Part shown: piece by piece, positions 1-64,000 of the stretch
How the letters are laid out: every line of letters starts with the position of its first letter
Position numbering within the stretch: position 1 is the first letter of the stretch
DNA from: an uncultured Prochlorococcus sp.
Lineage (GTDB): Bacteria > Cyanobacteriota > Cyanobacteriia > PCC-6307 > Cyanobiaceae
Assembly (NCBI GenBank): GCA_902574425.1
Contig: CACGNA010000001.1
Location: 1-64,000, forward strand
Reading direction: 5' to 3'
DNA: 64,000 nt
Program-made: the position numbers and the translations under genes
Notes under the pieces: model-generated
Told to the model about the DNA's origin: nothing
The model's database searches: none
What the model saw: the letters and a program-made list of their open reading frames with translations, nothing else

Positions 1-160
1 TGATTAGCGCATAAAGAGTTATTAGTGTCTTTATGAAACTAGATCTTAGGCGGGCGATCCCTGGGCGATCAAATGCTTAACTATGCAATACTTTGCTGCA
101 TTTAAAGCATTTCTTGAGACTCATTATGGCTATATATATTTCAAACTTAAGTTATGAGAC

Positions 161-220
161 AGGAGCGCTAAGAGAAACACTAGATTGATATAGTTTGATC
201 TAGTTTGTGCCTACTTATTT
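161..220 (+). repeat. Copy 1 of a dispersed hairpin element (GAGCGCTAA...ACTAGAT-loop-ATCTAGT-TTGTGCCTA)
   Basis: Shared flanks GAGCGCTAA and TTTGTGCCTA with 2880-2935; stem 179-185/198-204. Confidence 0.45.
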
Positions 221-257
221 CTTTATATAGAATTACAACGACCTCTTTATCAAGCAA

Positions 258-362
258 TTAATAATTAATTTTTTTATTTAATTTATTTACATTTAGCCCA
301 ATGAACTGCACCCATATAATTGCAGCGATGATTGGTAATAAAACGATAGCAAGTTTTAACAT
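258..362 (-). CDS. PsbY-like small single-TM protein (34 aa)
   Basis: Manual translation MLKLAIVLLPIIAAIIWVQFIGLNVNKLNKKINY; single TM helix resembling PsbY (IV.LP..AA..W). Confidence 0.45.
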   Translation of the reverse strand: MLKLAIVLLPIIAAIIWVQFIGLNVNKLNKKINY

Positions 363-587
363 TTTGAAAATAGTGTTATTTGCTAAACATAATAACGTTT
401 AAATAAATAGCCAAGAAATAGGTACTTTCCTAAACTCTGACGTTAGAAGTAAGTCTCAACTAGTAAAAATTACACCCAAAAAACCTAACACCCAAAATGC
501 ACCCAAAACTGATATTAGTTAGTGATTTCTAAAATTTTACAAAATTTCATATAAAACATGTTAGCTTGTAAAAAAATTTTTATTTAA

Positions 588-1709
588 GTGAAATCTATTA
601 AAGCATTAAGCCTAATACCAATAGCTTTTAGTTCTATTCTGTCTGTTTATGCTAACGAATACAAATTTGAAGAATTCAAATTTGATCAGGTTGAAAACAA
701 GCAGAATATATATCAACCAAAAGATAAATTAGATGAATACATTATCAAAGGAGCAACTTATTCAACCAAGTTTGTTCCCTTAATGAATGGAGGTGCAGAG
801 GGTGATGAATATACAAGCATTATGGCTAAAGACGCTAAAAGTCTTTTAGTTGATGCCGGATTTGATTTCGCAAATGCAAAAGCAAATGGTGAGATACAAA
901 AAATTCCATTTTTTGCTCAAACAACTGTAAATATCTCTGGCGGAACAGAATCAGATACAAGCTTCTCAATAAATAGTTTGATGAAGCTTGGAGAACTTGC
1001 AAAAGATGAAGAAGGCGATTTAAAAACTCTTGCATTTTCTCAGGCAAGATTTGCTACTGCCACTAATGCTGATGGTTCCACTATTAACCTTGGTTTAGGA
1101 ATTAGAAATCGTCCAAATGACATTTCTATGGTTGGAGCTAATGCTTTCTGGGATTACAGAATGACTGATTATAGTGATGCCCATAGCAGACTTGGATTGG
1201 GTGGAGAATATTTCTGGAAAGATTTTGAATTTAGAAATAACTGGTATATGTCAATAACTGATGAAAAGGATGTAACCATAAAAGGTACAACATATAAGGA
1301 GAGAGTAGTACCAGGATGGGATGTGGAAGTAGGTTACAGATTACCAAACAAACCAGAATTAGCTTTCTTTGTAAGAGGGTTTAACTGGGATTATAAAAAT
1401 ACTCAAGATAATTCAGGATTAGAAGGGTCAGTAAGTTGGCAAGCTACGCCACATGTTGGTCTTGAAGCTTGGGTTTCTAATGAAATTTCTGCTGCTTCTA
1501 CAACTTTGAATAGTTCTCTTCCAGGGACGGATGAAACTTTCTTTGGTTTAAGAATGAATATCACTGGAAGTCCTGTGAAGTTTGAGAAAGCCAACTATAA
1601 GCAAAATATGATTACCCAAATGACTCAACCAGTAAAGCGTAATTATGATGTTCTTTTAGAGAGGTCAGCTGCAGGAGCAGGATTCCAGAATCGAGCAAAA
1701 GGTACATAA
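588..1709 (+). CDS. Inverse autotransporter beta-domain (intimin/invasin-like barrel) protein, GTG start
   Basis: Signal peptide; GGAEGDEY..., LGLGIRNRPNDISMVGANAFWDYRMTDYSDAHSRLGLGGEYFWKDFEFRNNWY is typical of inverse autotransporter barrels. Confidence 0.75.
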   Translation: MKSIKALSLIPIAFSSILSVYANEYKFEEFKFDQVENKQNIYQPKDKLDEYIIKGATYSTKFVPLMNGGAEGDEYTSIMAKDAKSLLVDAGFDFANAKANGEIQKIPFFAQTTVNISGGTESDTSFSINSLMKLGELAKDEEGDLKTLAFSQARFATATNADGSTINLGLGIRNRPNDISMVGANAFWDYRMTDYSDAHSRLGLGGEYFWKDFEFRNNWYMSITDEKDVTIKGTTYKERVVPGWDVEVGYRLPNKPELAFFVRGFNWDYKNTQDNSGLEGSVSWQATPHVGLEAWVSNEISAASTTLNSSLPGTDETFFGLRMNITGSPVKFEKANYKQNMITQMTQPVKRNYDVLLERSAAGAGFQNRAKGT

Positions 1710-1760
1710 AAAACTTTCTAATTACATAAAAATCAAAACTTAATTTAACTTTTCCCTAAA

Positions 1761-2633
1761 ATGTCATTTAAATCTCTTTTCAAAACAATCATAAAGACCA
1801 GTTCATTGTCCCTTATTGGCATCTCAAGTTTATCAAACTTCTCTACTTCATTAAAAGCTGAAGAAACACCATCATTATGTAAAGATGTACTTGGAACTCT
1901 TAATACAAGTACAGGAGCCTATTCTAAAACTGCTGCACAAATACAAGCAGCTGGAGTAACTTTTTGTGCAGGAACACCAGATAGATTTGAACTTGATATA
2001 TACGAAATGGGATTGTGCACCTCAAATCCAATAGTTGGTTCTCCTAAAGCATTTAGCAAAGCAAATTGTATTGAATCTATGACTAGCTCAACTGCAACAA
2101 CAGCTGATTTAGCTGGGACAACGGTAGACCTTCCCTCAGCTTCATCTAGGCCTGCAAACAATACTTATAGTTATGCTTATATAGTAATTAAGAATACTTT
2201 TGGACTTAAAGGGAGTTTAAAAATCAATGATGGATCCGGTGGTGTGCATCAATATTGCTCAACATCAACAGGGGGTAGTACAAACGCTGCAGCATCTTGT
2301 ACACCAGTAAATCATACTGAAACCCTAAGCTCATTTGATGATACATTTTCTCCAGATTTTGGCCCTGCCGAAATGCCCTCAGGAGGAGAAGTTTCTGCGA
2401 TCTTAACAGATAGTTCACTAGTTAGAGCCGGCTCAGAGGGGGCAGTTGAAAGATTAGTAGCAGTTTTTGCAACAAATGCTGGTTCACCCGTAGTTATTAA
2501 TGACTCAGTATCTGGATTAGAAGTTGAATTACAAGTCACAGATGGAGGTTATGGGATTGAATTTAGTAGCAGTACTGGTCACGTTATTGATTTTGGATCA
2601 ATGCCTTTCAAACCTATTTTTACTACTTTTTAA
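1761..2633 (+). CDS. Secreted hypothetical protein with N-terminal signal peptide
   Basis: ORF with hydrophobic N-terminus ending near KAEE; 51 bp after the inverse autotransporter ORF. Confidence 0.7.
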   Translation: MSFKSLFKTIIKTSSLSLIGISSLSNFSTSLKAEETPSLCKDVLGTLNTSTGAYSKTAAQIQAAGVTFCAGTPDRFELDIYEMGLCTSNPIVGSPKAFSKANCIESMTSSTATTADLAGTTVDLPSASSRPANNTYSYAYIVIKNTFGLKGSLKINDGSGGVHQYCSTSTGGSTNAAASCTPVNHTETLSSFDDTFSPDFGPAEMPSGGEVSAILTDSSLVRAGSEGAVERLVAVFATNAGSPVVINDSVSGLEVELQVTDGGYGIEFSSSTGHVIDFGSMPFKPIFTTF

Positions 2634-2764
2634 TTAGTTGGATATCATTAAATAATCTTTTTTTTATAAACGCACCCAAAACTCACTCAAAATAAATCAT
2701 ATTAGTCCGAATTAAGCCACGCTTTATTTCTAAAAAGTCCTTATGTAACTATAAGCCTTAGTTA

Positions 2765-2935
2765 TATCCTTATTGGTGTAAGTGCTTTAGGAGCACTAGG
2801 TCGCAGTTTCTAATCTTGTAGCCACGATCAGTATTTGCAACCCTTTATAAATATTTGAACTAGCCTCATATTGAAAATGGAGCGCTAAAAGTAGATCTAA
2901 AACGAAATAATTTAATCTACTTTGTGCCTAGTTTT
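2765..2935 (+). repeat. Copy 2 of dispersed hairpin element; 5' part also resembles 4580-4630
   Basis: TAAGTGCTTTAGGAGCACTAGGTCGCAGTTT...; perfect 9-bp stem AAAGTAGAT/ATCTACTTT followed by GTGCCTAGTTTT. Confidence 0.5.
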
Positions 2936-2953
2936 CTCCTTGTATATAATAGA

Positions 2954-3070
2954 TTAACGATTTTCTTTTAAATTTAAATTCTTGGTATTTGCGCTATCTG
3001 AAGAAAGAAATAAAAATAATATGATACTAATTAAACCTGAGAAGGTAAGTGTTAGTTGAAGAACTTCCAT
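2954..3070 (-). CDS. Small single-TM protein (38 aa), paralogue of 10410-10529
   Basis: MEVLQLTLTFSGLISIILFLFLSSDSANTKNLNLKENR preceded by AAGGTGG. Confidence 0.55.
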   Translation of the reverse strand: MEVLQLTLTFSGLISIILFLFLSSDSANTKNLNLKENR

Positions 3071-3348
3071 AATTAACCACCTTAATTATGTTTCTACTAC
3101 AAAGTTAGCAGTATTCTTAGTTTTCAAAAAGAGTAAATCTCCTTACTTATTTATGGAATAGTTACTTTAAAGAATAACCAGTATAGTGAGCTTCTTCTTA
3201 TATTTTTATCGAGTCACCATAGTAACTTTCCGCTATCTTAATCAATATCTAGTAGAAAAAATTAGCAAGTATTTTCTCCATAAGAATCTCTATAACTATT
3301 ATTATTCAAATCAGAATCTCTAACTAAAACAACGTAGAAAAAAGTTAT

Positions 3349-3534
3349 TTAGACTTCCCAATCTATGTCGTAATCGTCATCAATATTATTTTCCCAAACC
3401 CTAGCAAGTTCTCTTAGTAGAGTTTTTATTTCCATATCTGTAGCTCCAGATTCGTCTTGAAACTTGGTGCATATAACTTTAATTTCGTCATAAACTTGTT
3501 CTAGTAATATTGTTTTTTGATCTGGATTCGCCAT
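3349..3534 (-). CDS. Hypothetical acidic small protein
   Basis: ORF track; start overlaps upstream ORF stop (TAATG). Confidence 0.55.
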   Translation of the reverse strand: MANPDQKTILLEQVYDEIKVICTKFQDESGATDMEIKTLLRELARVWENNIDDDYDIDWEV

Positions 3535-3683
3535 TAATTTTTATCTATTACTTCTCCTCCATACTCCCTCGCTATCACATCTAAACACATAAGAATATCT
3601 TTATTTTTCAATAGATCTGTTTCACTCAAATACCTAAGAAGAGTTCTTATTTGATCAATAGTGTTTTCTTGTAATTCCTTCAT
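3534..3683 (-). CDS. Hypothetical small protein (49 aa), translationally coupled to 3349-3534
   Basis: MKELQENTIDQIRTLLRYLSETDLLKNKDILMCLDVIAREYGGEVIDKN; TAATG overlap. Confidence 0.5.
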   Translation of the reverse strand: MKELQENTIDQIRTLLRYLSETDLLKNKDILMCLDVIAREYGGEVIDKN

Positions 3684-4118
3684 TAGTAATTAATTAACAT
3701 CTTCCATAAGCATAGCAACCATAAGGGTTTTCTCTAATTAATTTTAATTTTCTAGAATTTATTTTCATAGGGAAATCGCTGCAATTATTAAGCGTTTCAA
3801 GGATTAAAGTCTCTACATTTTGACCTTTTTTTCTTAATCCTTGATATCAGCATCCCATTCGTAATTCTCCAAGATAAATATTAATTGAGTCTCTGCTCTA
3901 TAAATATCTATTTTTCTTTTAAGCATTTTCAGAAATCTAATCATCTAAGAATAAACCAAATACAAATTCCGATAATGACTATAACTCTCTAAATTTATTA
4001 TTATCAATAAGTAAATATACTGAAGTGATTGATATGACTGAGTTCTAGTAACAAATCTAAATAAAAAAATAGACCTAAGCATGCTTAAATACTCCAAATC
4101 TTATTAACTTATAAATAA

Positions 4119-4433
4119 ATGGCTTATTCAGAAACAAAAATTGTAATAGGTGGTATAGCCCATATTCCTGTTCTTATTTTTATAGCTAATTTTATTAAAG
4201 GAAAGTTTGAAGTTAAAAAGGAAACGTTAAAAAAAACTTTAGTTAAAGAAGATCCAGTTAAAGTAATTGAGGCAAAAGAAACTTTAGTTAAAGAAGACAA
4301 AGAAAAAGCAATAAAGAAACTATCAAATAAGCTGGATAATATTGAAGAAAAGGCAGATGAGGTTTTTGAAAAAGTAAAGAAAAAAAAGAAAGATAAGAAA
4401 AAGAAAAAAAAGAAAGATATGAAAAGAGATTAA
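4119..4433 (+). CDS. N-terminal TM protein with poly-lysine C-terminal tail
   Basis: Hydrophobic N-terminus then KKKKKDKKKKKKKDMKRD. Confidence 0.6.
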   Translation: MAYSETKIVIGGIAHIPVLIFIANFIKGKFEVKKETLKKTLVKEDPVKVIEAKETLVKEDKEKAIKKLSNKLDNIEEKADEVFEKVKKKKKDKKKKKKKDMKRD

Positions 4434-4544
4434 CTGATCGCAAGAGATATGAAACAAAAATATTCTTAAAATTAGCTTAAATAGTTGTCAAATATATCTC
4501 ATTTTGTCATTTCAAATCAAGTAATGCTTCCTAACTATTTATTC

Positions 4545-4730
4545 ATGCTGTGTTGACATAGTGTTCCTGGATTTGTTAAGTGCTTTGAGAACAGACTAGG
4601 TTGCACTACAAATTCTATAGCCACTGTTATTTATAGTAGTAAGTTTCAGCTTATATTTAACTCAGGATGTTGCTTTAATACTTTTGAAGCGGTTAAATTT
4701 ACTTGCAAACCTAGTTTTTAAATTAGATTA
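4545..4730 (+). repeat. Divergent copy 3 of dispersed element
   Basis: TTAAGTGCTTTGAGAACAGACTAGGTTGCA...TATAGCCAC resembles 2770-2825. Confidence 0.35.
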
Positions 4731-5202
4731 TTTACATAACCAATCATTTAAACAATATAGATTACTAAGGTGAAAGTCGCATTTGTCAATAAGTCCAAAT
4801 CTTAAATAGGAAAGAAGTTTTAAGAGGTATCTGAATAACAGAAATATTATCTTTTTATCAAACTCTACTTTTGCATAATATCCATTTTCATATTTAATTG
4901 TTGGTCCTCTATCCGTATATGTTTGTACTTCAAACCGAACATCTTTGTGAGTCGATTGTTTAATCTTCTTAGTTAGAACTTAGTAGTATTCAGTAACAAG
5001 TTTAAATGTCTTCAACACTAATCAAGTCTTGTGATAAAAATTTGTTGAGTTACAAAGATTCATCAAATAATACACATCAAGTCGGCTTATATGCTTGCGA
5101 TGAATACGACTGCCTGATGCTTGCAAGAGAATTTAACTCTTACTTAAATGACCATCCAAGCTCTGTAATCAGAATCCAATAAAAATTTTGAGGTAATTAA
5201 TC

Positions 5203-5367
5203 ATGAATTTCAAAAGATCACCATTCGCAATTCAAGATAAAAACACAAGAGATCTTGATTATGCAAAAGATTATCCAACTATTGCAGATTTAATGCGAGA
5301 ACAGAAAGTCCTAAACAATAAGGAGAATACAGTTCACCATAGAAGAGATTTAGATTCTCTTGGTTAG
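5203..5367 (+). CDS. Hypothetical small protein (MNFKRSPFAIQ...), tandem paralogue of the next ORF
   Basis: Manual translation MNFKRSPFAIQDKNTRDLDYAKDYPTIADLMREQKVLNNKENTVHHRRDLDSLG. Confidence 0.5.
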   Translation: MNFKRSPFAIQDKNTRDLDYAKDYPTIADLMREQKVLNNKENTVHHRRDLDSLG

Positions 5368-5387
5368 TTTATTACGAATAGCTAGTT

Positions 5388-5573
5388 ATGAATTCTAAAA
5401 AATCACCATTCTCAATCCTCAATAATGAGATAAGAGAAATGAATTATATAAAGGGAGTTTACAAGAGAAGGATTCAAGCTGAAATTGAATCTTATCAAGA
5501 TTCTGAGGATGAAGATAAGAGAGATACAATTCAAGCTCAAGATATATTGATGCTTGATAAAATCTTAATTTAG
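5388..5573 (+). CDS. Hypothetical small protein (MNSKKSPFSIL...)
   Basis: ORF track; N-terminus similar to 5203 ORF. Confidence 0.55.
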   Translation: MNSKKSPFSILNNEIREMNYIKGVYKRRIQAEIESYQDSEDEDKRDTIQAQDILMLDKILI

Positions 5574-5901
5574 TAAACATTTATTGATTGGAGAACCAAT
5601 ATTCATGATAAAAAATTTAGTAGAGATTACTTTACTGCTTCCATTGCAGTTAGTGGGTTAATATATTCTTTTTCTCAAAAAAATATATTTTCTTATCATC
5701 CTTTTTTCTATCTCGGTTAAAACAAGAAACCCCTCCAGAAATTCCAACTACTGAAAGGGTTATTAAATCGATTCGCAACTATATTGAATCAATCTATGTC
5801 TTGCAGCAAACGTAGAGTGTGCTGACGAGGTTTGGCCTCAATTAATTTATAGCAATAAAATTAAAAATTAACGAATATTGCTGATGAAATTAGCTTTTAA
5901 T

Positions 5902-6087
5902 TTATAAGGTAATATTTTCATCCTCAAGTTTTTTCTTGAGTTCTATAGGCATATAATCAATATCTTTCTTAATTACATCAATTGCATCTTTATACTTTTC
6001 AGGTTCAGCTAAAAGCATTTTTATCAAATTGTATTGACTTTCTATTTCTTGAGAAGAGAATTTTCCCATAAAATAAGAGGTTGACAT
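5902..6087 (-). CDS. Hypothetical protein (61 aa)
   Basis: ORF track. Confidence 0.45.
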   Translation of the reverse strand: MSTSYFMGKFSSQEIESQYNLIKMLLAEPEKYKDAIDVIKKDIDYMPIELKKKLEDENITL

Positions 6088-6232
6088 CCCTCTATATTAA
6101 ATCGACTGTCAATAATTTCAAAAAAAATAATTACTATTTTTATCATAGAAAGATCTTGATTTAATAATTAAGAGAACATATAGATATTGAAAAGCTTCCT
6201 CAAAGTTAATTTAAATGTTACACAATTGGAAT

Positions 6233-6379
6233 ATGGCAGATCCAGTTCTCTATCTATCTATGGTTTTGGGATTTGGAGGTGTTTATGTATTAATCTCTTC
6301 TTTCCATGATGATGATGATGGTGATGATGATGGAGAAAAATATATTTATAATCTTGAAATCTCCGACTTAGCTAATTAG
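6233..6379 (+). CDS. Small TM protein with Asp-rich segment (HDDDDGDDDG)
   Basis: Manual translation MADPVLYLSMVLGFGGVYVLISSFHDDDDGDDDGEKYIYNLEISDLAN. Confidence 0.6.
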   Translation: MADPVLYLSMVLGFGGVYVLISSFHDDDDGDDDGEKYIYNLEISDLAN

Positions 6380-6428
6380 AAGACTAGTTAGTGAGAAAAG
6401 CTAATCTTTCAAATATTAAACGTTTCAT

Positions 6429-7067
6429 CTAGAACAAACTCATTTGATCAGTTTGTTTTTTATTAACTTGTTCTGATACCCATCCATCTGGTGACCAACC
6501 CATCATGATTGACAGTAAACCTTTTAATTCATAGGAATCTTTTACCTGTTCGGTCCAATGTTCCTCATATCCACTAGGCACCACAACAGGCATGCGGTGA
6601 TGTAACGGTTTAATTAGATCATTTGGTTCCGTTGTCAAAACACAGCAACTTTCTATTTCGGCCCCATTCGGCGAAGTCCACTTGCTCCAGATTCCTGCAA
6701 ACCAAAAAGTCTCGTAATTTTCTTTACGAATACGGTATTTTTTCTCAAAAAACCCACTTGCGGGTATTAAACACCTCTTATATCTCCAACTTCTACTAAA
6801 TAATTTGTTTTCTTCAACGGTTTCTGATCTTGCATTAAATGGTCTTGTTTTTTTTTTATCAAATGGGTTTTTAACCCAGGGCGGAATAAAACCCCAAGAC
6901 ATAAAGGTTGTTTTCATTTTGCCCTCATTCTTAATCACGAGAACTGGATCACCTGGCCTAAGTAATCTTTGAGTCTCATATTTAATATCAAGTCCACCAG
7001 GATAGTCTTGTTTCAAAACTTTAGGCAAATTATTAAATTCGGTATTAAGTTCAAATCTTCCGCACAT
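6429..7067 (-). CDS. SOS response-associated peptidase (SRAP / YedK-HMCES family)
   Basis: N-terminal MCGRFELN, FNARSETVEE, RRCLIPASGFFE-type motif, HHRMPV. Confidence 0.92.
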   Translation of the reverse strand: MCGRFELNTEFNNLPKVLKQDYPGGLDIKYETQRLLRPGDPVLVIKNEGKMKTTFMSWGFIPPWVKNPFDKKKTRPFNARSETVEENKLFSRSWRYKRCLIPASGFFEKKYRIRKENYETFWFAGIWSKWTSPNGAEIESCCVLTTEPNDLIKPLHHRMPVVVPSGYEEHWTEQVKDSYELKGLLSIMMGWSPDGWVSEQVNKKQTDQMSLF

Positions 7068-7306
7068 TTTTTTCCAAAAACCTTATTAAAAACTCACTTT
7101 TAAAAAAAGAGCTAATTTCTTCTTATTTTAAATCTACTGTCAATTAAGACTTTTGATATTTTTACTTATTACTAGTTTTAGGTAGTTGGTAAGAATATGC
7201 CTCAAATCCATAAAGAACTACAGGTTCATTTCCTATATTTTCAACTAAATGCTTATAGTTATTATGACTTTCCACAAATGATTAAATCTAAAATTAAATA
7301 CTAATT

Positions 7307-7612
7307 CTAGGCTGTTTCAATTTCTTTATGAACAGAAAGAAATTCCTGGTCTGTTAAAACAGGTGTAACTTCAATTTCTACGCCAAAATTATCAACCCAG
7401 ATACTACTCCATTTCCAAATGTTCTGATGGTTTGAAGATTCAATAATCGCCCAACCATTAGCTCCCTCAGGGTTTACTACACGATTAACAACTTTAAAAC
7501 CATCAAACTCATCACCTTCGCATCCTCCTTCCACAAAGCCAGCAAAAGCCTCTGCACCTTGCAAATGACTCTCTTGATCTGGGAATTGCCAGTGAACAAT
7601 GTAAGTTTGCAT
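7307..7612 (-). CDS. DUF3303-family protein
   Basis: MQTYIVHWQFPD...GWAIIESSNHQNIWKWSSIW. Confidence 0.7.
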   Translation of the reverse strand: MQTYIVHWQFPDQESHLQGAEAFAGFVEGGCEGDEFDGFKVVNRVVNPEGANGWAIIESSNHQNIWKWSSIWVDNFGVEIEVTPVLTDQEFLSVHKEIETA

Positions 7613-7729
7613 AACTAAAATAATTTTTTTTAATTATTAATTATCGAATTTAAAAATTAAATAAAAAATCTTTAAACACTAATTTAAAAAAGATATAAGC
7701 TTAAATAGTCAAAAAAAAAGACTCTTGCG

Positions 7730-7902
7730 AGCCTAGGTGATGGGGATTTCTATCATGACAAATTAAACTGAAACTAACAACCCCATCAATAGGTAATTTT
7801 TATTACTTACAAACACCATATGTAGTGCTAGTATTTTACAAAGGGCTGGGTGATGGGGATTATCCCGCTTTTTGATTAGGGCGAAGCTTCCGCCCTTTTT
7901 TT
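7730..7902 (+). ncRNA. Candidate structured ncRNA with 3' Rho-independent terminator
   Basis: CCTA..GATGGGG/CCCCATC..TAGG stem; repeated 12-mer GGTGATGGGGAT; terminator GGGCG-aagcttc-CGCCC-T7; no ORF. Confidence 0.45.
7879..7902 (+). terminator. Rho-independent terminator
   Basis: GGGCGAAGCTTCCGCCCTTTTTTT. Confidence 0.8.
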
Positions 7903-8442
7903 ATGGAAAAATTTACTTTAATCAATAAAAATAGATCGAGAATAAAAGTATTTGAACCTTTTGAAGATAGTTCAAATACTTCACCTATCATTAAATGCAA
8001 TTATGATTTCTTATGGTTGTGTTTATAAACGATCAAGTAAGCCAGTTATGAAAGGTTCAAGGGTTGAATCTATCGAAGAAGCTAGAAAAGAATATAAAGA
8101 ACTATTAGTGGCGGGATGGGGGAAAACTTATAGATACAATATTTTTTTTTAAAATGGTTAATAGGTTTACTTTACTTTAAATTTGAAATTATTAAAAAGT
8201 AATTGCTCTATAAGCTCCAAAGTGGTGGATTAATTATGAAAAAAGACATTTATTCAAACATTAAAGTTTCAGATGCATTGGGATTTTTTTTTGAATGAAT
8301 AACTTCTTTGAGTATCTATAGTGAGGGAGTGGATTGCACAACAGCAATCTTATGTAAGACATTTAGAACCAAACAATATTGATTACCCTTTAAGTTTTGT
8401 TTTTTATAATCAAAGCTGATTGATAATTGTTAGATTTAATTG

Positions 8443-8556
8443 ATGGTATTTCCACCCTCACATGTTGTTTTTGGTCTATTGCTTTTATCCATAGCAGTAG
8501 TTCTAATTTGGGATATTAGATATAATCCTTTTGGAGAAGACGAAGACGGAATTTAA
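8443..8556 (+). CDS. Small single-TM protein (37 aa)
   Basis: MVFPPSHVVFGLLLLSIAVVLIWDIRYNPFGEDEDGI; followed by terminator-like hairpin. Confidence 0.6.
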   Translation: MVFPPSHVVFGLLLLSIAVVLIWDIRYNPFGEDEDGI

Positions 8557-8567
8557 TTTTCAACTAG

Positions 8568-8620
8568 GAAGTTGGTTTGTAGGAGGTGAATGAAACTTCC
8601 TTTTCTTTCTTTTGAGTCTT
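8568..8620 (+). terminator. Rho-independent terminator-like hairpin
   Basis: GGAAGTT...AACTTCC followed by TTTTCTTTCTTTT. Confidence 0.5.
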
Positions 8621-9104
8621 GTTAAGCAACTAAAGAGCCCAGTTCCAAAAATGTAATAGCAATAGAGTTAATCATATTAAATGCTTTTATATATAGAAAC
8701 AAATTTGTTCAAAATATAAATGATTAAAATTTAATTTCTAAAAATATAGCTATTTTTTCAAATTCTTTATCTTTGGCTTTGAAGTTAGAATTGCGAAACC
8801 GCAAAAGGAAAATGCTTATCGCACCATAAGTAATTGCTATTTCATAAGAATGAATAACTTTTTCTTATTTCTCATTTGATATTGCATAGTAGCTTTTAGG
8901 TGTTGCACTTCTTTTTCTAAAGTCTCAATTCTTTTTTCTAAAACTTCATTACTAGCAATATTTTTGGGAGATATATTCCTTGAAATTTATATTATTGAAA
9001 AGCAAACTTATTAGCAATAGTAAATTACAAATAAGTATTAGCGCCTATTGATGAGGATAATTTATCTAGATAAATTAGGCAGAATATAAATTTAGGGGGA
9101 ATTT

Positions 9105-9248
9105 ATGAGTGGAGATTATGAGACACTAGAAATTAATCAACCAAAAATCTCATATTTTCAGAAAAGATCCGAAAATAATACAGAATGGTTAGATGAATTA
9201 ATCAATAAAATTGAAGATATGAAAAATAACATATCCAAAGCTGCTTAA
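9105..9248 (+). CDS. Hypothetical small protein (47 aa)
   Basis: MSGDYETLEINQPKISYFQKRSENNTEWLDELINKIEDMKNNISKAA; RBS AGGGGGA. Confidence 0.55.
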   Translation: MSGDYETLEINQPKISYFQKRSENNTEWLDELINKIEDMKNNISKAA

Positions 9249-9359
9249 TAAAAGACAAAGAGCTAAGGGAATTAGAGAAATTTTTAAAAGAAAATTGCTA
9301 CAATGAAGTACTAAAGATTTATATTTGAGGGTAGTTTTAGACCAAAACAAAGAATACGA

Positions 9360-9590
9360 ATGAGATCAAATTTTCGACCAAACATTCGACTAGCTACAAA
9401 CATCCTTTTAGTTATTGGTACTTTTGCTATTGCTTCAAAGATTGCTCCAATAGCAGAGTTATATCAGGAAAAAAAACTATGTATTAAATATTTAAAACAT
9501 CAAATAGATCGAGACAAACTTATCAAAAGACTAAAAATTGTTAAACAAGCAAATCCATCTAGTATTTGTGAATCTATCCTTAAAATGTAA
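9360..9590 (+). CDS. Hypothetical membrane protein
   Basis: ORF track; one TM helix. Confidence 0.5.
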   Translation: MRSNFRPNIRLATNILLVIGTFAIASKIAPIAELYQEKKLCIKYLKHQIDRDKLIKRLKIVKQANPSSICESILKM

Positions 9591-9592
9591 AA

Positions 9593-9814
9593 ATGCATAT
9601 TATTCCTAGAAATCTTAAGTTTTTTATTTTTTTATTTTTCTTATGTCTAAATTTCAATATTTATTCTCATGCACATATGAGGGGTACATTTCTTTCTGAA
9701 GAGGAAGCTGAAAAAAGATCTTTAGAACTTGGTTGCCAAGGAATACATAAGAATCAAGATAAATGGATGCCATGCAAAAACGAAAAAGAATTGCATATTT
9801 ATTTGAGGGAATAG
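9593..9814 (+). CDS. DUF3721-like secreted protein
   Basis: Signal peptide then EEEAEKRSLELGCQGIHKNQDKWMPC. Confidence 0.65.
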   Translation: MHIIPRNLKFFIFLFFLCLNFNIYSHAHMRGTFLSEEEAEKRSLELGCQGIHKNQDKWMPCKNEKELHIYLRE

Positions 9815-10075
9815 ATGGAAAGATTAAAAACCAATAAAAGAAAAATTCACAGAAAAATAACCGTAATTTCAGCAATCCCTTTACTAATTACTATTGTATC
9901 TGGCACTATTTATAGTATTCTTCAACCATTAGGAGTAGATTCTTTTTGGTTAATCAAATGGCATACAGGTAATTTTGGCATTATTAATTTGCAACCTTTT
10001 TACTCGGTATTTCTTGGTTTAGCATCAATAATCTCTATAATGTCTGGCCTAAGGCTATTAAAAAAAGAAACTTAG
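9815..10075 (+). CDS. PepSY-associated TM-like membrane protein
   Basis: KRKIHRKITVISAIPLLITIVSGTIYSIL...KWHTGNFG; starts 1 bp after previous ORF. Confidence 0.55.
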   Translation: MERLKTNKRKIHRKITVISAIPLLITIVSGTIYSILQPLGVDSFWLIKWHTGNFGIINLQPFYSVFLGLASIISIMSGLRLLKKET

Positions 10076-10103
10076 ATATATTCTAAACTAGGGCAAAATC
10101 TAA

Positions 10104-10304
10104 TTAATTAATACTATTTGCTCCACCACTAACTAAGAAGATTATCGCGCCTAGTGCCATTGTTGCTACACCCATGTAAGGGTATTTCTTAATTCTTGAT
10201 TTGGTAATTGGAAGCCATGAAAAATATCTATCAGAATTATTTAATTCAAATTTTTTTTGTCTAGGTGGCAATCCTAATTCCTCTCTTCTTTTAGCTTCGC
10301 CCAT
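10104..10304 (-). CDS. DUF2839-like membrane protein
   Basis: MGEAKRREELGLPPRQ motif plus C-terminal TM. Confidence 0.7.
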   Translation of the reverse strand: MGEAKRREELGLPPRQKKFELNNSDRYFSWLPITKSRIKKYPYMGVATMALGAIIFLVSGGANSIN

Positions 10305-10409
10305 AATCTTAAATTTATTTATATACCAATATTAAAATTTATGTTTTACACCTGCGATTTAATTTTAATTAAAAAATAGACCTTTTAATAAGGATAAATT
10401 ATTTAAAGT

Positions 10410-10529
10410 TTATTTAGCCTTCTTTAAATATAGATTCTTTGTATTTGCCTGATCTGATGTAAATAACAAAATTAATATAGTTCCAACTAGAAATGAAAAA
10501 ATCATTGTTAAACCAACAACTTCAACCAT
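10410..10529 (-). CDS. Small single-TM protein (39 aa), paralogue of 2954-3070
   Basis: MVEVVGLTMIFSFLVGTILILLFTSDQANTKNLYLKKAK. Confidence 0.6.
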   Translation of the reverse strand: MVEVVGLTMIFSFLVGTILILLFTSDQANTKNLYLKKAK

Positions 10530-10711
10530 CTCATTAGGCAGGTAATTTAAAAACATAATAAATAGATCTCTTTATTTTAAACTTAGCAATTGTATTTTTT
10601 ATGTAAAGTAAGTATTCCTTCTTAAATTTCGAAAAGAACTCAGTGAGAATTTATAACCTTTACTTATTTCTATTTTAAGGATAAATCTTGTCTGAATCCA
10701 TCACAATTTTC

Positions 10712-11002
10712 TTACTTAGATACGCCTATTTTCTTAAGCAATTTCAGGTAAGGCAAGGCCCAATTACCAAAGGTAAAAGAGATTGTCGTATTTTTTGTAG
10801 TTGGTAATAAAGTTTTAGAACGTATAGAGATTAATTTAGAGAATTTCTTAATAGTCTCTGCTTCTAGATTATCCATATACAATTTTTTTTGAACACCTCG
10901 ATCTTTCTTCTGAGGCAAATAATTTTCTATAAACCATAAGACTTGATCTAATTTTGATTTGTTGGGTGAGTTATTAAATTGTTTATATTTATTTTTAAAC
11001 AT
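10712..11002 (-). CDS. Hypothetical protein
   Basis: ORF track. Confidence 0.45.
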   Translation of the reverse strand: MFKNKYKQFNNSPNKSKLDQVLWFIENYLPQKKDRGVQKKLYMDNLEAETIKKFSKLISIRSKTLLPTTKNTTISFTFGNWALPYLKLLKKIGVSK

Positions 11003-11129
11003 CTTTATTAACCTCTTAATAACTTAATTAAATTTGCCATTTATATATTTGAACGCAATAGTGTAAGCATCAAAATTATGTTCTTTTAATAATCGAGAAT
11101 CGGAAAAATAATATTTTTTGTTGAGTGGG

Positions 11130-11405
11130 CTAGGATAACGTAATCGTCTGCGACCCATCTTTATTATCAGAAATCAATATTTTTTTATTTGGGAAAAAAT
11201 CTGATAATACTCTTCTCAAATTTGAATTATCTGAAGGAATTTTATTATCCATAATTTTTGAATTAATTTTCCAATTTTCATCTACGAATAGTTCTTTATC
11301 ATCCCTTTTTTTAGTTTCTAGTGAGGTCTTATTTAGAATCTTAAGTAAAAATGCGGAATCATAATCTCTAAATTCTTTATGGCTCTCTTTGAAATTTTCA
11401 ATCAT
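11130..11405 (-). CDS. Hypothetical protein
   Basis: ORF track. Confidence 0.45.
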   Translation of the reverse strand: MIENFKESHKEFRDYDSAFLLKILNKTSLETKKRDDKELFVDENWKINSKIMDNKIPSDNSNLRRVLSDFFPNKKILISDNKDGSQTITLS

Positions 11406-11630
11406 TATTTAGAAATCTTATGTTTCTAAATCTTGCTTGAAAAATTTTAAGAATACAAGGTATTAATTACCTAAAAATTTCTTTCAAAATAAAAAATTCG
11501 GATGAAATTAAAATATTTTTCTTTAGAAAATTTAATTTCAAAATAACTAAAGAATAATATTTAAAAAGATGAATTAATCATTTACACCATTTATTTGCTT
11601 GTTAAGTTGCAAATAAGAGGTTCAGGAAAA

Positions 11631-11762
11631 ATGCCAAGAGTAATTAACAAACAAATTAGACTTTTACGATGGTTAAACTCAGGAATGATAGTACCATTTA
11701 TTTTTATGGCTGCATCCTCATCTATTATTCTTTATGGTATTTTATTTATTCTAATAAAGTAG
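11631..11762 (+). CDS. Small TM protein (43 aa)
   Basis: MPRVINKQIRLLRWLNSGMIVPFIFMAASSSIILYGILFILIK. Confidence 0.55.
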   Translation: MPRVINKQIRLLRWLNSGMIVPFIFMAASSSIILYGILFILIK

Positions 11763-11771
11763 TTATCTAAT

Positions 11772-11906
11772 TTAAGCAGCCAAGTTTTCCTCAGATTTAG
11801 AAATAATCATTGCTGCTTTTTTTAATAAACTAACTACTTCTTTTCTTCCTACTGCATTATCAGCTTGATGCATAATTTCGACATATTTTTTATTTATTTT
11901 TTTCAT
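11772..11906 (-). CDS. Hypothetical small protein (44 aa)
   Basis: MKKINKKYVEIMHQADNAVGRKEVVSLLKKAAMIISKSEENLAA. Confidence 0.55.
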   Translation of the reverse strand: MKKINKKYVEIMHQADNAVGRKEVVSLLKKAAMIISKSEENLAA

Positions 11907-12112
11907 AAAAAATTTTAATATAATCCAAAATTACAACACTATTAGATTGTGTCAATCTTAAATAAGTCCCTTATGTTATTTGTTTGATAATTTATTTAAA
12001 AACTAAAATTATTCATTTTATAATCCTTAAATTTCTTTAATTGGGTGATGTAAAAAATCTTAAATCTCAAAAACCATAAAGAAATTATTATCAAAATAAA
12101 TAATCCTCATAA

Positions 12113-12328
12113 TCAGGCAAGATAAAAGGATTTATAAACAAAAAATAATCCTCCGATTAGGATCAATATTGCAGCTCCATAAAAAAGAAAAGGTATTATT
12201 GGGTATTTATATAATGTGGACCTAACTTTTTGTTGTATAGCTTTTTTATCAAGTTTGGGCAACTTTATATCTTCAGTTTTTTCTCTAGGCGAAATACCTA
12301 ATTTTTTTCTTCTCTTTGCTTCTCCCAT
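12113..12328 (-). CDS. DUF2839-like membrane protein (start trimmed to MGEAKRR)
   Basis: MGEAKRRKKLGISPREK paralogous to 10104-10304. Confidence 0.65.
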   Translation of the reverse strand: MGEAKRRKKLGISPREKTEDIKLPKLDKKAIQQKVRSTLYKYPIIPFLFYGAAILILIGGLFFVYKSFYLA

Positions 12329-12336
12329 AATTAATA

Positions 12337-12561
12337 TTAAGGTATTCCCATACATTTTAAATAATTATTATCAGCTAAATCTAAAATCTGATCCCATTCT
12401 TCACGAGATGTTTCCAAAGGGTTTTTAAAATCTTTTTCAAATTTAAGTGTACATCTTTTCTCTATATTTTCTGGAGAATTATAATTTCTTAAAAAAGTAA
12501 TACTCAAATATGATAATGATGAAAAAACTATTATTAATTTAGCGATTCTAAAACTATTCAT
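12337..12561 (-). CDS. Hypothetical protein with N-terminal TM
   Basis: ORF track. Confidence 0.45.
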   Translation of the reverse strand: MNSFRIAKLIIVFSSLSYLSITFLRNYNSPENIEKRCTLKFEKDFKNPLETSREEWDQILDLADNNYLKCMGIP

Positions 12562-12871
12562 ACCTTAGATAATATTTCCACATAAATAAAAAATTTAATC
12601 TTTGATTTTTATAATTAATTTAATTTATTAAAAACAATTATCAAATAATAAATTCTGTAAATTTTAAACATTTGCTGTACAGGATTTGGTTGTTTAAGGG
12701 TTAATAATCATTATAATATCGACGATAATTGTCAATATTTATGACCCAGTATTAAGAATAACTTATGCATTTGGGAATATACTTAGTCTTACATTTTTGA
12801 GTTAGCTATACAGAGAGACTGGGAGTGATCCAAAGAAAGAAATCAAATTCAGAAAAAGATAAATAAAAAAA

Positions 12872-12985
12872 CTACTTCTGTATTTTTAACTTTGAAGAAT
12901 ACTTTAAATTAACAATGTAAGTCGCAACAAGAGATAGTATCAAAAAAAATAATAAGCTTTCCAAGGTAGATTGGGGCATAACCAT
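12872..12985 (-). CDS. Small TM protein (37 aa)
   Basis: M(VM)PQSTLESLLFFLILSLVATYIVNLKYSSKLKIQK. Confidence 0.4.
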   Translation of the reverse strand: MVMPQSTLESLLFFLILSLVATYIVNLKYSSKLKIQK

Positions 12986-13066
12986 GAGTAGTACCAAAAA
13001 TGATATATCTTTAGAGAAACGAATTCTGAAGAAAAATCAACCCTTTAATTATTTTTTATTTTCAAA

Positions 13067-14383
13067 TTAATAAATCCCAATCCCAAAAAATGAATTTGCA
13101 ATAAATAATAAGCTAAATAACGTTAAGAAAATTAATCCTATCCAACTTACTGTTTTTAGAAAAAATCCATATCTATTTTTAATTGGTACTAATTTGCTAT
13201 TTATAGTATCCATAGCCATCCATGCAAATAAAGGGGCGGTTAGAAAACTTCCAGTCATTGCAGCAAATACAAAATCTTTTACTCCTATACCTCCAGACCT
13301 TGCAATCAGCAAAGCTATTAATGATGCAAAGATATGTATAATCATCCAAAGTTGGAATCTATTTCGCTCTGATTTGGAATCCATGTGTCCAAAATCAGTA
13401 CCTCTCAATAAACCTTGAATAGCAGAAATACTTCTAGGATATGCATCTAGACAAGTAATTGTAGTACTAAACATTGCGGCAAATGCTGCAGGTATTATGA
13501 TCCATTTAGCCCAATTGCCAATGGATTTAGTGTAAAGGAGTATTAACTTTTGAGCGAAGGAGACTCCACTTCCGGAAAGCATTCCATCGCCAGTACCATA
13601 CATTGTTATTGCTCCAAGAGTAAGGAAGAAAATAGCCGTAACAACAGTTATTAAGTAACCGAGATTAAAATCGAATTCTGCTTCACTAATATTTGGTTTA
13701 TAGTTTGAATCTTTTGCTCGAGAAAACATCCATAAAGAAGGCCAAACACATAACTCTACTGGGCAAGGCATCCATCCCATTAAAGGGATCAAAAAAGCTA
13801 AATTTGTTAACTTCCATGGGCTGATTTCTGGTTCAAAAAAACTCATTTTTAGAGACTCATTTATTGAACCTTTAAGCAAAAGCGATAAAACTGCGAATAA
13901 TGTTAAAAAAGTTAAGAGAGATACTAAAAATTTTGAAATTCTATCAAGGGCTTTATATTTACCAAGAATTAATATCATTCCAGAAACAATCAGAATTCCT
14001 ATAGACAAATCCATCGCTGGAAAAGCTGAGAAAAAGGGGATATTAGTTAATAGAACACCAGAAACAAAACTTACAGCCGCTATTGTGAAAGTACCGGTAA
14101 TTAAACTAACTATTAGAAATAAAGGAAGATATAAAGAATTCCGCTCTTTGAAACCTTCTAATAATGATTTACCAGTACATGCTGTAAATCTAGTTCCAAC
14201 CAACAAAAATGGATATTTTAAAAGATTAGTAAGAAGGATTAGACCAACTAATGAAAATCCGAACCTCGCACCAGCAGTAGTTGAAGACAATAAATGAGAA
14301 CCCCCTATTGCCGCTCCAGCTAGCAAAATTCCTGGACCTAAACTTTTTTGTATTCCTTTTGTTAAATTAATGTTTTTCATCAA
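13067..14383 (-). CDS. NRAMP-related transporter lacking the canonical DPGN motif
   Basis: LGPGILLAGAAIGGSHLLSSTTAGARFG; about 11 TM segments. Confidence 0.75.
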   Translation of the reverse strand: MMKNINLTKGIQKSLGPGILLAGAAIGGSHLLSSTTAGARFGFSLVGLILLTNLLKYPFLLVGTRFTACTGKSLLEGFKERNSLYLPLFLIVSLITGTFTIAAVSFVSGVLLTNIPFFSAFPAMDLSIGILIVSGMILILGKYKALDRISKFLVSLLTFLTLFAVLSLLLKGSINESLKMSFFEPEISPWKLTNLAFLIPLMGWMPCPVELCVWPSLWMFSRAKDSNYKPNISEAEFDFNLGYLITVVTAIFFLTLGAITMYGTGDGMLSGSGVSFAQKLILLYTKSIGNWAKWIIIPAAFAAMFSTTITCLDAYPRSISAIQGLLRGTDFGHMDSKSERNRFQLWMIIHIFASLIALLIARSGGIGVKDFVFAAMTGSFLTAPLFAWMAMDTINSKLVPIKNRYGFFLKTVSWIGLIFLTLFSLLFIANSFFGIGIY

Positions 14384-14739
14384 ATGATTTAATTTACTTT
14401 TTGAGCCCTTCTAAAGTTATTTTTTAATACTCTTTTTTTAAAAGCAACATCAGATAATGTGTGAAAAATAAAAAGTATAATTAGGAATCCTATTCGAACT
14501 TTCATAAGATATCTCCTTCAAATATGCTTTTATCAGATATTTATTTTGTATTCAACCTCTTTTCTCCATAAAATCCTCAAAAACCTATCTAAAACATCTA
14601 CATCCTTTTTATCAAAACTTTTTTTTTTCTTTTTATTTTGTTTTTGCATAAATTATTACTTAAGTATTTCAACTTTAAACTGAGCCAAAAAAAACACAAT
14701 AAGCAAAACTTCTTAAAACTCAACATATTTGGATTGTTT

Positions 14740-15096
14740 TTAATTTGAGATATATTTTTCTGCCCTTCTTAATGCTTTTATTGCACCTCTATAATCAAGA
14801 TTTTTTAATTTTTCCTCACTTTTACGTTCCAACATTTTCACTATTTCATTTATCTTTATTTCATTAATTTTCAGTTTATGATCGAATATAAGATCAAATT
14901 TTGAGGAATATAAACTAGATAATTCTTTTCTATATTTTTGAATCATTTTTTCATCAAAAGATTTAGATTTCAATATTGCATTAGCCTTAATTTTGTCGTC
15001 TAAAGCGCCTTTAAAATTTCCTCGTTTAAATTTATTTTCACTTGATCTAGTTAGCTTAATAAGATTTTCCAAGATCAATCGCCCAGAATCTTCCAT
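14740..15096 (-). CDS. Hypothetical TPR-like/helical protein
   Basis: ORF track; helical repeats (NFKGALDDKIKA, DYRGAIKALRRAEKY). Confidence 0.5.
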   Translation of the reverse strand: MEDSGRLILENLIKLTRSSENKFKRGNFKGALDDKIKANAILKSKSFDEKMIQKYRKELSSLYSSKFDLIFDHKLKINEIKINEIVKMLERKSEEKLKNLDYRGAIKALRRAEKYISN

Positions 15097-15175
15097 GTTT
15101 TTATCTGACCTAAAATCAATCCTATCAGCTTAAAGAAAAAAGGAATTTATTTTTAAAAATTAAATAAATAATTAA

Positions 15176-15475
15176 TTAGCCAATAACAAGTCCTTTTTCA
15201 AGAAGTAAATCGAAAACCTCCACACTTTTCGTTTTCCCGAATTGGGGGGGCTTATGTAAATCTAATATTTGAGCAAGGCACATTATCCAATAAGTATCTT
15301 TTTTTAAATTTAGACCTTCGCAAATATGAGAGGGAGCCGATTTAAAACAGCCAAATTCTTTTGATATATTAATGTTCATGATTTGAGTTTCAAGTTCAAG
15401 ACTTAAAAAGTCTATTTCTTGCTCAGAAAGTGATGTCCCAAAAGAATAAGATTCAATTAAAAGTTGATAATTCAT
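15176..15475 (-). CDS. Hypothetical protein
   Basis: ORF track. Confidence 0.5.
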   Translation of the reverse strand: MNYQLLIESYSFGTSLSEQEIDFLSLELETQIMNINISKEFGCFKSAPSHICEGLNLKKDTYWIMCLAQILDLHKPPQFGKTKSVEVFDLLLEKGLVIG

Positions 15476-15490
15476 GAAAAGTTTATTTTT

Positions 15491-15772
15491 TCAAGAAATC
15501 CAGCGTGTTATTTTTGTGCCCTCATAAATATGTCCTGATGCCTCAACTATAGGTTTTGTTTCAGGATTCATAAAAATATCATATAGAACATTTTCTGGTC
15601 CTTGAAAAATTACAATTGCTCTTTGAGGATCATCTAATGATTTGCCAATATAAAATATTTTAACTCCCATTTCTTTAAACATCGTCTGCTGTTCTTTTGC
15701 ATTCATATGTGATGCATAATCCTCGAAGGTATTACTTAGTTTAAAATCTAGAATAGTTGTTTCAATATTCAT
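15491..15772 (-). CDS. DUF3764-like protein
   Basis: Sequence character of the picocyanobacterial DUF3764 family (QRAIVIFQGPENVLYDIFMNPETKPIVEASGHIYEGTKITRW). Confidence 0.65.
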   Translation of the reverse strand: MNIETTILDFKLSNTFEDYASHMNAKEQQTMFKEMGVKIFYIGKSLDDPQRAIVIFQGPENVLYDIFMNPETKPIVEASGHIYEGTKITRWIS

Positions 15773-15901
15773 AAGAGTAATGAGATATTTTTAATTCTAA
15801 ATGTAAAAAATAAATTTAATAAAGATTAGATTTTATTAAGCAAAGTATTAACTAATTTTTATTTATGAGTTATAAATCAACTATAAAAATCGATTTTAAT
15901 T

Positions 15902-17245
15902 TTGGACTCAAACATTTCTCAAAGAGAACAATGGACTAGTAAGTTGGGATTCATTCTCGCAGCTGCTGGAAGCGCAGTAGGTTTAGGCAACCTTTGGGGT
16001 TTCGCCTACAGGGCCTCTCAAGGGGGAGGGGCTGCTTTTGTACTTTTATACATACTGATTGTTTTAATTGTATGCCTTCCGGTATTTGTTGCTGAAATGG
16101 CTTTAGGAAGAAATGCAATGGCCAGCACATTACTTGCACCAGTAAAGTTAGCTGGAAGAAATTGGTATCCATTAGGAATTCTTTTCTTCATAGCACCTCT
16201 TGGAATAGCATCATATTATTCAGTAATAATGGGATGGACAGCCGATACCTTGTTCCATTCATTATTTTTTGGATTACCGAAGAATTTAACTGAAGCAGAA
16301 ACCTTCTTTGGCTCGATTAGTAGTGGTAGCAGTGTTTTGTTGGGGCACCTGTTGAGTCTTGTTCTTACAGCAATAATAGTTTCATCAGGAATAAAAAAAG
16401 GTATAGAAAAGATTACTAGATATTTCATGCCAATCCTTTTCATAATTATTGTGCTTCTTGCTATTTGGGCAACTTCACTTTCGGGAGCGTGGGAAGGATA
16501 TAAAACATTTTTGTTTAAGTTTGATTTTGATGAATTAAGGAACCCTCAAACAATTAGAAATGCTTTTACACAAGCTTTCTTTTCTTTAAGTTTAGGAATT
16601 GGAGTTATGGTGACTTACGCTTCTTATCTAAATAAAAAGAGTAATCTCCCAAAACTAAGTGTTGGAGTGGCATCATTGGATACTTTGGTGGGTCTTATGG
16701 CAGGACTTATTACTTTCCCAATAGTTTTAACATTTGGTTTAAGTGACGCTATTTCTGAATCCACTGTTGGTGCATTATTTATATCAATACCTACGGGCTT
16801 AGGTTCATATGGAGCGGTTGGAAGAATTGTAGCTGTTGCATTTTTTGCACTAGCTTATATTGCAGCAATAACTTCCTCTGTTTCATTATTGGAAGTTCCA
16901 GTTTCCTCTTTAATGGATAAATTTGGTTTTAAAAGAGAAAAATCGGTTTGGCTGATAACTCTATTCCTATTCTTAGCAGGCATTCCTTCTGCATTGAACT
17001 TAAACATTCTTGGAACTATTGATTCAATTTTTGGAGGCGTATTACTTATCTTTGGTGGATTCTTAGTTACTTTCTTTATGGGATGGGTAGTACCTGGAAA
17101 GTTTAATGAAGAACTTAATGTTTCTAAAGTTGGAGCCAAAACAACACGTTATTTAAAATTCATGACAAGATGGGTTGCGCCACCAATTATTGGTTTTGGA
17201 CTATTTATTAGTGTGTTTGATTTACTTAAAGGCTGGGTAAGTTAG
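15902..17245 (+). CDS. Sodium-dependent transporter, NSS/SNF family (TTG start)
   Basis: REQWTSKLGFILAAAGSAVGLGNLWGFAYRASQGGGAAFVLLY. Confidence 0.95.
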   Translation: MDSNISQREQWTSKLGFILAAAGSAVGLGNLWGFAYRASQGGGAAFVLLYILIVLIVCLPVFVAEMALGRNAMASTLLAPVKLAGRNWYPLGILFFIAPLGIASYYSVIMGWTADTLFHSLFFGLPKNLTEAETFFGSISSGSSVLLGHLLSLVLTAIIVSSGIKKGIEKITRYFMPILFIIIVLLAIWATSLSGAWEGYKTFLFKFDFDELRNPQTIRNAFTQAFFSLSLGIGVMVTYASYLNKKSNLPKLSVGVASLDTLVGLMAGLITFPIVLTFGLSDAISESTVGALFISIPTGLGSYGAVGRIVAVAFFALAYIAAITSSVSLLEVPVSSLMDKFGFKREKSVWLITLFLFLAGIPSALNLNILGTIDSIFGGVLLIFGGFLVTFFMGWVVPGKFNEELNVSKVGAKTTRYLKFMTRWVAPPIIGFGLFISVFDLLKGWVS

Positions 17246-17613
17246 AAAATTTTTACAGATAATATAGTGCGTAAATAGGGGGAGGGGTACAAGTCAAAAA
17301 AAATTAAATAGTTTAACTTTTTTTCATTATTTTTGAGCAAACTCAAAAAATACCAGTCAACAAATAACTATTTGCAATGGTTTTTAATTAAAAAATCGAT
17401 ATGCTGGCTAAGTTCGTTTTTGATTTTTAAAGTCTAAATATTTTTCTCAAGAAAATGTTTTACTGCGGAACCTTTTTTTAGTAAATATTAAATTTTAATT
17501 TCTATTTAATCTCAAAAGTATCTGCAGAAACCATCCCTAATAGAATCTATATAAAATACATTTAGGTGTTTAATTTAAAGAAATAAGAACGCCTAAAAGA
17601 ATAGATAACAAAT

Positions 17614-19320
17614 TTGATGTCCACCAAATCTGATTCATTAAGAGGAAAACTTACAGAAAATTTTTCTGAATTTTCTCAACTATCTGACTATTCTTTTATG
17701 AATTCTCTTAAAGCAGATCCTCAATCAACAAAAGATGGAAATGATCATAAGTCGCGTTCAGTATATACAGGTCATTACGTACCAGTTGTTCCAACTGCTA
17801 TTCCAGAACCAGAATATATTTCCCATAGCAACAAACTTTTTAAAGAACTAAGGCTAAGCTCAAATCTTATTAAAGACAAGAATTTTTGTCGTTTTTTCTC
17901 AGGTGATATTTCTGTTGCTAATTATCCAATGAGTCCTGTAGGTTGGGCAACAGGTTATGCATTATCAATTTACGGGACTGAATATACCCAACAATGTCCC
18001 TTTGGCACTGGTAATGGTTATGGCGATGGCAGAGCAATTTCTGTATTTGAAGGTTTATTCAATGGGAAGAGAATGGAGATGCAACTTAAAGGAGGAGGTC
18101 CAACTCCCTACTGCCGTGGAGCAGATGGTAGAGCTGTATTACGTTCTAGCGTTAGAGAATTTCTTGCACAGGAATTTATGGATGCCTTGGGAATCCCTAC
18201 TTCAAGATCTTTAACACTTTATGTCTCACGATCAGAAATAGTTAGGAGGCCATGGTATTCCAAAGGGTCCAGGTATTTTGAACCTGATATCATGATTGAT
18301 AATCAAGCGGCAATTACTACGAGAGTCGCTCCATCTTTTTTACGAGTTGGACAGCTTGAACTTTTTGCAAGACGAGTTCGTAATAATAGACATGATGAGG
18401 CCCTCAATGAACTAAAGATGATAGTTCAGCATCTTATTGATAGAAATTATAAAGATGAAATTGAATATGAGACTTCAATTGAAAGTAAGGCAATAAAACT
18501 GGCTTCTTTATACAGATCAAGACTAATATCACTTATAGCCAACTGGATGCGAGTTGGTTATTGCCAGGGGAACTTCAATAGCGATAATTGTGCTGCTGGA
18601 GGTTATACCTTGGATTATGGCCCCTTTGGATTCTGTGAATTATTTGATCCAAGATTTCAACCATGGACAGGTGGAGGTGAACATTTCTCATTTTTTAACC
18701 AACCTTCTGCTGCGGCTATAAACTTTAAAACATTCTGTTCTTCTCTTAGCCCCTTACTTTCAGAAAGCAAACAAGCTCAAGAAAAGTTAGATCAAATCGA
18801 AAAGGAATTTTCAGAATTGATGAACAAAGAGTTGAAGAAAATGTGGGCGGGCAAACTTGGTTTAGGGCATTACAACGCAACTCTTATTAATGAATTTTTT
18901 AATCTTATGGTCATTTCAAAAGCAGACTATACAATTTTGTTCCGTAAACTCTCTGACATACCTGATAACTTAGATTCTTTAAAAGACAGTTTTTATTTAC
19001 CAATTAATGATGAGCTCAAGAATAGATGGGAAGTCTGGCTTAAAAACTGGCAAGCAATCTTAAAGAATGAGATAGATTTTAAAGCAAAATCAGCTTCAAT
19101 GAAATCTCTTAACCCAGTTTATACATGGCGAGAATGGATGATTGTTCCTGCATATGAAGATGCCGAAAAAGGAAATTACACGAAAATAAAGGAGTTACAG
19201 GATGTTTTTAGCAATCCATATATAGAACAATCCTCAGAAATAGATCAAAAATATAATCTTTTAAGGCCAAGCCAATATTTCAACTACGGAGGCATCTCTC
19301 ACTACAGCTGTTCTTCATAA
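17614..19320 (+). CDS. selO: Protein adenylyltransferase SelO/YdiU family
   Basis: MQLKGGGPTPYCRGADGRAVLRSSVREFLAQEFMDALGIPTSRSL; long conserved pseudokinase ORF. Confidence 0.93.
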   Translation: MMSTKSDSLRGKLTENFSEFSQLSDYSFMNSLKADPQSTKDGNDHKSRSVYTGHYVPVVPTAIPEPEYISHSNKLFKELRLSSNLIKDKNFCRFFSGDISVANYPMSPVGWATGYALSIYGTEYTQQCPFGTGNGYGDGRAISVFEGLFNGKRMEMQLKGGGPTPYCRGADGRAVLRSSVREFLAQEFMDALGIPTSRSLTLYVSRSEIVRRPWYSKGSRYFEPDIMIDNQAAITTRVAPSFLRVGQLELFARRVRNNRHDEALNELKMIVQHLIDRNYKDEIEYETSIESKAIKLASLYRSRLISLIANWMRVGYCQGNFNSDNCAAGGYTLDYGPFGFCELFDPRFQPWTGGGEHFSFFNQPSAAAINFKTFCSSLSPLLSESKQAQEKLDQIEKEFSELMNKELKKMWAGKLGLGHYNATLINEFFNLMVISKADYTILFRKLSDIPDNLDSLKDSFYLPINDELKNRWEVWLKNWQAILKNEIDFKAKSASMKSLNPVYTWREWMIVPAYEDAEKGNYTKIKELQDVFSNPYIEQSSEIDQKYNLLRPSQYFNYGGISHYSCSS

Positions 19321-19365
19321 ATGTCGAATCCTCAAAATGCAGATTGAATAACTTAGAAAAAAATC

Positions 19366-19704
19366 TTATTTATTTATGGCTGTAGGCATTCCAACTACTG
19401 ATACAACTCCCACATGAAGTATAGCTGGCTTATTTCCTACACTTTTGACATAGTGGGCGCCACCTTTATTACTCTCTATAAATGCATCACCTGCTTTAAA
19501 GAAATTAATTTCTTCACCCCTCACATGCTTTAATCTTCCTCTGGTGACATGAATCAACATTGGGGAAGGATGTTTATGAATTGGAGTTTTCAAGCAAACC
19601 GGAATTTTTACTTTTAAAAGTCTTAATTCAGGCTTACCCTCGAGATAATTAAAATTTTGGCCACTTAGTCCTTTTTGAACTTTAAATAATAGGTATAACT
19701 TCAA
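19366..19704 (-). CDS. Cupin-domain protein
   Basis: PIHKHPSPMLIHVTRGRLKHVRGE...GDAFIE; N-terminus may be incomplete. Confidence 0.7.
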   Translation of the reverse strand: MKLYLLFKVQKGLSGQNFNYLEGKPELRLLKVKIPVCLKTPIHKHPSPMLIHVTRGRLKHVRGEEINFFKAGDAFIESNKGGAHYVKSVGNKPAILHVGVVSVVGMPTAINK

Positions 19705-19839
19705 TCTTTTCTTCTGCGGTAGAAGGTTGAGGCAGACCTAAAGTTCCAACAAGAAGTAAGCAGATTTGGACAATATTTTTTAATTTCATTAGATATTTGT
19801 TTTCATTTATAGTAACTAGTTTAAAAATAATAAACTTAT

Positions 19840-20001
19840 TTATTTTTTATATAACTTTTCTAATTGATTAATTTCCTCTCTTAAATCCTTACCTCTCTTA
19901 TTAAATTTATTATTTTTATTTATTATTGGGATAATCCACCAAGCTTGAAGACCTAAAAAGATAAATACTAGAATCAATAATTCAAAAATACCAGTCTGCA
20001 T
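19840..20001 (-). CDS. Small membrane protein (53 aa)
   Basis: MQTGIFELLILVFIFLGLQAWWIIPIINKNNKFNKRGKDLREEINQLEKLYKK. Confidence 0.6.
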   Translation of the reverse strand: MQTGIFELLILVFIFLGLQAWWIIPIINKNNKFNKRGKDLREEINQLEKLYKK

Positions 20002-20074
20002 TTGATAAATAAACCATCTTTGTTAATAACATTATTCTAAAAGTTATTAAACATTCATGAGATATTCAATATTT

Positions 20075-20341
20075 CTAGGCTGCCTCTAATTCAATATTAA
20101 GTTCAATACCCTTTGAAATGATTGCTTCTTTAAATTCAATAAGTTTGGAAATTATTCTTTGTTTTTCATGATCAGTTTTATAGATATCGTCTACAACTTC
20201 CTGCATTGCAAGTGTTACTTTTTGTAGTTTAATTTCTAAATCTTCCCTGTAATTCATAAGCTTAAAGAAATTATCTTTTTTATTAAAAAACAAAACAATT
20301 ATTAGTAAATAAGTACTTAACCTTAAAAGGATTGACAGCAA
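20075..20341 (-). CDS. Hypothetical protein (true start may be internal)
   Basis: ORF track; internal MNYREDLEIKLQK plausible start. Confidence 0.4.
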   Translation of the reverse strand: MLSILLRLSTYLLIIVLFFNKKDNFFKLMNYREDLEIKLQKVTLAMQEVVDDIYKTDHEKQRIISKLIEFKEAIISKGIELNIELEAA

Positions 20342-20405
20342 AACGAAAAGAATATAATTTACAGTACAAATGTATTAATAATAAACCAGCCTTTTAGGTA
20401 AAAGC

Positions 20406-20675
20406 ATGGAGCCTAAGTATTCATTTGGATGTAGCACTAGCAAACCAAACGGATACCTACTAAATCCAGAAGGCAGCAGAATGATCTTTTTCGAAGAATG
20501 CAAAAATCCCACTAAACATAATTTAAAAATTCATACTCATCTTTCTTATACAAATCACCTTGAAGAACCTGAAGGGTACAAATCCTCAGAAAAACTAAAC
20601 ATATATTCAGCTTGGGGAAAGTGGCACGAACTTCGCCAAAAAGGCTGGATAGAAGCCTATTACCATTACGGATAA
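20406..20675 (+). CDS. DUF1651-like protein
   Basis: GYLLNPEGSRMIFF...WGKWHELRQKGWIE. Confidence 0.55.
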   Translation: MEPKYSFGCSTSKPNGYLLNPEGSRMIFFEECKNPTKHNLKIHTHLSYTNHLEEPEGYKSSEKLNIYSAWGKWHELRQKGWIEAYYHYG

Positions 20676-20836
20676 GGATACCCCCAAGAAAATGCTCAAA
20701 AAATCAACTATTTAACTTACATGTACCAATCTAGATACAAATACGCTACATATATCTTGAATATCACTTATTTTCAGCCAATTACTTTACATTCGTTAAT
20801 AGTAGTGTTACATTATTTAACAATTACATTATTTCG

Positions 20837-21043
20837 ATGGCTAATTCAAACGTTACTACTGAATCAGGCGGCAGGCAGAACATGTTTCCTACTGAGACAC
20901 GTCCTTACATAGATGATTCTGTTTCATATGGCAGTTACCCACAAAATGCAGAAAAAGTTAATGGTCGTTGGGCAATGATCGGGATTGTTGCACTAGTAGG
21001 TGCTTATGTTTCAACTGGACAAATTATTCCTGGCATTTTTTAA
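20837..21043 (+). CDS. hli: High-light inducible protein (Hli/HLIP)
   Basis: AEKVNGRWAMIGIVALVGAYVSTGQIIPGIF. Confidence 0.95.
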   Translation: MANSNVTTESGGRQNMFPTETRPYIDDSVSYGSYPQNAEKVNGRWAMIGIVALVGAYVSTGQIIPGIF

Positions 21044-21303
21044 TGAGTCCTCTTTTAATTTTTTTAGCTGTAATGGTATTCTTTACAGCCGTACTCGTCG
21101 CTTATCTAACAAAGCAATTTCAAAACGAAAATTCAAACTATTTATCTAACAATCCAATGAAAAACTCAAACACAAAAGTTAAAACAATCGAAAAAGAAAA
21201 AATTGTTGCAGAAACTCTCAACGGCAGATTCGCAATGCTTGGATTAATTGCTGCTGTTGGAGCATATTTAACAACAGGTCAAATAATTCCTGGTTTCGTT
21301 TAA
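21043..21303 (+). CDS. hli: High-light inducible protein with additional N-terminal TM
   Basis: TAATG overlap; AETLNGRFAMLGLIAAVGAYLTTGQIIPGFV. Confidence 0.93.
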   Translation: MSPLLIFLAVMVFFTAVLVAYLTKQFQNENSNYLSNNPMKNSNTKVKTIEKEKIVAETLNGRFAMLGLIAAVGAYLTTGQIIPGFV

Positions 21304-21339
21304 AAACTTACTACTCAACAAACCTATAACTCAGAAAAA

Positions 21340-21468
21340 ATGGAAAATTCAAAACCAACTTATTGGCAAAACGCTGAGAGAACCAATGGAAGAATGGCAA
21401 TGATGGGCTTATTTGCATTAGTTGTAAATTATGGCTTATTCGGCTGGATAATACCTGGAATTTTTTAA
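21340..21468 (+). CDS. hli: Short high-light inducible protein (42 aa)
   Basis: MENSKPTYWQNAERTNGRMAMMGLFALVVNYGLFGWIIPGIF. Confidence 0.93.
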   Translation: MENSKPTYWQNAERTNGRMAMMGLFALVVNYGLFGWIIPGIF

Positions 21469-21469
21469 A

Positions 21470-21649
21470 ATGAATTTAGGCTTACTTTTTCTTAAATCGA
21501 ATACTTTAGGAGTAATAACTCTTTCTGAACTTGATTGGATAACTAATCATCAATCTGAATTCTCGAGGTTAGATATGTCTTTAGTCATCAAAATTGGACG
21601 TCTTATGGATTCTGGAATGGTTGAAATTGAAAATATATTGCCTTTTTAA
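21470..21649 (+). CDS. Hypothetical hli-cluster-associated protein (59 aa)
   Basis: MNLGLLFLKSNTLGVITLSELDWITNHQSEFSRLDMSLVIKIGRLMDSGMVEIENILPF; 1 bp gap after hli. Confidence 0.75.
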   Translation: MNLGLLFLKSNTLGVITLSELDWITNHQSEFSRLDMSLVIKIGRLMDSGMVEIENILPF

Positions 21650-21671
21650 CTTATAAAAAATATATCGTCAT

Positions 21672-21712
21672 GAGTGTTTGTCAATAGGGATGCTGACAAG
21701 CACTTTTTTTAT
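21672..21712 (+). terminator. Rho-independent terminator of the hli cluster
   Basis: AGTGtTTGTCA...TGACAAgCACTTTTTTT. Confidence 0.8.
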
Positions 21713-21859
21713 GAGTAAAAACTATATATCAAAAAAAGAGATTGTTTCTTAGCTAAAAACAATCTCTCGATTACCTAATTCTTACATGAAAATTTCAAGT
21801 AAGTTCATAAATTCTAACTGATTTTTTCTTATAGTAAATACGTAAAAATGCTTTTTTAT

Positions 21860-22075
21860 TTATCTTTTTAAACCACCTCTTTTTATCCATAGGAACCATG
21901 TAATCCAAATAGGAGGGAGAAATCTTATTAGAAAATAAATTTTATAAATAAAAAATGGCGCATTTTCACTTTGAAATAAATTTGTCAAAAAAGTAGATAT
22001 AGTGACCCAGAGTAAAATTATTAATATATTGGCTCCTAACAAAGCGAACTTATTTTGTTTGAATATTTTTGGCAT
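21860..22075 (-). CDS. Hypothetical membrane protein
   Basis: ORF track. Confidence 0.5.
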   Translation of the reverse strand: MPKIFKQNKFALLGANILIILLWVTISTFLTNLFQSENAPFFIYKIYFLIRFLPPIWITWFLWIKRGGLKR

Positions 22076-22133
22076 AAGGTAAATTTTTTATATTCTCAAT
22101 TTTAAATAATCTCGAGAAATTAATTATACATTT

Positions 22134-22385
22134 TCAAAAAAACTTTAAATTTAAAATCCATATCCAAATAAAAAAAATACTAAATTTTAATCCCTCTCCA
22201 AACAACATCCCAAAAATAATAGGAGGCGAAAATATTAAAAAAAGAATAGAGAATAAACTAAATAAAGCAAATGATCCTCTTAGAAAAAAATTTTTTCTTT
22301 TTGTTCTTCTTAAATTTTTTAAGGTATTCCACTCCCATTCGATAAACCTGTAGAATTTTTCTGAAAATAAAAATAAATACTTCAT
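22134..22385 (-). CDS. Hypothetical membrane protein
   Basis: ORF track. Confidence 0.45.
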   Translation of the reverse strand: MKYLFLFSEKFYRFIEWEWNTLKNLRRTKRKNFFLRGSFALFSLFSILFLIFSPPIIFGMLFGEGLKFSIFFIWIWILNLKFF

Positions 22386-22438
22386 TAATATTATTAATTT
22401 CTATCTGCTTTTCCTATTTATAAAATTAATTCCTGCTG

Positions 22439-22744
22439 TTAGCAATAAACTTTATCTCCTTCTTCAGAAAGATAGTAAATTCTATTTTCTGAACTTATAA
22501 AGAAAGTTAATCCCTTATATTGTGATCTTCTGAATTTATCTAATCTAAGTTTGTGTAATTCCCAATTATCTGTACTTATATCAGGATTAAATTCTTCTTC
22601 TTTTAAGAAAGGTTCATAAGTTGAACTAATTGTTGTTTTTTTGGCTAACCTTTTGTTTCGTTTTGAATAAAAAAATAATAGAAATAAAAGTACCAAAAAA
22701 ACAATCAGCAAAAAAAGAATTAATAATATACTTGCCATTGTCAC
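22439..22744 (-). CDS. Hypothetical membrane protein
   Basis: ORF track; N-terminal TM. Confidence 0.5.
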   Translation of the reverse strand: MTMASILLILFLLIVFLVLLFLLFFYSKRNKRLAKKTTISSTYEPFLKEEEFNPDISTDNWELHKLRLDKFRRSQYKGLTFFISSENRIYYLSEEGDKVYC

Positions 22745-22900
22745 TTTTTCTAATTTGGAAAAACTTTATTTTGGAGAATCAAGAACTTTTCTCAATAAAT
22801 TTTTTAGTAAGTAAAAAATCCTATTTTTATATTCTTGTATTTTTGAATACTTATCAAGGGTGTACTTGAATCAGATTATAAAGTGAGTCGTATTTTCAAC

Positions 22901-23044
22901 ATGATTCAAAATTCCATGAATACTCCTTATGCAAAAAGAGTAGCTGAAAAATTTAGAGAGGCTCAAAACTATTTAAAAACTAACGGTTTTGGTAGATCTA
23001 CTAAACATTTACTGGAAGATATTGAAAATTCTGTTGAAAAATAA
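22901..23044 (+). CDS. Hypothetical small protein (47 aa)
   Basis: MIQNSMNTPYAKRVAEKFREAQNYLKTNGFGRSTKHLLEDIENSVEK. Confidence 0.55.
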   Translation: MIQNSMNTPYAKRVAEKFREAQNYLKTNGFGRSTKHLLEDIENSVEK

Positions 23045-23046
23045 TA

Positions 23047-23205
23047 ATGCCAATACCCCCTCAATTACCACAATTACAATACGGCTACGATGATGGCTTT
23101 ACAACCATTGTTTTTGGGTTAATAGGGAGTTGCTTAGGATGTATCTTAATTTTATTAATTTCATTTTTTGAATTTAATTTCAAAAAGCAAAATAGTAAGC
23201 ATTAA
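23047..23205 (+). CDS. Small TM protein (52 aa)
   Basis: MPIPPQLPQLQYGYDDGFTTIVFGLIGSCLGCILILLISFFEFNFKKQNSKH. Confidence 0.6.
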   Translation: MPIPPQLPQLQYGYDDGFTTIVFGLIGSCLGCILILLISFFEFNFKKQNSKH

Positions 23206-23213
23206 AAGACTAA

Positions 23214-24305
23214 CTAAACATTAAATAAGAACTCCATTACATCTCCTTCGTTTACAACATATTCCTTACCTTCACTTCTTAATAAACCTTTAGTCTTTGC
23301 ATTTGCAATTGAACCAGAATCAATTAAATTTTGATACGAAATGGTTTGAGCTCTAATAAATCCTTTTTCAAAATCAGTATGAATGACTCCTGCTGCTTGT
23401 GGCGCAGTCATCCCATCTTTTATAGTCCAAGCTTTTGTCTCCTTTTCTCCGGTAGTGAAATAAGTTTTTAATCCCAGTAATTTATATGTTGATTTAATTA
23501 AAGAACTTAATCCCCCTTCCTCTACTCCTAAACCAATAAGGTAGTCTTTTTTATCTTCTGGTTCTAACTCTATTAATTCAGATTCCACTTGAGCTGATAT
23601 TTTTATGCATTCTGTATTTTCACTACTTGCAAAACTCTGAACTTTTGATGAGAAATCATTACCTTCAGCTAAATCATTTTCATTCAAATTTGTTGCGTAA
23701 ATAATTGGTTTTGCGGTGAGGAAGCCTAATTGCTTAATTATTAAATTTTCTTCTTCGCTGAGAGATATTGATCTAACTGAAAGTCCTTTCTGTAGCTCTT
23801 CTTCAATATTTTCTAGTAAGTTATCTTCTTTTGCTGCATCTTTACTAGTTCTAACCTGTTTTTTAATTCTTTCTCTTCTTTTTTGGAGTTGGGATAAATC
23901 AGCTAAATTCAATTCCAGATTAATTATCTCAATGTCATCCAAGGGATCTACCTTTCCAGAAACATGAATTACATCACTATCTTCAAAGCACCTTACGACA
24001 TGAACTATTGCATCAACCTCCCTAATATTTGATAAAAATTTATTTCCCAGACCTTCACCTTTACTGGCTCCTTTTACTAGTCCTGCGATATCTACAAATT
24101 CAATTTTTGTTGGGATAATATTTTGGCTAGAACTTAAATTACCTAGCTCTTGTAACCTTTGATCTGGGACTGAAACTATACCTTTATTAGGTTCTATAGT
24201 ACAAAAGGGAAAATTAGCCGCTTGAGCTTTAGCATTTTCTACAAGTGCATTAAATAAAGTTGATTTTCCAACATTTGGTAATCCAATAATACCGGCTTTT
24301 AACAT
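23214..24305 (-). CDS. ychF: Redox-regulated ATPase YchF (Obg-family)
   Basis: MLKAGIIGLPNVGKSTLFNAL; C-terminal TGS domain. Confidence 0.97.
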   Translation of the reverse strand: MLKAGIIGLPNVGKSTLFNALVENAKAQAANFPFCTIEPNKGIVSVPDQRLQELGNLSSSQNIIPTKIEFVDIAGLVKGASKGEGLGNKFLSNIREVDAIVHVVRCFEDSDVIHVSGKVDPLDDIEIINLELNLADLSQLQKRRERIKKQVRTSKDAAKEDNLLENIEEELQKGLSVRSISLSEEENLIIKQLGFLTAKPIIYATNLNENDLAEGNDFSSKVQSFASSENTECIKISAQVESELIELEPEDKKDYLIGLGVEEGGLSSLIKSTYKLLGLKTYFTTGEKETKAWTIKDGMTAPQAAGVIHTDFEKGFIRAQTISYQNLIDSGSIANAKTKGLLRSEGKEYVVNEGDVMEFLFNV

Positions 24306-24450
24306 TTGAAAAAATTTATAGAAAAAATTATCAAGAAAACATCTTCTAGTAATATAGTATTTACTTAACCAATCTTGGATAAGTTAATTATAATCGACTT
24401 GATTATTTATTTAGTTTCTAAATATTCTCTAATGCTGCTTTTAAAAAGAA

Positions 24451-25512
24451 ATGTTTGATTTAATAAAAAAAAATATAAATCTAAGAAGTGGAATTATATT
24501 TCTTTCTCTGGCTATATTTTTAGTTTTTATAACCAATTCCTTCAAGAAAAATAAGTCAAAAGATATTTCTGATTTTGTAGTTCAAGTTAAAAAAGGAATA
24601 CTCTCAGATTCAATTAATACTAGTGGTGAAGTAAAAGCAATAAGGACAAGCAATATTGGACCTCGGAAGCAAGGTGTAATAAAAGAAATCAAAGTAGATG
24701 AGGGCGATCTTGTAAAAAAAGATCAGGTTTTAGCTTCTCTTGATGATGAAGACTTTATCTATAAAATTGAAGAACTTGAATTAAATGTAGAAAAACAAAA
24801 ATCTGATTTTTTAAGAAGGGAATATTTATTTCAAGAAGGTGCGGTAAGTAAAGAAGATTATGAAAGTTATAAAAATAACTACAACATAAGTAGCGCTAAA
24901 CTTAATGATGCAAAAGCTGAAAAAAGTTTCTATCTAATTAAAGCTCCTTATGGAGGAAAGATAACAGCAAAATATGCGGAGATAGGATCTTATGTCTCAC
25001 CAAGTACAAACTTAAGTTCAGACCCTAAAACTAAAAACTTTATTTTTGAACTATCAGAGGGTCTAGAAATTGTTGCGAAAGTTCCTGAGAGTGACATTGG
25101 CAGAATAAAAATAGGTCAAGAAGCCTCAGTACGAATTGAGGCTTATCCATCAAAAAAATATAGTGCCATAGTAAAAAAAATAGCTACAAGAGCTGTAAAA
25201 GATAATAATGTAACCTCATTCGAAGTAACTTTAAATTTTAAAGATATTTCTGAAGAAATTAAGATTGGAATGACTGCAGATCTTGAATTTAGAGTCGAAG
25301 GTAATGAAGAAAAAATCCTAGTGCCAACAGTTTCTATTGTCACAGAAAAAGGTGAAAAGGGAATTTTGAAAGTTGATAAAAACAATTCTCCCAAATTTGA
25401 AAAAATTGAAATTGGCATTAGTAGTGGAAATAAAACTTCAGTAATTGATGGATTAGAACCTGGAGAGCAAATCTTTATTGATATTCCACCTTGGGCTAAG
25501 AAGAGAAAATGA
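24451..25512 (+). CDS. HlyD/RND-type periplasmic adaptor
   Basis: GPRKQGVIKEIKVDEGDLVKKDQVLASLD; APYGGKITAK. Confidence 0.88.
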   Translation: MFDLIKKNINLRSGIIFLSLAIFLVFITNSFKKNKSKDISDFVVQVKKGILSDSINTSGEVKAIRTSNIGPRKQGVIKEIKVDEGDLVKKDQVLASLDDEDFIYKIEELELNVEKQKSDFLRREYLFQEGAVSKEDYESYKNNYNISSAKLNDAKAEKSFYLIKAPYGGKITAKYAEIGSYVSPSTNLSSDPKTKNFIFELSEGLEIVAKVPESDIGRIKIGQEASVRIEAYPSKKYSAIVKKIATRAVKDNNVTSFEVTLNFKDISEEIKIGMTADLEFRVEGNEEKILVPTVSIVTEKGEKGILKVDKNNSPKFEKIEIGISSGNKTSVIDGLEPGEQIFIDIPPWAKKRK

Positions 25513-28439
25513 GTTTAAAATCTGAAAACTCTAAAAAACCAATTTTACTTTTAGTCGATGGGCACTCACTTGCTTTTAGAAGCTTCTATGCATTTAGCAA
25601 AGGGATTGATGGAGGTTTAACCACCAAAGAGGGATTTCCAACAAGTGTCACTTATGGATTTCTAAAAAGCCTTCTGGATAATTGCAAAAATATTAGTCCT
25701 GAGGGTGTTTGTATTACGTTTGATACCGAAAAACCTACTTTCAGACATGAATTAGATCCAAATTATAAGGCCAATAGAGATGTAGCACCAGATGTTTTTT
25801 TTCAGGATATTGAACAACTAGAAATCATTTTAGAAGAAAGCCTTAATTTACCAATTTTTAAATCTCCAGGATACGAAGCAGATGATCTCCTAGGCACAAT
25901 TGCCAATGATGCTTCTTCTAAAGGATGGTGCGTTAATATTCTTTCTGGGGATCGGGACTTATTTCAATTAGTAGATGATCAAAAAAATATTTATGTACTT
26001 TATATGGGTGGTGGTCCATATGCGAAAAGTGGTAATCCAACTCTTATTAATGAAAATGGAGTAAAAGAAAAATTAGGTGTTGCGCCAGAAAGAGTAGTTG
26101 ATCTTAAAGCTCTAACTGGTGATAGTTCTGATAATATTCCTGGTATTAAAGGGGTAGGTCCAAAAACTGCAATTAATCTACTAAAAGAGAACGACACGCT
26201 TGATGGAATCTATCAAGCTTTGGACAAGATTCTACAGAATAATGATAAAAAATATAAAGGATTCATCAAAGGTTCAGTTATAGAAAAGCTCAAAAATGAT
26301 AAACATAATGCTTTTCTTTCCAGGGATTTAGCAAAAATAAATACTGAAGTGCCTTTAATTTTGAGTAATGGTTATGAATTAAAAAATATAAATCAAGAAC
26401 TACTTTCAGAGTCACTGCAAAAACTAGAACTATCAACACTTATTAGACAAATTGATGTTTTCAATTCAACTTTCAGCAAAGGAGGGTTTGAAAAAAATAA
26501 TTTGGCTAAAGAGGATGAGAAGGAACCAAAAGTCTCAAGTTCTAATGAATTAGAAAATAGTGAAAATAAAATCCCTAAAATCAACGTAACTGTTGTAAAT
26601 GATTTCGAATTACTTGATAAATTAACTCAAAGATTAGACAAGACCAATCAAATAGTTTCTTTAGATACAGAGACCAATAGTTTAAATCCAATCGATGCGG
26701 AACTTGTTGGGATAGGGTTTTGTCTTGGGGAAGAAAATGATGATTTATTTTATATACCTCTTGGTCATCAAACAAAAAAAGAGACGCCCAATCAATTATC
26801 AATTGAAGACGTTTTCTCAAAGCTAAGAACTTGGATAGAAGATCCAAAAAAAGAAAAGGCACTCCAAAATTCTAAATTTGATAGGCAAATATTTTTTAAT
26901 CATGGACTTGATCTTAAAGGCGTAACCTTTGACACCTTATTAGCAGACTACCTTCTTAATAATCAGGAGAAGCATGGGTTAAGTGAAATTACTTTTAGAT
27001 TATTTGGATTTAAGCCCCCTTCATTTAAGGAAACAGTTGGAAAAAATAAAGACTTTTCATTTGTTGATATTGATGAAGCAAGTATTTACTGCGGTTATGA
27101 TGTATTTCTAACTTTTAAGATTGTCAATATTTTCAAAGAAAGATTTTCAAAGGAAAAAGATGAATTAATCAAATTGTTCGAAGAAATCGAGCTGCCTTTA
27201 GAGCCGGTATTGTCCCAAATGGAAATGAATGGTATAACCATCGACATCCCTTATTTGGATAAACTCTCGAAAGAACTAAAAAGTACCTTAGAAGATATTG
27301 AAATTAAAGTTTATGAATTGGCTGATGAGAATTTTAATCTATCTTCACCAAAACAACTTGGTGAGATCTTGTTTGAAAAATTAAATTTGGATAAAAAGAA
27401 ATCACGGAAAACAAAAACAGGATGGAGTACAGATGCAGTAGTTCTTGAGAGATTAGTCGACGAACATGAAATAATCCAACATTTAATAAAATATAGAACT
27501 CTCAGCAAATTACTTAGTACTTATATTGATGCTCTTCCAAATCTTATCAACGAAAAGACAGGAAGAGTTCATACAAACTTTAATCAAGCTGCTACAGCAA
27601 CTGGCAGACTAAGCAGTAGCAATCCTAATCTTCAAAATATTCCAGTTAGGACTGAATTTAGTAGGAGAATAAGAAAAGCATTCTTGCCTCAAAAAGATTG
27701 GAAACTTTTATCAGCTGATTATTCTCAGATCGAATTAAGAATACTTGCTCACTTAGCGGATGAAGAAATACTCATTAATGCATTTCATAAAAATGATGAC
27801 ATTCATTCTTTAACTGCAAGATTAATTTTTGAGAAAGAAGAAATATCTTCTGATGAGAGGAGGGTTGGAAAAACAATAAATTTTGGAGTTATCTATGGTA
27901 TGGGGATAAAAAAGTTTGCCCGTTCAACAGGAGTAAGTACTCCAGAAGCAAAAGAATTCCTAATAAAATACAAAGAAAGATATTCAAAAATTTTCAAATT
28001 TCTTGAACTCCAAGAAAGGCTTGCCTTATCAAAAGGTTATGTAAAAACAATTTTTGGTCGAAAAAGAGAATTTAAGTTTGATAAAAATGGACTTGGAAGA
28101 TTAATAGGGAAAGATCCTTACGAAATTGACCTGCAATCTGCAAGAAGGGCTGGCATGGAAGCACAGTCATTAAGAGCCGCAGCTAATGCACCAATTCAGG
28201 GTTCAAGTGCAGACATTATTAAAATTGCAATGGTTCAACTAAATAAGAAATTCATAGAAATGAATGTTCCCGCAAAAATGCTTTTACAAGTACATGATGA
28301 ATTATTGTTTGAAGTTGAACCTGATTCTTTGGAAATTACGACGAAATTAGTAAAGAAGACTATGGAAGATTGTGTAAAATTAAATGTGCCTCTTTTAGTT
28401 GATATTGGTATTGGAGACAATTGGATGGAGACAAAATAA
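25509..28439 (+). CDS. polA: DNA polymerase I
   Basis: 5'-3' exo, 3'-5' exo (DTETNSL) and polymerase (DYSQIELR, QVHDELLFEV) motifs. Confidence 0.98.
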   Translation: MSLKSENSKKPILLLVDGHSLAFRSFYAFSKGIDGGLTTKEGFPTSVTYGFLKSLLDNCKNISPEGVCITFDTEKPTFRHELDPNYKANRDVAPDVFFQDIEQLEIILEESLNLPIFKSPGYEADDLLGTIANDASSKGWCVNILSGDRDLFQLVDDQKNIYVLYMGGGPYAKSGNPTLINENGVKEKLGVAPERVVDLKALTGDSSDNIPGIKGVGPKTAINLLKENDTLDGIYQALDKILQNNDKKYKGFIKGSVIEKLKNDKHNAFLSRDLAKINTEVPLILSNGYELKNINQELLSESLQKLELSTLIRQIDVFNSTFSKGGFEKNNLAKEDEKEPKVSSSNELENSENKIPKINVTVVNDFELLDKLTQRLDKTNQIVSLDTETNSLNPIDAELVGIGFCLGEENDDLFYIPLGHQTKKETPNQLSIEDVFSKLRTWIEDPKKEKALQNSKFDRQIFFNHGLDLKGVTFDTLLADYLLNNQEKHGLSEITFRLFGFKPPSFKETVGKNKDFSFVDIDEASIYCGYDVFLTFKIVNIFKERFSKEKDELIKLFEEIELPLEPVLSQMEMNGITIDIPYLDKLSKELKSTLEDIEIKVYELADENFNLSSPKQLGEILFEKLNLDKKKSRKTKTGWSTDAVVLERLVDEHEIIQHLIKYRTLSKLLSTYIDALPNLINEKTGRVHTNFNQAATATGRLSSSNPNLQNIPVRTEFSRRIRKAFLPQKDWKLLSADYSQIELRILAHLADEEILINAFHKNDDIHSLTARLIFEKEEISSDERRVGKTINFGVIYGMGIKKFARSTGVSTPEAKEFLIKYKERYSKIFKFLELQERLALSKGYVKTIFGRKREFKFDKNGLGRLIGKDPYEIDLQSARRAGMEAQSLRAAANAPIQGSSADIIKIAMVQLNKKFIEMNVPAKMLLQVHDELLFEVEPDSLEITTKLVKKTMEDCVKLNVPLLVDIGIGDNWMETK

Positions 28440-28463
28440 ACCTTATGAAATACTTAATTTAAT

Positions 28464-29933
28464 ATGATCAAACTTTTTAATACTTTAAGCAAAAGAGTTG
28501 AGGTTTTTAAGCCTATTGATGATGTAGTAAAAATTTATTGTTGTGGAGTAACTGTTTATGATTTATGTCATCTTGGTCATGCCAGAAGTTATATAGCTTG
28601 GGATGTATTGAGAAGATTTTTAATTTACAGTGATTTCAAAGTGAAGTATGTTCAAAATTTTACAGATATTGATGACAAGATCTTAAAAAGAGCTAAAGAA
28701 GAAAGCAGTTCAATGAAGGAAGTATCTGAAAAAAATATTATTGAATTTCATAAAGATATGGATTCTTTAGGAATAATGCGTCCGGATAGTATGCCAAGAG
28801 CAACGAATCATATATGCAATATCTGCTCCTTCATAACAATCCTTGAGGACAAAGGTTATGCATACTCTAGGGATGGAGATGTGTATTATTCTGTTTTTAA
28901 AAATAAAAATTATGGACAGCTAAGTAATCAAAATATACAAGAACAAAATATCAATCAGCAAGGAAGAATGGCTAATGATGAAAATAATAAAAAACTTAAT
29001 CCGCAAGATTTTGCACTATGGAAAAAAGCCAAAGATGATGAACCATTTTTTGATTCGCCATGGGGTAAAGGTAGGCCAGGATGGCATATTGAATGTTCGG
29101 CGATGGTTAAAGATGAATTAGGAGATACTATTGATATCCATTTAGGTGGTTCTGATTTGATTTTTCCACATCATGAAAATGAAATCGCCCAATCAGAAGC
29201 AGCCAATGGCAAAAAGCTAGCGAACTATTGGTTACACAATGGAATGGTCAATGTAAATGGACAAAAGATGAGTAAATCCCTTAAAAATTTTAAAACTATC
29301 AGAGAGCTAATTAAGTCAGGTATAAGCCCTATGACTTTGCGATATTTTGTTATGACTGTGAATTATAGAAAACCACTTGATTTTAATGAAGAAGCTTTAA
29401 GGAGTGCTTCAGAAGCTTGGAAAAACATTAATTTAGCCCTTTCTTTTATGGACCTTACAAAATGTGCTTTTAGATCTATTGATAAAAATGAATCTATCGA
29501 AAAAGAATATAAAGAGAAAATAAGCTTTGAATTATCTCAAAAAAAGCTTAATTTTTCTGAGGCTCTGGGAAATGACCTTAATACAGCAGGTGCTATTGCA
29601 ATTATTTACGATTTAGCAAAACCATTAAAAAACTTTTTAAACCAATTTCAAAGGGTCGAAGGTTTTAAAATAGACCTAAATGAAAAATTCTTTCTACTTG
29701 AGAATTTTAAAACTCTTGAGAAGTTAACTGAGGTACTTGGTCTTAAAAAAGAGGTTTTAGTAAAAGAAAGTAAAATAACAGAAGAAGAAATATCAACGCT
29801 TATTAATGAAAGGTTGAAAGCGAAAAAGGAAAAGAATTATACGAAGGCCGATGAAATTAGGAATTTGTTAAAAGAAAAAGGTATTGAACTTATTGATCAA
29901 TCAAAGGAAATAACAACATGGATAAGGATCTAA
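28464..29933 (+). CDS. cysS: Cysteinyl-tRNA synthetase
   Basis: YCCGVTVYDLCHLGHARSY, KMSKSLKN. Confidence 0.97.
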   Translation: MIKLFNTLSKRVEVFKPIDDVVKIYCCGVTVYDLCHLGHARSYIAWDVLRRFLIYSDFKVKYVQNFTDIDDKILKRAKEESSSMKEVSEKNIIEFHKDMDSLGIMRPDSMPRATNHICNICSFITILEDKGYAYSRDGDVYYSVFKNKNYGQLSNQNIQEQNINQQGRMANDENNKKLNPQDFALWKKAKDDEPFFDSPWGKGRPGWHIECSAMVKDELGDTIDIHLGGSDLIFPHHENEIAQSEAANGKKLANYWLHNGMVNVNGQKMSKSLKNFKTIRELIKSGISPMTLRYFVMTVNYRKPLDFNEEALRSASEAWKNINLALSFMDLTKCAFRSIDKNESIEKEYKEKISFELSQKKLNFSEALGNDLNTAGAIAIIYDLAKPLKNFLNQFQRVEGFKIDLNEKFFLLENFKTLEKLTEVLGLKKEVLVKESKITEEEISTLINERLKAKKEKNYTKADEIRNLLKEKGIELIDQSKEITTWIRI

Positions 29934-30015
29934 ATTTTAAGAAAAAAACCAATTTGAAATTTTTGTTTTTTAAATACACCTTTAAATGGGAAGATATTAG
30001 AAATATCAGAGAAAA

Positions 30016-31245
30016 TTGAAATACATTACTGTGCTCGGTTCTACTGGTTCAATTGGGACTCAAACTCTCGAAATAGCTAGTGAGCAGCCTGATAAGTTTA
30101 AAGCCGTAGCTCTTTCTGCAGGAAGAAATATTAATTTATTAACTGAACAAGTTAAAACACATAAACCAGAAGTAGTTGCTATTGAGGATGAAAATCTCAT
30201 AGAAGATTTAAAAGATAATATTAATAACTTAGATTTGGATAGTGCTCCCTTGGTTTTAGGTGGAAAGGAGGGGATTAACGAAGTTTCAGCCTGGGATAAG
30301 GCAGATACTGTGGTAACCGGGATAGTAGGCTGTGCAGGTTTAATTCCAACAATGTCAGCAATTAATGCGGGGAAAAATATTGCACTTGCTAACAAAGAAA
30401 CTTTAATTGCGGCAGGGCCAATTGTTATTCCTGCATTAAAGAAAAATAATAGTAGGCTTTTACCTGCTGATTCAGAACACTCTGCTATCTTTCAATGTTT
30501 ACAAGGATTACCCAATTATGAAAATGCAGATTTTTCAACAGGAGAGATACCTAAAGGTTTAAAAGCAATACATTTAACAGCTTCTGGTGGTGCTTTCAGA
30601 GATTGGGCCGTTGAGGATTTAAAGCATGTCACAGTGGAAGATGCAACTTCACATCCTAATTGGGATATGGGAAAAAAAATAACAGTAGATTCTGCAACTC
30701 TTATGAATAAAGGATTAGAAGTTATAGAAGCCCATTATTTATTTGGGACCTCTTACGAAAATATTGAAATAGTTATCCACCCTCAAAGTATTATTCATTC
30801 AATGATTGAGATGGAAGATTCTTCAGTACTAGCTCAATTAGGTTGGCCAGATATGAAACTACCTATTTTATATGCGATGAGTTGGCCTGAAAGATTTAAA
30901 ACAAATTGGAAAAGATTAAACCTAAGTGAAATTGGAAAATTAACTTTTAAAGAGCCAGACGAGTTTAAATATCCATGCATGGGACTTGCCTATGCTGCAG
31001 GAAAATCTTCTGGGACTATGCCTGCAGTCTTAAATGCTGCTAATGAAATGGCTGTTGAACAATTCCTTAAAGAAAAAATTTCTTTTCAAGAAATTCCAAC
31101 ATTTATAAGTAAAGCTTGTGAATCACATATGGAGAATTTGAATTTAAGTCCCGAATTGGAGGATATTCTTGAAGTAGACAATTGGGCCAGACTTTTTGTT
31201 GAGCAAGAAATTAAAAAAGGGAAAAAATACGTAAGTATTGGATAA
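30016..31245 (+). CDS. dxr: 1-deoxy-D-xylulose-5-phosphate reductoisomerase
   Basis: [37 protein letters not shown]. Confidence 0.98.
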
Positions 31246-31247
31246 AA

Positions 31248-31592
31248 GTGAATATTAAAAAGCATCTTCTACTATGCGCAACACCCACAAAACAGAAATG
31301 CTTTAAAGGCAATGAAGGACAAAAAACATGGGAATGTCTGAAAAAGACTTTAAAAAAATTTGAGAATGATCCCTCTACAAAAAACGTTCATATATTAAGA
31401 TCAAAAGCTGACTGTTTAAGGATATGTAAGAACGGCCCAATTCTTCTTGTTTGGCCAGATGGTATTTGGTACGAGAAAGTTTCTCCAGAAAAAATTTCAG
31501 AAATTTTTACCTCACATATTATTAACGACAAGCCAATAGAAAAATGGATTTTTAAAAAAACACCATTTTTAAATAGTCCTAGATACTTATAA
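31248..31592 (+). CDS. Thioredoxin-like (2Fe-2S) ferredoxin
   Basis: LLLCATPTKQKC...SKADCLRICKNGPILLVWPDGIWY. Confidence 0.88.
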   Translation: MNIKKHLLLCATPTKQKCFKGNEGQKTWECLKKTLKKFENDPSTKNVHILRSKADCLRICKNGPILLVWPDGIWYEKVSPEKISEIFTSHIINDKPIEKWIFKKTPFLNSPRYL

Positions 31593-32664
31593 ACCAGTTC
31601 TTTACGACTTCGTCTGACCAGCAGCCATTAATCGAGTGAAAACCATTATGACCTCCTTTTTCAGTTATAAGAATAGTAAATTTATCAATAAGTTCTTTTC
31701 TTAAATTCAAAGTATCCTTATATGGAACCCAAGGATCATCCTTGGCATGAATAAAAAGCATTTTAGGTAATTTTTTTATTGAGTTTTGGACTCTAAATAT
31801 TGGAGAAGCTTTAATATAATAATCCTCTAAAGAATTAAATCCCCAACTAGGAGCTGTAAATTTCTGATCAAATTCCCTTATACTTTTTAAACTTCTAATT
31901 TTTTTTCTTAATTTCTCGTTATTAAGAAGTTTTCCTTCATCATTAAATCCGTCCCATAACTGATTTTTTAAGCGGTGAAGTAACCATTTTTGGTAGATAT
32001 AATTTCTAGATTTTTCAATACAGAGACTGCATGATGATAAATCTAAAGGGCTACTCACGCAGGCCAGGCCATCTAAAAGTTTTTCTCCTTTGTTTTCATC
32101 GTAATCAAAGCAGGCATTTAAAAGAATTGTTCCCCCTAAAGATAATCCAACTCCGTAAATTGGAAGATTATTCATCTTAATGAGATCTTTAAACTCTAAA
32201 TTAATCAATTTTTTAAAATAATTAATTGCTGAAATAACATCACTGGAGCATCTAGCACAATAATTTCCTTTAGCCAAATATCTTGCAGACCCAGATCCTC
32301 TTAGATTTAATTTAAGAACTCCAAAACCATTATTTGCTAATTTCCTAGAGATTCTTCTTAAACCAAACCGTTTAGTTGATCCCCCTAACCCATGGGTAAC
32401 TATAACAAAACCCCTAAGAGAGCTTAATTTTTCAGGTAATTCTAAAAATCCTAGAAGATAATCATATTCAAATTTTTCAGAAATAATTTTATTAATCGGA
32501 AAGAATATTTTTTTATTTTTTTTTGATTTACCAAAATCAATAACAAAAGTATCTCTCAAAGTTTGTAAGTCGCCACCGATCCAAGGAAATACTTCTCGAA
32601 ATGGCTTATGTTTTAAGTAATCTGAAAAACTTGAAGATTTACTATTATTTCTCTCCAACTCCAA
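31579..32664 (-). CDS. Alpha/beta hydrolase, YheT family
   Basis: VIVTHGLGGSTKRFGLRRISRKLANNGFGVLKLNLRGSG; GVGLSLGG. Confidence 0.9.
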   Translation of the reverse strand: MELERNNSKSSSFSDYLKHKPFREVFPWIGGDLQTLRDTFVIDFGKSKKNKKIFFPINKIISEKFEYDYLLGFLELPEKLSSLRGFVIVTHGLGGSTKRFGLRRISRKLANNGFGVLKLNLRGSGSARYLAKGNYCARCSSDVISAINYFKKLINLEFKDLIKMNNLPIYGVGLSLGGTILLNACFDYDENKGEKLLDGLACVSSPLDLSSCSLCIEKSRNYIYQKWLLHRLKNQLWDGFNDEGKLLNNEKLRKKIRSLKSIREFDQKFTAPSWGFNSLEDYYIKASPIFRVQNSIKKLPKMLFIHAKDDPWVPYKDTLNLRKELIDKFTILITEKGGHNGFHSINGCWSDEVVKNWFISI

Positions 32665-34075
32665 GATCCTTTAATTCTCCAATTAGATCATTTAATACCT
32701 TCTTTGCATCGCCAAAGACCATAGAAGTATTAGGCAGATCAAATAAATCATTTTTTATTCCGGAGTAACCTGCACTCATACCTCTTTTAATTACAAACAC
32801 CGTTCTTGCTTCCTGCACATCAAGAACAGGCATCCCATATAGAGGAGAAGAGCTGTCATTTTTAGCTTGAGGATTAACCACATCATTTGCTCCTAAAACT
32901 AAAACAACATCCGTTGCTGGAAAATCAGGATTTACAACGTCCATCTCTTTAAGTTGTTCGTAAGGAACATCTGCTTCTGCTAAAAGTACATTCATATGTC
33001 CAGGCATCCTCCCTGCTACAGGATGTATTGCATAAACAACTTCAATACCATTTTGTTCTAGTTTTTTTGTCACTTCCCGTAAAGTATGTTGAGCTTGAGC
33101 TACCGCGAGACCATAACCAGGAACAATTATTACCTTGTTTGCTGATTCTAAAGTCAAGGCACATTCTTCAACACTGCAAGAAGTTATATTTGTGTATTCT
33201 CCTGATCCAGAAGAAGCTGTACTTTGTGCAGATAAAGATCCTCCAAAAAGTACTGAAACCAAAGATCGATTCATACCCTTGCACATTACTTGAGTAAGTA
33301 TTAGACCTGCAGCTCCAACCATTGCGCCTGCAACAATTAAAAGCTGGCTTCCTACAACAAAACCTGCTGATGCAGCTGCGATTCCTGAATAGCTATTTAA
33401 TAAAGATATAACTACTGGCATATCTGCTCCACCAATTGGCAATGTCACCCCAATACCTAGAAGAGTAGAGGAAGTAATCAAAAGCCAAATAGAGCTAGGA
33501 TTACCCTTCAAAAGGTAGATAAACGCAATTAATGAGATTACTCCAAAGATAATGTTCACAAAATGCCTTGCTTTTAATTGTGTCCAACTAGGAGTAGCTA
33601 ACCAGCCCTGTAATTTAGCCATAGCTGCAATTGAACCTGAGAAGGTTATAGCTCCAACAAATATTGAAATTGCAATTGAAATATTAGTAACTAATTTTAA
33701 ATTTCCTTCTAGATTAGAGGGATCAAATAAGCTCATGCCAACAGCTACTAGTAGAGAGGACATTCCTCCAAAACCATTAAACAATGCAACAGTCTCAGGC
33801 ATTGAAGTCATTGGAACTTTCTTTGCCAAGAGAGCACCAAAAAAACTACCAACTAATGAGCCAATAATAATCCACTTCCAAGATTGATCTGGTATGCCAG
33901 ACTCCCCTAAGTAATTTGAGAGAAGAAGTCCAACAACGGAAATTAACATCGCAAATGCAGCCAAGATATTTGCCTCTCTTGCAGATCTAACTTTTGATAA
34001 TCCTTTTATTCCAAGTGCTAATAAAAGAACCGCTAGAAGTTCTAATGAGAAATTAATGATACTAGAGAATTCCAT
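32645..34075 (-). CDS. pntB: NAD(P) transhydrogenase subunit beta
   Basis: VPGYGLAVAQAQHTLREV, MNVLLAEADVPY, LGANDVVNP. Confidence 0.97.
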   Translation of the reverse strand: MEFSSIINFSLELLAVLLLALGIKGLSKVRSAREANILAAFAMLISVVGLLLSNYLGESGIPDQSWKWIIIGSLVGSFFGALLAKKVPMTSMPETVALFNGFGGMSSLLVAVGMSLFDPSNLEGNLKLVTNISIAISIFVGAITFSGSIAAMAKLQGWLATPSWTQLKARHFVNIIFGVISLIAFIYLLKGNPSSIWLLITSSTLLGIGVTLPIGGADMPVVISLLNSYSGIAAASAGFVVGSQLLIVAGAMVGAAGLILTQVMCKGMNRSLVSVLFGGSLSAQSTASSGSGEYTNITSCSVEECALTLESANKVIIVPGYGLAVAQAQHTLREVTKKLEQNGIEVVYAIHPVAGRMPGHMNVLLAEADVPYEQLKEMDVVNPDFPATDVVLVLGANDVVNPQAKNDSSSPLYGMPVLDVQEARTVFVIKRGMSAGYSGIKNDLFDLPNTSMVFGDAKKVLNDLIGELKDLGVGEK

Positions 34076-34084
34076 GTTAATAAT

Positions 34085-34378
34085 TTATTTTTTTTTATTT
34101 GGCTTACGGCTAAACATTGCAAGCATTCGATCAGTAACTAGAAAACCTCCAACCACATTAAAAAGTGCAAATCCAAGAGATATTGATCCAATAATTAAAA
34201 GTGGGCTGCCGGGTTCAGATTTAATGATTGCGGTTAATGCCGCTAACATAGTAATACCTGAAATAGCATTAGCTCCGCTCATTAGAGGTGTGTGAAGAGT
34301 AGGAGGAACTTTTCCAATTAACTCGAGGCCCAATAAACTGCCAAGTAAAAGAACCCAAAGAAGACTTATAAAAGACAT
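34085..34378 (-). CDS. pntAB: NAD(P) transhydrogenase alpha, C-terminal membrane part
   Basis: VPPTLHTPLMSGANAISGITMLAAL. Confidence 0.95.
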   Translation of the reverse strand: MSFISLLWVLLLGSLLGLELIGKVPPTLHTPLMSGANAISGITMLAALTAIIKSEPGSPLLIIGSISLGFALFNVVGGFLVTDRMLAMFSRKPNKKK

Positions 34379-34390
34379 AATTTTAAAACC

Positions 34391-35521
34391 TCAATTTTCA
34401 AAAACTTTATTTTGAAGAACAACTCCTTCATCGCTTAATAAACATCCAGAAATGAGTTCATCCTCTTTATCTAATTTAATTACACCATCTTTTATAAAAG
34501 GTGTAATCAAAGATGTTAAGTTCTTAGCATAAAGTGAACTTGCATCATAAGGAACTGATGAGGGTAATTCTCCCGCTCCTATAAGTTTTATTCCATCTTT
34601 GATAATAGTTTCATTTGATTTTGTTCCTTCACAATTACCTCCCTGAGAAACTGCTAAATCAATCACCACTGCACCAGGCCTCATTTTTTTAATCATGGGA
34701 GAGTCTATTAAAACAGGAGCCTTTTTACCTAGAACTTGTGCAGTACATATAGCAACATCAGCTTCAGATAAATATTTAGTTAAAGTTGCCTTCTGTTTTG
34801 AAAGGAATTCAGGTGTTACAGCTTTTGCATAACCTCCTGACTCTCCTGGTTTTTCGTCCACTTCAGGAAGTTCTATAAATCTTGCTCCTAAGGACTCTAC
34901 TTGTTCTTTAACCGCAGGTCTAATATCAGATACAAATACTATTGCACCAAGTCTTTTTGCTGTCGCAACTGCCTGCAATCCTGCAACGCCTCCACCAAGA
35001 ACTACTACTTTGGCAGGTTGGACAGTGCCTGCCGCAGTCATAAGCATTGGGAAATATCTATCTAACTCACTTGCAGCTAAAAGAACTGCTTTATAGCCAG
35101 CGATATTGGCCTGTGAAGAAAGAACATCAGAAGATTGAGCTCTACTAATCCTCGGAAGCAACTCTAGTGATAAAGCTGAAATCTTATTACTATTTATAAT
35201 CTTGAGCAGCTCCTTATTACCATATGGGTTAAGGAGACCAAGAAGAACAGCTCCCTTTTTTAATTTAGTTAAATTATTCTCTGATGGAGTTTGAACACAA
35301 AATATTAAGTCCGCTTCACCCCAAATTTTTTGATCTAAGCTACTTATTATTGTTCCGCCGGATTCTTCATATAATAAGTCACTAAATCCTGATAATTTTC
35401 CTGCTGAACTTTCAATATAAACATCACATCCAAGGCTTTTTAATTTCTTTACTGCTTCTGGTGTAGCTGAAACTCTCCTTTCACCAGAGCATGTTTCGGA
35501 AGGAATAAGTATCTTTGTCAA
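34391..35521 (-). CDS. pntAA: NAD(P) transhydrogenase alpha, N-terminal part
   Basis: PSETCSGERRVSATPEAVKKLKSLG; VVVLGGGVAGLQA. Confidence 0.97.
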   Translation of the reverse strand: MTKILIPSETCSGERRVSATPEAVKKLKSLGCDVYIESSAGKLSGFSDLLYEESGGTIISSLDQKIWGEADLIFCVQTPSENNLTKLKKGAVLLGLLNPYGNKELLKIINSNKISALSLELLPRISRAQSSDVLSSQANIAGYKAVLLAASELDRYFPMLMTAAGTVQPAKVVVLGGGVAGLQAVATAKRLGAIVFVSDIRPAVKEQVESLGARFIELPEVDEKPGESGGYAKAVTPEFLSKQKATLTKYLSEADVAICTAQVLGKKAPVLIDSPMIKKMRPGAVVIDLAVSQGGNCEGTKSNETIIKDGIKLIGAGELPSSVPYDASSLYAKNLTSLITPFIKDGVIKLDKEDELISGCLLSDEGVVLQNKVFEN

Positions 35522-35648
35522 TTTATTTATTTTTTTAACATACTAAATATAAATTGAAGAAAGTCAAAAGTCTTGGATTTTTGTTAAAAATATATTTTCT
35601 TTTCTACAAAAAATAGCTATCTAGAATATATAGGTACTAAATAATCCA

Positions 35649-36227
35649 ATGAGCATAAAAGCAATCGAATGTCCTGACGGAGTATGTCACAGCCATCATG
35701 GTGGTCATGCTGTTCCAAGGCAAGCTATGCAGAAAAATCTGGAAAAGCATGGTAAAGACTGGTGCGAGAAATTAGCAGAGAGAATTTATGAAATGTCAGT
35801 TGATACTTATTCACAGACAGTTATGCCCAGTCTCCACTCGGCAGGTTGGCAAAGAAGACATTTAGATTGGGAATTTAAGCTAGCAGAAAATGATTCTGAA
35901 CCTGATGAAGCTCTTGTTGAAGGAATTATCAATGCCACAGAAAGCTTTCTAAGGAGTAGCGAGGTGCATCGATTATTTATTCAGGAATTAGTCCAGGGCA
36001 CATTTGAGGAAGCAAATGACAAAAAAATAATTTCTAAAGCAATAAAATCTATCATTGAAGAAGAAATTGTTAGTTCACTAAGGGAAAAGAAAGAAACTCT
36101 TTTAAAGAAAATATCCGCAAAATTAATTTCAGAAGAAAAAGTTAGCGAGGAACTTGCAATAAATTCAGCTAAAGAGGGTTTTGAGGAAGTTGAAAGGCTA
36201 CTTGCTAATCATAGCGAGGCAGTTTAA
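35649..36227 (+). CDS. Conserved cyanobacterial hypothetical protein with Cys/His-rich N-terminus
   Basis: ECPDGVCHSHHGGHAVPRQ. Confidence 0.75.
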   Translation: MSIKAIECPDGVCHSHHGGHAVPRQAMQKNLEKHGKDWCEKLAERIYEMSVDTYSQTVMPSLHSAGWQRRHLDWEFKLAENDSEPDEALVEGIINATESFLRSSEVHRLFIQELVQGTFEEANDKKIISKAIKSIIEEEIVSSLREKKETLLKKISAKLISEEKVSEELAINSAKEGFEEVERLLANHSEAV

Positions 36228-36382
36228 TCCTATTTTCTTTATACTTTCTTTATAATCTTGCCAAAAATTAGCTCAAATATAAATTAAAGATTAAATTATT
36301 GTTTGGAAGTACAAAGTTGTAACTTATTAGACATTAAATCCATTCCTTCATGTGTTTATCTATATACAACTTTTAAGTTTCA

Positions 36383-36607
36383 ATGGACAATTTCATTAGA
36401 AAAAGGATCGATATCGCAACCTGTTGGGCTACCAACAGAATTTCTGCAATGGATACTCTAGAAAGATATGAAGACAGTTATGCAATCGCTGAAGAATTTA
36501 GAGAGTGGATATTACATATTGGAGAAAAGAACGAAAATTTAAAAGATTCTGTTTTAAACTTACCAAAAGAATTAAAACAATTATTAGATCAAAAAGTAAA
36601 CGATTAA
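36383..36607 (+). CDS. Hypothetical protein
   Basis: ORF track; well-formed small ORF. Confidence 0.65.
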   Translation: MDNFIRKRIDIATCWATNRISAMDTLERYEDSYAIAEEFREWILHIGEKNENLKDSVLNLPKELKQLLDQKVND

Positions 36608-36686
36608 ATAATAAATCGATCGAGTGAAATCCGACCTACATTATTGGGGTTTGTTTATTATTATTAGTAGTGAAATTAGCAAATAA

Positions 36687-38063
36687 ATGGAAAATAAAGA
36701 AAAAATTTCAAATGTAGAAAATGTTGTAATTATAGGTTCAGGCCCTGCAGGTTATACAGCTGCAATATATGCAGCAAGAGCAAATCTTCAACCTTTACTC
36801 GTAACAGGATTTAATTCTGGTGGAATTCCTGGCGGACAATTAATGACTACAACATTTGTTGAAAATTATCCAGGTTTCCCTGATGGAGTACTAGGTCCTG
36901 AATTAATGGATCTAATGAAGGCTCAAGCAGAAAGGTGGGGTACTAATTTATACGAAAGTGATGTTGTCTCAATTAATACTGATTTACATCCCTTTGAATT
37001 AAAAACTTTAGAAGGGACTATAAAAACTAACTCAATTATTATTGCTACTGGAGCAAGTGCAAATAGATTAGGAGTGATAAATGAAGATAAATTCTGGAGT
37101 AAGGGAATAAGTGCTTGTGCAATTTGTGATGGAGCTACCCCACAATTCAGAGATGAAGAATTAGCTGTGATAGGAGGAGGGGACTCTGCATGTGAAGAAG
37201 CAGCATACCTCACAAAGTATGGCAGCAAAGTACATTTGATTGTTAGATCAGAAAAGTTAAGGGCTAGCGCAGCAATGGTTGACAGAGTAAAAGCTAATCC
37301 AAAGATAGAAATCCACTGGAACACAAAAGTAGATAAAGCTAATGGTTCTGAATGGCTTGAGAAAATAGAAACTAATCACTCTCAAGAAGGTAAGGGGGAA
37401 ATCAATATAAAGGGTCTTTTTTACGCGATAGGGCACACGCCAAATACAAAGTTCTTAGGCAACAAAATTGATTTAGATAATAAAGGATATATTGCTTGCA
37501 AGTCAGGACGACCAGAGACATCTATTGAAGGCATTTTCGCAGCAGGTGACGTTGTTGATTCAGAGTGGAGACAAGGAGTTACCGCTGCAGGAACAGGATG
37601 CATGGCAGCATTAGCTACTGAAAGGTGGCTAGCCGAAAAAAACTTAGCAAAAACTATAGTCAGAGAAACACCTGAACCAGAAAAAAAACTAAATTCATCA
37701 GATTTTAATGAAGAGGAAGTTAATCAAGCGACCTTCGATTCAAATTCAGAATGGCAAAAAGGTAGTTATGCATTAAGAAAACTTTATCACGAGAGTAAAA
37801 AACCTATCTTAGTTATTTTTAGTTCCCCAAGCTGCGGGCCATGTCATGTTTTAAAACCTCAGTTAAAAAGAATAATCAAAGAACTAGATGGTGCTGTGCT
37901 CGGCGTAGAAATAGATATTGATAAAGATCAAGATATTGCAAAACAAGCTGGTATTAACGGAACACCAACAGTTCAACTTTTTAAAGAAAAATTATTAAAA
38001 AAACAATGGCAAGGTGTTAAACAAAGAAGTGAGTTTAAAGAAGCGATAAAAAATCTTATCTAA
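36687..38063 (+). CDS. trxB: NADPH-thioredoxin reductase fused to thioredoxin (NTRC)
   Basis: TrxR domain with CAICDG plus C-terminal SSPSCGPCHVLKP thioredoxin domain. Confidence 0.96.
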   Translation: MENKEKISNVENVVIIGSGPAGYTAAIYAARANLQPLLVTGFNSGGIPGGQLMTTTFVENYPGFPDGVLGPELMDLMKAQAERWGTNLYESDVVSINTDLHPFELKTLEGTIKTNSIIIATGASANRLGVINEDKFWSKGISACAICDGATPQFRDEELAVIGGGDSACEEAAYLTKYGSKVHLIVRSEKLRASAAMVDRVKANPKIEIHWNTKVDKANGSEWLEKIETNHSQEGKGEINIKGLFYAIGHTPNTKFLGNKIDLDNKGYIACKSGRPETSIEGIFAAGDVVDSEWRQGVTAAGTGCMAALATERWLAEKNLAKTIVRETPEPEKKLNSSDFNEEEVNQATFDSNSEWQKGSYALRKLYHESKKPILVIFSSPSCGPCHVLKPQLKRIIKELDGAVLGVEIDIDKDQDIAKQAGINGTPTVQLFKEKLLKKQWQGVKQRSEFKEAIKNLI

Positions 38064-38072
38064 AATAAATTT

Positions 38073-38342
38073 TTACTTATTATTCCTCTTAGGATTATTT
38101 TTATTAGTTGTAGGTCTTGCACCACCTCCTGCATTCCTTTCTCGATAAGTTATCCTCCCTCTTGAAAGATCATAAGGACTTATCTCAACTAAAACTTTGT
38201 CTCCAGCTAATAATTTAATTCTAAATTTAGTTAATTTACCTGCAGCTCTGCACAAACATTGATGACCTTCAGGTTGCTCTAAAGTAACCAAATAAAAACC
38301 ATTTCCCTGTTCTTTTTCTATTACACCTGAAGTTTCAATCAT
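38073..38342 (-). CDS. infA: Translation initiation factor IF-1
   Basis: S1-like domain; LLAGDKVLVEISPYDLSRGRITYRER. Confidence 0.93.
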   Translation of the reverse strand: MIETSGVIEKEQGNGFYLVTLEQPEGHQCLCRAAGKLTKFRIKLLAGDKVLVEISPYDLSRGRITYRERNAGGGARPTTNKNNPKRNNK

Positions 38343-38435
38343 TAAATAATTATTTTCTTAATTTATTTTATCAGAAAAAGATTAGCCAAAATTGATTCAA
38401 TAAAAATTACTCAATTAAAAAAAAAGGAATTTAAA

Positions 38436-38648
38436 TTAAATTGAAAATTTTATTTCATTAATTATTTGAAGTTGACCATAGTAAAAATTAGCTTTAGCAA
38501 TTTTCTCAGAATCTTTTAATTGATCAAAAAACACAAAGCCAAGGGTTTCCCATAAAGAAGAACCACAGACGTTATCCAATTCATTTTTTGCTTCTTTTGC
38601 AAAATTATCTAGTTTTCGTTCAAGATTTTTAGATTTAGAAACTGACAT
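38436..38648 (-). CDS. Hypothetical protein
   Basis: ORF track. Confidence 0.55.
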   Translation of the reverse strand: MSVSKSKNLERKLDNFAKEAKNELDNVCGSSLWETLGFVFFDQLKDSEKIAKANFYYGQLQIINEIKFSI

Positions 38649-38701
38649 AATAGCTTATAATTTATAGTACAAATATACTATATAAATCTATAAGTGCAAT
38701 A

Positions 38702-39664
38702 TTAAAAGGGTAATCTCTTTTTTTCCTCAATATTTAGATCTGCTTCCATTTCTCTTAATCTTTTAAGTATTTGTTGGTAGTAATCCTGGATATAACTCTC
38801 TAGTGATGTCATATCTTCTTTTTTAAGATCCAATATTTCGTAGGTTTTACTCATATCAGCATCTAATGATTCTCCACTACTGGTTACTTCAGCAAATGCC
38901 AATCTTTCAGCAACATTCAAAGAATCCTGGAAAAAAGATACAACTTTTTGCGTGATGGTGATAAGAAAAGGTGAAACCCTAAATATCTTTGCTTTTTTTT
39001 CACTAAATTTCTCACACAAGGATATGACTTCATCAGAGTCCCAAGCGGAGGGGCCAACTAATGGTAATGAAGTTCTATACGTTTTTGGATTATTTACTGA
39101 CGCAACAATAACTTTTGCCATATCTTGCGTATTCATATAAGCAATTTTTGTTGGATTCCCACTAATCCATACTGCTTGACTATCTAATATTGGGATAGCA
39201 AATTGACCTATAACTCCTTGCATAAAAGCTGCACATTTGAAAATTGTATATTCTAGATCAGATTTCTCAAGAAGTTTTTCCGTGCAAAACTTAATATCCA
39301 TTAAGGGAACATTCCTAAATTTCTCTGTTAGTAGTATTGAGAGGAATATTACCCTTTTTACATTTAAAGATTCACAAGCATTGAATAAGTTAAGTTTTCC
39401 ATCCCAATCTATTGCATAAATACTTTTAGGATCATCAGGTCTACTAGTTGCTGCATCAATAACTACTTCAATATCTTGCAATGCATACTCAATATCGGAA
39501 GAATTTAATAAATTACCTTTTGTTAGTTCACAACCCCACTCTTGAAGAAAAGAAGCTTTTTTTGGGCTTCTAACAAGGCATCTCACTTCATTTCCTTCTT
39601 CTATAGCTTGCTTTGCTATTTGCCTTCCAAGAGTTCCTGTTGCTCCTACTAAAAGAATCTTCAT
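38702..39664 (-). CDS. ycf39: Ycf39/HCF244-like NAD(P)-binding PSII assembly factor
   Basis: MKILLVGATGTLGRQIAKQAIEEGNEVRCLVRSPKKASFLQEWGCELTKGNL. Confidence 0.92.
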   Translation of the reverse strand: MKILLVGATGTLGRQIAKQAIEEGNEVRCLVRSPKKASFLQEWGCELTKGNLLNSSDIEYALQDIEVVIDAATSRPDDPKSIYAIDWDGKLNLFNACESLNVKRVIFLSILLTEKFRNVPLMDIKFCTEKLLEKSDLEYTIFKCAAFMQGVIGQFAIPILDSQAVWISGNPTKIAYMNTQDMAKVIVASVNNPKTYRTSLPLVGPSAWDSDEVISLCEKFSEKKAKIFRVSPFLITITQKVVSFFQDSLNVAERLAFAEVTSSGESLDADMSKTYEILDLKKEDMTSLESYIQDYYQQILKRLREMEADLNIEEKKRLPF

Positions 39665-39721
39665 ATTTAAGATTTACTTAACCTGTAGACCTTAACTCAC
39701 TTTGTTATGTATTCGTGAGAA

Positions 39722-39820
39722 TTAATCTCCCTGAAACTTTAATAATAAAGCACCACCAACCAATCCTATTGGTATCAATATCCAAAAAACTGCCGCAATA
39801 CTAAAAATCTCTTGAGCCAT
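39722..39820 (-). CDS. petM: Cytochrome b6f complex subunit PetM (32 aa)
   Basis: [32 protein letters not shown]; missed by ORF track. Confidence 0.93.
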
Positions 39821-39912
39821 AGTAAAATTTAATGATTACTATAATTTACATTCAATATACATTTATTTGTTAAAAAAGTAGATAATGCAAATAACTTGAA
39901 AATTTTGAATAT

Positions 39913-40857
39913 ATGAATACCGATTTTAAAGAAGAAAATATTAACAAACCTTATTACTGGAATTGGAATGGTTTTAAGATTTGTTGGAGTGTTACAGGCG
40001 AAGACAATAAAATTCCAATTATCTTCCTCCATGGATTTGGTGCTAGTCGAAAACATTGGAGAAATAATTTAGAGTATTTTGCAAGAAGGAATTGTGCCTC
40101 CTATTCTTTGGATTTAATAGGATTTGGAGATTCAGATCAACCTGGGATAAAAGAAATTGGAAGATTAAATAATGAGATTTGGGGTAATCAAGTTAAAGAC
40201 TTTATTGCACAGGTTATAAGACCAAAGAATTCTGGGAAAGTCATTCTTATTGGCAATTCCCTTGGAGCATTAGTAGCTTTAACCTGCGCTGTTTCATTAG
40301 AAGACCAAATTGCAACAGTTATTGCATCACCTCTTCCAGATCAATTTCAGGAAAACAAAAAGGAAATAACAATTAACCCATTATTTAAAAAATTTAAAGA
40401 TCTATTCATAGCAATATTTTTTATATTGCTTCCTTTAGAGATTATTTTATTTTTTATAACCAAATTAGGGGTTATTAAACTAGCTCTTAATTCTGCCTAT
40501 TTTAAAAAAGATAATATTGATCGCGAACTAATAGATATAGTAAAAAGGCCAGTTCTAAGGAAAACTTCAGCTAGATCACTAAGAGCAATGTGTATTGGAA
40601 TGTCTTCAAGAGATCAAAAGTTACAAGCCTCTTACCTTTTAACAAAACTTAGAGCTTCAAAAAAAGTTCCTTTTTTATTAATTTGGGGAGATAAAGATAA
40701 TTTCATACCTTTGTTTCTTGGTAAAAAGATTGCAAATTTACATAGATGGGTAGAATTAAAAATAGTACCCAATTTAGGCCATTGTATACATGATGAAGAT
40801 CCTTCAGTATTCAATAGAATCTCTTATGAATGGATTAAAGATTTAAAAACCTTTTAA
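39913..40857 (+). CDS. Alpha/beta fold hydrolase
   Basis: FLHGFGASRKHWRNN, LIGNSLGALVAL. Confidence 0.9.
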   Translation: MNTDFKEENINKPYYWNWNGFKICWSVTGEDNKIPIIFLHGFGASRKHWRNNLEYFARRNCASYSLDLIGFGDSDQPGIKEIGRLNNEIWGNQVKDFIAQVIRPKNSGKVILIGNSLGALVALTCAVSLEDQIATVIASPLPDQFQENKKEITINPLFKKFKDLFIAIFFILLPLEIILFFITKLGVIKLALNSAYFKKDNIDRELIDIVKRPVLRKTSARSLRAMCIGMSSRDQKLQASYLLTKLRASKKVPFLLIWGDKDNFIPLFLGKKIANLHRWVELKIVPNLGHCIHDEDPSVFNRISYEWIKDLKTF

Positions 40858-40860
40858 AAT

Positions 40861-41385
40861 ATGAAACATACATTATCAGTTCTTGTAGAAGACGAATCTG
40901 GAGCATTGAGTAGAATCTCAGGTCTCTTTGCTAGAAGGGGATTCAACATATATAGCCTCGCAGTAGGTCCTGCAGAATCCAAAGGGATTTCAAGGTTAAC
41001 AATGGTAGTAGAAGGAGATGATGAAACTCTTCAACAAATGACGAAACAACTTAATAAGTTATTTAATGTTTTAGGAGTTGTTGATTTTACTAATCTCGCA
41101 GCTGTTGAGAGGGAATTAATGTTACTAAAAGTTTCCTCTAAAGAAGATACCAGAAGCAACATTTTAGATTTAGTTCAGATTTTCCGTGCAAAAGTTGTTG
41201 ACGTCTCAGATATGGCCTTAACTCTCGAAGTGGTTGGAGATCCTGGGAAGTTAGTTGCTTTAGAGAAATTACTAGAACCTTACGGCATTCTTGAAATAGC
41301 AAGAACTGGCAAGGTAGCTCTAAAACGCTCTTCAGGAGTTAATACAGAAATGTTAAAAATCAACAAATATTCTCTAGAAATTTAA
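40861..41385 (+). CDS. ilvN: Acetolactate synthase small subunit
   Basis: [30 protein letters not shown]. Confidence 0.97.
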
Positions 41386-41987
41386 TTAGATATCTGGACT
41401 CCCTTGATAAAGTCTTCTTTCTTAATTCTTTCAAGTACATCTATTCCTTTTATGATTTTTCCAAAAATTGCATATCTTCCGTCTAGTTCTGGAATCTTAT
41501 TAGTTACAAAAAAAAATTCAGTAGAGGAAGACTTATTCTTACCGCTCTTAACCATAGCGATTGAACCATTCTCAAAAGTATTAATTAAATTTTTAGTTTC
41601 ATACGGGTTTTTTATTTGATAGTTATATCTTGGCTTAATTTCTCCTTTAAATTTTATTTCTAAAGGTATTGAAAGACTTGTCTTATTTAAGATTTGATTT
41701 CTTTCAGCATAAAATTGATTTCCTGGATTAATACCACCGTGAATAAACTTTATTTGGGGATAATTTATTATTTTATAAAATTTTTGATTTCTATAAATAT
41801 TATTATCTATATTTTCTAGAAAGTTAGATACAGTAACTGGGTTATCTTTACCAAATAATTTAACCTCAATATCACCTTTTGAAGTTTTAAAGTGAATTAT
41901 TTTATTATCTTGTGTACAACTAAATTTGAGTTTTTGACAATAATAATTTGAATCGATTTCATTATTAAAATTACAAGCTGTCGCCAA
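41382..41987 (-). CDS. Cyclophilin-type peptidyl-prolyl isomerase
   Basis: [45 protein letters not shown]. Confidence 0.92.
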
Positions 41988-42034
41988 AAATAAAACCTTA
42001 ATTAAAGATATTGCTTTTAAAAAATTATTTTTTT

Positions 42035-42592
42035 TTATTTTAAACCCTCCAAATTAACATTTAAAAATTTGGCTAGCCTAGCGCCTTCTTCTTCAACTTG
42101 AAGAAGTGGTTTAAGTTCACCTGCTCCGCTAAGAGGAAGAGGTTTTTTTCTACCTTTGAGTACCAAAGCAATCCTTCTTCTAGGATTGAATCCCTCACTA
42201 ATATCCAACTTAACTGATTTAATTTCATCGAAATTCAATTTAACTTCAATATCTTTAAATAAGCCTTTTCTTTTTATTTCTACAGATTTTGATGATTTAT
42301 CAAAAGAATTAATGCCTGAACCAAAGTTAATATAAACCAAATACCATAAATAAAAATTTAATAGATTAGCTATCACGCCATAGGCTCCCATTATTATTCC
42401 TTGAGGTATAAACAATAAAGTTGAAGGGCTTCCTAAGGGTAATAAATCCCTTCCTATGTAGCTAGATATTGAGGCCAAAAGGAAACCAATACCGCCAATC
42501 GTAAGCATTCCACCGATAATGTAATTCGAAATTTTTCTTGATCCGCCAATTTTTTGTTCGATTTTATCGAAAGATGTGAGTTCTGAATTCAT
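42035..42592 (-). CDS. ycf4: Photosystem I assembly protein Ycf4
   Basis: GSRKISNYIIGGMLTIGGIGFLLASISSY...PQGIIMGAYG. Confidence 0.95.
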   Translation of the reverse strand: MNSELTSFDKIEQKIGGSRKISNYIIGGMLTIGGIGFLLASISSYIGRDLLPLGSPSTLLFIPQGIIMGAYGVIANLLNFYLWYLVYINFGSGINSFDKSSKSVEIKRKGLFKDIEVKLNFDEIKSVKLDISEGFNPRRRIALVLKGRKKPLPLSGAGELKPLLQVEEEGARLAKFLNVNLEGLK

Positions 42593-42773
42593 TTTTATCT
42601 TTTTTTAGAGCGTAATTCAGATAATTTAACAAACTAAGGGAGTATTCTTACCTAATTTTTAATAAAAAAGTCAGGAAAGCTTTACAAGGCATTTCAGATA
42701 TACATATATTTCCCCACATTACTCTCAATCTTTGTTAAAGTCACTCCGTATCCCGAAGCTAAAAACGATTCTC

Positions 42774-43850
42774 ATGACGATCGCAGTTGGTAGCGCCCCA
42801 CAAAGAGGATGGTTTGATGTCCTCGATGATTGGTTGAAGCGCGACCGCTTTGTATTTATTGGTTGGTCCGGACTACTTCTACTTCCTTGCGCATATCTTG
42901 CAATAGGAGGGTGGTTCGTCGGAACAACATTTGTTACCTCTTGGTACACACACGGAGTTGCAAGTTCATACCTTGAAGGTTGTAACTTCCTAACAGCAGC
43001 TGTAAGTACCCCTGGAGATGCCATGGGTCACAGTCTTCTATTATTATGGGGTCCAGAAGCCCAAGGTAGTTTTGTTAGATGGCTACAACTTGGTGGTCTT
43101 TGGAACTTCGTAGCATTACATGGAGTATTTGGCCTTATTGGTTTTATGCTTCGTCAGTTTGAAATTGCTGGCCTTGTTGGAATTAGACCATACAACGCTT
43201 TAGCTTTCTCAGCAGTAATTGCAGTATTCACAAGTATTTTCCTTATTTACCCTTTAGGACAGCATAGTTGGTTCTTCGCACCTTCATTCGGTGTTGCAGC
43301 AATCTTCCGTTATATCCTGTTCATTCAAGGTTTTCATAATATCACTCTTAATCCTTTCCATATGATGGGAGTAGCTGGGATTCTTGGAGGTGCTCTACTT
43401 TGCGCTATTCATGGAGCTACAGTACAAAACACATTGTATGAAGATACAAGTATCTACACAGATGGCAAGGTTCAAAGTTCAACATTTAGAGCTTTTGACC
43501 CAACACAAGAAGAAGAAACCTATTCAATGATTACAGCGAATAGATTCTGGAGTCAAATCTTTGGTATTGCTTTCTCTAACAAGCGTTTCTTACACTTCTT
43601 GATGCTATTTGTACCTGTTATGGGTATGTGGACATCTTCAATTGGTATTGTCGGCTTAGCACTAAACTTGAGAGCTTATGATTTTGTAAGCCAAGAGATC
43701 CGTGCAGCAGAAGATCCAGAATTTGAAACTTTCTATACAAAAAATATACTTTTGAACGAAGGTATGCGAGCATGGATGTCTTCTGTGGATCAACCACACG
43801 AAAATTTTGTATTCCCTGAGGAGGTTCTTCCACGTGGAAACGCCCTTTAA
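42774..43850 (+). CDS. psbD: Photosystem II D2 protein (start trimmed from ORF track)
   Basis: [33 protein letters not shown]. Confidence 0.98.
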
Positions 43851-45216
43851 TAATTTATTAAGAGCTCCAAACCAAAGTATTGAAGAGACTGGTTATGCCT
43901 GGTATGTAGGCAACGCTAGACTAATCAATTTATCTGGACGTTTATTAGGAGCTCATATCGCTCACGCTGGACTTATAGTCTTTTGGGCAGGAGCAATGAT
44001 GCTCTTTGAGGTTAATCATTTTACTTTTGATAAACCAATGTGGGAGCAAGGACTAATTTGTATGCCACACGTAGCAATGTTTGGTTATGGAATAGGCCCC
44101 GGTGGTGAAGTTACTGATATCATGCCTTTCTTTCAGGCTGGCGTGGTTCATTTAATAGCTTCTGCAGTGCTTGGCTTTGGAGGAATTTACCATTCATTAG
44201 CCGGTCCTGAGAAGCTTGAAGAAGCTTTCCCATTTTTCTCTACTGACTGGAGAGATAAAAATCAAATGACCAATATTCTTGGTTATCATTTGTGTGTTCT
44301 TGGTGTAGGTGCATTAGCATGGTCTGTGAACTGGAGTTTCATTGGTGGTGCATATGATACTTGGGCACCTGGTGGTGGTGAAGTCAGATTAGTCAATCCA
44401 ACATTAGATCCAAGAGTTATTCTTGGTTATCTATTTAGATCTCCGTGGGGAGGCGCTGGTTCTATAATCGGTGTTAACTCAATTGAAGATATTGTTGGTG
44501 GACATGTCTATGTGGGTGTAACTGCAATTATTGGAGGAATATTCCACATCTTTACCAAACCTTTTGGATGGGCAAGGAGAGCATTCATCTGGAATGGTGA
44601 AGGACTATTAAGTTATGCTCTTGGTGGAATTTGTGTAGCAAGTTTTATTGCATCAACTTTCATTTGGTTTAACAATACTGCTTACCCATCAGAATTTTAC
44701 GGTCCTACAAATGCTGAAGCTTCGCAGGCCCAAAGCTTTACTTTCCTTGTGAGAGATCAAAGAATTGGAGCTAACGTAGGAACAACAATGGGACCAACTG
44801 GTTTAGGTAAGTATCTCATGAGATCTCCTACAGGTGAAATTATATTTGGTGGTGAAACAATGAGATTTTGGGATTTCAGAGGACCATGGTTAGAGCCTCT
44901 TAGAGGACCTAATGGATTGAGCCTTGAGAAAATTCAAAATGATATTCAGCCTTGGCAAGTTAGAAGAGCTGCTGAATATATGACTCATGCTCCTAACGCT
45001 TCTATCAACTCAGTTGGTGGAATCATTACTGAGCCTAATGCTGTTAACTTCGTTAACCTAAGACAATGGTTAGCTGCAGCACAATTCTTCCTAGGATGGT
45101 TTACATTCATTGGTCACCTTTGGCATGCTGGACGTGCTAGAGCAGCCGCTGCTGGTTTCGAAAAAGGAATCGACAGAAAGAGTGAACCGGCTTTAGAAAT
45201 GCCTGATTTAGATTAA
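43834..45216 (+). CDS. psbC: Photosystem II CP43 (GTG start overlapping psbD)
   Basis: [41 protein letters not shown]. Confidence 0.98.
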
Positions 45217-45230
45217 TCTCTAACTCATAT

Positions 45231-45262
45231 AAAAAACCCTATCCTTTGATAGGGTTTTTTTT
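45231..45262. terminator. Bidirectional Rho-independent terminator between psbC and maf
   Basis: AAAAAACCCTATCctttGATAGGGTTTTTTTTT. Confidence 0.9.
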
Positions 45263-45264
45263 TG

Positions 45265-45885
45265 TTAAATTTTTTGTTTGGGTAAATTTTTTCTGAGCCA
45301 TGGCAGACTTAAACCCATTACATTACTGAAACAACCCTCAATTTTTTCTATATATTTACCTCCTATACCTTCCAAAGCAAATCCTCCGGCGCAATATAAA
45401 GGTTCATTTGTATCTACATAACTCTTAATTTCCCAATCTTCCAACTTAGAAAAATAAACTCTTGAACTTACTGTTTTTTTTATTATTTCAGTGATTTTAA
45501 AAATTTTGGAAGTTGAATCAAAATTTCCAACTATTAGAGTATGACCAGTATGTAAAAATCCAAATTCTCCAGACATTTTTTTCCATCTAATAAATGCCTC
45601 CTCTTTATTAGATGGTTTACCATAAGCTTCTCCTTTAAATTCAAAAATCGAATCGCAACCAAGTATTTCCAAAGGACCATAATTAAATTCTTCCGAAAAT
45701 GATATTTTTTGAATATTTTCAGATAAACTATTTGCCTTTTGAAAAGATAATTCCAAAGCTAATTTGAATATATTTTTTTCTTTTATTGAAGTTTCATCAA
45801 AGTCACTTGATATTTGGATAAATTCAATTTGACAATTTTCAAGTAATTTCTTTCTAGATTGGGAAGCAGAGGCTAGAATTAACAC
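45265..45885 (-). CDS. maf: Maf-like nucleoside triphosphate pyrophosphatase
   Basis: [32 protein letters not shown]. Confidence 0.95.
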
Positions 45886-45950
45886 AAATTTTTTTCATAT
45901 TATAATTCAATTTACAAATTAATAAATTTCAAAATTAATATAAATTACTA

Positions 45951-47480
45951 ATGGAATCAGAAGAAAAACTTAAACCTATTAAAACGCCTTTAATGGTTTT
46001 AGGTACTTCTAGTGGTGCAGGAAAATCATTAACAGTTACAGCGATTTGCAGGATTTTAAAAAATATAGGGGAAGAACCAATACCATTTAAAGGACAAAAT
46101 ATGAGTAATAACGCTTGGGTTGATTGGGAAGGGGGAGAGATGGCATATTCACAAGCTCTTCAAGCTTTCGCCTGTGGTATTAATCCTTCTTCAGAAATGA
46201 ATCCCATATTATTAAAACCACAAGGGAATTCAACAAGTGAGGTTATTCATCTTGGTAAAAGTGTAGGAATCACAACTGCCAAAAATTACTACAAAGATTG
46301 GTTTATTCCGGGGTGGGAAGTAATTAAAAAAAGTTTAAATTCTATTTATAAAAGCGATCCAAATTGTCGTTTAATTATTGAAGGGGCTGGCAGTCCAGTA
46401 GAAATGAATTTAATTCATAGAGACCTTACTAATTTAAAAATTGCAAAGTATTTAAAGGCAAATTGCATTTTAGTTACTGATATTGAAAGGGGAGGTGTTT
46501 TTGCTCAAATAATCGGAACCCTTGAATTAATGAAACCTGAAGAGAAGAAACTTATTAAAGGAATTATTATAAATAGATTCAGAGGAGACCTTTCATTATT
46601 TGAAGAAGGGAAAAAATGGATAGAAAGTAAAACTAAAATACCTGTTATTGGGATTATTCCATGGTTAAATGATTCATTCCCTCCTGAAGATTCTTTAGAT
46701 TTAATAGAAAAAAAATCACGTTCATCGAATCCTGAGATCAAAGTTGGAATTATAAAATTGCCATCTATTAGCAATTTTTCAGATTTTGATCCATTGGAAA
46801 ATGAAGAATCAATTTTTATTGAATGGATTAAAGAATCGCAAAACTTAAAGAATTATGACTTTATTATTATTCCGGGGAGTAAACAAACTTTTAAAGATCA
46901 GATTTTTCTTGAAAATACTGGTTTATCTCATAATTTAAGAGCATATTCAGAAAATAAGGGTAATATTATTGGGATTTGTGGAGGTTTACAAATGTTAGGA
47001 ACAACGCTTGAAGATCCATTTTTTAAGGAGGGTTCCAAAAATTATTTGGAACAAAAAATTAAAGGGATTGGATTACTTCCATTAAAAACCACTTTCTTTA
47101 AAAAAAAATTAACCCGTCAAATTATTTCAGAATCTTTATGGCCATGCCAATCAAAAGTTAATGGTTTTGAAATTCATAATGGCCAAACCGAATTAGTTAA
47201 TACTCAAAACTCATTTAAGATTAAACCTATCTTCAAAGACTTGAATCTAGGTTGGTACAAAGAAAATAAAGAAGGTGGGACTATCGCAGGTACATACATT
47301 CATGGGATATTTGAAAATGATGTTTGGAGAGATCAATATATAAATTTAATAAGAGAGAGAAAAAAATTGCCAGCATTAAAGAAAAAAACAAGATCGTATA
47401 AAGTTAAGAGAGAATCAATAATTGAAAATCTCGCAAATGAATTTGATAAGCATTTAAATCTCTCATCTTTAATTAATTGA
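45951..47480 (+). CDS. cobQ: Cobyric acid synthase
   Basis: LMVLGTSSGAGKSLTVTAICRIL, PFKGQNMSNNAWV, GICGGLQMLG. Confidence 0.96.
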   Translation: MESEEKLKPIKTPLMVLGTSSGAGKSLTVTAICRILKNIGEEPIPFKGQNMSNNAWVDWEGGEMAYSQALQAFACGINPSSEMNPILLKPQGNSTSEVIHLGKSVGITTAKNYYKDWFIPGWEVIKKSLNSIYKSDPNCRLIIEGAGSPVEMNLIHRDLTNLKIAKYLKANCILVTDIERGGVFAQIIGTLELMKPEEKKLIKGIIINRFRGDLSLFEEGKKWIESKTKIPVIGIIPWLNDSFPPEDSLDLIEKKSRSSNPEIKVGIIKLPSISNFSDFDPLENEESIFIEWIKESQNLKNYDFIIIPGSKQTFKDQIFLENTGLSHNLRAYSENKGNIIGICGGLQMLGTTLEDPFFKEGSKNYLEQKIKGIGLLPLKTTFFKKKLTRQIISESLWPCQSKVNGFEIHNGQTELVNTQNSFKIKPIFKDLNLGWYKENKEGGTIAGTYIHGIFENDVWRDQYINLIRERKKLPALKKKTRSYKVKRESIIENLANEFDKHLNLSSLIN

Positions 47481-47728
47481 AAAACTCAAGAATTAAAATT
47501 ATTTGGCAAAATAATATTGAAACATGCGTTTCTGAAGGAGAAGATTGGTTTTCTGCTGCAGAAAAAGCAGGTTTAGAAATTCCAACTGGCTGTTTAACAG
47601 GAAGTTGTGGAGCCTGTGAAATTGATGTAAATGGTGAAACGGTAAGGGCATGTATAAGTACAATTGAAAGTAAAAGAAAATCTCCATTAAAAGTTTCTCT
47701 TACTACAGATCCTTTCTGGGGAGACTAA
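47477..47728 (+). CDS. 2Fe-2S ferredoxin
   Basis: GCLTGSCGACEIDVNGETVRAC. Confidence 0.93.
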   Translation: MKNSRIKIIWQNNIETCVSEGEDWFSAAEKAGLEIPTGCLTGSCGACEIDVNGETVRACISTIESKRKSPLKVSLTTDPFWGD

Positions 47729-47741
47729 ATAATATTTTGCT

Positions 47742-49577
47742 TTAATATAAAAAATTTAATTTAATTCCAAATCTATAGTCCTTATCTTCAAGAAGTTGCC
47801 CAATATCCTGAATACCTGCAGCATTAGAATAATATAGATCAACTGATGCTGCAGGCGAATAGCGATATCTCAAAGCGAGTGCAGAATTAAAATCTGAACC
47901 TTTTGTAAACGAAGTATTTATTTCTGGAATAAGCTGCAAATTATCTAATAAATTTATGTAACTCGAAACACCAATCCCCCCAATACTTTCTATCCCACTA
48001 AAGAAGTATCTTGGACTTATGTTAAAGGCTAACCAATTATTTATCTTAAAAGTATTTATCAATTCAGAAAACAAGTATCCTTGATGATTTGAACCTTCAT
48101 TCCTACCAAAAGATGTTCTAAATGTCATCCAAAAAGGATCATTTTTTTGAGGGCTAAAAATTAATAATTTACCACCAAATCTATAACTAAATGTATTTTC
48201 GTTCAAATATATGCTTTGCAATGAAGAATTTTCTTTATTGATTAAATTAGCATCATTAAAAGACCCAGTATTTAATTCTAATTGAAATATATTAGACAAA
48301 GAATATCCATAAAAAGCAAATAAATTTCCTTTTTCGTCATAATTTAAATTTATCTGACTAACACCTCTTTTGGGGAATAATGCATTATTAACCGTCAATC
48401 CTCCAAATAATAAGAGCTCATTTTCTTCCTTTAGGGGAACAAATTGAGTATCAAGCGAGAAAGGATTATATTTGCCGCCAAGGTAATATAGTGGTTTATT
48501 ATCTGAGGGAATTGTAAACAAGGATGTTGATGGAGTGGTTCCATATCCATTAGTAATTTTGCCTTCAATTCCAATGATAGGATTTACATCCCAATTAAAA
48601 CCGTAGCTATAAATCGGATGTCTATGGAACTTCAAATTCTCATCGAAGCTATTATGACCTGGACCAAATAGATATGTATATGAACCGATTAATTGAACAT
48701 TAGTTGTAATATCAAAATTTATGCCTGATGCTAAAAAATAATTATTCCCGTAAAAGTTTTTCCCGATATTTTTATCACCCAATACCTCTGGAATAAAAGT
48801 CATTCCTGGAACAATGGAAAATTTTGTTTGATTAGTTAATTGACTAGTGAATGGGAAAGAAAATGAATAAATAAATTTCTCGTATCTATCCAAGCCAACA
48901 GAATTATCGATCTCGTTATAAATACTTTTTGTATCATCACCACCACTACTAACTACCCAATACTCTAAAGAACTTGAGAAAGATAATGAATTTTTTAAAT
49001 CTTCAGACTCTAAAATTTGATTCTTATACGCTATGGCAATACTTGCCCAATTATTTGGAATCAATTCTCCTCCAATTAAATTGTAGAGTGGATCATCAGT
49101 CTCAGATAAATAAATTGAAAATAAAGAGTAATCACTTAAACCATAATGAAATTTGAGACCATAGTTTTGATGTCCAGTACCACCTCCTGCACCTCCACTA
49201 AAAGCTGAGACAAAATTACTTGAAAAAATGAAATCGCCAGAATTCAGAAAATTATTTAAAGGAATATGTGGTTGTATTTCTAATACTTCTTGTTTATTTA
49301 CTTGTTTATTTACAAAATTAGTTTTTTCTCTTTTCTCATTAAAAAAAAATTTATCTGATTTTTTCTCTTGGTTATTTAAATTTTTGTTATCAAAATAACT
49401 TTCATCATTACTATAAGATTTCCAAATAATCTTTTGCAAGGGTTTAGATTTATTTCCCTTTACCTTTTCCCACTTAACCGAATTCAATTCAGAAGAATCT
49501 TCTTTTGCTTTACCTGCAAAGACACCCACAAAATTTAATAATTGACTAATTAAAAATATAAAAAAAACCAACCTCAT
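47742..49577 (-). CDS. Predicted outer-membrane beta-barrel protein (YjbH-like repeats suspected)
   Basis: Signal peptide; alternating aromatic beta pattern; FKFHYGLSDYSLFSIYLSETDDPLYN, terminal RFGIKLNFLY. Confidence 0.6.
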   Translation of the reverse strand: MRLVFFIFLISQLLNFVGVFAGKAKEDSSELNSVKWEKVKGNKSKPLQKIIWKSYSNDESYFDNKNLNNQEKKSDKFFFNEKREKTNFVNKQVNKQEVLEIQPHIPLNNFLNSGDFIFSSNFVSAFSGGAGGGTGHQNYGLKFHYGLSDYSLFSIYLSETDDPLYNLIGGELIPNNWASIAIAYKNQILESEDLKNSLSFSSSLEYWVVSSGGDDTKSIYNEIDNSVGLDRYEKFIYSFSFPFTSQLTNQTKFSIVPGMTFIPEVLGDKNIGKNFYGNNYFLASGINFDITTNVQLIGSYTYLFGPGHNSFDENLKFHRHPIYSYGFNWDVNPIIGIEGKITNGYGTTPSTSLFTIPSDNKPLYYLGGKYNPFSLDTQFVPLKEENELLLFGGLTVNNALFPKRGVSQINLNYDEKGNLFAFYGYSLSNIFQLELNTGSFNDANLINKENSSLQSIYLNENTFSYRFGGKLLIFSPQKNDPFWMTFRTSFGRNEGSNHQGYLFSELINTFKINNWLAFNISPRYFFSGIESIGGIGVSSYINLLDNLQLIPEINTSFTKGSDFNSALALRYRYSPAASVDLYYSNAAGIQDIGQLLEDKDYRFGIKLNFLY

Positions 49578-49792
49578 ATTAAAAACTTTTAAAATTCACT
49601 TTTTTTAATTCCCAATTATACGCAAAAAAAAGTAAATTTATCAATCTGAAGTTTACCAAGATAATAATTAACTAGGATAAACTAATATTGTAAATAGTTC
49701 TAAATTTTGGTCTAAATTTATCTCCCCATAAGGTGGAACAAACTCTAGTTGGCAATTATATCAAGTCAATAATGCTTAAAGAATAAATTTCA

Positions 49793-50326
49793 CTAAACAT
49801 TCCCGATTATTAAATAAAGAAAAATATAATATAAAAATGAACCTAAAAATGTGTTTATTAGGATAACTTTTTTTTTGGTTTTTGAATAGGCAATAATATA
49901 GCTTCCCAAGACGTGAGGTATTATCGGGAAAGATCTTATAATTAAGATATAAAAAGATCTAAAAGTGACATTTTCAAAAAATTTATAAAGATAATTTTTC
50001 TTTGGGTTTATCAAAAGCAATATATTTCCAGAAAATCTGAATTTAATTTTTCTCAAAATAAGAACTTGAATTACACTTAAAATGGTTAAAACTGGAGAAA
50101 AAAATAAAACATAATATAACCCAAAAAGTTTTACTAATATAAAGTCAAAAATAATCGATAAAGGAAGACCGAAAAATATAGAAAGCATATTCAAAGCTAT
50201 CAAATATTTGTATTGAATATTATTAACTAATAATTCAATATCATAGGTATATTTAAATATTAAAGCCAGAAAATAAACCAATAAATAGGTAAAAAATACT
50301 TTAAAAATTAATGATTTTAAATTCAT
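49793..50326 (-). CDS. VTT/TVP38-like membrane protein
   Basis: Multi-TM; IIRSFPIIPHVLGSYIIAYS. Confidence 0.5.
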   Translation of the reverse strand: MNLKSLIFKVFFTYLLVYFLALIFKYTYDIELLVNNIQYKYLIALNMLSIFFGLPLSIIFDFILVKLFGLYYVLFFSPVLTILSVIQVLILRKIKFRFSGNILLLINPKKNYLYKFFENVTFRSFYILIIRSFPIIPHVLGSYIIAYSKTKKKVILINTFLGSFLYYIFLYLIIGNV

Positions 50327-50683
50327 ATCTTTTTATACATATAAGATCAAATATTCCAAATAATTATCAAAAATAAGTAATTCAAAAAAAATCCCCTTTT
50401 TGAAGGTAACTCTAATTAAAATATAATGGTTAAAGTAACATCTTTTTTGTTTTCCTTTAACAAAATATATCTAGCAAATCTTGAATTAGTTTTCTATCTC
50501 TGAACAAGCACTATTTGAATTCATAAACTGAGAGGGTTAAATCACATTGGGATTCCATCAAGGAATATGTAGAACTACATACAACTAAATTTTTAAATTT
50601 TAATTAATTCCCCTTAACTACATTAGGCATAGAAATTAACACTTGGGAAGAAATAGGAAAGTCAATAAAATTATTAATTTTGC

Positions 50684-50765
50684 AAAAAAAAAGACCCCTA
50701 TTTCTAGAGGTCTTTCTTGGTATTACTAAATCAAGTGTTTCCTTGTTTCCACTGTTTTAGTAAAA
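50684..50765 (-). ncRNA. yfr2: Yfr2-family ncRNA with terminator
   Basis: ACTAAAAC-AGTGGAAACAAGGAAACACT-TGATTTAGT hairpin with two GGAAACA motifs, then AAAGACCTCTAGAAATAGGGGTCTTTTTTTTT. Confidence 0.8.
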
Positions 50766-50967
50766 CCACTCCTTCACACATATACAAACTATGACATTTA
50801 TTTCTTTTACGTGGAAGGTGCGAATGGAATTTTACTTAAATGTCACATGCACTAATTGTCTATAGCAGTATATTTGTCATTATTTATTTAAAAGTAAAGA
50901 GTAAAAGAAAAAAGTTGGTTTTGGGTAAATAACTATATTAATTTGATCAAATAATATTTAATCTTAA

Positions 50968-51570
50968 TTAGATTAAGAATAAAAAACATCCTGCAATAAA
51001 TCCACTTAAATGCCCTAATAAACTTACCCCTGGCAATAAAGAGAAAATCAAACCTATAAGGCATATTGTCTTTGACATTTTTTGAACTTCATAATTGGAT
51101 TTAAGACCAATTCCTTTACCTAAAAAATAACTCTTTCCATAAAAAGAAGTTAATAGCAAGAATCCAAATAAAGCATAAATTATTCCACTGAATCCTAAAG
51201 CTGCATAATTCGGATAGATATTAAAATAAGATAAGATCTTTTCGTAAACCCAGATAATAAAAAAATTAAAAAAAGAACAAATTAAAATAAATTTAAAATA
51301 AAAAAATCTGCTTTCTATTCCAAGTCTCATCAAAAAATATCTAGTGATAATTATTCCACCAAGATTACTTAATAAATGATTTAAATCTGAATGGATTAGA
51401 ATTGATGTAAAAATCCTATAGGGTTGGTAACTAATTAATCTTGGTACAAAGTAAAATTTTTCTTTATCAATAACTCCAATCAAATCTGTAAAAATAAAAA
51501 CTGAGATTAAAAAAAGTCCAGTTAAAAGGTACTGCCAATCATATTTAGATATTGAATTATAAAAAGGCAT
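50968..51570 (-). CDS. Rhomboid-family intramembrane protease
   Basis: HSDLNHLLSN, GFSGIIYALFGF, GHLSGFIAG. Confidence 0.85.
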   Translation of the reverse strand: MPFYNSISKYDWQYLLTGLFLISVFIFTDLIGVIDKEKFYFVPRLISYQPYRIFTSILIHSDLNHLLSNLGGIIITRYFLMRLGIESRFFYFKFILICSFFNFFIIWVYEKILSYFNIYPNYAALGFSGIIYALFGFLLLTSFYGKSYFLGKGIGLKSNYEVQKMSKTICLIGLIFSLLPGVSLLGHLSGFIAGCFLFLI

Positions 51571-51604
51571 TTTTTAGTTTTATATTAAAAAATATATTCT
51601 AAAA

Positions 51605-51634
51605 TAGAAGAAAAAGACCCTGAAAAGGGTCTTT
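51605..51634 (-). terminator. Rho-independent terminator
   Basis: AAAGACCCttttcaGGGTCTTTTTCTTC on minus strand. Confidence 0.7.
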
Positions 51635-51660
51635 ATTAATACCTTAAATTTACATTACCT

Positions 51661-51819
51661 TTAGTAGATTTTGCAATGAGAACTTGTTGGGTGGTCTATG
51701 CATTCTTTTTCCCAATAATCTTGTCTTTGATCTTTAGGTAGTTGATAATTAAAATCATGCATTCTCCAAATATCTGAAGTTGCATTTCTAAGGGCAGTGA
51801 ATGGAGTCGTTAGTCTCAT
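51661..51819 (-). CDS. Small protein (52 aa), missed by ORF track
   Basis: MRLTTPFTALRNATSDIWRMHDFNYQLPKDQRQDYWEKECIDHPTSSHCKIY; strong RBS TAGGAGG; terminator downstream. Confidence 0.75.
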   Translation of the reverse strand: MRLTTPFTALRNATSDIWRMHDFNYQLPKDQRQDYWEKECIDHPTSSHCKIY

Positions 51820-52021
51820 AAAACCTCCTATATCTCTACTTCTTAATTATCCTCCCATTCAATTGAAATTAATAGAGTATTAATACCCGAGTATTAGTGC
51901 TTTGTGGTTGTTACAACTTTTTTCCAATTAAGAACTTTCTTTTCCCATTAAGTAGGATTAGAAATAATTCACTATTCAAACGCACTTCATCGAATTTGTG
52001 GACAGAGGGGTTTATAAGACT

Positions 52022-52056
52022 AGAAGAGGGTATTTGTTTGCCCTCTTATTTTTTTT
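52022..52056 (+). terminator. Rho-independent terminator with no clear upstream gene
   Basis: AAGAGGGtatttgtttgCCCTCTTattttttttc. Confidence 0.7.
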
Positions 52057-52176
52057 CAATTTTATTCGTGTATTTTGTTAATGGATTAAACTTATAAAGT
52101 AAATCATAAAATTTCTTATTCAAAAGATAATGATTAAAATCTCTTTGGATGCGTTCAAAAAGTATGTAGGGAAAGT

Positions 52177-52362
52177 ATGAGCACTAAATGGGATGACAAA
52201 TCTTGGCAGAAAGATTTCTTAAACATGAAGTCGCATTCTCCCTCAGATGCAAAACTCTTAATTGGAGGTGTAAAAGGATTAAAAGATGCATGGCGTCTAG
52301 GTGTAATGCATTTGGAATACGAAAGACTGAAGAAAATACAGGAGGAACAGCAACAGCAATGA
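52177..52362 (+). CDS. Small protein A, copy 1 of a duplicated gene pair
   Basis: MSTKWDDKSWQKDFLNMKSHSPSDAKLLIGGVKGLKDAWRLGVMHLEYERLKKIQEEQQQQ; near-identical to 55644-55835. Confidence 0.8.
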   Translation: MSTKWDDKSWQKDFLNMKSHSPSDAKLLIGGVKGLKDAWRLGVMHLEYERLKKIQEEQQQQ

Positions 52363-52589
52363 CAGAAAAAATAAACTGGCAGAAAGAATTATTAGAAAGT
52401 GGAAAGTTTAATGATAAATTTTCAAAAAATCTTCTAAAACATGGAGCAAAAAACTTTATGCAAGGAATCTATCTTGGATATATGTATTCTAGATGGAGAA
52501 AAATAAGAGGTTTAGCGAAAGATGATCCAGTAGAAAATAAAGGTCAAATGCAATCATCATTCAAAGATTTTGAGGAGAAAATCAAATAA
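52359..52589 (+). CDS. Small protein B, copy 1 (ATGA overlap with A)
   Basis: MTEKINWQKELLESGKFNDKFSKNLLKHGAKNFMQGIYLGYMYSRWRKIRGL; near-identical to 55832-56062. Confidence 0.8.
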   Translation: MTEKINWQKELLESGKFNDKFSKNLLKHGAKNFMQGIYLGYMYSRWRKIRGLAKDDPVENKGQMQSSFKDFEEKIK

Positions 52590-52656
52590 AAACGATAAGT
52601 ACTTCCCCTTTAGAAGAATCAGAATCTCCTAATTATTTACAAACGATATTGAGGAA

Positions 52657-52735
52657 TCCACCAACACCATATTTCGTCAATCAAATATCCACCAACACAT
52701 CCACCAACACCAAAAACTTGCCGATATTGGACGAC
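52657..52735. repeat. Iteron cluster A: three TCCACCAACAC direct repeats plus shared tail GATATTGGACGA
   Basis: Repeats at 52657, 52688, 52700. Confidence 0.9.
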
Positions 52736-52758
52736 ACTGTACTCAAAATAATAAAAGA

Positions 52759-55179
52759 TTAACCTTTACTCTTAAAGTGATTGCTTATGTAGTTAATTAG
52801 TTTTTCTCCTTCAAGTTTATCGGTGGCAGGATTTGTTCGAACATAAAAATCTTTAGCATCGATAAAACATGCTGATTTTGATTGTTTACATTCAATCATA
52901 AGGACTTCTTTATTATCAATATTCACAATCTCAGAGTTAATAAAAGGATAAAATTGTTCGCCAATTTTATTTCTAATTTGATTCTTAAAATACAATAAAA
53001 ATTTATCTTTTTTATTTTGTTTTAATTTCAAATCTTTCTCTAGACCAATAATATTGCCTTCATCACTGACTCCAATTAAAAGATGTCCTCCATTACTATT
53101 TAAAAAGGCAGCAATAGTTTTTAAACACGCAAGTTCAATAATCTTTTTATCAACCTCTCCTTTCATGCAGACACTAAAAGTAGACTTAAACTCCAACGTT
53201 CCAGATTCGCCCTTTTGAATAAGATTTATTATTTTTTCTGCATTTGTTAGACCTCCAACTGCTTCAAGCATTCCATCAATTTGTTCAAGAACATTACTTG
53301 TACTAATTGGACTTACAGCATAGTTATTTTCTAATTCTTCTATTTTTACCTTCAAATTATTTAAGCGTTCACTAGTCTTAATTATCTTTTTTTGATCTGA
53401 AATAAATGGTACAGGAATGACCATTTCATCTAAAAAACCTTCCCATCTTATTTCCCTAACAACATTGTAATTACATAGATTTGCAAGCATCAATTTACCA
53501 AGTTTAGATCTAAGGAATACTGATAGATACTTGTTGATAATCTTTTCTGGTTTTAAGACAAGTTGAAATGCGAATTGATGAGATACTTCTAAGTCTTTTA
53601 AGTGAACAACAGAATTTTTTGTGGGAATTCTTGGCACATATATTGCATTATCCTTATCTTCGAAATGTCCTCCGCGCATACAAAAATTCCTTTCAAGAAT
53701 CAATTCATTCAATGCAATACTCTTGTAGTTTTCGTATTGCCCAAGTAAACGTTTAATTTGTTTAGTTTCTGGAGATGCGTTTACATATCTTTTAACGCTT
53801 AGGTTGAAATTATTTTTTTCTAAAGAATCGATTGTGATAATCGATGAATAAAATTCTTTTTCTTCAAAGTTTTCAAAACTATTTAAGATTAATGTTATGT
53901 CCTCTTCTCTTAGGTGGTTTTTATATTTACCTTTTTCATATCCCTGACTTCCATCAATAAAAAGCACTTTGCCTTTCCTTTCATTACTTTTTTTCTTATT
54001 AATAATCAAAATTGATGCAGGAATTCCTGTCCAATCAAATAAACCTTGCGGTAATGCAATTACTGCTTCAATTAAATCTCTCTTTAGAATTCCTTTTCTA
54101 ATTTCCCCTTCAGAAGCACCTCTAAAAAGAATTCCATTTGGAACAAGCACTCCCATGATTCCTGTTTCATTTAAAGATGCAATCATGTGTTGGACAAACG
54201 CAAAGTCGCCAGAACCTTTAGGTGGTATACCAAATTTGTATCTTCCAAAAATATCGTTTTGGGCAATATCGCGACCCCAATTCCCCAAGGAAAAAGGTGG
54301 ATTAGCAATTACTCTATCAAATTGTTTAATTAGACCATTTTCTAGATGTTGAGGATTTATTAATGTATCCCCTTTTTTGATATTTGCTTCATTAACACCA
54401 TGAAATAACATGTTTAATTTGCACATTGTCCATGTACTTTGATTAAGTTCCTGCCCGGCAATCAAAAGTTTATCTGGATCTTCCCCATTTATTTTTAAAT
54501 AATTTCTTGCTGCAGTAAACATTCCACCTGATCCGCATACCGGGTCATATATTTCCATTCCCTCTTTTGGTTTTATTAATTTTATGAGTAATTCAACTAT
54601 CTTTTTAGGAGTATAAAATTCTCCTCCTCTTTTACCTGCAGATTTAACAAACATTTGAATAAGGTATTCGTATGCAGTTCCTAATAAATCAGATTTATCA
54701 AAATCTGATTTCCTTAATCTCAAAATAGAGAAATGAGAAATTAGTTCCCTTAGTTTGAAATCATTTAGTTTATCTTTGATATTAAAATCAATGGATGTAA
54801 GAACCTCATCAAGATTTGGATTATATTGTTCGATTGATTCGTTTGCTTTGTTTAATTTAATCCCAATATCTTGCTTCAAATCTTTTAAATTATTCCATTG
54901 TGCATTTTCAGGAATATAAAAATTATTTTTATAATGATCTGGGTTATTTGCTAATTTTTTTGCTTCGGTTAAGGTTTTATTATTTTCAGTAAAAGACTGA
55001 ATAATTTTTTCCTTTTCTTCATCAAAAGAATCAGAAAGGTGTTTTAAGAAAAAGATGCCAAATATATAATCCTTAAATTCAGAGGCATCTAAAGTACCTC
55101 TGAGAATTTCAGCACTTTCCCAGAGAAATGTTTGAAGTTGTGATAAAGAATGTTTTTTTTCTATAATTTTTGGGAATTT
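52759..55179 (-). CDS. HsdM-type N6-adenine methylase fused to HsdS-like half domain and AlbA_2/Schlafen-like domain; canonical start absent
   Basis: HsdM N-terminus LSQLQTFLWESAEILRGTLDASEFKDYIFGIFFLKHLSD read in frame upstream of the called TTG at 54879; NPPF methylase motif; LEFKSTF...ECKQSKSACFIDAKDFYVRTNPAT. Confidence 0.85.
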   Translation of the reverse strand, partial: KFPKIIEKKHSLSQLQTFLWESAEILRGTLDASEFKDYIFGIFFLKHLSDSFDEEKEKIIQSFTENNKTLTEAKKLANNPDHYKNNFYIPENAQWNNLKDLKQDIGIKLNKANESIEQYNPNLDEVLTSIDFNIKDKLNDFKLRELISHFSILRLRKSDFDKSDLLGTAYEYLIQMFVKSAGKRGGEFYTPKKIVELLIKLIKPKEGMEIYDPVCGSGGMFTAARNYLKINGEDPDKLLIAGQELNQSTWTMCKLNMLFHGVNEANIKKGDTLINPQHLENGLIKQFDRVIANPPFSLGNWGRDIAQNDIFGRYKFGIPPKGSGDFAFVQHMIASLNETGIMGVLVPNGILFRGASEGEIRKGILKRDLIEAVIALPQGLFDWTGIPASILIINKKKSNERKGKVLFIDGSQGYEKGKYKNHLREEDITLILNSFENFEEKEFYSSIITIDSLEKNNFNLSVKRYVNASPETKQIKRLLGQYENYKSIALNELILERNFCMRGGHFEDKDNAIYVPRIPTKNSVVHLKDLEVSHQFAFQLVLKPEKIINKYLSVFLRSKLGKLMLANLCNYNVVREIRWEGFLDEMVIPVPFISDQKKIIKTSERLNNLKVKIEELENNYAVSPISTSNVLEQIDGMLEAVGGLTNAEKIINLIQKGESGTLEFKSTFSVCMKGEVDKKIIELACLKTIAAFLNSNGGHLLIGVSDEGNIIGLEKDLKLKQNKKDKFLLYFKNQIRNKIGEQFYPFINSEIVNIDNKEVLMIECKQSKSACFIDAKDFYVRTNPATDKLEGEKLINYISNHFKSKG

Positions 55180-55307
55180 CTAAGATTAATTTAGACAAAT
55201 ATTTTTTGATTTACATTTCACATTATTTTTTCGTGATATTCTTTACATTCCTTTGGCAGAAGTTTTGATTAGATATGAACAAATACTGGGTATAATTATG
55301 GAAAATA

Positions 55308-55613
55308 ATGACGAAAAATTCTCCTCCTAAAATTGATGACACCTGGTACTTTCGTGGAAAGTTAATGGAGGATTGCTATCCCTTATTTGATGGAGAATAT
55401 AGATGGCATAAAATTCAAAACTGTCCAAAATGCAAAGCAAAAAATTCTATCAAACCTTGTATTTGGGGCATGCCTAGTGCAGAAGATGGGCGCTCTGGGA
55501 AATATGCAATTATGGGATGCTCTTTAGAAATACCTTCAGCAAAATGGGCATGTGTGAAATGTGACTATAGAATTTATTACCCACCTGATTGCTTGGAAAG
55601 AGATCCAGATTAA
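55308..55613 (+). CDS. Zinc-ribbon-like small protein
   Basis: Two CxxC pairs: CPKCKAK and CVKCDYRI. Confidence 0.65.
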   Translation: MTKNSPPKIDDTWYFRGKLMEDCYPLFDGEYRWHKIQNCPKCKAKNSIKPCIWGMPSAEDGRSGKYAIMGCSLEIPSAKWACVKCDYRIYYPPDCLERDPD

Positions 55614-55643
55614 AATTATATCTAAAGTAAACGCATTAAAAAA

Positions 55644-55835
55644 ATGAAGAATGGTAATAAATGGGATGACAAATCTTGGCAGAAAGAGTTCTTGAACATG
55701 AAGTCACATTCTCCTTCAGACGCAAAACTCCTAATGGGAGGTGTAAAAGGATTGAAAGATGCTTGGCGTTTAGGTGTTCTGCATGTTGACTACGAAAGAC
55801 TGAAGAAAAGACAAGAGGAGCAGCAGCAGCAATGA
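55644..55835 (+). CDS. Small protein A, copy 2
   Basis: NKWDDKSWQKEFLNMKSHSPSDAKLLMGGVKGLKDAWRLGVLHVDYERLKK. Confidence 0.8.
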   Translation: MKNGNKWDDKSWQKEFLNMKSHSPSDAKLLMGGVKGLKDAWRLGVLHVDYERLKKRQEEQQQQ

Positions 55836-56062
55836 AAGAAAAAATAAACTGGCAAAAAGAATTAATAGAGAGCGGAAAATTCAACGATAAATTTTCAAAG
55901 AATTTATTAGAAAATGGAGCAAGGAATTTCATGCAAGGAATATATCTTGGATATATGTATTCAAGGTGGAGAAAAATTAGAGGATTGGATAAAGATAACC
56001 CCATAGAAAACAAAGGTCAAATGCAATCATCTTTTAAAGATTTTGAGAAGAAAATCAAATGA
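55832..56062 (+). CDS. Small protein B, copy 2 (ATGA overlap)
   Basis: MKEKINWQKELIESGKFNDKFSKNLLENGARNFMQGIYLGYMYSRWRKIRGLDKD. Confidence 0.8.
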   Translation: MKEKINWQKELIESGKFNDKFSKNLLENGARNFMQGIYLGYMYSRWRKIRGLDKDNPIENKGQMQSSFKDFEKKIK

Positions 56063-56128
56063 AGATGATATCTATTTCCCTCCAGAAGAGTCAGAACCAC
56101 CTCATTATTAACAAAGGATCTTGAGGAA

Positions 56129-56215
56129 TCCACCAACACATAATTCGTGCATCAAATATCCACCAACACATCCACCAACACCAAAAACTTGCAGATATTG
56201 GACGAAATTGGACTA
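56129..56215. repeat. Iteron cluster B: three TCCACCAACAC repeats plus GATATTGGACGA tail
   Basis: Repeats at 56129, 56159, 56171. Confidence 0.9.
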
Positions 56216-56223
56216 TTAAAACA

Positions 56224-57063
56224 CTAAATTTTATCAAGTGTTCTTTTACCTTTCACTATTAAACTTGTTGCAAGTCCAACTGCGGTAAAAAAGTTTATCC
56301 CTGGGATAGTCAAAGCAACGGCAATCATTGAGAACTTAACAATTTTTTTTCCTGTTATTAATGCAGATGTTTTTAAAAATTCATCTCTTTTGATTTCACC
56401 ATTCATCCATTTTTTAATTAAAAAAACCAAAGATATAGCAAGACTTATTGTTCCAATATTTCCAATTAAAGGAGTAAGAGACTCTTCATCAGCATCCTTT
56501 ACTTTATCTAAAAAATCCTCAACTTTTACCTCTAATTCATCATTACTAATTCCTACACCATCTAACCCTAATTCCTCAGCAACCTCATCAGTGACTACAA
56601 TATTATCGCCATGTTCATCCATCCAACTTTTAACATAAGATGCACTATCAGTTGCCTTAAGTTGAATTTCTTCTATATCCCCTGTTTGTTCATCAATTAA
56701 TTGAACATCATATGTTGGATAATTTGTTTGCTCAAACTGATAAGCAAATATTGAATCGCCATCATTGTTCTCTATCTCAACAAATTCAAGTTCAAATAAA
56801 ATACCTTTTACATTATTAACCAAACCTGGAATCTGATCATCATCATAGGAATTTAAAATTTCCCCTATCTCCTCTAATGAAGCATTCTCGAACTTCTTTG
56901 CAGATCTTCTTAATGCAGCAAGAACTATAGACTCATCAGAAGTAAGATTTCTCTCAGAACCTTTTGATGCAATAGAGATTAAAGAAGTAAGAATAGCAAC
57001 TTCATCAAAGTTATTCCTGACAAAATTTGTCAAACTCCTAATTTTTTCTTTAAATTTATTCAC
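56224..57063 (-). CDS. Membrane protein with D...QxK-type soluble domain, unknown function
   Basis: FELEFVEIENNDGDSIFAYQFEQTNYPTYDVQLIDEQTGDIEEIQLKATD; C-terminal TMs. Confidence 0.65.
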   Translation of the reverse strand: MNKFKEKIRSLTNFVRNNFDEVAILTSLISIASKGSERNLTSDESIVLAALRRSAKKFENASLEEIGEILNSYDDDQIPGLVNNVKGILFELEFVEIENNDGDSIFAYQFEQTNYPTYDVQLIDEQTGDIEEIQLKATDSASYVKSWMDEHGDNIVVTDEVAEELGLDGVGISNDELEVKVEDFLDKVKDADEESLTPLIGNIGTISLAISLVFLIKKWMNGEIKRDEFLKTSALITGKKIVKFSMIAVALTIPGINFFTAVGLATSLIVKGKRTLDKI

Positions 57064-57094
57064 TTTAATAAGTTAGTAAATTAATGATTTTTAA

Positions 57095-57640
57095 TCATTT
57101 AATTTCAATCTCATCCCCTTTTTTATACTTATCTTGACCTTTTGTTTTGTATACTTTCCACATTTCTCTAATTTGATCTTTGGAAAGTTTTGATTGTCCT
57201 TTTGCACGCCTTTTATAAATTAATTCCGAAAGAACATTTCCAATAGCATAGGTGCATCCATAAACCATTGGTATAGTGGTTACTGCACCAAAATATGGCA
57301 GAAAAGTTTTATAAGATTGAGTCACAAAGAACATTGCACCTAATCCCATAAATCCAATTTTACTAATATCTTTTAATACTGAACCAACAGATGCTTCTTT
57401 GACAGGAACTCCCCAGATTGCTGCTAATCTTTCTCCCATTAATACTTGTAAAGGAGTCAATATAAAGATATCCATGAATGGGATTGGTTGTATCGCGACT
57501 CCAGCACAAACTCCCGAAAATAAATTAATTATTCTTTGTGCTTTTTCTTCCTGAGAAAGATCATCTCTTTTTTCAATTTCAACCAAATTTTCTTTCAAAA
57601 ATTTTTTTGCTTTTTCAATTCTGGAATCAGTAGAACTCAT
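57095..57640 (-). CDS. DUF697-like membrane protein
   Basis: GVAIQPIPFMDIFILTPLQVLMGERLAAIWGVPV. Confidence 0.7.
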   Translation of the reverse strand: MSSTDSRIEKAKKFLKENLVEIEKRDDLSQEEKAQRIINLFSGVCAGVAIQPIPFMDIFILTPLQVLMGERLAAIWGVPVKEASVGSVLKDISKIGFMGLGAMFFVTQSYKTFLPYFGAVTTIPMVYGCTYAIGNVLSELIYKRRAKGQSKLSKDQIREMWKVYKTKGQDKYKKGDEIEIK

Positions 57641-57771
57641 TTAAAAAACTTTTTTTTATAATATTTTAATTAATTTGATAAATCTTAAATTATGTAGAAT
57701 TCTTTATTTTTAAAACTAATTTCCTAAAAAATTTTTTTAATATTCGAATCAAATAATTTATATATTATTCT

Positions 57772-58716
57772 TCAATTTTCTTGATGAATTTTCGCCCAGG
57801 TTTCAAAAAATAATAATGCATATAATATTCCAAGGAATTTCTTTCTAGTCTTATTTTTATTTTTTGGATGACTTAACGCATTACGGCAATTCATCATTAT
57901 CGACAAAGATTGATATAGATCTACCGTTCCTTCACGATCATTGAAATAATATCCTTCTCTTCTAGCATCATCAACACATCTGTTATAACTTTTGCTTTTA
58001 TTATTTGCATCAATATTCTTTAATGTTCCATATACTATTTCATGATTTTCTAAAACAAAATCTGTTAACTGATTTATATTAAAACTTTCTAATAAAGATT
58101 GCATTTTGGGATTATCTTTTAGCATTGGTCCGTCAGATATTATTTGACGAAAATATTTATTCATCACATCATCAATCTTTTCATTTTGATAATTCTCATT
58201 TCCCTTTGATTTTTTCTCAAGCATCAATATATTATTTTTATTTTTGTTTTCCAATAGAGAATCCAATTTCTCAGATTGACTAGATAATGAGTTCTTAAGA
58301 AAATTAATAGACTCGCTAAATTCATCTAATTTTTCTTGAATAAGTAAGGATTTATTATCAGAAACAGAGGAAGTAGCATTTAGTTCTTGTTTTGGTTGTC
58401 TTCTAAAATCTTGCCAGAGTTCTTTTATTTGATCATCCGTAAGATTTGACTCCTTATTTGAACTATTTACATTTACCTTGGTTTCATGTTGTGGTTCAGT
58501 GATTTTGAAAATTTTTGCTTTTGGTTTCAACTTTGCTACTAATTCTTTATAAACAGATATTTTTTTCGGAAAAACCCATTTTCTTATTTCACCATTCCAT
58601 TGCCTAAATTGAATATCTTTTGCAATTTGTCTTTCTTCTGGATGAATTTTTAAATAATAGAATTTAAGGTCCTCGGTAATCTCAGGAGGGAAATAAGGAG
58701 TTCTATAGTCAGTCAA
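57772..58716 (-). CDS. Protein with C-terminal HEPN-like RNase motif
   Basis: C-terminal CRNALSHPKNKNKTRKKF (R-x4-H); central coiled region; N-terminal RQWNGEIRKWVFP. Confidence 0.65.
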   Translation of the reverse strand: MTDYRTPYFPPEITEDLKFYYLKIHPEERQIAKDIQFRQWNGEIRKWVFPKKISVYKELVAKLKPKAKIFKITEPQHETKVNVNSSNKESNLTDDQIKELWQDFRRQPKQELNATSSVSDNKSLLIQEKLDEFSESINFLKNSLSSQSEKLDSLLENKNKNNILMLEKKSKGNENYQNEKIDDVMNKYFRQIISDGPMLKDNPKMQSLLESFNINQLTDFVLENHEIVYGTLKNIDANNKSKSYNRCVDDARREGYYFNDREGTVDLYQSLSIMMNCRNALSHPKNKNKTRKKFLGILYALLFFETWAKIHQEN

Positions 58717-58817
58717 AACGCTGAGATTTACTTATCATAAAGACTAATAAATTTTTCAATACAAAACAAATATTTTCAACTTTCAATAATTTCTTGTAAT
58801 TAAGTTTTAATGTCATA

Positions 58818-58920
58818 TCCACCAACACATACTTCGTGCATCAAATATCCACCAACACATCAAAAAATATCCACCAACACATCCACCAACACAATCAGGC
58901 ATACACTGGTAAATATTGGA
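58818..58920. repeat. Iteron cluster C: four TCCACCAACAC repeats plus AATATTGGAC tail
   Basis: Repeats at 58818, 58848, 58870, 58882. Confidence 0.9.
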
Positions 58921-59003
58921 CTTTATAGGACAAGCAACTTCTTTAAAAACCTATTTTGACTACATTATTGCCCACATAGCACTTTACAGAAAGATTATTA
59001 AAC

Positions 59004-59087
59004 GGAGAGGGTGGGATTCGAACCCACGAATAGTTACCTATTAAACGATTTCGAATCGTTCGCTTTCGACCACTCAGCCACCTCTCC
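59004..59087 (-). tRNA. tRNA-Ser(CGA)
   Basis: GGAGAGGTGGCTGAGTGGTCGAAAGCGAACGATTCGAAATCGTT...GGGTTCGAATCCCACCCTCTCC; anticodon CGA. Confidence 0.97.
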
Positions 59088-59151
59088 AAGTTTTATTAAT
59101 TATCTACAAAATTGGATGAAAAAGTTAAGGTCTATTTATTTATCTTAATTA

Positions 59152-60174
59152 TTAATTCCAACCTGCATCTTTCATCAATTTTATTGCAAGAGAGTTATTA
59201 ACCCCAAGATCGTATACTGTAACCTTGTCAGGAGTAAATTCTCCAAAATCTTTGACAATAGGGTTTTGATTAACCTCTTTTAATGGATGTTCAAAAGTAG
59301 GCTCAGCTAATCCTTTACTGCCTCCTGGAGATGCTAAATATTCAAGTAGCTTAATAGCTTCAGCTTTATTAGAGGCATATTTAGCAACGCCACCAGCGCT
59401 AATATTTACATGAGCAGGACTAGGTGTAAGTACTACTGTTTTTTTTGCATATAAAGCATCTCTTCTTCCATTAATCCCTGCCAACATCCTTGCTGCATAA
59501 TAATGATTAACTATCCCTATTCCGCACTTTTTCTTAGAAACTGCTCTTATTATTGAAATATCTCCTGGGAAGAAAGGTTGAGAAACATTAGATATCATCG
59601 CATTAAGCCAAGTTTTTGTTGCCTCTTGACCTTTATTAACAATTTGATTAGCTACCAATGATTGATTATATGGACTTTTTCTGTTCCTTAAGCATACTTT
59701 ACCTTTCAAGGATGGATCAGCTAGATCTGTAAAATCATTTATCTTACTCACATCTACAACTTTTGGATTAGCGACCATAACTCTTACTCTTCTAGTTAAT
59801 GCATACCATTTCTTATCCTTATCTTTCAAACCATATGGCACATCATTTTCTAAGGATGGAGATTCAATACTCTGAAGTAATCCAGCTTTTGCAGCATTCG
59901 TGATTCTTGCAGCATCAACTAGCAATATTAAATCTGCTTGGGAATTCTTTCCCTCCCTTTTCAATCTTTCAATTAAAGAAATTCCTGCAGCTTCAATTAA
60001 CCTAACTTTAATTCCCGTTTCTTCTGCAAATTTTTTGTATACAGCTCTATCAGTGTTGTAGTGTCTACCCGAATAAACTTTTACTTCTTTTTGTGTTGAA
60101 TTAGATGGTGAATTAACATTTAATAAAAATGTCAAGGTTAGTGCTGAGTAAAAAATTTTTTTTAGTTTTTGCAC
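59152..60174 (-). CDS. futA: Iron(III) ABC transporter substrate-binding protein (FutA/IdiA-like)
   Basis: EVKVYSGRHYNTDRAVYKKFAEETGIKVRLIEA; LVDAARITNAAKAGLLQ. Confidence 0.93.
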   Translation of the reverse strand: MQKLKKIFYSALTLTFLLNVNSPSNSTQKEVKVYSGRHYNTDRAVYKKFAEETGIKVRLIEAAGISLIERLKREGKNSQADLILLVDAARITNAAKAGLLQSIESPSLENDVPYGLKDKDKKWYALTRRVRVMVANPKVVDVSKINDFTDLADPSLKGKVCLRNRKSPYNQSLVANQIVNKGQEATKTWLNAMISNVSQPFFPGDISIIRAVSKKKCGIGIVNHYYAARMLAGINGRRDALYAKKTVVLTPSPAHVNISAGGVAKYASNKAEAIKLLEYLASPGGSKGLAEPTFEHPLKEVNQNPIVKDFGEFTPDKVTVYDLGVNNSLAIKLMKDAGWN

Positions 60175-60270
60175 TTTTTAAAATCAGTATCTATGGTTAC
60201 TTTATACCCATCAAAAGTGTTCGAGCTTTAAAAGCGATCTTCTATACATAAAGATGTATCATTTTTTATA

Positions 60271-60942
60271 TTGAATATGAATTATTTAACTCATCAGTTA
60301 CTAAATGCTGAAGAAATAAATTTTATAAAAGAAAAATTAGGTCAAGAAATTGAAGGTTGGGAGGATGGTAAAAATACTGCAGGAAGCCATGCTTCTAAAG
60401 TAAAAAACAATTTGCAACTAAATAGAAAATCAGATATCTCTAAAGAATTATCATTGCTAATTAAAAAAAAGATCTTAGATGATAATTTAATCAAAAGTTT
60501 TACTTTACCAAAACATATTCATGGAATTATGTTCACAAAATCCTTGGAAGGGATGAGCTATGGACGTCATATCGATAATGCATATATGTCATCAGGAAGA
60601 GCTGATTTATCATTCACAATTTTTATTTCAGAAAAAAAACAATATGAAGGTGGTGAACTATTGATTGAGAATATGACTTCAGAAAGCAAATTTAAACTTA
60701 ATAGAGGTGAAATTATAATTTATCCAAGCACAAATCTTCATTCCGTTAACAGTGTTCTCAATGGAGAAAGAATAGTATGCGTTGGATGGATCGAAAGTTA
60801 TGTAAAAAGTATTGAGGAGAGAGAATATTTATTTGATTTAGACGCAGGTGCTAGGAGTTTACTGGCAAAGCATGGTAGATCTGACGAACTTGATCTTATT
60901 TTTAAATCCTATTCAAATCTCTTAAGAGTCTTGGGTGATTAA
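60271..60942 (+). CDS. PKHD-type Fe(II)/2-oxoglutarate dioxygenase (PiuC/YbiX-like)
   Basis: YGRHIDNAYMSSGRADLSFTIFISEKKQYEGGELLIE...YPSTNLHSVNSVLNGERI. Confidence 0.93.
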   Translation: MNMNYLTHQLLNAEEINFIKEKLGQEIEGWEDGKNTAGSHASKVKNNLQLNRKSDISKELSLLIKKKILDDNLIKSFTLPKHIHGIMFTKSLEGMSYGRHIDNAYMSSGRADLSFTIFISEKKQYEGGELLIENMTSESKFKLNRGEIIIYPSTNLHSVNSVLNGERIVCVGWIESYVKSIEEREYLFDLDAGARSLLAKHGRSDELDLIFKSYSNLLRVLGD

Positions 60943-61016
60943 ATAAGGATCATTTTATACAACAAAAAGAATATAAATTCGAAAAAGGTTAGTATATTAG
61001 AAAAGCGAATTATCTA

Positions 61017-61256
61017 ATGCCAAGAAAAAGTTCAATTGCCATTTTTATTGCAGCGACAAGCGCACTAGCTATTTCAACAGTAGACACTAACTCAGTTAAA
61101 TCAGGTGAAAATGATTTAGGAGGCTTAAAAGAATGGAATACTGATATGCCTTTAGATGGAGAATATAAACTGGATGCAGATGCCCAAAGGATCGCTGACG
61201 AGGCGGCAAAATCAAGTACTTGTATTCCTATTGGAGAAGGGGAAAATTGTTGGTAA
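61017..61256 (+). CDS. Hypothetical secreted small protein
   Basis: Signal-like N-terminus; terminator downstream. Confidence 0.6.
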   Translation: MPRKSSIAIFIAATSALAISTVDTNSVKSGENDLGGLKEWNTDMPLDGEYKLDADAQRIADEAAKSSTCIPIGEGENCW

Positions 61257-61308
61257 TTTTTTCAATTTAAGAAATTATTGATCAACTTAATAAACTTAAT
61301 AAGCAAAT

Positions 61309-61337
61309 AAAAACGCCCTTAATTGGGCGTTTTTATT
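61309..61337. terminator. Rho-independent terminator between convergent genes
   Basis: AAAACGCCCttaattGGGCGTTTTTATTTTTT. Confidence 0.85.
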
Positions 61338-61350
61338 TTTTAAAATCAGA

Positions 61351-62637
61351 CTAGAATTTGAATGTTGTATTAATAACATATCCGGTCATATCTACTTCTT
61401 TACCAGCACCATCACTTGATGTGCCACCAAAGATTGCGGGAGTTACAGTAACAGAATCATTTACTTTGTAATCGTAATATACTTCATACAAGAATGGATC
61501 TACTGTATCGTCCTCATGTTTTTGAGGTTGACCAAAAGCAATACCAATTCTGTCATCAGCATTAAATATGTCTTGCCAAGTAAGACCTACAAAATAAGCA
61601 TCTGTATTGGAATTACCAGTAGCATCTGTTTCTGAAGTGTCATATCCAAAAGAAATTGAAGGAGTAGCTGTACCAGTATTTTCTGGTCTCCACCAACCTC
61701 TTAAACCAATATTGGTACTATTACCGTCACCAGGTCTAGCTGATCCATCAGTTGTCTTGAAGTAAGAATCAGTCCATCCGTTATATTTTTGGTTGATAAT
61801 AGCTGAGACTGAATATTGTGGCTTTGTAAAACCGACTTGAGTAGCCCAACTAGTCTTACCTTCATCACCAAGAATACCAGTAACAGTATTGCCCTTTTGA
61901 GTTGTGAAATTACTACTTATTGCAAAACCATTGTCAGCATTATATGCCCATCCAAGACCAGGACTTGTACTAGCACCATATGCAGCTGCATTACCTCCAA
62001 GTGTAAATGCCTTTAATACAGGCTTATAAATTGAAGGAGTAGTTCCATGCATGTAGTAGTTTTCAATCTTTGGACCAAACCAAACAGTATTGTTTTCACC
62101 TACTGGAGTTGAATACCAAATCTTATCAACTTTAAGAGCATCTCCATTTCCGTTAGCAGCACTTAAATAAGTGTTATATTCAGATTTAGTATCTGACCAA
62201 CCGTCATGGTTACCAGTTTTAATTCTTACATAAAGATTATCATCACCAGTGAAACTTGAATTCAAGTTCATTGTGTATGTGTAATTCGCCACAACTTCAC
62301 CAGTGTATCCTCCAACGACACCGTCTTTAGCGCCTTCTGTGTCTACACTACCGATAGTGAATACTGCTTTACCATCTAAAGTTGTTGTATCTGAGAAGCT
62401 ACCAGCTTCAAAATTACTTTGTCTAGCCTCAAGGCCATCAATACGACCTTTAAGGTTTGCAATGTCTTCACTAACTTCGTTAATGAATGTTGTGCTATCT
62501 AATCTTTTAGCTTTTGATCCACTACGTTCGTAGCTATTCATGCCTTCAAGATTTAAAGCTTCGGAAGCTTGCGCAGCCATCGGTGTCAAAAGACCAAAGG
62601 CAGTACCTGCAACCAAAAGTTTTTGGAAGAGTTTCAT
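61351..62637 (-). CDS. Cyanobacterial outer-membrane porin (Som/iron-uptake porin-like)
   Basis: Signal peptide, coiled-coil then 16-strand-like barrel ending in F: VINTTFKF. Confidence 0.88.
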   Translation of the reverse strand: MKLFQKLLVAGTAFGLLTPMAAQASEALNLEGMNSYERSGSKAKRLDSTTFINEVSEDIANLKGRIDGLEARQSNFEAGSFSDTTTLDGKAVFTIGSVDTEGAKDGVVGGYTGEVVANYTYTMNLNSSFTGDDNLYVRIKTGNHDGWSDTKSEYNTYLSAANGNGDALKVDKIWYSTPVGENNTVWFGPKIENYYMHGTTPSIYKPVLKAFTLGGNAAAYGASTSPGLGWAYNADNGFAISSNFTTQKGNTVTGILGDEGKTSWATQVGFTKPQYSVSAIINQKYNGWTDSYFKTTDGSARPGDGNSTNIGLRGWWRPENTGTATPSISFGYDTSETDATGNSNTDAYFVGLTWQDIFNADDRIGIAFGQPQKHEDDTVDPFLYEVYYDYKVNDSVTVTPAIFGGTSSDGAGKEVDMTGYVINTTFKF

Positions 62638-62766
62638 TTTACCTCACACTAAAATTACCCATAAGAATGGGTATATATAATGTATCAAGTGAGACAAAAA
62701 ACAAAAGAATAATAAGTTGCCTATTGAAGTATCATTTATTACATATCTTATATCAATGGTTATTAA

Positions 62767-63636
62767 TTATTTTTTATTTAATGGATACATCAATAGTTCT
62801 CTTTCTTCAATCCAAGATGATGCAACTTCTCTGGCTAATTTTCTAATCTTTTCAATATATTGAGCACGATCTGTAACTGAAATCACTCCTCTTGCATCAA
62901 GCAAATTAAATGTATGACTACATTTTAGAACAAAATCAAGGGCAGGGTAAGTTAATTTCTTTACGATTAAAGTATTTGCCTCATCCTGATAAATTTCAAA
63001 TAATTTCCTAAGATTATCAGGATTAGATTCATTAAAATTATATGAGCATTGACTTTTTTCAAATTGAAGCCAAATATCACTATATTTTAAATTTTTGTTC
63101 CAATTTAAGTCCCAGATACTTTCCTTATCCTGCAAAAACGTTGCAATCCTCTCTAATCCATAAGTAATTTCAATTGGGATTGGATTACAATCTAATCCCC
63201 CGCATTGTTGGAAATAAGTAAATTGAGTAACTTCCATACCGTCCAACCAAACTTCCCAACCTACTCCCCAAGCCCCAAGAGTTGGTGACTCCCAATTATC
63301 TTCCACAAATCTTATGTCGTGATTTCTAGGATTAATTCCTAGAGATTCTAAAGAAGTTAAATATTTTTCTTGAATTCCCTCTGGGGAAGGTTTAATTATT
63401 ACTTGATATTGAAAGTAGTGCTGTGCCCTATTTGGATTATCTCCAAAACGTCCATCTGTGGGTCTTCTACATGGCTCTGAATATGCGACACTCCAAGGCT
63501 CTGGTCCAATAGCCCTTAAAAAAGTATGCGGATTCATTGTTCCAGCACCCTTTTCAGTATCATAAGGTTGCATTATTAAACATCCTTCTTCGGACCAAAA
63601 TTTATTTAAGTTTTGAATTATGTCCTGAAAAAACAT
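62767..63636 (-). CDS. glyQ: Glycyl-tRNA synthetase alpha subunit
   Basis: [47 protein letters not shown]. Confidence 0.98.
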
Positions 63637-63888
63637 CTAATTAAAAAATTAAGAAACTCAAAGCAATTCCATAAGCAATAATAACAAAGCTTCACACTAA
63701 AGAAGAATAAAATAATTTATTAAAATATTAATTGCTCTCAGAAAAGACATATTTTCAACTGTCATAAATAAGAAAATTTCAAACTAATAATGACAAAAGT
63801 AATTAACAACTCTAATTTCTAAATGGTTCTATAGTTATTTAATTCTTTGAATAAAATATTTTTGATTTAAAAATAAATTAAATATTAA

Positions 63889-64000
63889 TTATTTAAAAAA
63901 ATCTAGTGGCAATGGCCCAAAAGTACTAGCTTCTTGAGATTCATGGTCATACTGACAAGTTAACAAAATCCCTTCTCCAAGACCATTTTCAGATCTAATA
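63889..64000 (-). CDS. 3' end of a CDS running off the window
   Basis: In-frame ...IRSENGLGEGILLTCQYDHESQEASTFGPLPLDFFK* on minus strand. Confidence 0.55.
   Translation of the reverse strand, partial: IRSENGLGEGILLTCQYDHESQEASTFGPLPLDFFK

Follow-up and report, generated by a model that had tools for sequence, protein, structure and literature searches.

Iteron Clusters as Putative Arm-Type Sites of an Attachment Site Used by Integrase-Less Elements at tRNA-Ser(CGA) in Prochlorococcus

What kind of site is formed by ten identical direct repeats that lie in three clusters in the DNA of an uncultured Prochlorococcus? An initial annotation of this DNA likened the arrangement to the arm-type sites of tyrosine recombinases, to the sites of replication initiators, and to those of multimeric repressors. 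Comparison across the genus favors a tyrosine recombinase as the putative binder of the repeats. The repeats (iterons) very probably serve as arm-type sites within an attachment site of the lambda type, which small elements devoid of an integrase gene use at the 3' end of tRNA-Ser(CGA).

Iteron Clusters in the Window

The window, which is the whole stretch of 64,000 nt analyzed here, contains ten exact copies of TCCACCAACAC, all on the + strand, starting at 52657/52688/52700, 56129/56159/56171, and 58818/58848/58870/58882 (Table 1). The count, positions, and spacings given in the initial annotation are all reproduced, and the number is far beyond chance: with one mismatch allowed there are 11 matches in the window versus 0.33 expected, and 100 shuffles peak at 2. 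The related tails and CGT linkers that had been described are also found at the clusters, as ATATTGGAC and CGT..ATCAAATA, respectively. The annotation would have been contradicted by clusters that prove to be coding, or by an 11-mer that is common and unclustered in the genome. All three clusters are intergenic and adjoin ORFs, and the rest of the window's genome (65% complete) holds no further exact copy and only scattered singletons with one mismatch, so that the 11-mer is not a common, unclustered word. Rfam models at gathering thresholds find no match at the clusters, leaving an RNA reading unsupported.

Table 1. Features of the iteron-bearing part of the window
Feature	Positions	Strand	Remark
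Chromosomal left flank	51401..52056	.	Homology to other regions
Segment E1: two small overlapping ORFs (61, 76 aa) and P' arm inner flank	52137..52656	+	
Cluster 1, three iterons (31, 12)	52657..52710	+	Fused junction
Breakpoint interval of fused junction 1	52683..52700	+	Contains iteron 2
RA flank (left arm inner side)	52711..52757	+	Accessory repeat GATATTGGACGACACTGTAC
Segment E2: 706-aa ORF (-), 101-aa ORF, second copy of the two small ORFs	52711..56128	.	
Cluster 2, three iterons (30, 12)	56129..56181	+	Fused junction, same kind as cluster 1
Breakpoint interval of fused junction 2	56154..56171	+	Contains iteron 2
Segment E3: 279-aa (PADLOC PDC-M72B), 181-aa DUF697, and 314-aa proteins	56182..58817	-	
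Cluster 3, four iterons (30, 22, 12)	58818..58892	+	Intact right (P') arm
RB spacer, 110 bp, last iteron to core	58893..59002	+	Accessory repeats ACACTGGTAA/ATATTGGACT/TTATAGGACA
Attachment core CGGAGAGGGTG, tRNA gene 3' end	59003..59013	+	
tRNA-Ser(CGA)	59002..59088	-	Putative integration target

Two features absent from the initial annotation place these clusters in context. The 3' end of a tRNA-Ser(CGA) gene lies 110 bp from the end of cluster 3, and it contains the sole window copy of CGGAGAGGGTG at up to one mismatch. In addition, an 87%-identical duplication adjoins clusters 1 and 2 and takes in the two small ORFs. AlphaFold2 models the 76-aa protein with helices alone (mean pLDDT 76), unlike a winged-helix excisionase, and on this model the small ORFs were set aside as excisionase candidates. 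The 706-aa ORF of segment E2 encodes a fusion of an N6-adenine methyltransferase with a Schlafen AlbA_2 domain. At the opposite edge of the array, the left flank matches 12 other regions (3 empty sites and 9 filled ones), in which the match ends at window positions 52054-52056, some 25-28 bp before a core. The window array itself is devoid of a left core, and a pair of attachment sites that would bound its leftmost element is therefore not available: the left limit of E1 is set by homology in other loci, and of attL and attR only the tRNA-side site survives in the window segments.

A Common Core with Arms on Both Sides

Tandem iterons recur across the genus (38 of 266 genomes), and the suggested association with tRNA-proximal islands holds, with a tRNA-Ser gene in 36 of the 39 regions around them (35 CGA and one TGA). 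The geometry of the arrays is most apparent in a set of 75 clusters from 59 regions, comprising these 39 and 20 further tRNA-Ser(CGA) regions. A core lies upstream of the first iteron in 36 of the 75 clusters, at 82 bp in 35 of them and at 81 bp in one, and 110-113 bp downstream of the last iteron in another arrangement seen in 30 of the 75. Seven clusters have no core at distances seen elsewhere; three of these are of the fused kind discussed below, and one has a core at 76 bp. Over 721,914 bp, the exact core occurs 70 times on the iteron strand and never on the other, and iteron pairs are split 76 to 0 by strand in regions that had been oriented by their iterons beforehand.

Elements and target have the core CGGAGAGGGTG in common, the elements at their ends and the tRNA gene at its 3' end, as in lambda-type attachment sites, and arm-type repeats stand on either side of it at a defined distance, as they do there. 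Empty sites (L187, L196, and L199) consist of flank, core, and tRNA, whereas filled sites consist of the same flank, core, and an arm. Both ends could be assigned for 29 elements in the 59 regions. Among the 21 that exceed 400 bp (the eight shorter ones were dropped), which span 0.8-6.9 kb, the iteron variants at the two ends of the same element differ by 78 mismatches, versus a mean of 152 and a lowest value of 91 in 10,000 shuffles. In three of the 21 (L078, L094, and L184) the iterons of one end are clearly unlike those of the other; L078 is the element of Prochlorococcus marinus MIT 9107 (NZ_JNAI01000002.1, L060), the sole named isolate among the hits. The one core is common to several distinct arm families. 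An accessory repeat, TGGACNATATNGGAC, recurs at up to three mismatches in 17/31 LA, 18/31 RA, and 18/30 RB flanks, where shuffles give about 0.1-0.25. The constant spacing of iterons and core on either side, the matched variants at element ends, and the difference between empty and filled sites at the core, all obtained by comparing loci, are the grounds for choosing the arm-type reading. At 11 bp the core is short, which counts against it, as do the seven clusters without a core at the usual distances, the three elements with unlike ends, and the lack of a left core in the window array.

Direct repeats with helical phasing, along with a DnaB-like helicase C-terminal protein that recurs as cargo by family grouping and Pfam (L084, L086, L091, L105, and L108), would also suit the iterons of a replication origin, with excised elements replicating from an initiator bound to the iterons. 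This is very improbable, however, as iterons flank the tRNA core on both sides at fixed distances, are present in helicase-less elements and solo remnants as well, and are accompanied by no initiator among the 30 cargo proteins, a part of the cargo, that were scanned with Pfam. That the arrays sit between genes and have accessory repeats on their flanks could point to operators for a repressor or another regulator of element genes, with no role in recombination. It is most unlikely that this explains the arrays, since their position follows the core and the tRNA and not any one gene, and the neighboring cargo varies freely.

In intact tandem junctions, a P' arm with, as a rule, four iterons (30-22-12) is followed by a spacer of 110 bp, CGGAGAGGGTG, 71 bp, and a P arm with two iterons (12). 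For the arm-type reading we infer a tyrosine integrase acting in trans; its N-terminal domain would contact the iterons, with strand exchange taking place in the core. Each insertion would rebuild the tRNA gene and leave a copy of the core at the far end, and successive insertions would stack elements side by side. Because the iterons all have the same orientation, recombination between them could strip one element of its cargo, so that some 215 bp stay behind as a solo remnant, or fuse two neighbors with deletion of the intervening core. On this model the window shows two such fusions (clusters 1 and 2) and one intact arm (cluster 3). The model predicts an excision circle with a P'-core-P junction.

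Fused Junctions and Solo Remnants

In cluster 1, a P' arm contributes its inner flank and iterons 1-2, and a P arm its second iteron and its inner flank; no core is found within 250 bp of the cluster. Its left homologs stop at 52700 and its right homologs start at 52683, with 52683-52748 matching the L086 left arm at 100% identity. Relative to the intact junction of L081, 237 bp including the core are gone from clusters 1 and 2, and both breakpoints are inside iteron 2. Judged by these alignments, neither cluster 1 nor cluster 2 is a whole site; each joins halves that come from two different arms. Tandem junctions are still intact in L081, L091, and L095. Five cargo-less solo remnants of 215-237 bp (L082, L085, L090, L096, and L109) fit the same iteron-to-iteron recombination, and the deletions may have proceeded by homologous recombination or slippage. 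Both breakpoints fall in the same 18-bp iteron interval, where deletion and exchange with incoming DNA look alike, and clusters 1 and 2 might instead stem from incoming DNA that recombined via the iterons, or from a crossover by a recombinase at the iterons. This origin is doubtful, as a single 237-bp gap relative to the L081 junction suffices and the solo remnants make deletions between arms plausible.

The Cognate Enzyme and Related Systems

The initial annotation saw no integrase in the window, and the same is true of all tRNA-Ser(CGA) islands examined: searches with PF00589, applied to the iteron genomes, and with a profile built from ten integrases found none in the 39 iteron regions or the 20 further tRNA-Ser(CGA) regions, although a highly divergent family could escape them. 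The elements consequently look non-autonomous, like cis-mobilizable elements (CIMEs). Inspection of 20 integrase regions did not yield the cognate enzyme. An integrase linked to tRNA-Ser(TGA), used as a genus-wide query, has matches in 27 of the 266 genomes; none of the 27 loci listed has TCCACCAACAC arms, and two (L204 and L212) have, across the tRNA, an array of TTCACCCAACA at a distance of about 102 bp from the core, which as a pointer to the cognate enzyme is suggestive only. Viral contigs scanned with the exact double iteron and with the core plus LA pattern gave no match. A degenerate pattern retrieved 15 viral contigs; the same repetitive, low-complexity stretch accounts for 14 of them, and the fifteenth has another sequence. 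None has the core, and they were set aside as unrelated.

A resident enzyme is conceivable, namely a 389-aa tyrosine recombinase that would serve a chromosomal cassette system from a position apart from the array. Several iteron genomes, among them G012, which is complete, and the incomplete one of the window, have no other PF00589 match. A resident enzyme nevertheless seems quite unlikely: its gene sits between apparent housekeeping genes with no iteron pair or core nearby, its role may be housekeeping, and the presence of several arm families on one core suggests several enzymes.

CIMEs and tandem accretions (the ICESt1 family and the ssrA islands of Dehalococcoides) are described in the passages cited as att-bounded, integrase-less, stacked at one 3' end, and mobile solely via the enzyme of another element (PMC5704250, PMC3146451). 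The Prochlorococcus elements likewise lack integration genes and stand in tandem at one 3' end; the 29 with both ends assigned are att-bounded, and the window segments retain the tRNA-side site alone. Unlike CIMEs, they keep a visible multi-iteron arm on either side of the core, the 21 longer ones are small at the sizes given above, the regions examined hold no integrase-bearing partner at tRNA-Ser(CGA), and they appear to be fused or emptied by recombination between iterons.

Tycheposons, reportedly described in Prochlorococcus by Hackl et al. in 2023, are defined by a deep-branching tyrosine recombinase of their own. In the parts of the literature cited, they integrate at tRNA genes and remodel genomic islands of this genus (PMC10872708, PMC10187409). 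The tRNA-Ser(CGA) elements share the genus and the insertion at a tRNA gene but have no tyrosine recombinase of their own; the integrase loci at tRNA-Ser(TGA), tycheposons or otherwise, have a comparable left array in the two cases of 27. In lambda-type attP sites, for example those of mycobacteriophages, a tRNA gene is described as containing a short common core that pairs of short direct repeats flank (PMC10865867, in part). A tRNA core flanked by such repeats is found here too, but with two to seven repeats per arm and in elements that are integrase-less.

Integron arrays are exchangeable cassettes parted by recombination sites, the attC sites being imperfect inverted repeats that fold single-stranded. 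Integron-type arrays without the enzyme are described as CALIN (PMC11389934, in part). The Prochlorococcus arrays resemble these in having exchangeable cassettes parted by recombination sites and, like CALIN, no enzyme, but their sites, judged from repeat orientation, consist of arms of direct repeats and a tRNA core, not of folded attC, and their target is a tRNA. Tentatively, the whole could be a dispersed integron-like system, in which a resident or visiting recombinase encoded elsewhere loads integrase-less cassettes beside tRNA-Ser(CGA), the arm iterons double as seams at which cassettes are fused or emptied, and arm families compete for the 11-bp core.

Island remodeling in Prochlorococcus is explained in part by integrase-bearing tycheposons, and islands without a detectable integrase are very probably still built of modules bounded by attachment sites. 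Arm iterons plus core provide a simple sequence signature that can delimit such modules whatever the genome, and the joining or emptying of cassettes is recorded at the molecular level in the fused and solo junctions. As for the cargo of the islands, type I and type II restriction-modification genes are among it; several cassettes carry defence genes, and fusion of neighbors would yield composite cassettes.

Iterons and the layout of a probable attachment site

The ten exact 11-mers of the initial annotation were recovered at their positions on a single strand, with the spacings claimed for the three clusters (31+12, 30+12 and 30+22+12 bp), and the window holds 11 matches within one mismatch against 0.33 expected. 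The 11-mer is not common genome-wide, as no further exact copy is present in the remainder of the window's genome (65% complete). Searched at two mismatches or fewer, the double iteron TCCACCAACACATCCACCAACAC is found in 38/266 Prochlorococcus genomes, and its reversed control gives no matches; an exact scan of genome_contigs returned 25 stretches, of which 24 carry a Prochlorococcus title and the remaining one is labelled "uncultured Synechococcaceae cyanobacterium". Thirty-nine regions (L numbers) were retrieved to cover the double-iteron matches. A tRNA-Ser gene is present in 36 of these (CGA in 35, TGA in one), the others being L080, which stops at a contig end, L105, an entire 6-kb contig, and L111, an 8-kb piece.

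Cluster 3 ends 110 bp from an 11-bp core at the 3' end of tRNA-Ser(CGA), and this tRNA 3' end, CGGAGAGGGTG, is the terminus of the flank running from the last iteron to the tRNA. In other genomes, the same core is found again within the island, followed by an iteron pair at a fixed distance. Distances were counted for 75 clusters in 59 regions (the 39, plus 20 picked from genomes without the double iteron), each with at least one 12-bp iteron pair, clusters lacking such a pair being left out. The core lies upstream by 82 bp in 35 clusters and 81 bp in one, and downstream by 110–113 bp in 30 and 122 bp in one; six further clusters with variant iterons have it 130–158 bp downstream, and 7/75 have it at neither distance. 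With regions oriented by their iterons, exact cores fall 70 to 0, and 12-bp iteron pairs 76 to 0, on the iteron strand. Read from sequence, this succession of a putative right arm (P'), core and left arm (P) matches how a lambda-type attachment site is laid out. Three intact tandem junctions lie beside TCCACCAACAC-type arrays (L081, L091 and L095), the far-side left arm of L091 having a divergent iteron.

The iterons occur as variants, including TCCACCACCAC, TCCACCAACAA, TCCCCCAACAY and CCCGCCAACAA. Among 29 elements with both ends, the 8 under 400 bp were excluded because the same array serves both ends in most of them. For the remaining 21, comparing the variants of one end with those of the other gives 78 mismatches in total, versus a shuffled mean of 152 and minimum of 91 (10,000 shuffles), a test that somewhat overstates significance since related elements are non-independent; end variants are mismatched in L078, L094 and L184. 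Our reading is that both ends would have to be recognised by one protein. An accessory repeat, TGGACNATATNGGAC (up to three mismatches), is present in 17/31 left-arm flanks on the core side (LA), 18/31 inner left-arm flanks (RA) and 18/30 spacers between last iteron and core (RB), against about 0.1–0.25 in shuffles. It occupies one single position in 15/17 LA and 15/18 RB copies, more weakly in RA (10/18), and could be a candidate site for a directionality factor.

Other repeat families (GAACAGGTAT, TTTTTACATGTG and GTCC-type) adjoin the same core in four regions (table), as if several element families shared one target. L087 (genome G085) shows the same architecture at tRNA-Ser(TGA), its core being CGGAGGGGGTG and both its ends carrying iteron TCCACCAACAA. 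In L113, a complete tRNA-Ser(CGA) gene is present twice, at a distance of 2.8 kb, and the stretch in between holds an iteron left arm together with a shortened version (225 aa) of the transporter-like gene of the flank.

Empty sites, fused junctions and solo remnants

Homology to the window's chromosomal left flank ends at window position 52054–52056 in 12 regions. Three of them (L187, L196 and L199) are empty sites, in which the core and tRNA come next after about 26 bp; in the nine filled regions the core lies at about the same distance and is followed by an arm (one core mismatch in L080, L082, L090 and L105; exact in L081, L089, L091, L092 and L098).

On the left of cluster 1, homology to L077, L198, L104, L102 and others stops at about 52700, and on its right the match to left-arm flanks (L086, L105, others) starts at 52683. 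For cluster 2, left homology stops at 56170–56172 and right homology starts at 56154; a few left-side matches (L083, L108) continue through the third iteron. Each breakpoint falls inside an 18-bp interval containing iteron 2. Compared to the intact L081 junction, clusters 1 and 2 each show a single 237-column gap, from which iterons, RB, core and LA are gone, and a like hybrid with a different crossover iteron is present in L110. Five solo remnants, elements without cargo, have a left and a right core each, and measure 215 bp (L082, L085, L096), 218 bp (L109, left core with two mismatches) and 237 bp (L090). These would be the product of recombination between both arms of one element, and recombination between direct iterons, be it by RecA, by slippage or by an enzyme, would thus account for fused junctions and solo remnants by one rule. 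At the left end of the window array there is no core, the tRNA being the only place in the window where it occurs with at most one mismatch; the array is therefore grounded, with its right side intact. In several genomes, the small-ORF module is joined to the chromosome without an intervening core.

Search for the enzyme

PF00589 has 57 matches across the 38 iteron genomes, none positioned in iteron-bearing islands, and a profile built from ten of the integrases so identified found none in the 39 regions (E up to 1) or in 20 further regions (E up to 0.001). Core genes flank the island on both sides in 26/39 regions, so that integrase absence there is not due to cut contigs. A divergent integrase family could escape these profiles; PMC10187409 describes a picocyanobacterial family at tRNA-Phe and tRNA-Cys to which, according to its authors, the original profile models were blind.

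In complete genome G012, the resident 389-aa recombinase is the only PF00589 match. This tyrosine recombinase lies amid apparent housekeeping genes in L164, and most of the 38 iteron genomes have one of similar length; the neighbours of the 389-aa recombinase in the window's genome are, judging from their sequences, presumably ferrochelatase, cobalamin adenosyltransferase and pyrH. A tRNA-Ser(TGA)-linked integrase has matches in 27/266 Prochlorococcus genomes at E 1e-30. At nearly all loci shown, it lies on the tRNA 5' side, and the 3' end is a related core, CGGAGRGGGTG; in L204 and L212, a TTCACCCAACA array lies about 102 bp from the core. These tRNA-Ser(TGA)-linked integrases, including L204/L212, are the best pointers to the enzyme, and nothing beyond pointers. 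In L200–L226, the tRNA-Ser(TGA)-linked integrases have, upstream of the integrase, direct repeats of their own that keep a fixed distance to the core; examples are TAAGGCCACC (copies 14 bp apart, about +254) and ATTCGGAAACA (11 bp apart, +236).

Related systems and cargo

Among described systems, cis-mobilizable elements in tandem accretion come closest (PMC5704250, PMC3146451). Tycheposons are nearest in the same host, but one of their defining genes is absent here. No account of these iterons appeared among the listed hits of the literature searches, within the set of papers covered.

The window cargo comprises an N6-methyltransferase with AlbA_2, a PDC-M72B protein (PADLOC candidate-defence family, E 7e-29) and an adjoining DUF697 protein. 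The methyltransferase frame has 806 open codons with no ATG/GTG/TTG in the first 100, and its 5' end may be frameshifted. Besides the sets in the table, cargo elsewhere includes DnaB-C, 2OG oxygenases, and TPR and MORN proteins.

Clusters 1 and 2 adjoin the two copies of a duplicated, overlapping small-ORF pair (61–63 and 76 aa), which is often directly upstream of a P' arm. The two ORFs are paralogs of each other (phrog_16908, phrog_869) with distant cyanophage homologs in P-TIM68 (48% identity), S-SSM4 (51%), P-RSM6 and S-SSM6b, and the protein structure model is helical.

Coordinates of features in the window and in regions from other genomes
Feature	Region	Position	Strand
Yfr13 RNA	window	5742-5839	-
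Yfr19 RNA	window	21723-21804	-
IsrR RNA	window	44248-44431	-
Cyano-1 RNA	window	50714-50783	-
Small-ORF pair, copy 1	window	52177-52586	
Methyltransferase-AlbA_2 frame	window	52759-55179	-
Small-ORF pair, copy 2	window	55644-56059	
PDC-M72B and DUF697	window	56227-57640	-
Core	window	59003-59013	
Other repeat family at core	L078	7594	
Other repeat family at core	L096	10606	
Other repeat family at core	L108	10055	
Other repeat family at core	L198	13416	
C5 methylase, ICEA-domain protein, Mrr/ResIII protein	L081		
Element at tRNA-Ser(TGA)	L087	8916-11147	
Type I restriction-modification set	L091	12695-19635	
Serine resolvase	L095		
Hybrid junction	L110	437	
tRNA-Ser(CGA) genes	L113	203-287, 3001-3085	
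389-aa tyrosine recombinase	L164	8220-9389	-

Follow-up and report, generated by a model that had tools for sequence, protein, structure and literature searches.

A DUF697 protein paired with a predicted membrane nuclease: a probable defence module in a tRNA-Ser cassette of Prochlorococcus

Tycheposons of Prochlorococcus (described via PMC10872708) carry cargo beside tRNA genes and are tRNA-anchored elements with a tyrosine recombinase. The cassette reported here resembles them in its place beside such a gene, and in another Prochlorococcus genome a copy of its B-C gene pair sits on an island that neighbours tmRNA and includes an integrase-like gene; the cassette differs in having no recombinase gene within its bounds and in being bounded by clusters of CCACCAACAC. 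Two of its three genes match protein families. Gene B matches DUF697 (Pfam PF05128; 1.2e-6, 28.8 bits) above the family gathering cut-off of 27.7, as the initial annotation had anticipated, but it differs from DUF697 proteins in having no GTPase domain and in being paired with a nuclease-like protein. Gene C matches PDC-M72B (6.9e-29, residues 45-185), a component of the PADLOC candidate system PDC-M72; this candidate-defence label is itself a prediction, and no mention of PDC-M72 was found in the open-access literature searched. PDC-M72A (PDLC04783) had no match in the genome of origin, including the whole neighbourhood of the locus, and the partner of gene C here is instead a DUF697 protein; the M72A profile, of 392 positions, makes repeated matches within single proteins and has a repeat-like look. 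With PD-(D/E)xK nucleases, gene C shares an E-D-QxK set whose residues sit on the first helix and on successive strands, in the expected order of secondary structure. It has no significant sequence or structure match to any named member, and it differs in its membrane partner and in the pair of hydrophobic segments at its C-terminus.

The window, a stretch of 64,000 nucleotides, comes from a partial genome of an uncultured Prochlorococcus (57 contigs totalling 1.16 Mb; 65% complete); cyanobacterial RNAs, Yfr13 and Yfr19 among them, are present. Our analyses indicate that B and C form a predicted membrane-nuclease defence module, which we consider probable, and that gene A (Table 1) is an unproven companion. 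A family known until now by its candidate label thereby gains a defined two-gene unit with catalytic-type residues.

Table 1. Positions of the cassette genes, their predicted parts and the bounding repeats in the window
Feature	Position	Strand	Description
Gene A	57772-58716	-	314 aa; small N-terminal domain in common with the G059 relative; helical middle
Gene A, C-terminus			helical, contains RNALSH; rare companion gene
Gene A, RNALSH (HEPN-like R-x4-H motif)	57868-57885	-	residues 278-283
Gene B	57095-57640	-	181 aa, DUF697; putative membrane partner of C
Gene C	56224-57063	-	279 aa, PDC-M72B family
Gene C, predicted nuclease core	56569-56835	-	residues 77-165; helix, three strands, helix, strand, helix (DSSP on model)
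Gene C, two hydrophobic C-terminal segments	56272-56472	-	putative membrane anchor; hydropathy and model helices
Left bounding repeat cluster	56128-56182	+	3 x CCACCAACAC
Right bounding repeat cluster	58817-58893	+	4 x CCACCAACAC
Third repeat cluster	52655-52711	+	bounds neighbouring cassette
tRNA-Ser(cga)	59002-59088	-	anchor of cassette site

The cassette and its tRNA-Ser site

Genes A, B and C lie on the minus strand between two flanking repeat clusters, an arrangement correctly read in the initial annotation, and B precedes C with a gap of 31 bp. The same annotation regarded the clusters as iterons; they are instead direct repeats that bound exchangeable cassettes at a tRNA-Ser site common to many Prochlorococcus. 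The TATCCACCAACACA repeat, allowing up to 2 mismatches, is found in 10 copies distributed over three clusters against an expectation of 0.26, and a 45-bp direct repeat has its left copy at 56128-56172 and its right copy, 98% identical, at 58817-58861. An empty site was found in genome G010 (locus L105), where 12705-12872 corresponds to about 56005-56172 of the window and 12828-13110 to 58817-59087. These matched stretches overlap by the 45-bp repeat with no A-B-C cargo, and hence A-B-C represents an insertion or a loss between direct repeats. The adjacent tRNA-Ser, the direct repeats and the empty site all agree with the earlier view of the locus as a tRNA-adjacent mobile cassette.

A tRNA-Ser gene accompanied by such repeats also occurs in other Prochlorococcus. 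At the corresponding site in G008 (L124:9285-16990), a type I restriction-modification system (HsdR, HsdS, HsdM) is flanked on one side by a repeat that includes a copy of the tRNA 3' end and on the other by the intact tRNA. Tandem cassettes in G547 (L123:12544-18760), bounded by repeats or by tRNA 3'-end copies, contain a C5 methylase, an IceA-like protein and an Mrr-type helicase protein, while the cargo comprises TPR and MORN proteins at L119 and a 2OG oxygenase at L120. Several of the tRNA-Ser islands contain repeated copies of the tRNA 3' end (ACGGAGAGGGTG), as expected of tRNA-targeted integration, and none lies between the clusters of the window. Prochlorococcus lives under constant cyanophage pressure, and this tRNA-Ser site appears to be one at which restriction systems and B-C replace one another. 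Promoter and terminator scans returned matches at chance level.

Several other features of this part of the window were observed. A weak copy of the tRNA-Ser 3' end, with 2 mismatches, at 50525 is possibly an old attachment site at the far end of the island. The neighbouring cassette contains a 706 aa protein (52759-54879, minus strand) in which an N6-adenine methylase is fused to a Schlafen/AlbA_2 domain, an unusual combination for one gene. To the left of the repeat clusters, two small ORFs lying together (PHROG 16908/869) are nearly duplicated at 52177-52589 and 55644-56062 on the plus strand (87% over 300 nt), and similar small ORFs occupy the same position in G008, G010 and G538, as if they belonged to the repeat unit.

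Gene C and its putative membrane partners

The nuclease-like D...QxK core and the membrane segments first noticed in gene C are both recovered here, as an E..D..QxK set and as two hydrophobic C-terminal segments (residues 198-216, mean hydropathy 2.0; residues 246-264, mean 1.85) that form helices in the model. The set is nearly invariant across the family alignment, with gaps counted: E91 and D119 are each conserved in 81 of 82 sequences, and Q134 and K136 each in 80 of 82. An AlphaFold model derived from 36 family sequences (mean pLDDT 78.6, core above 90) gives the core the order alpha-beta-beta-beta-alpha-beta, with E91 on the core helix and D119 and Q134/K136 at the starts or ends of three strands. 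The leading Foldseek matches are mostly PD-(D/E)xK nucleases, including SwaI, PA endonuclease, DdmD, and phage nucleases of the PD(D/E)XK and VRR-NUC kinds; none is significant, every E value being 0.1 or higher. The assignment is therefore founded on motif and predicted topology, by which gene C looks like a nuclease of the PD-(D/E)xK type. A match to PDB 2xv9 (3e-4) fell in a helical stretch and concerned an unrelated repeat protein; it was set aside.

Wider searches located relatives of gene C at 80 genome loci and at 6 loci of a viral collection, and the B-C pair ranges from Bacteroidota to Firmicutes. Scans of the viral collection with the single A, B or C protein returned no relatives, and a search of phage sequences returned none of gene C. 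A membrane partner is adjacent or fused in 72 of the 81 relatives that could be read. It is a DUF697 protein in 21 cases (20 directly upstream and one DUF697-C fusion) and a glycine-zipper protein in 51 (20 upstream and 31 fusions), the latter count being approximate because the class was called by sequence pattern; the remaining nine, some of them truncated where a contig stops, have no class. The glycine-zipper proteins stand where B would be, either upstream of C or in fusion with it, but a profile built from the DUF697 partners misses them; the window has a DUF697 protein in their stead. Two glycine-zipper proteins were examined and both matched PADLOC PDC-M09A. These counts identify B-C as a real two-gene module, and from the fusions, 32 of 81 in all, we infer a joint function.

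Defence neighbourhoods and a proposed mechanism

Elsewhere the pair is found in or beside known antiviral systems in very different bacteria. In Saccharicrinis (L020) it is placed within a BREX operon, separated by gaps of a few bases, in the order BrxC end, PglX, 4 bp, B, C, a CARF_2OG-family gene, a large helicase-like protein, an unknown gene and PglZ. A second BREX locus, in Algibacter (L023), runs BrxC, PglX, B, C and a CARF_2OG-family gene, followed by a gene that fits a reverse-transcriptase-associated model of PADLOC. Two loci have type III CRISPR neighbours, with Cas10 near B-C in both: Thiothrix (L030), where a TIGR02584 CRISPR ring-nuclease gene is upstream, and Desulfovirgula (L085), where Cas1 is upstream. 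A type IIG enzyme lies by the pair in Seonamhaeicola (L021) and a PsyrT-like helicase in Vulcanococcus (L027), and several B-C loci have no defence neighbour. The loci with defence neighbours are of the DUF697 type and were chosen for large genes visible beside the pair, so the association, though strong, is a qualitative one. Because the pair recurs across distant bacteria, several times in or beside antiviral systems, B-C is probably an undescribed antiviral module, and defence biology, already suspected from the window, gains weight as the likely theme.

We think it fairly probable that B-C is a two-protein defence module in which B, a DUF697 membrane protein, holds or gates C, a membrane-tethered predicted nuclease of the PD-(D/E)xK type. 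By this mechanism B would contact C and anchor or gate it at the membrane; upon infection or the entry of foreign DNA, C would cut nucleic acid there, and the cut may either stop the invader or shut down the infected cell.

The combination of one nuclease core with two different membrane partners, natural fusions, and sites in both BREX and type III CRISPR loci suggests a shared effector module. Carried further, B-C would be a portable membrane-nuclease effector repeatedly plugged into loci for BREX, type III CRISPR and restriction. DUF697 and glycine-zipper proteins would serve it as unrelated membrane anchors, and in Prochlorococcus it would be joined by a HEPN-like sensor, gene A, to make a new three-part type. 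We regard this fuller version as rather unlikely.

Gene A and the remaining alternatives

The initial annotation read gene A, from its RNALSH motif, as a HEPN effector and gave it the leading part in the locus; as a complete explanation, A would be the effector of a single abortive-infection system to which B and C contribute membrane helpers. The three genes do share one cassette in the window, RNALSH is present and fits R-[ND]-x3-H, and the C-terminus of A is helical in a single-sequence model, albeit a poor one (mean pLDDT 43.7). The R-[ND]-x3-H pattern nevertheless arises in 3.4% of shuffles of gene A, and the looser R-x4-H form in 19%, which makes the motif weak evidence when taken by itself. 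Gene A matched nothing in Pfam, NCBIfam, PADLOC, PDB, phages or plasmids, and its alignment against 300 genomes of the family recovered the window's own gene only. Weak matches to its C-terminus in other cyanobacterial genomes involved, at the three loci inspected, a sigma-factor-like protein (twice) and unrelated proteins, and were attributed to chance. A structure search with the model returned only small ferredoxin-like or Cas2-like N-terminal shapes and, the model being poor, was not used; a possible likeness of the N-terminus to HARP domains lacked Pfam support.

A single relative of gene A was found, in G059. Its N-terminal domain is well matched; in the motif region, where the alignment is of low identity, it has RNRILK in place of RNALSH and so lacks the histidine. 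Thus the motif reported for gene A stands, whereas its reading as a HEPN RNase finds no family, PDB or cyanobacterial match and loses the histidine in the one relative. The contig with this relative overlaps the B-C contig of that genome by an exact 48 nt and the next contig by 196 nt, which sets the relative divergent from B-C, at a calculated distance from gene B of about 150 bp. Single-cell amplification can make inverted joins; the orientation of the relative in G059 is therefore uncertain, and the 48-nt join could itself be an amplification chimera. Even so, the three genes appear to lie side by side in a second genome, contrary to the condition set in the initial annotation that they never occur together elsewhere, and the linkage is a hint that gene A may travel with B-C in Prochlorococcus. 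Against this, gene A is missing from the B-C loci of every other genus in which the pair was found and of Prochlorococcus G047, and there was no relative of gene A among the 1215 ORFs of the 86 loci with gene C relatives, which removes gene A from the conserved core of the system. We therefore judge a three-gene HEPN system distinctly unlikely; gene A is better seen as a lineage-specific companion that travels with the cassette and may act as a sensor or regulator.

We are similarly doubtful of a toxin-antitoxin or addiction role for B-C, in which C would be a toxic nuclease and B its membrane-bound inhibitor, stabilising mobile cassettes with any anti-phage effect being secondary. Two small and often overlapping genes on plasmids and islands, and the turnover of cargo at the tRNA site, would be consistent with such a pair; however, fusion of the partner to C at the frequency given above is unusual for a labile antitoxin, and the insertion of B-C into BREX, together with its position next to type III CRISPR, suggests an antiviral task held in common. 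It is highly improbable that B-C serves membrane stress or envelope maintenance in accidental island company, as GTPase-linked DUF697 relatives might suggest and as the sole plasmid match of gene B (a gene annotated as a GTPase on a Priestia plasmid) would allow, since gene C is rare and patchy (4 of 100 close-relative genomes, counting the window's own, and 3 of the 251 genomes from the family to which Algibacter belongs), its nuclease-type residues are strictly conserved and its defence neighbours recur.

Two further copies bear on the carriers of the two-protein module. The G047 copy (locus L008) consists of a DUF697 gene followed after 24 bp by C, with neither gene A nor CCACCAACACA repeats; it belongs to the island near tmRNA (L008:7518-16810), which also contains TPR proteins and integrase-like and ParA-like genes, and is probably another mobile element with the same pair. 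A DUF697-C pair is also present on a 66.9 kb contig classed as viral in IMG/VR (L092), which could be a prophage or a plasmid.
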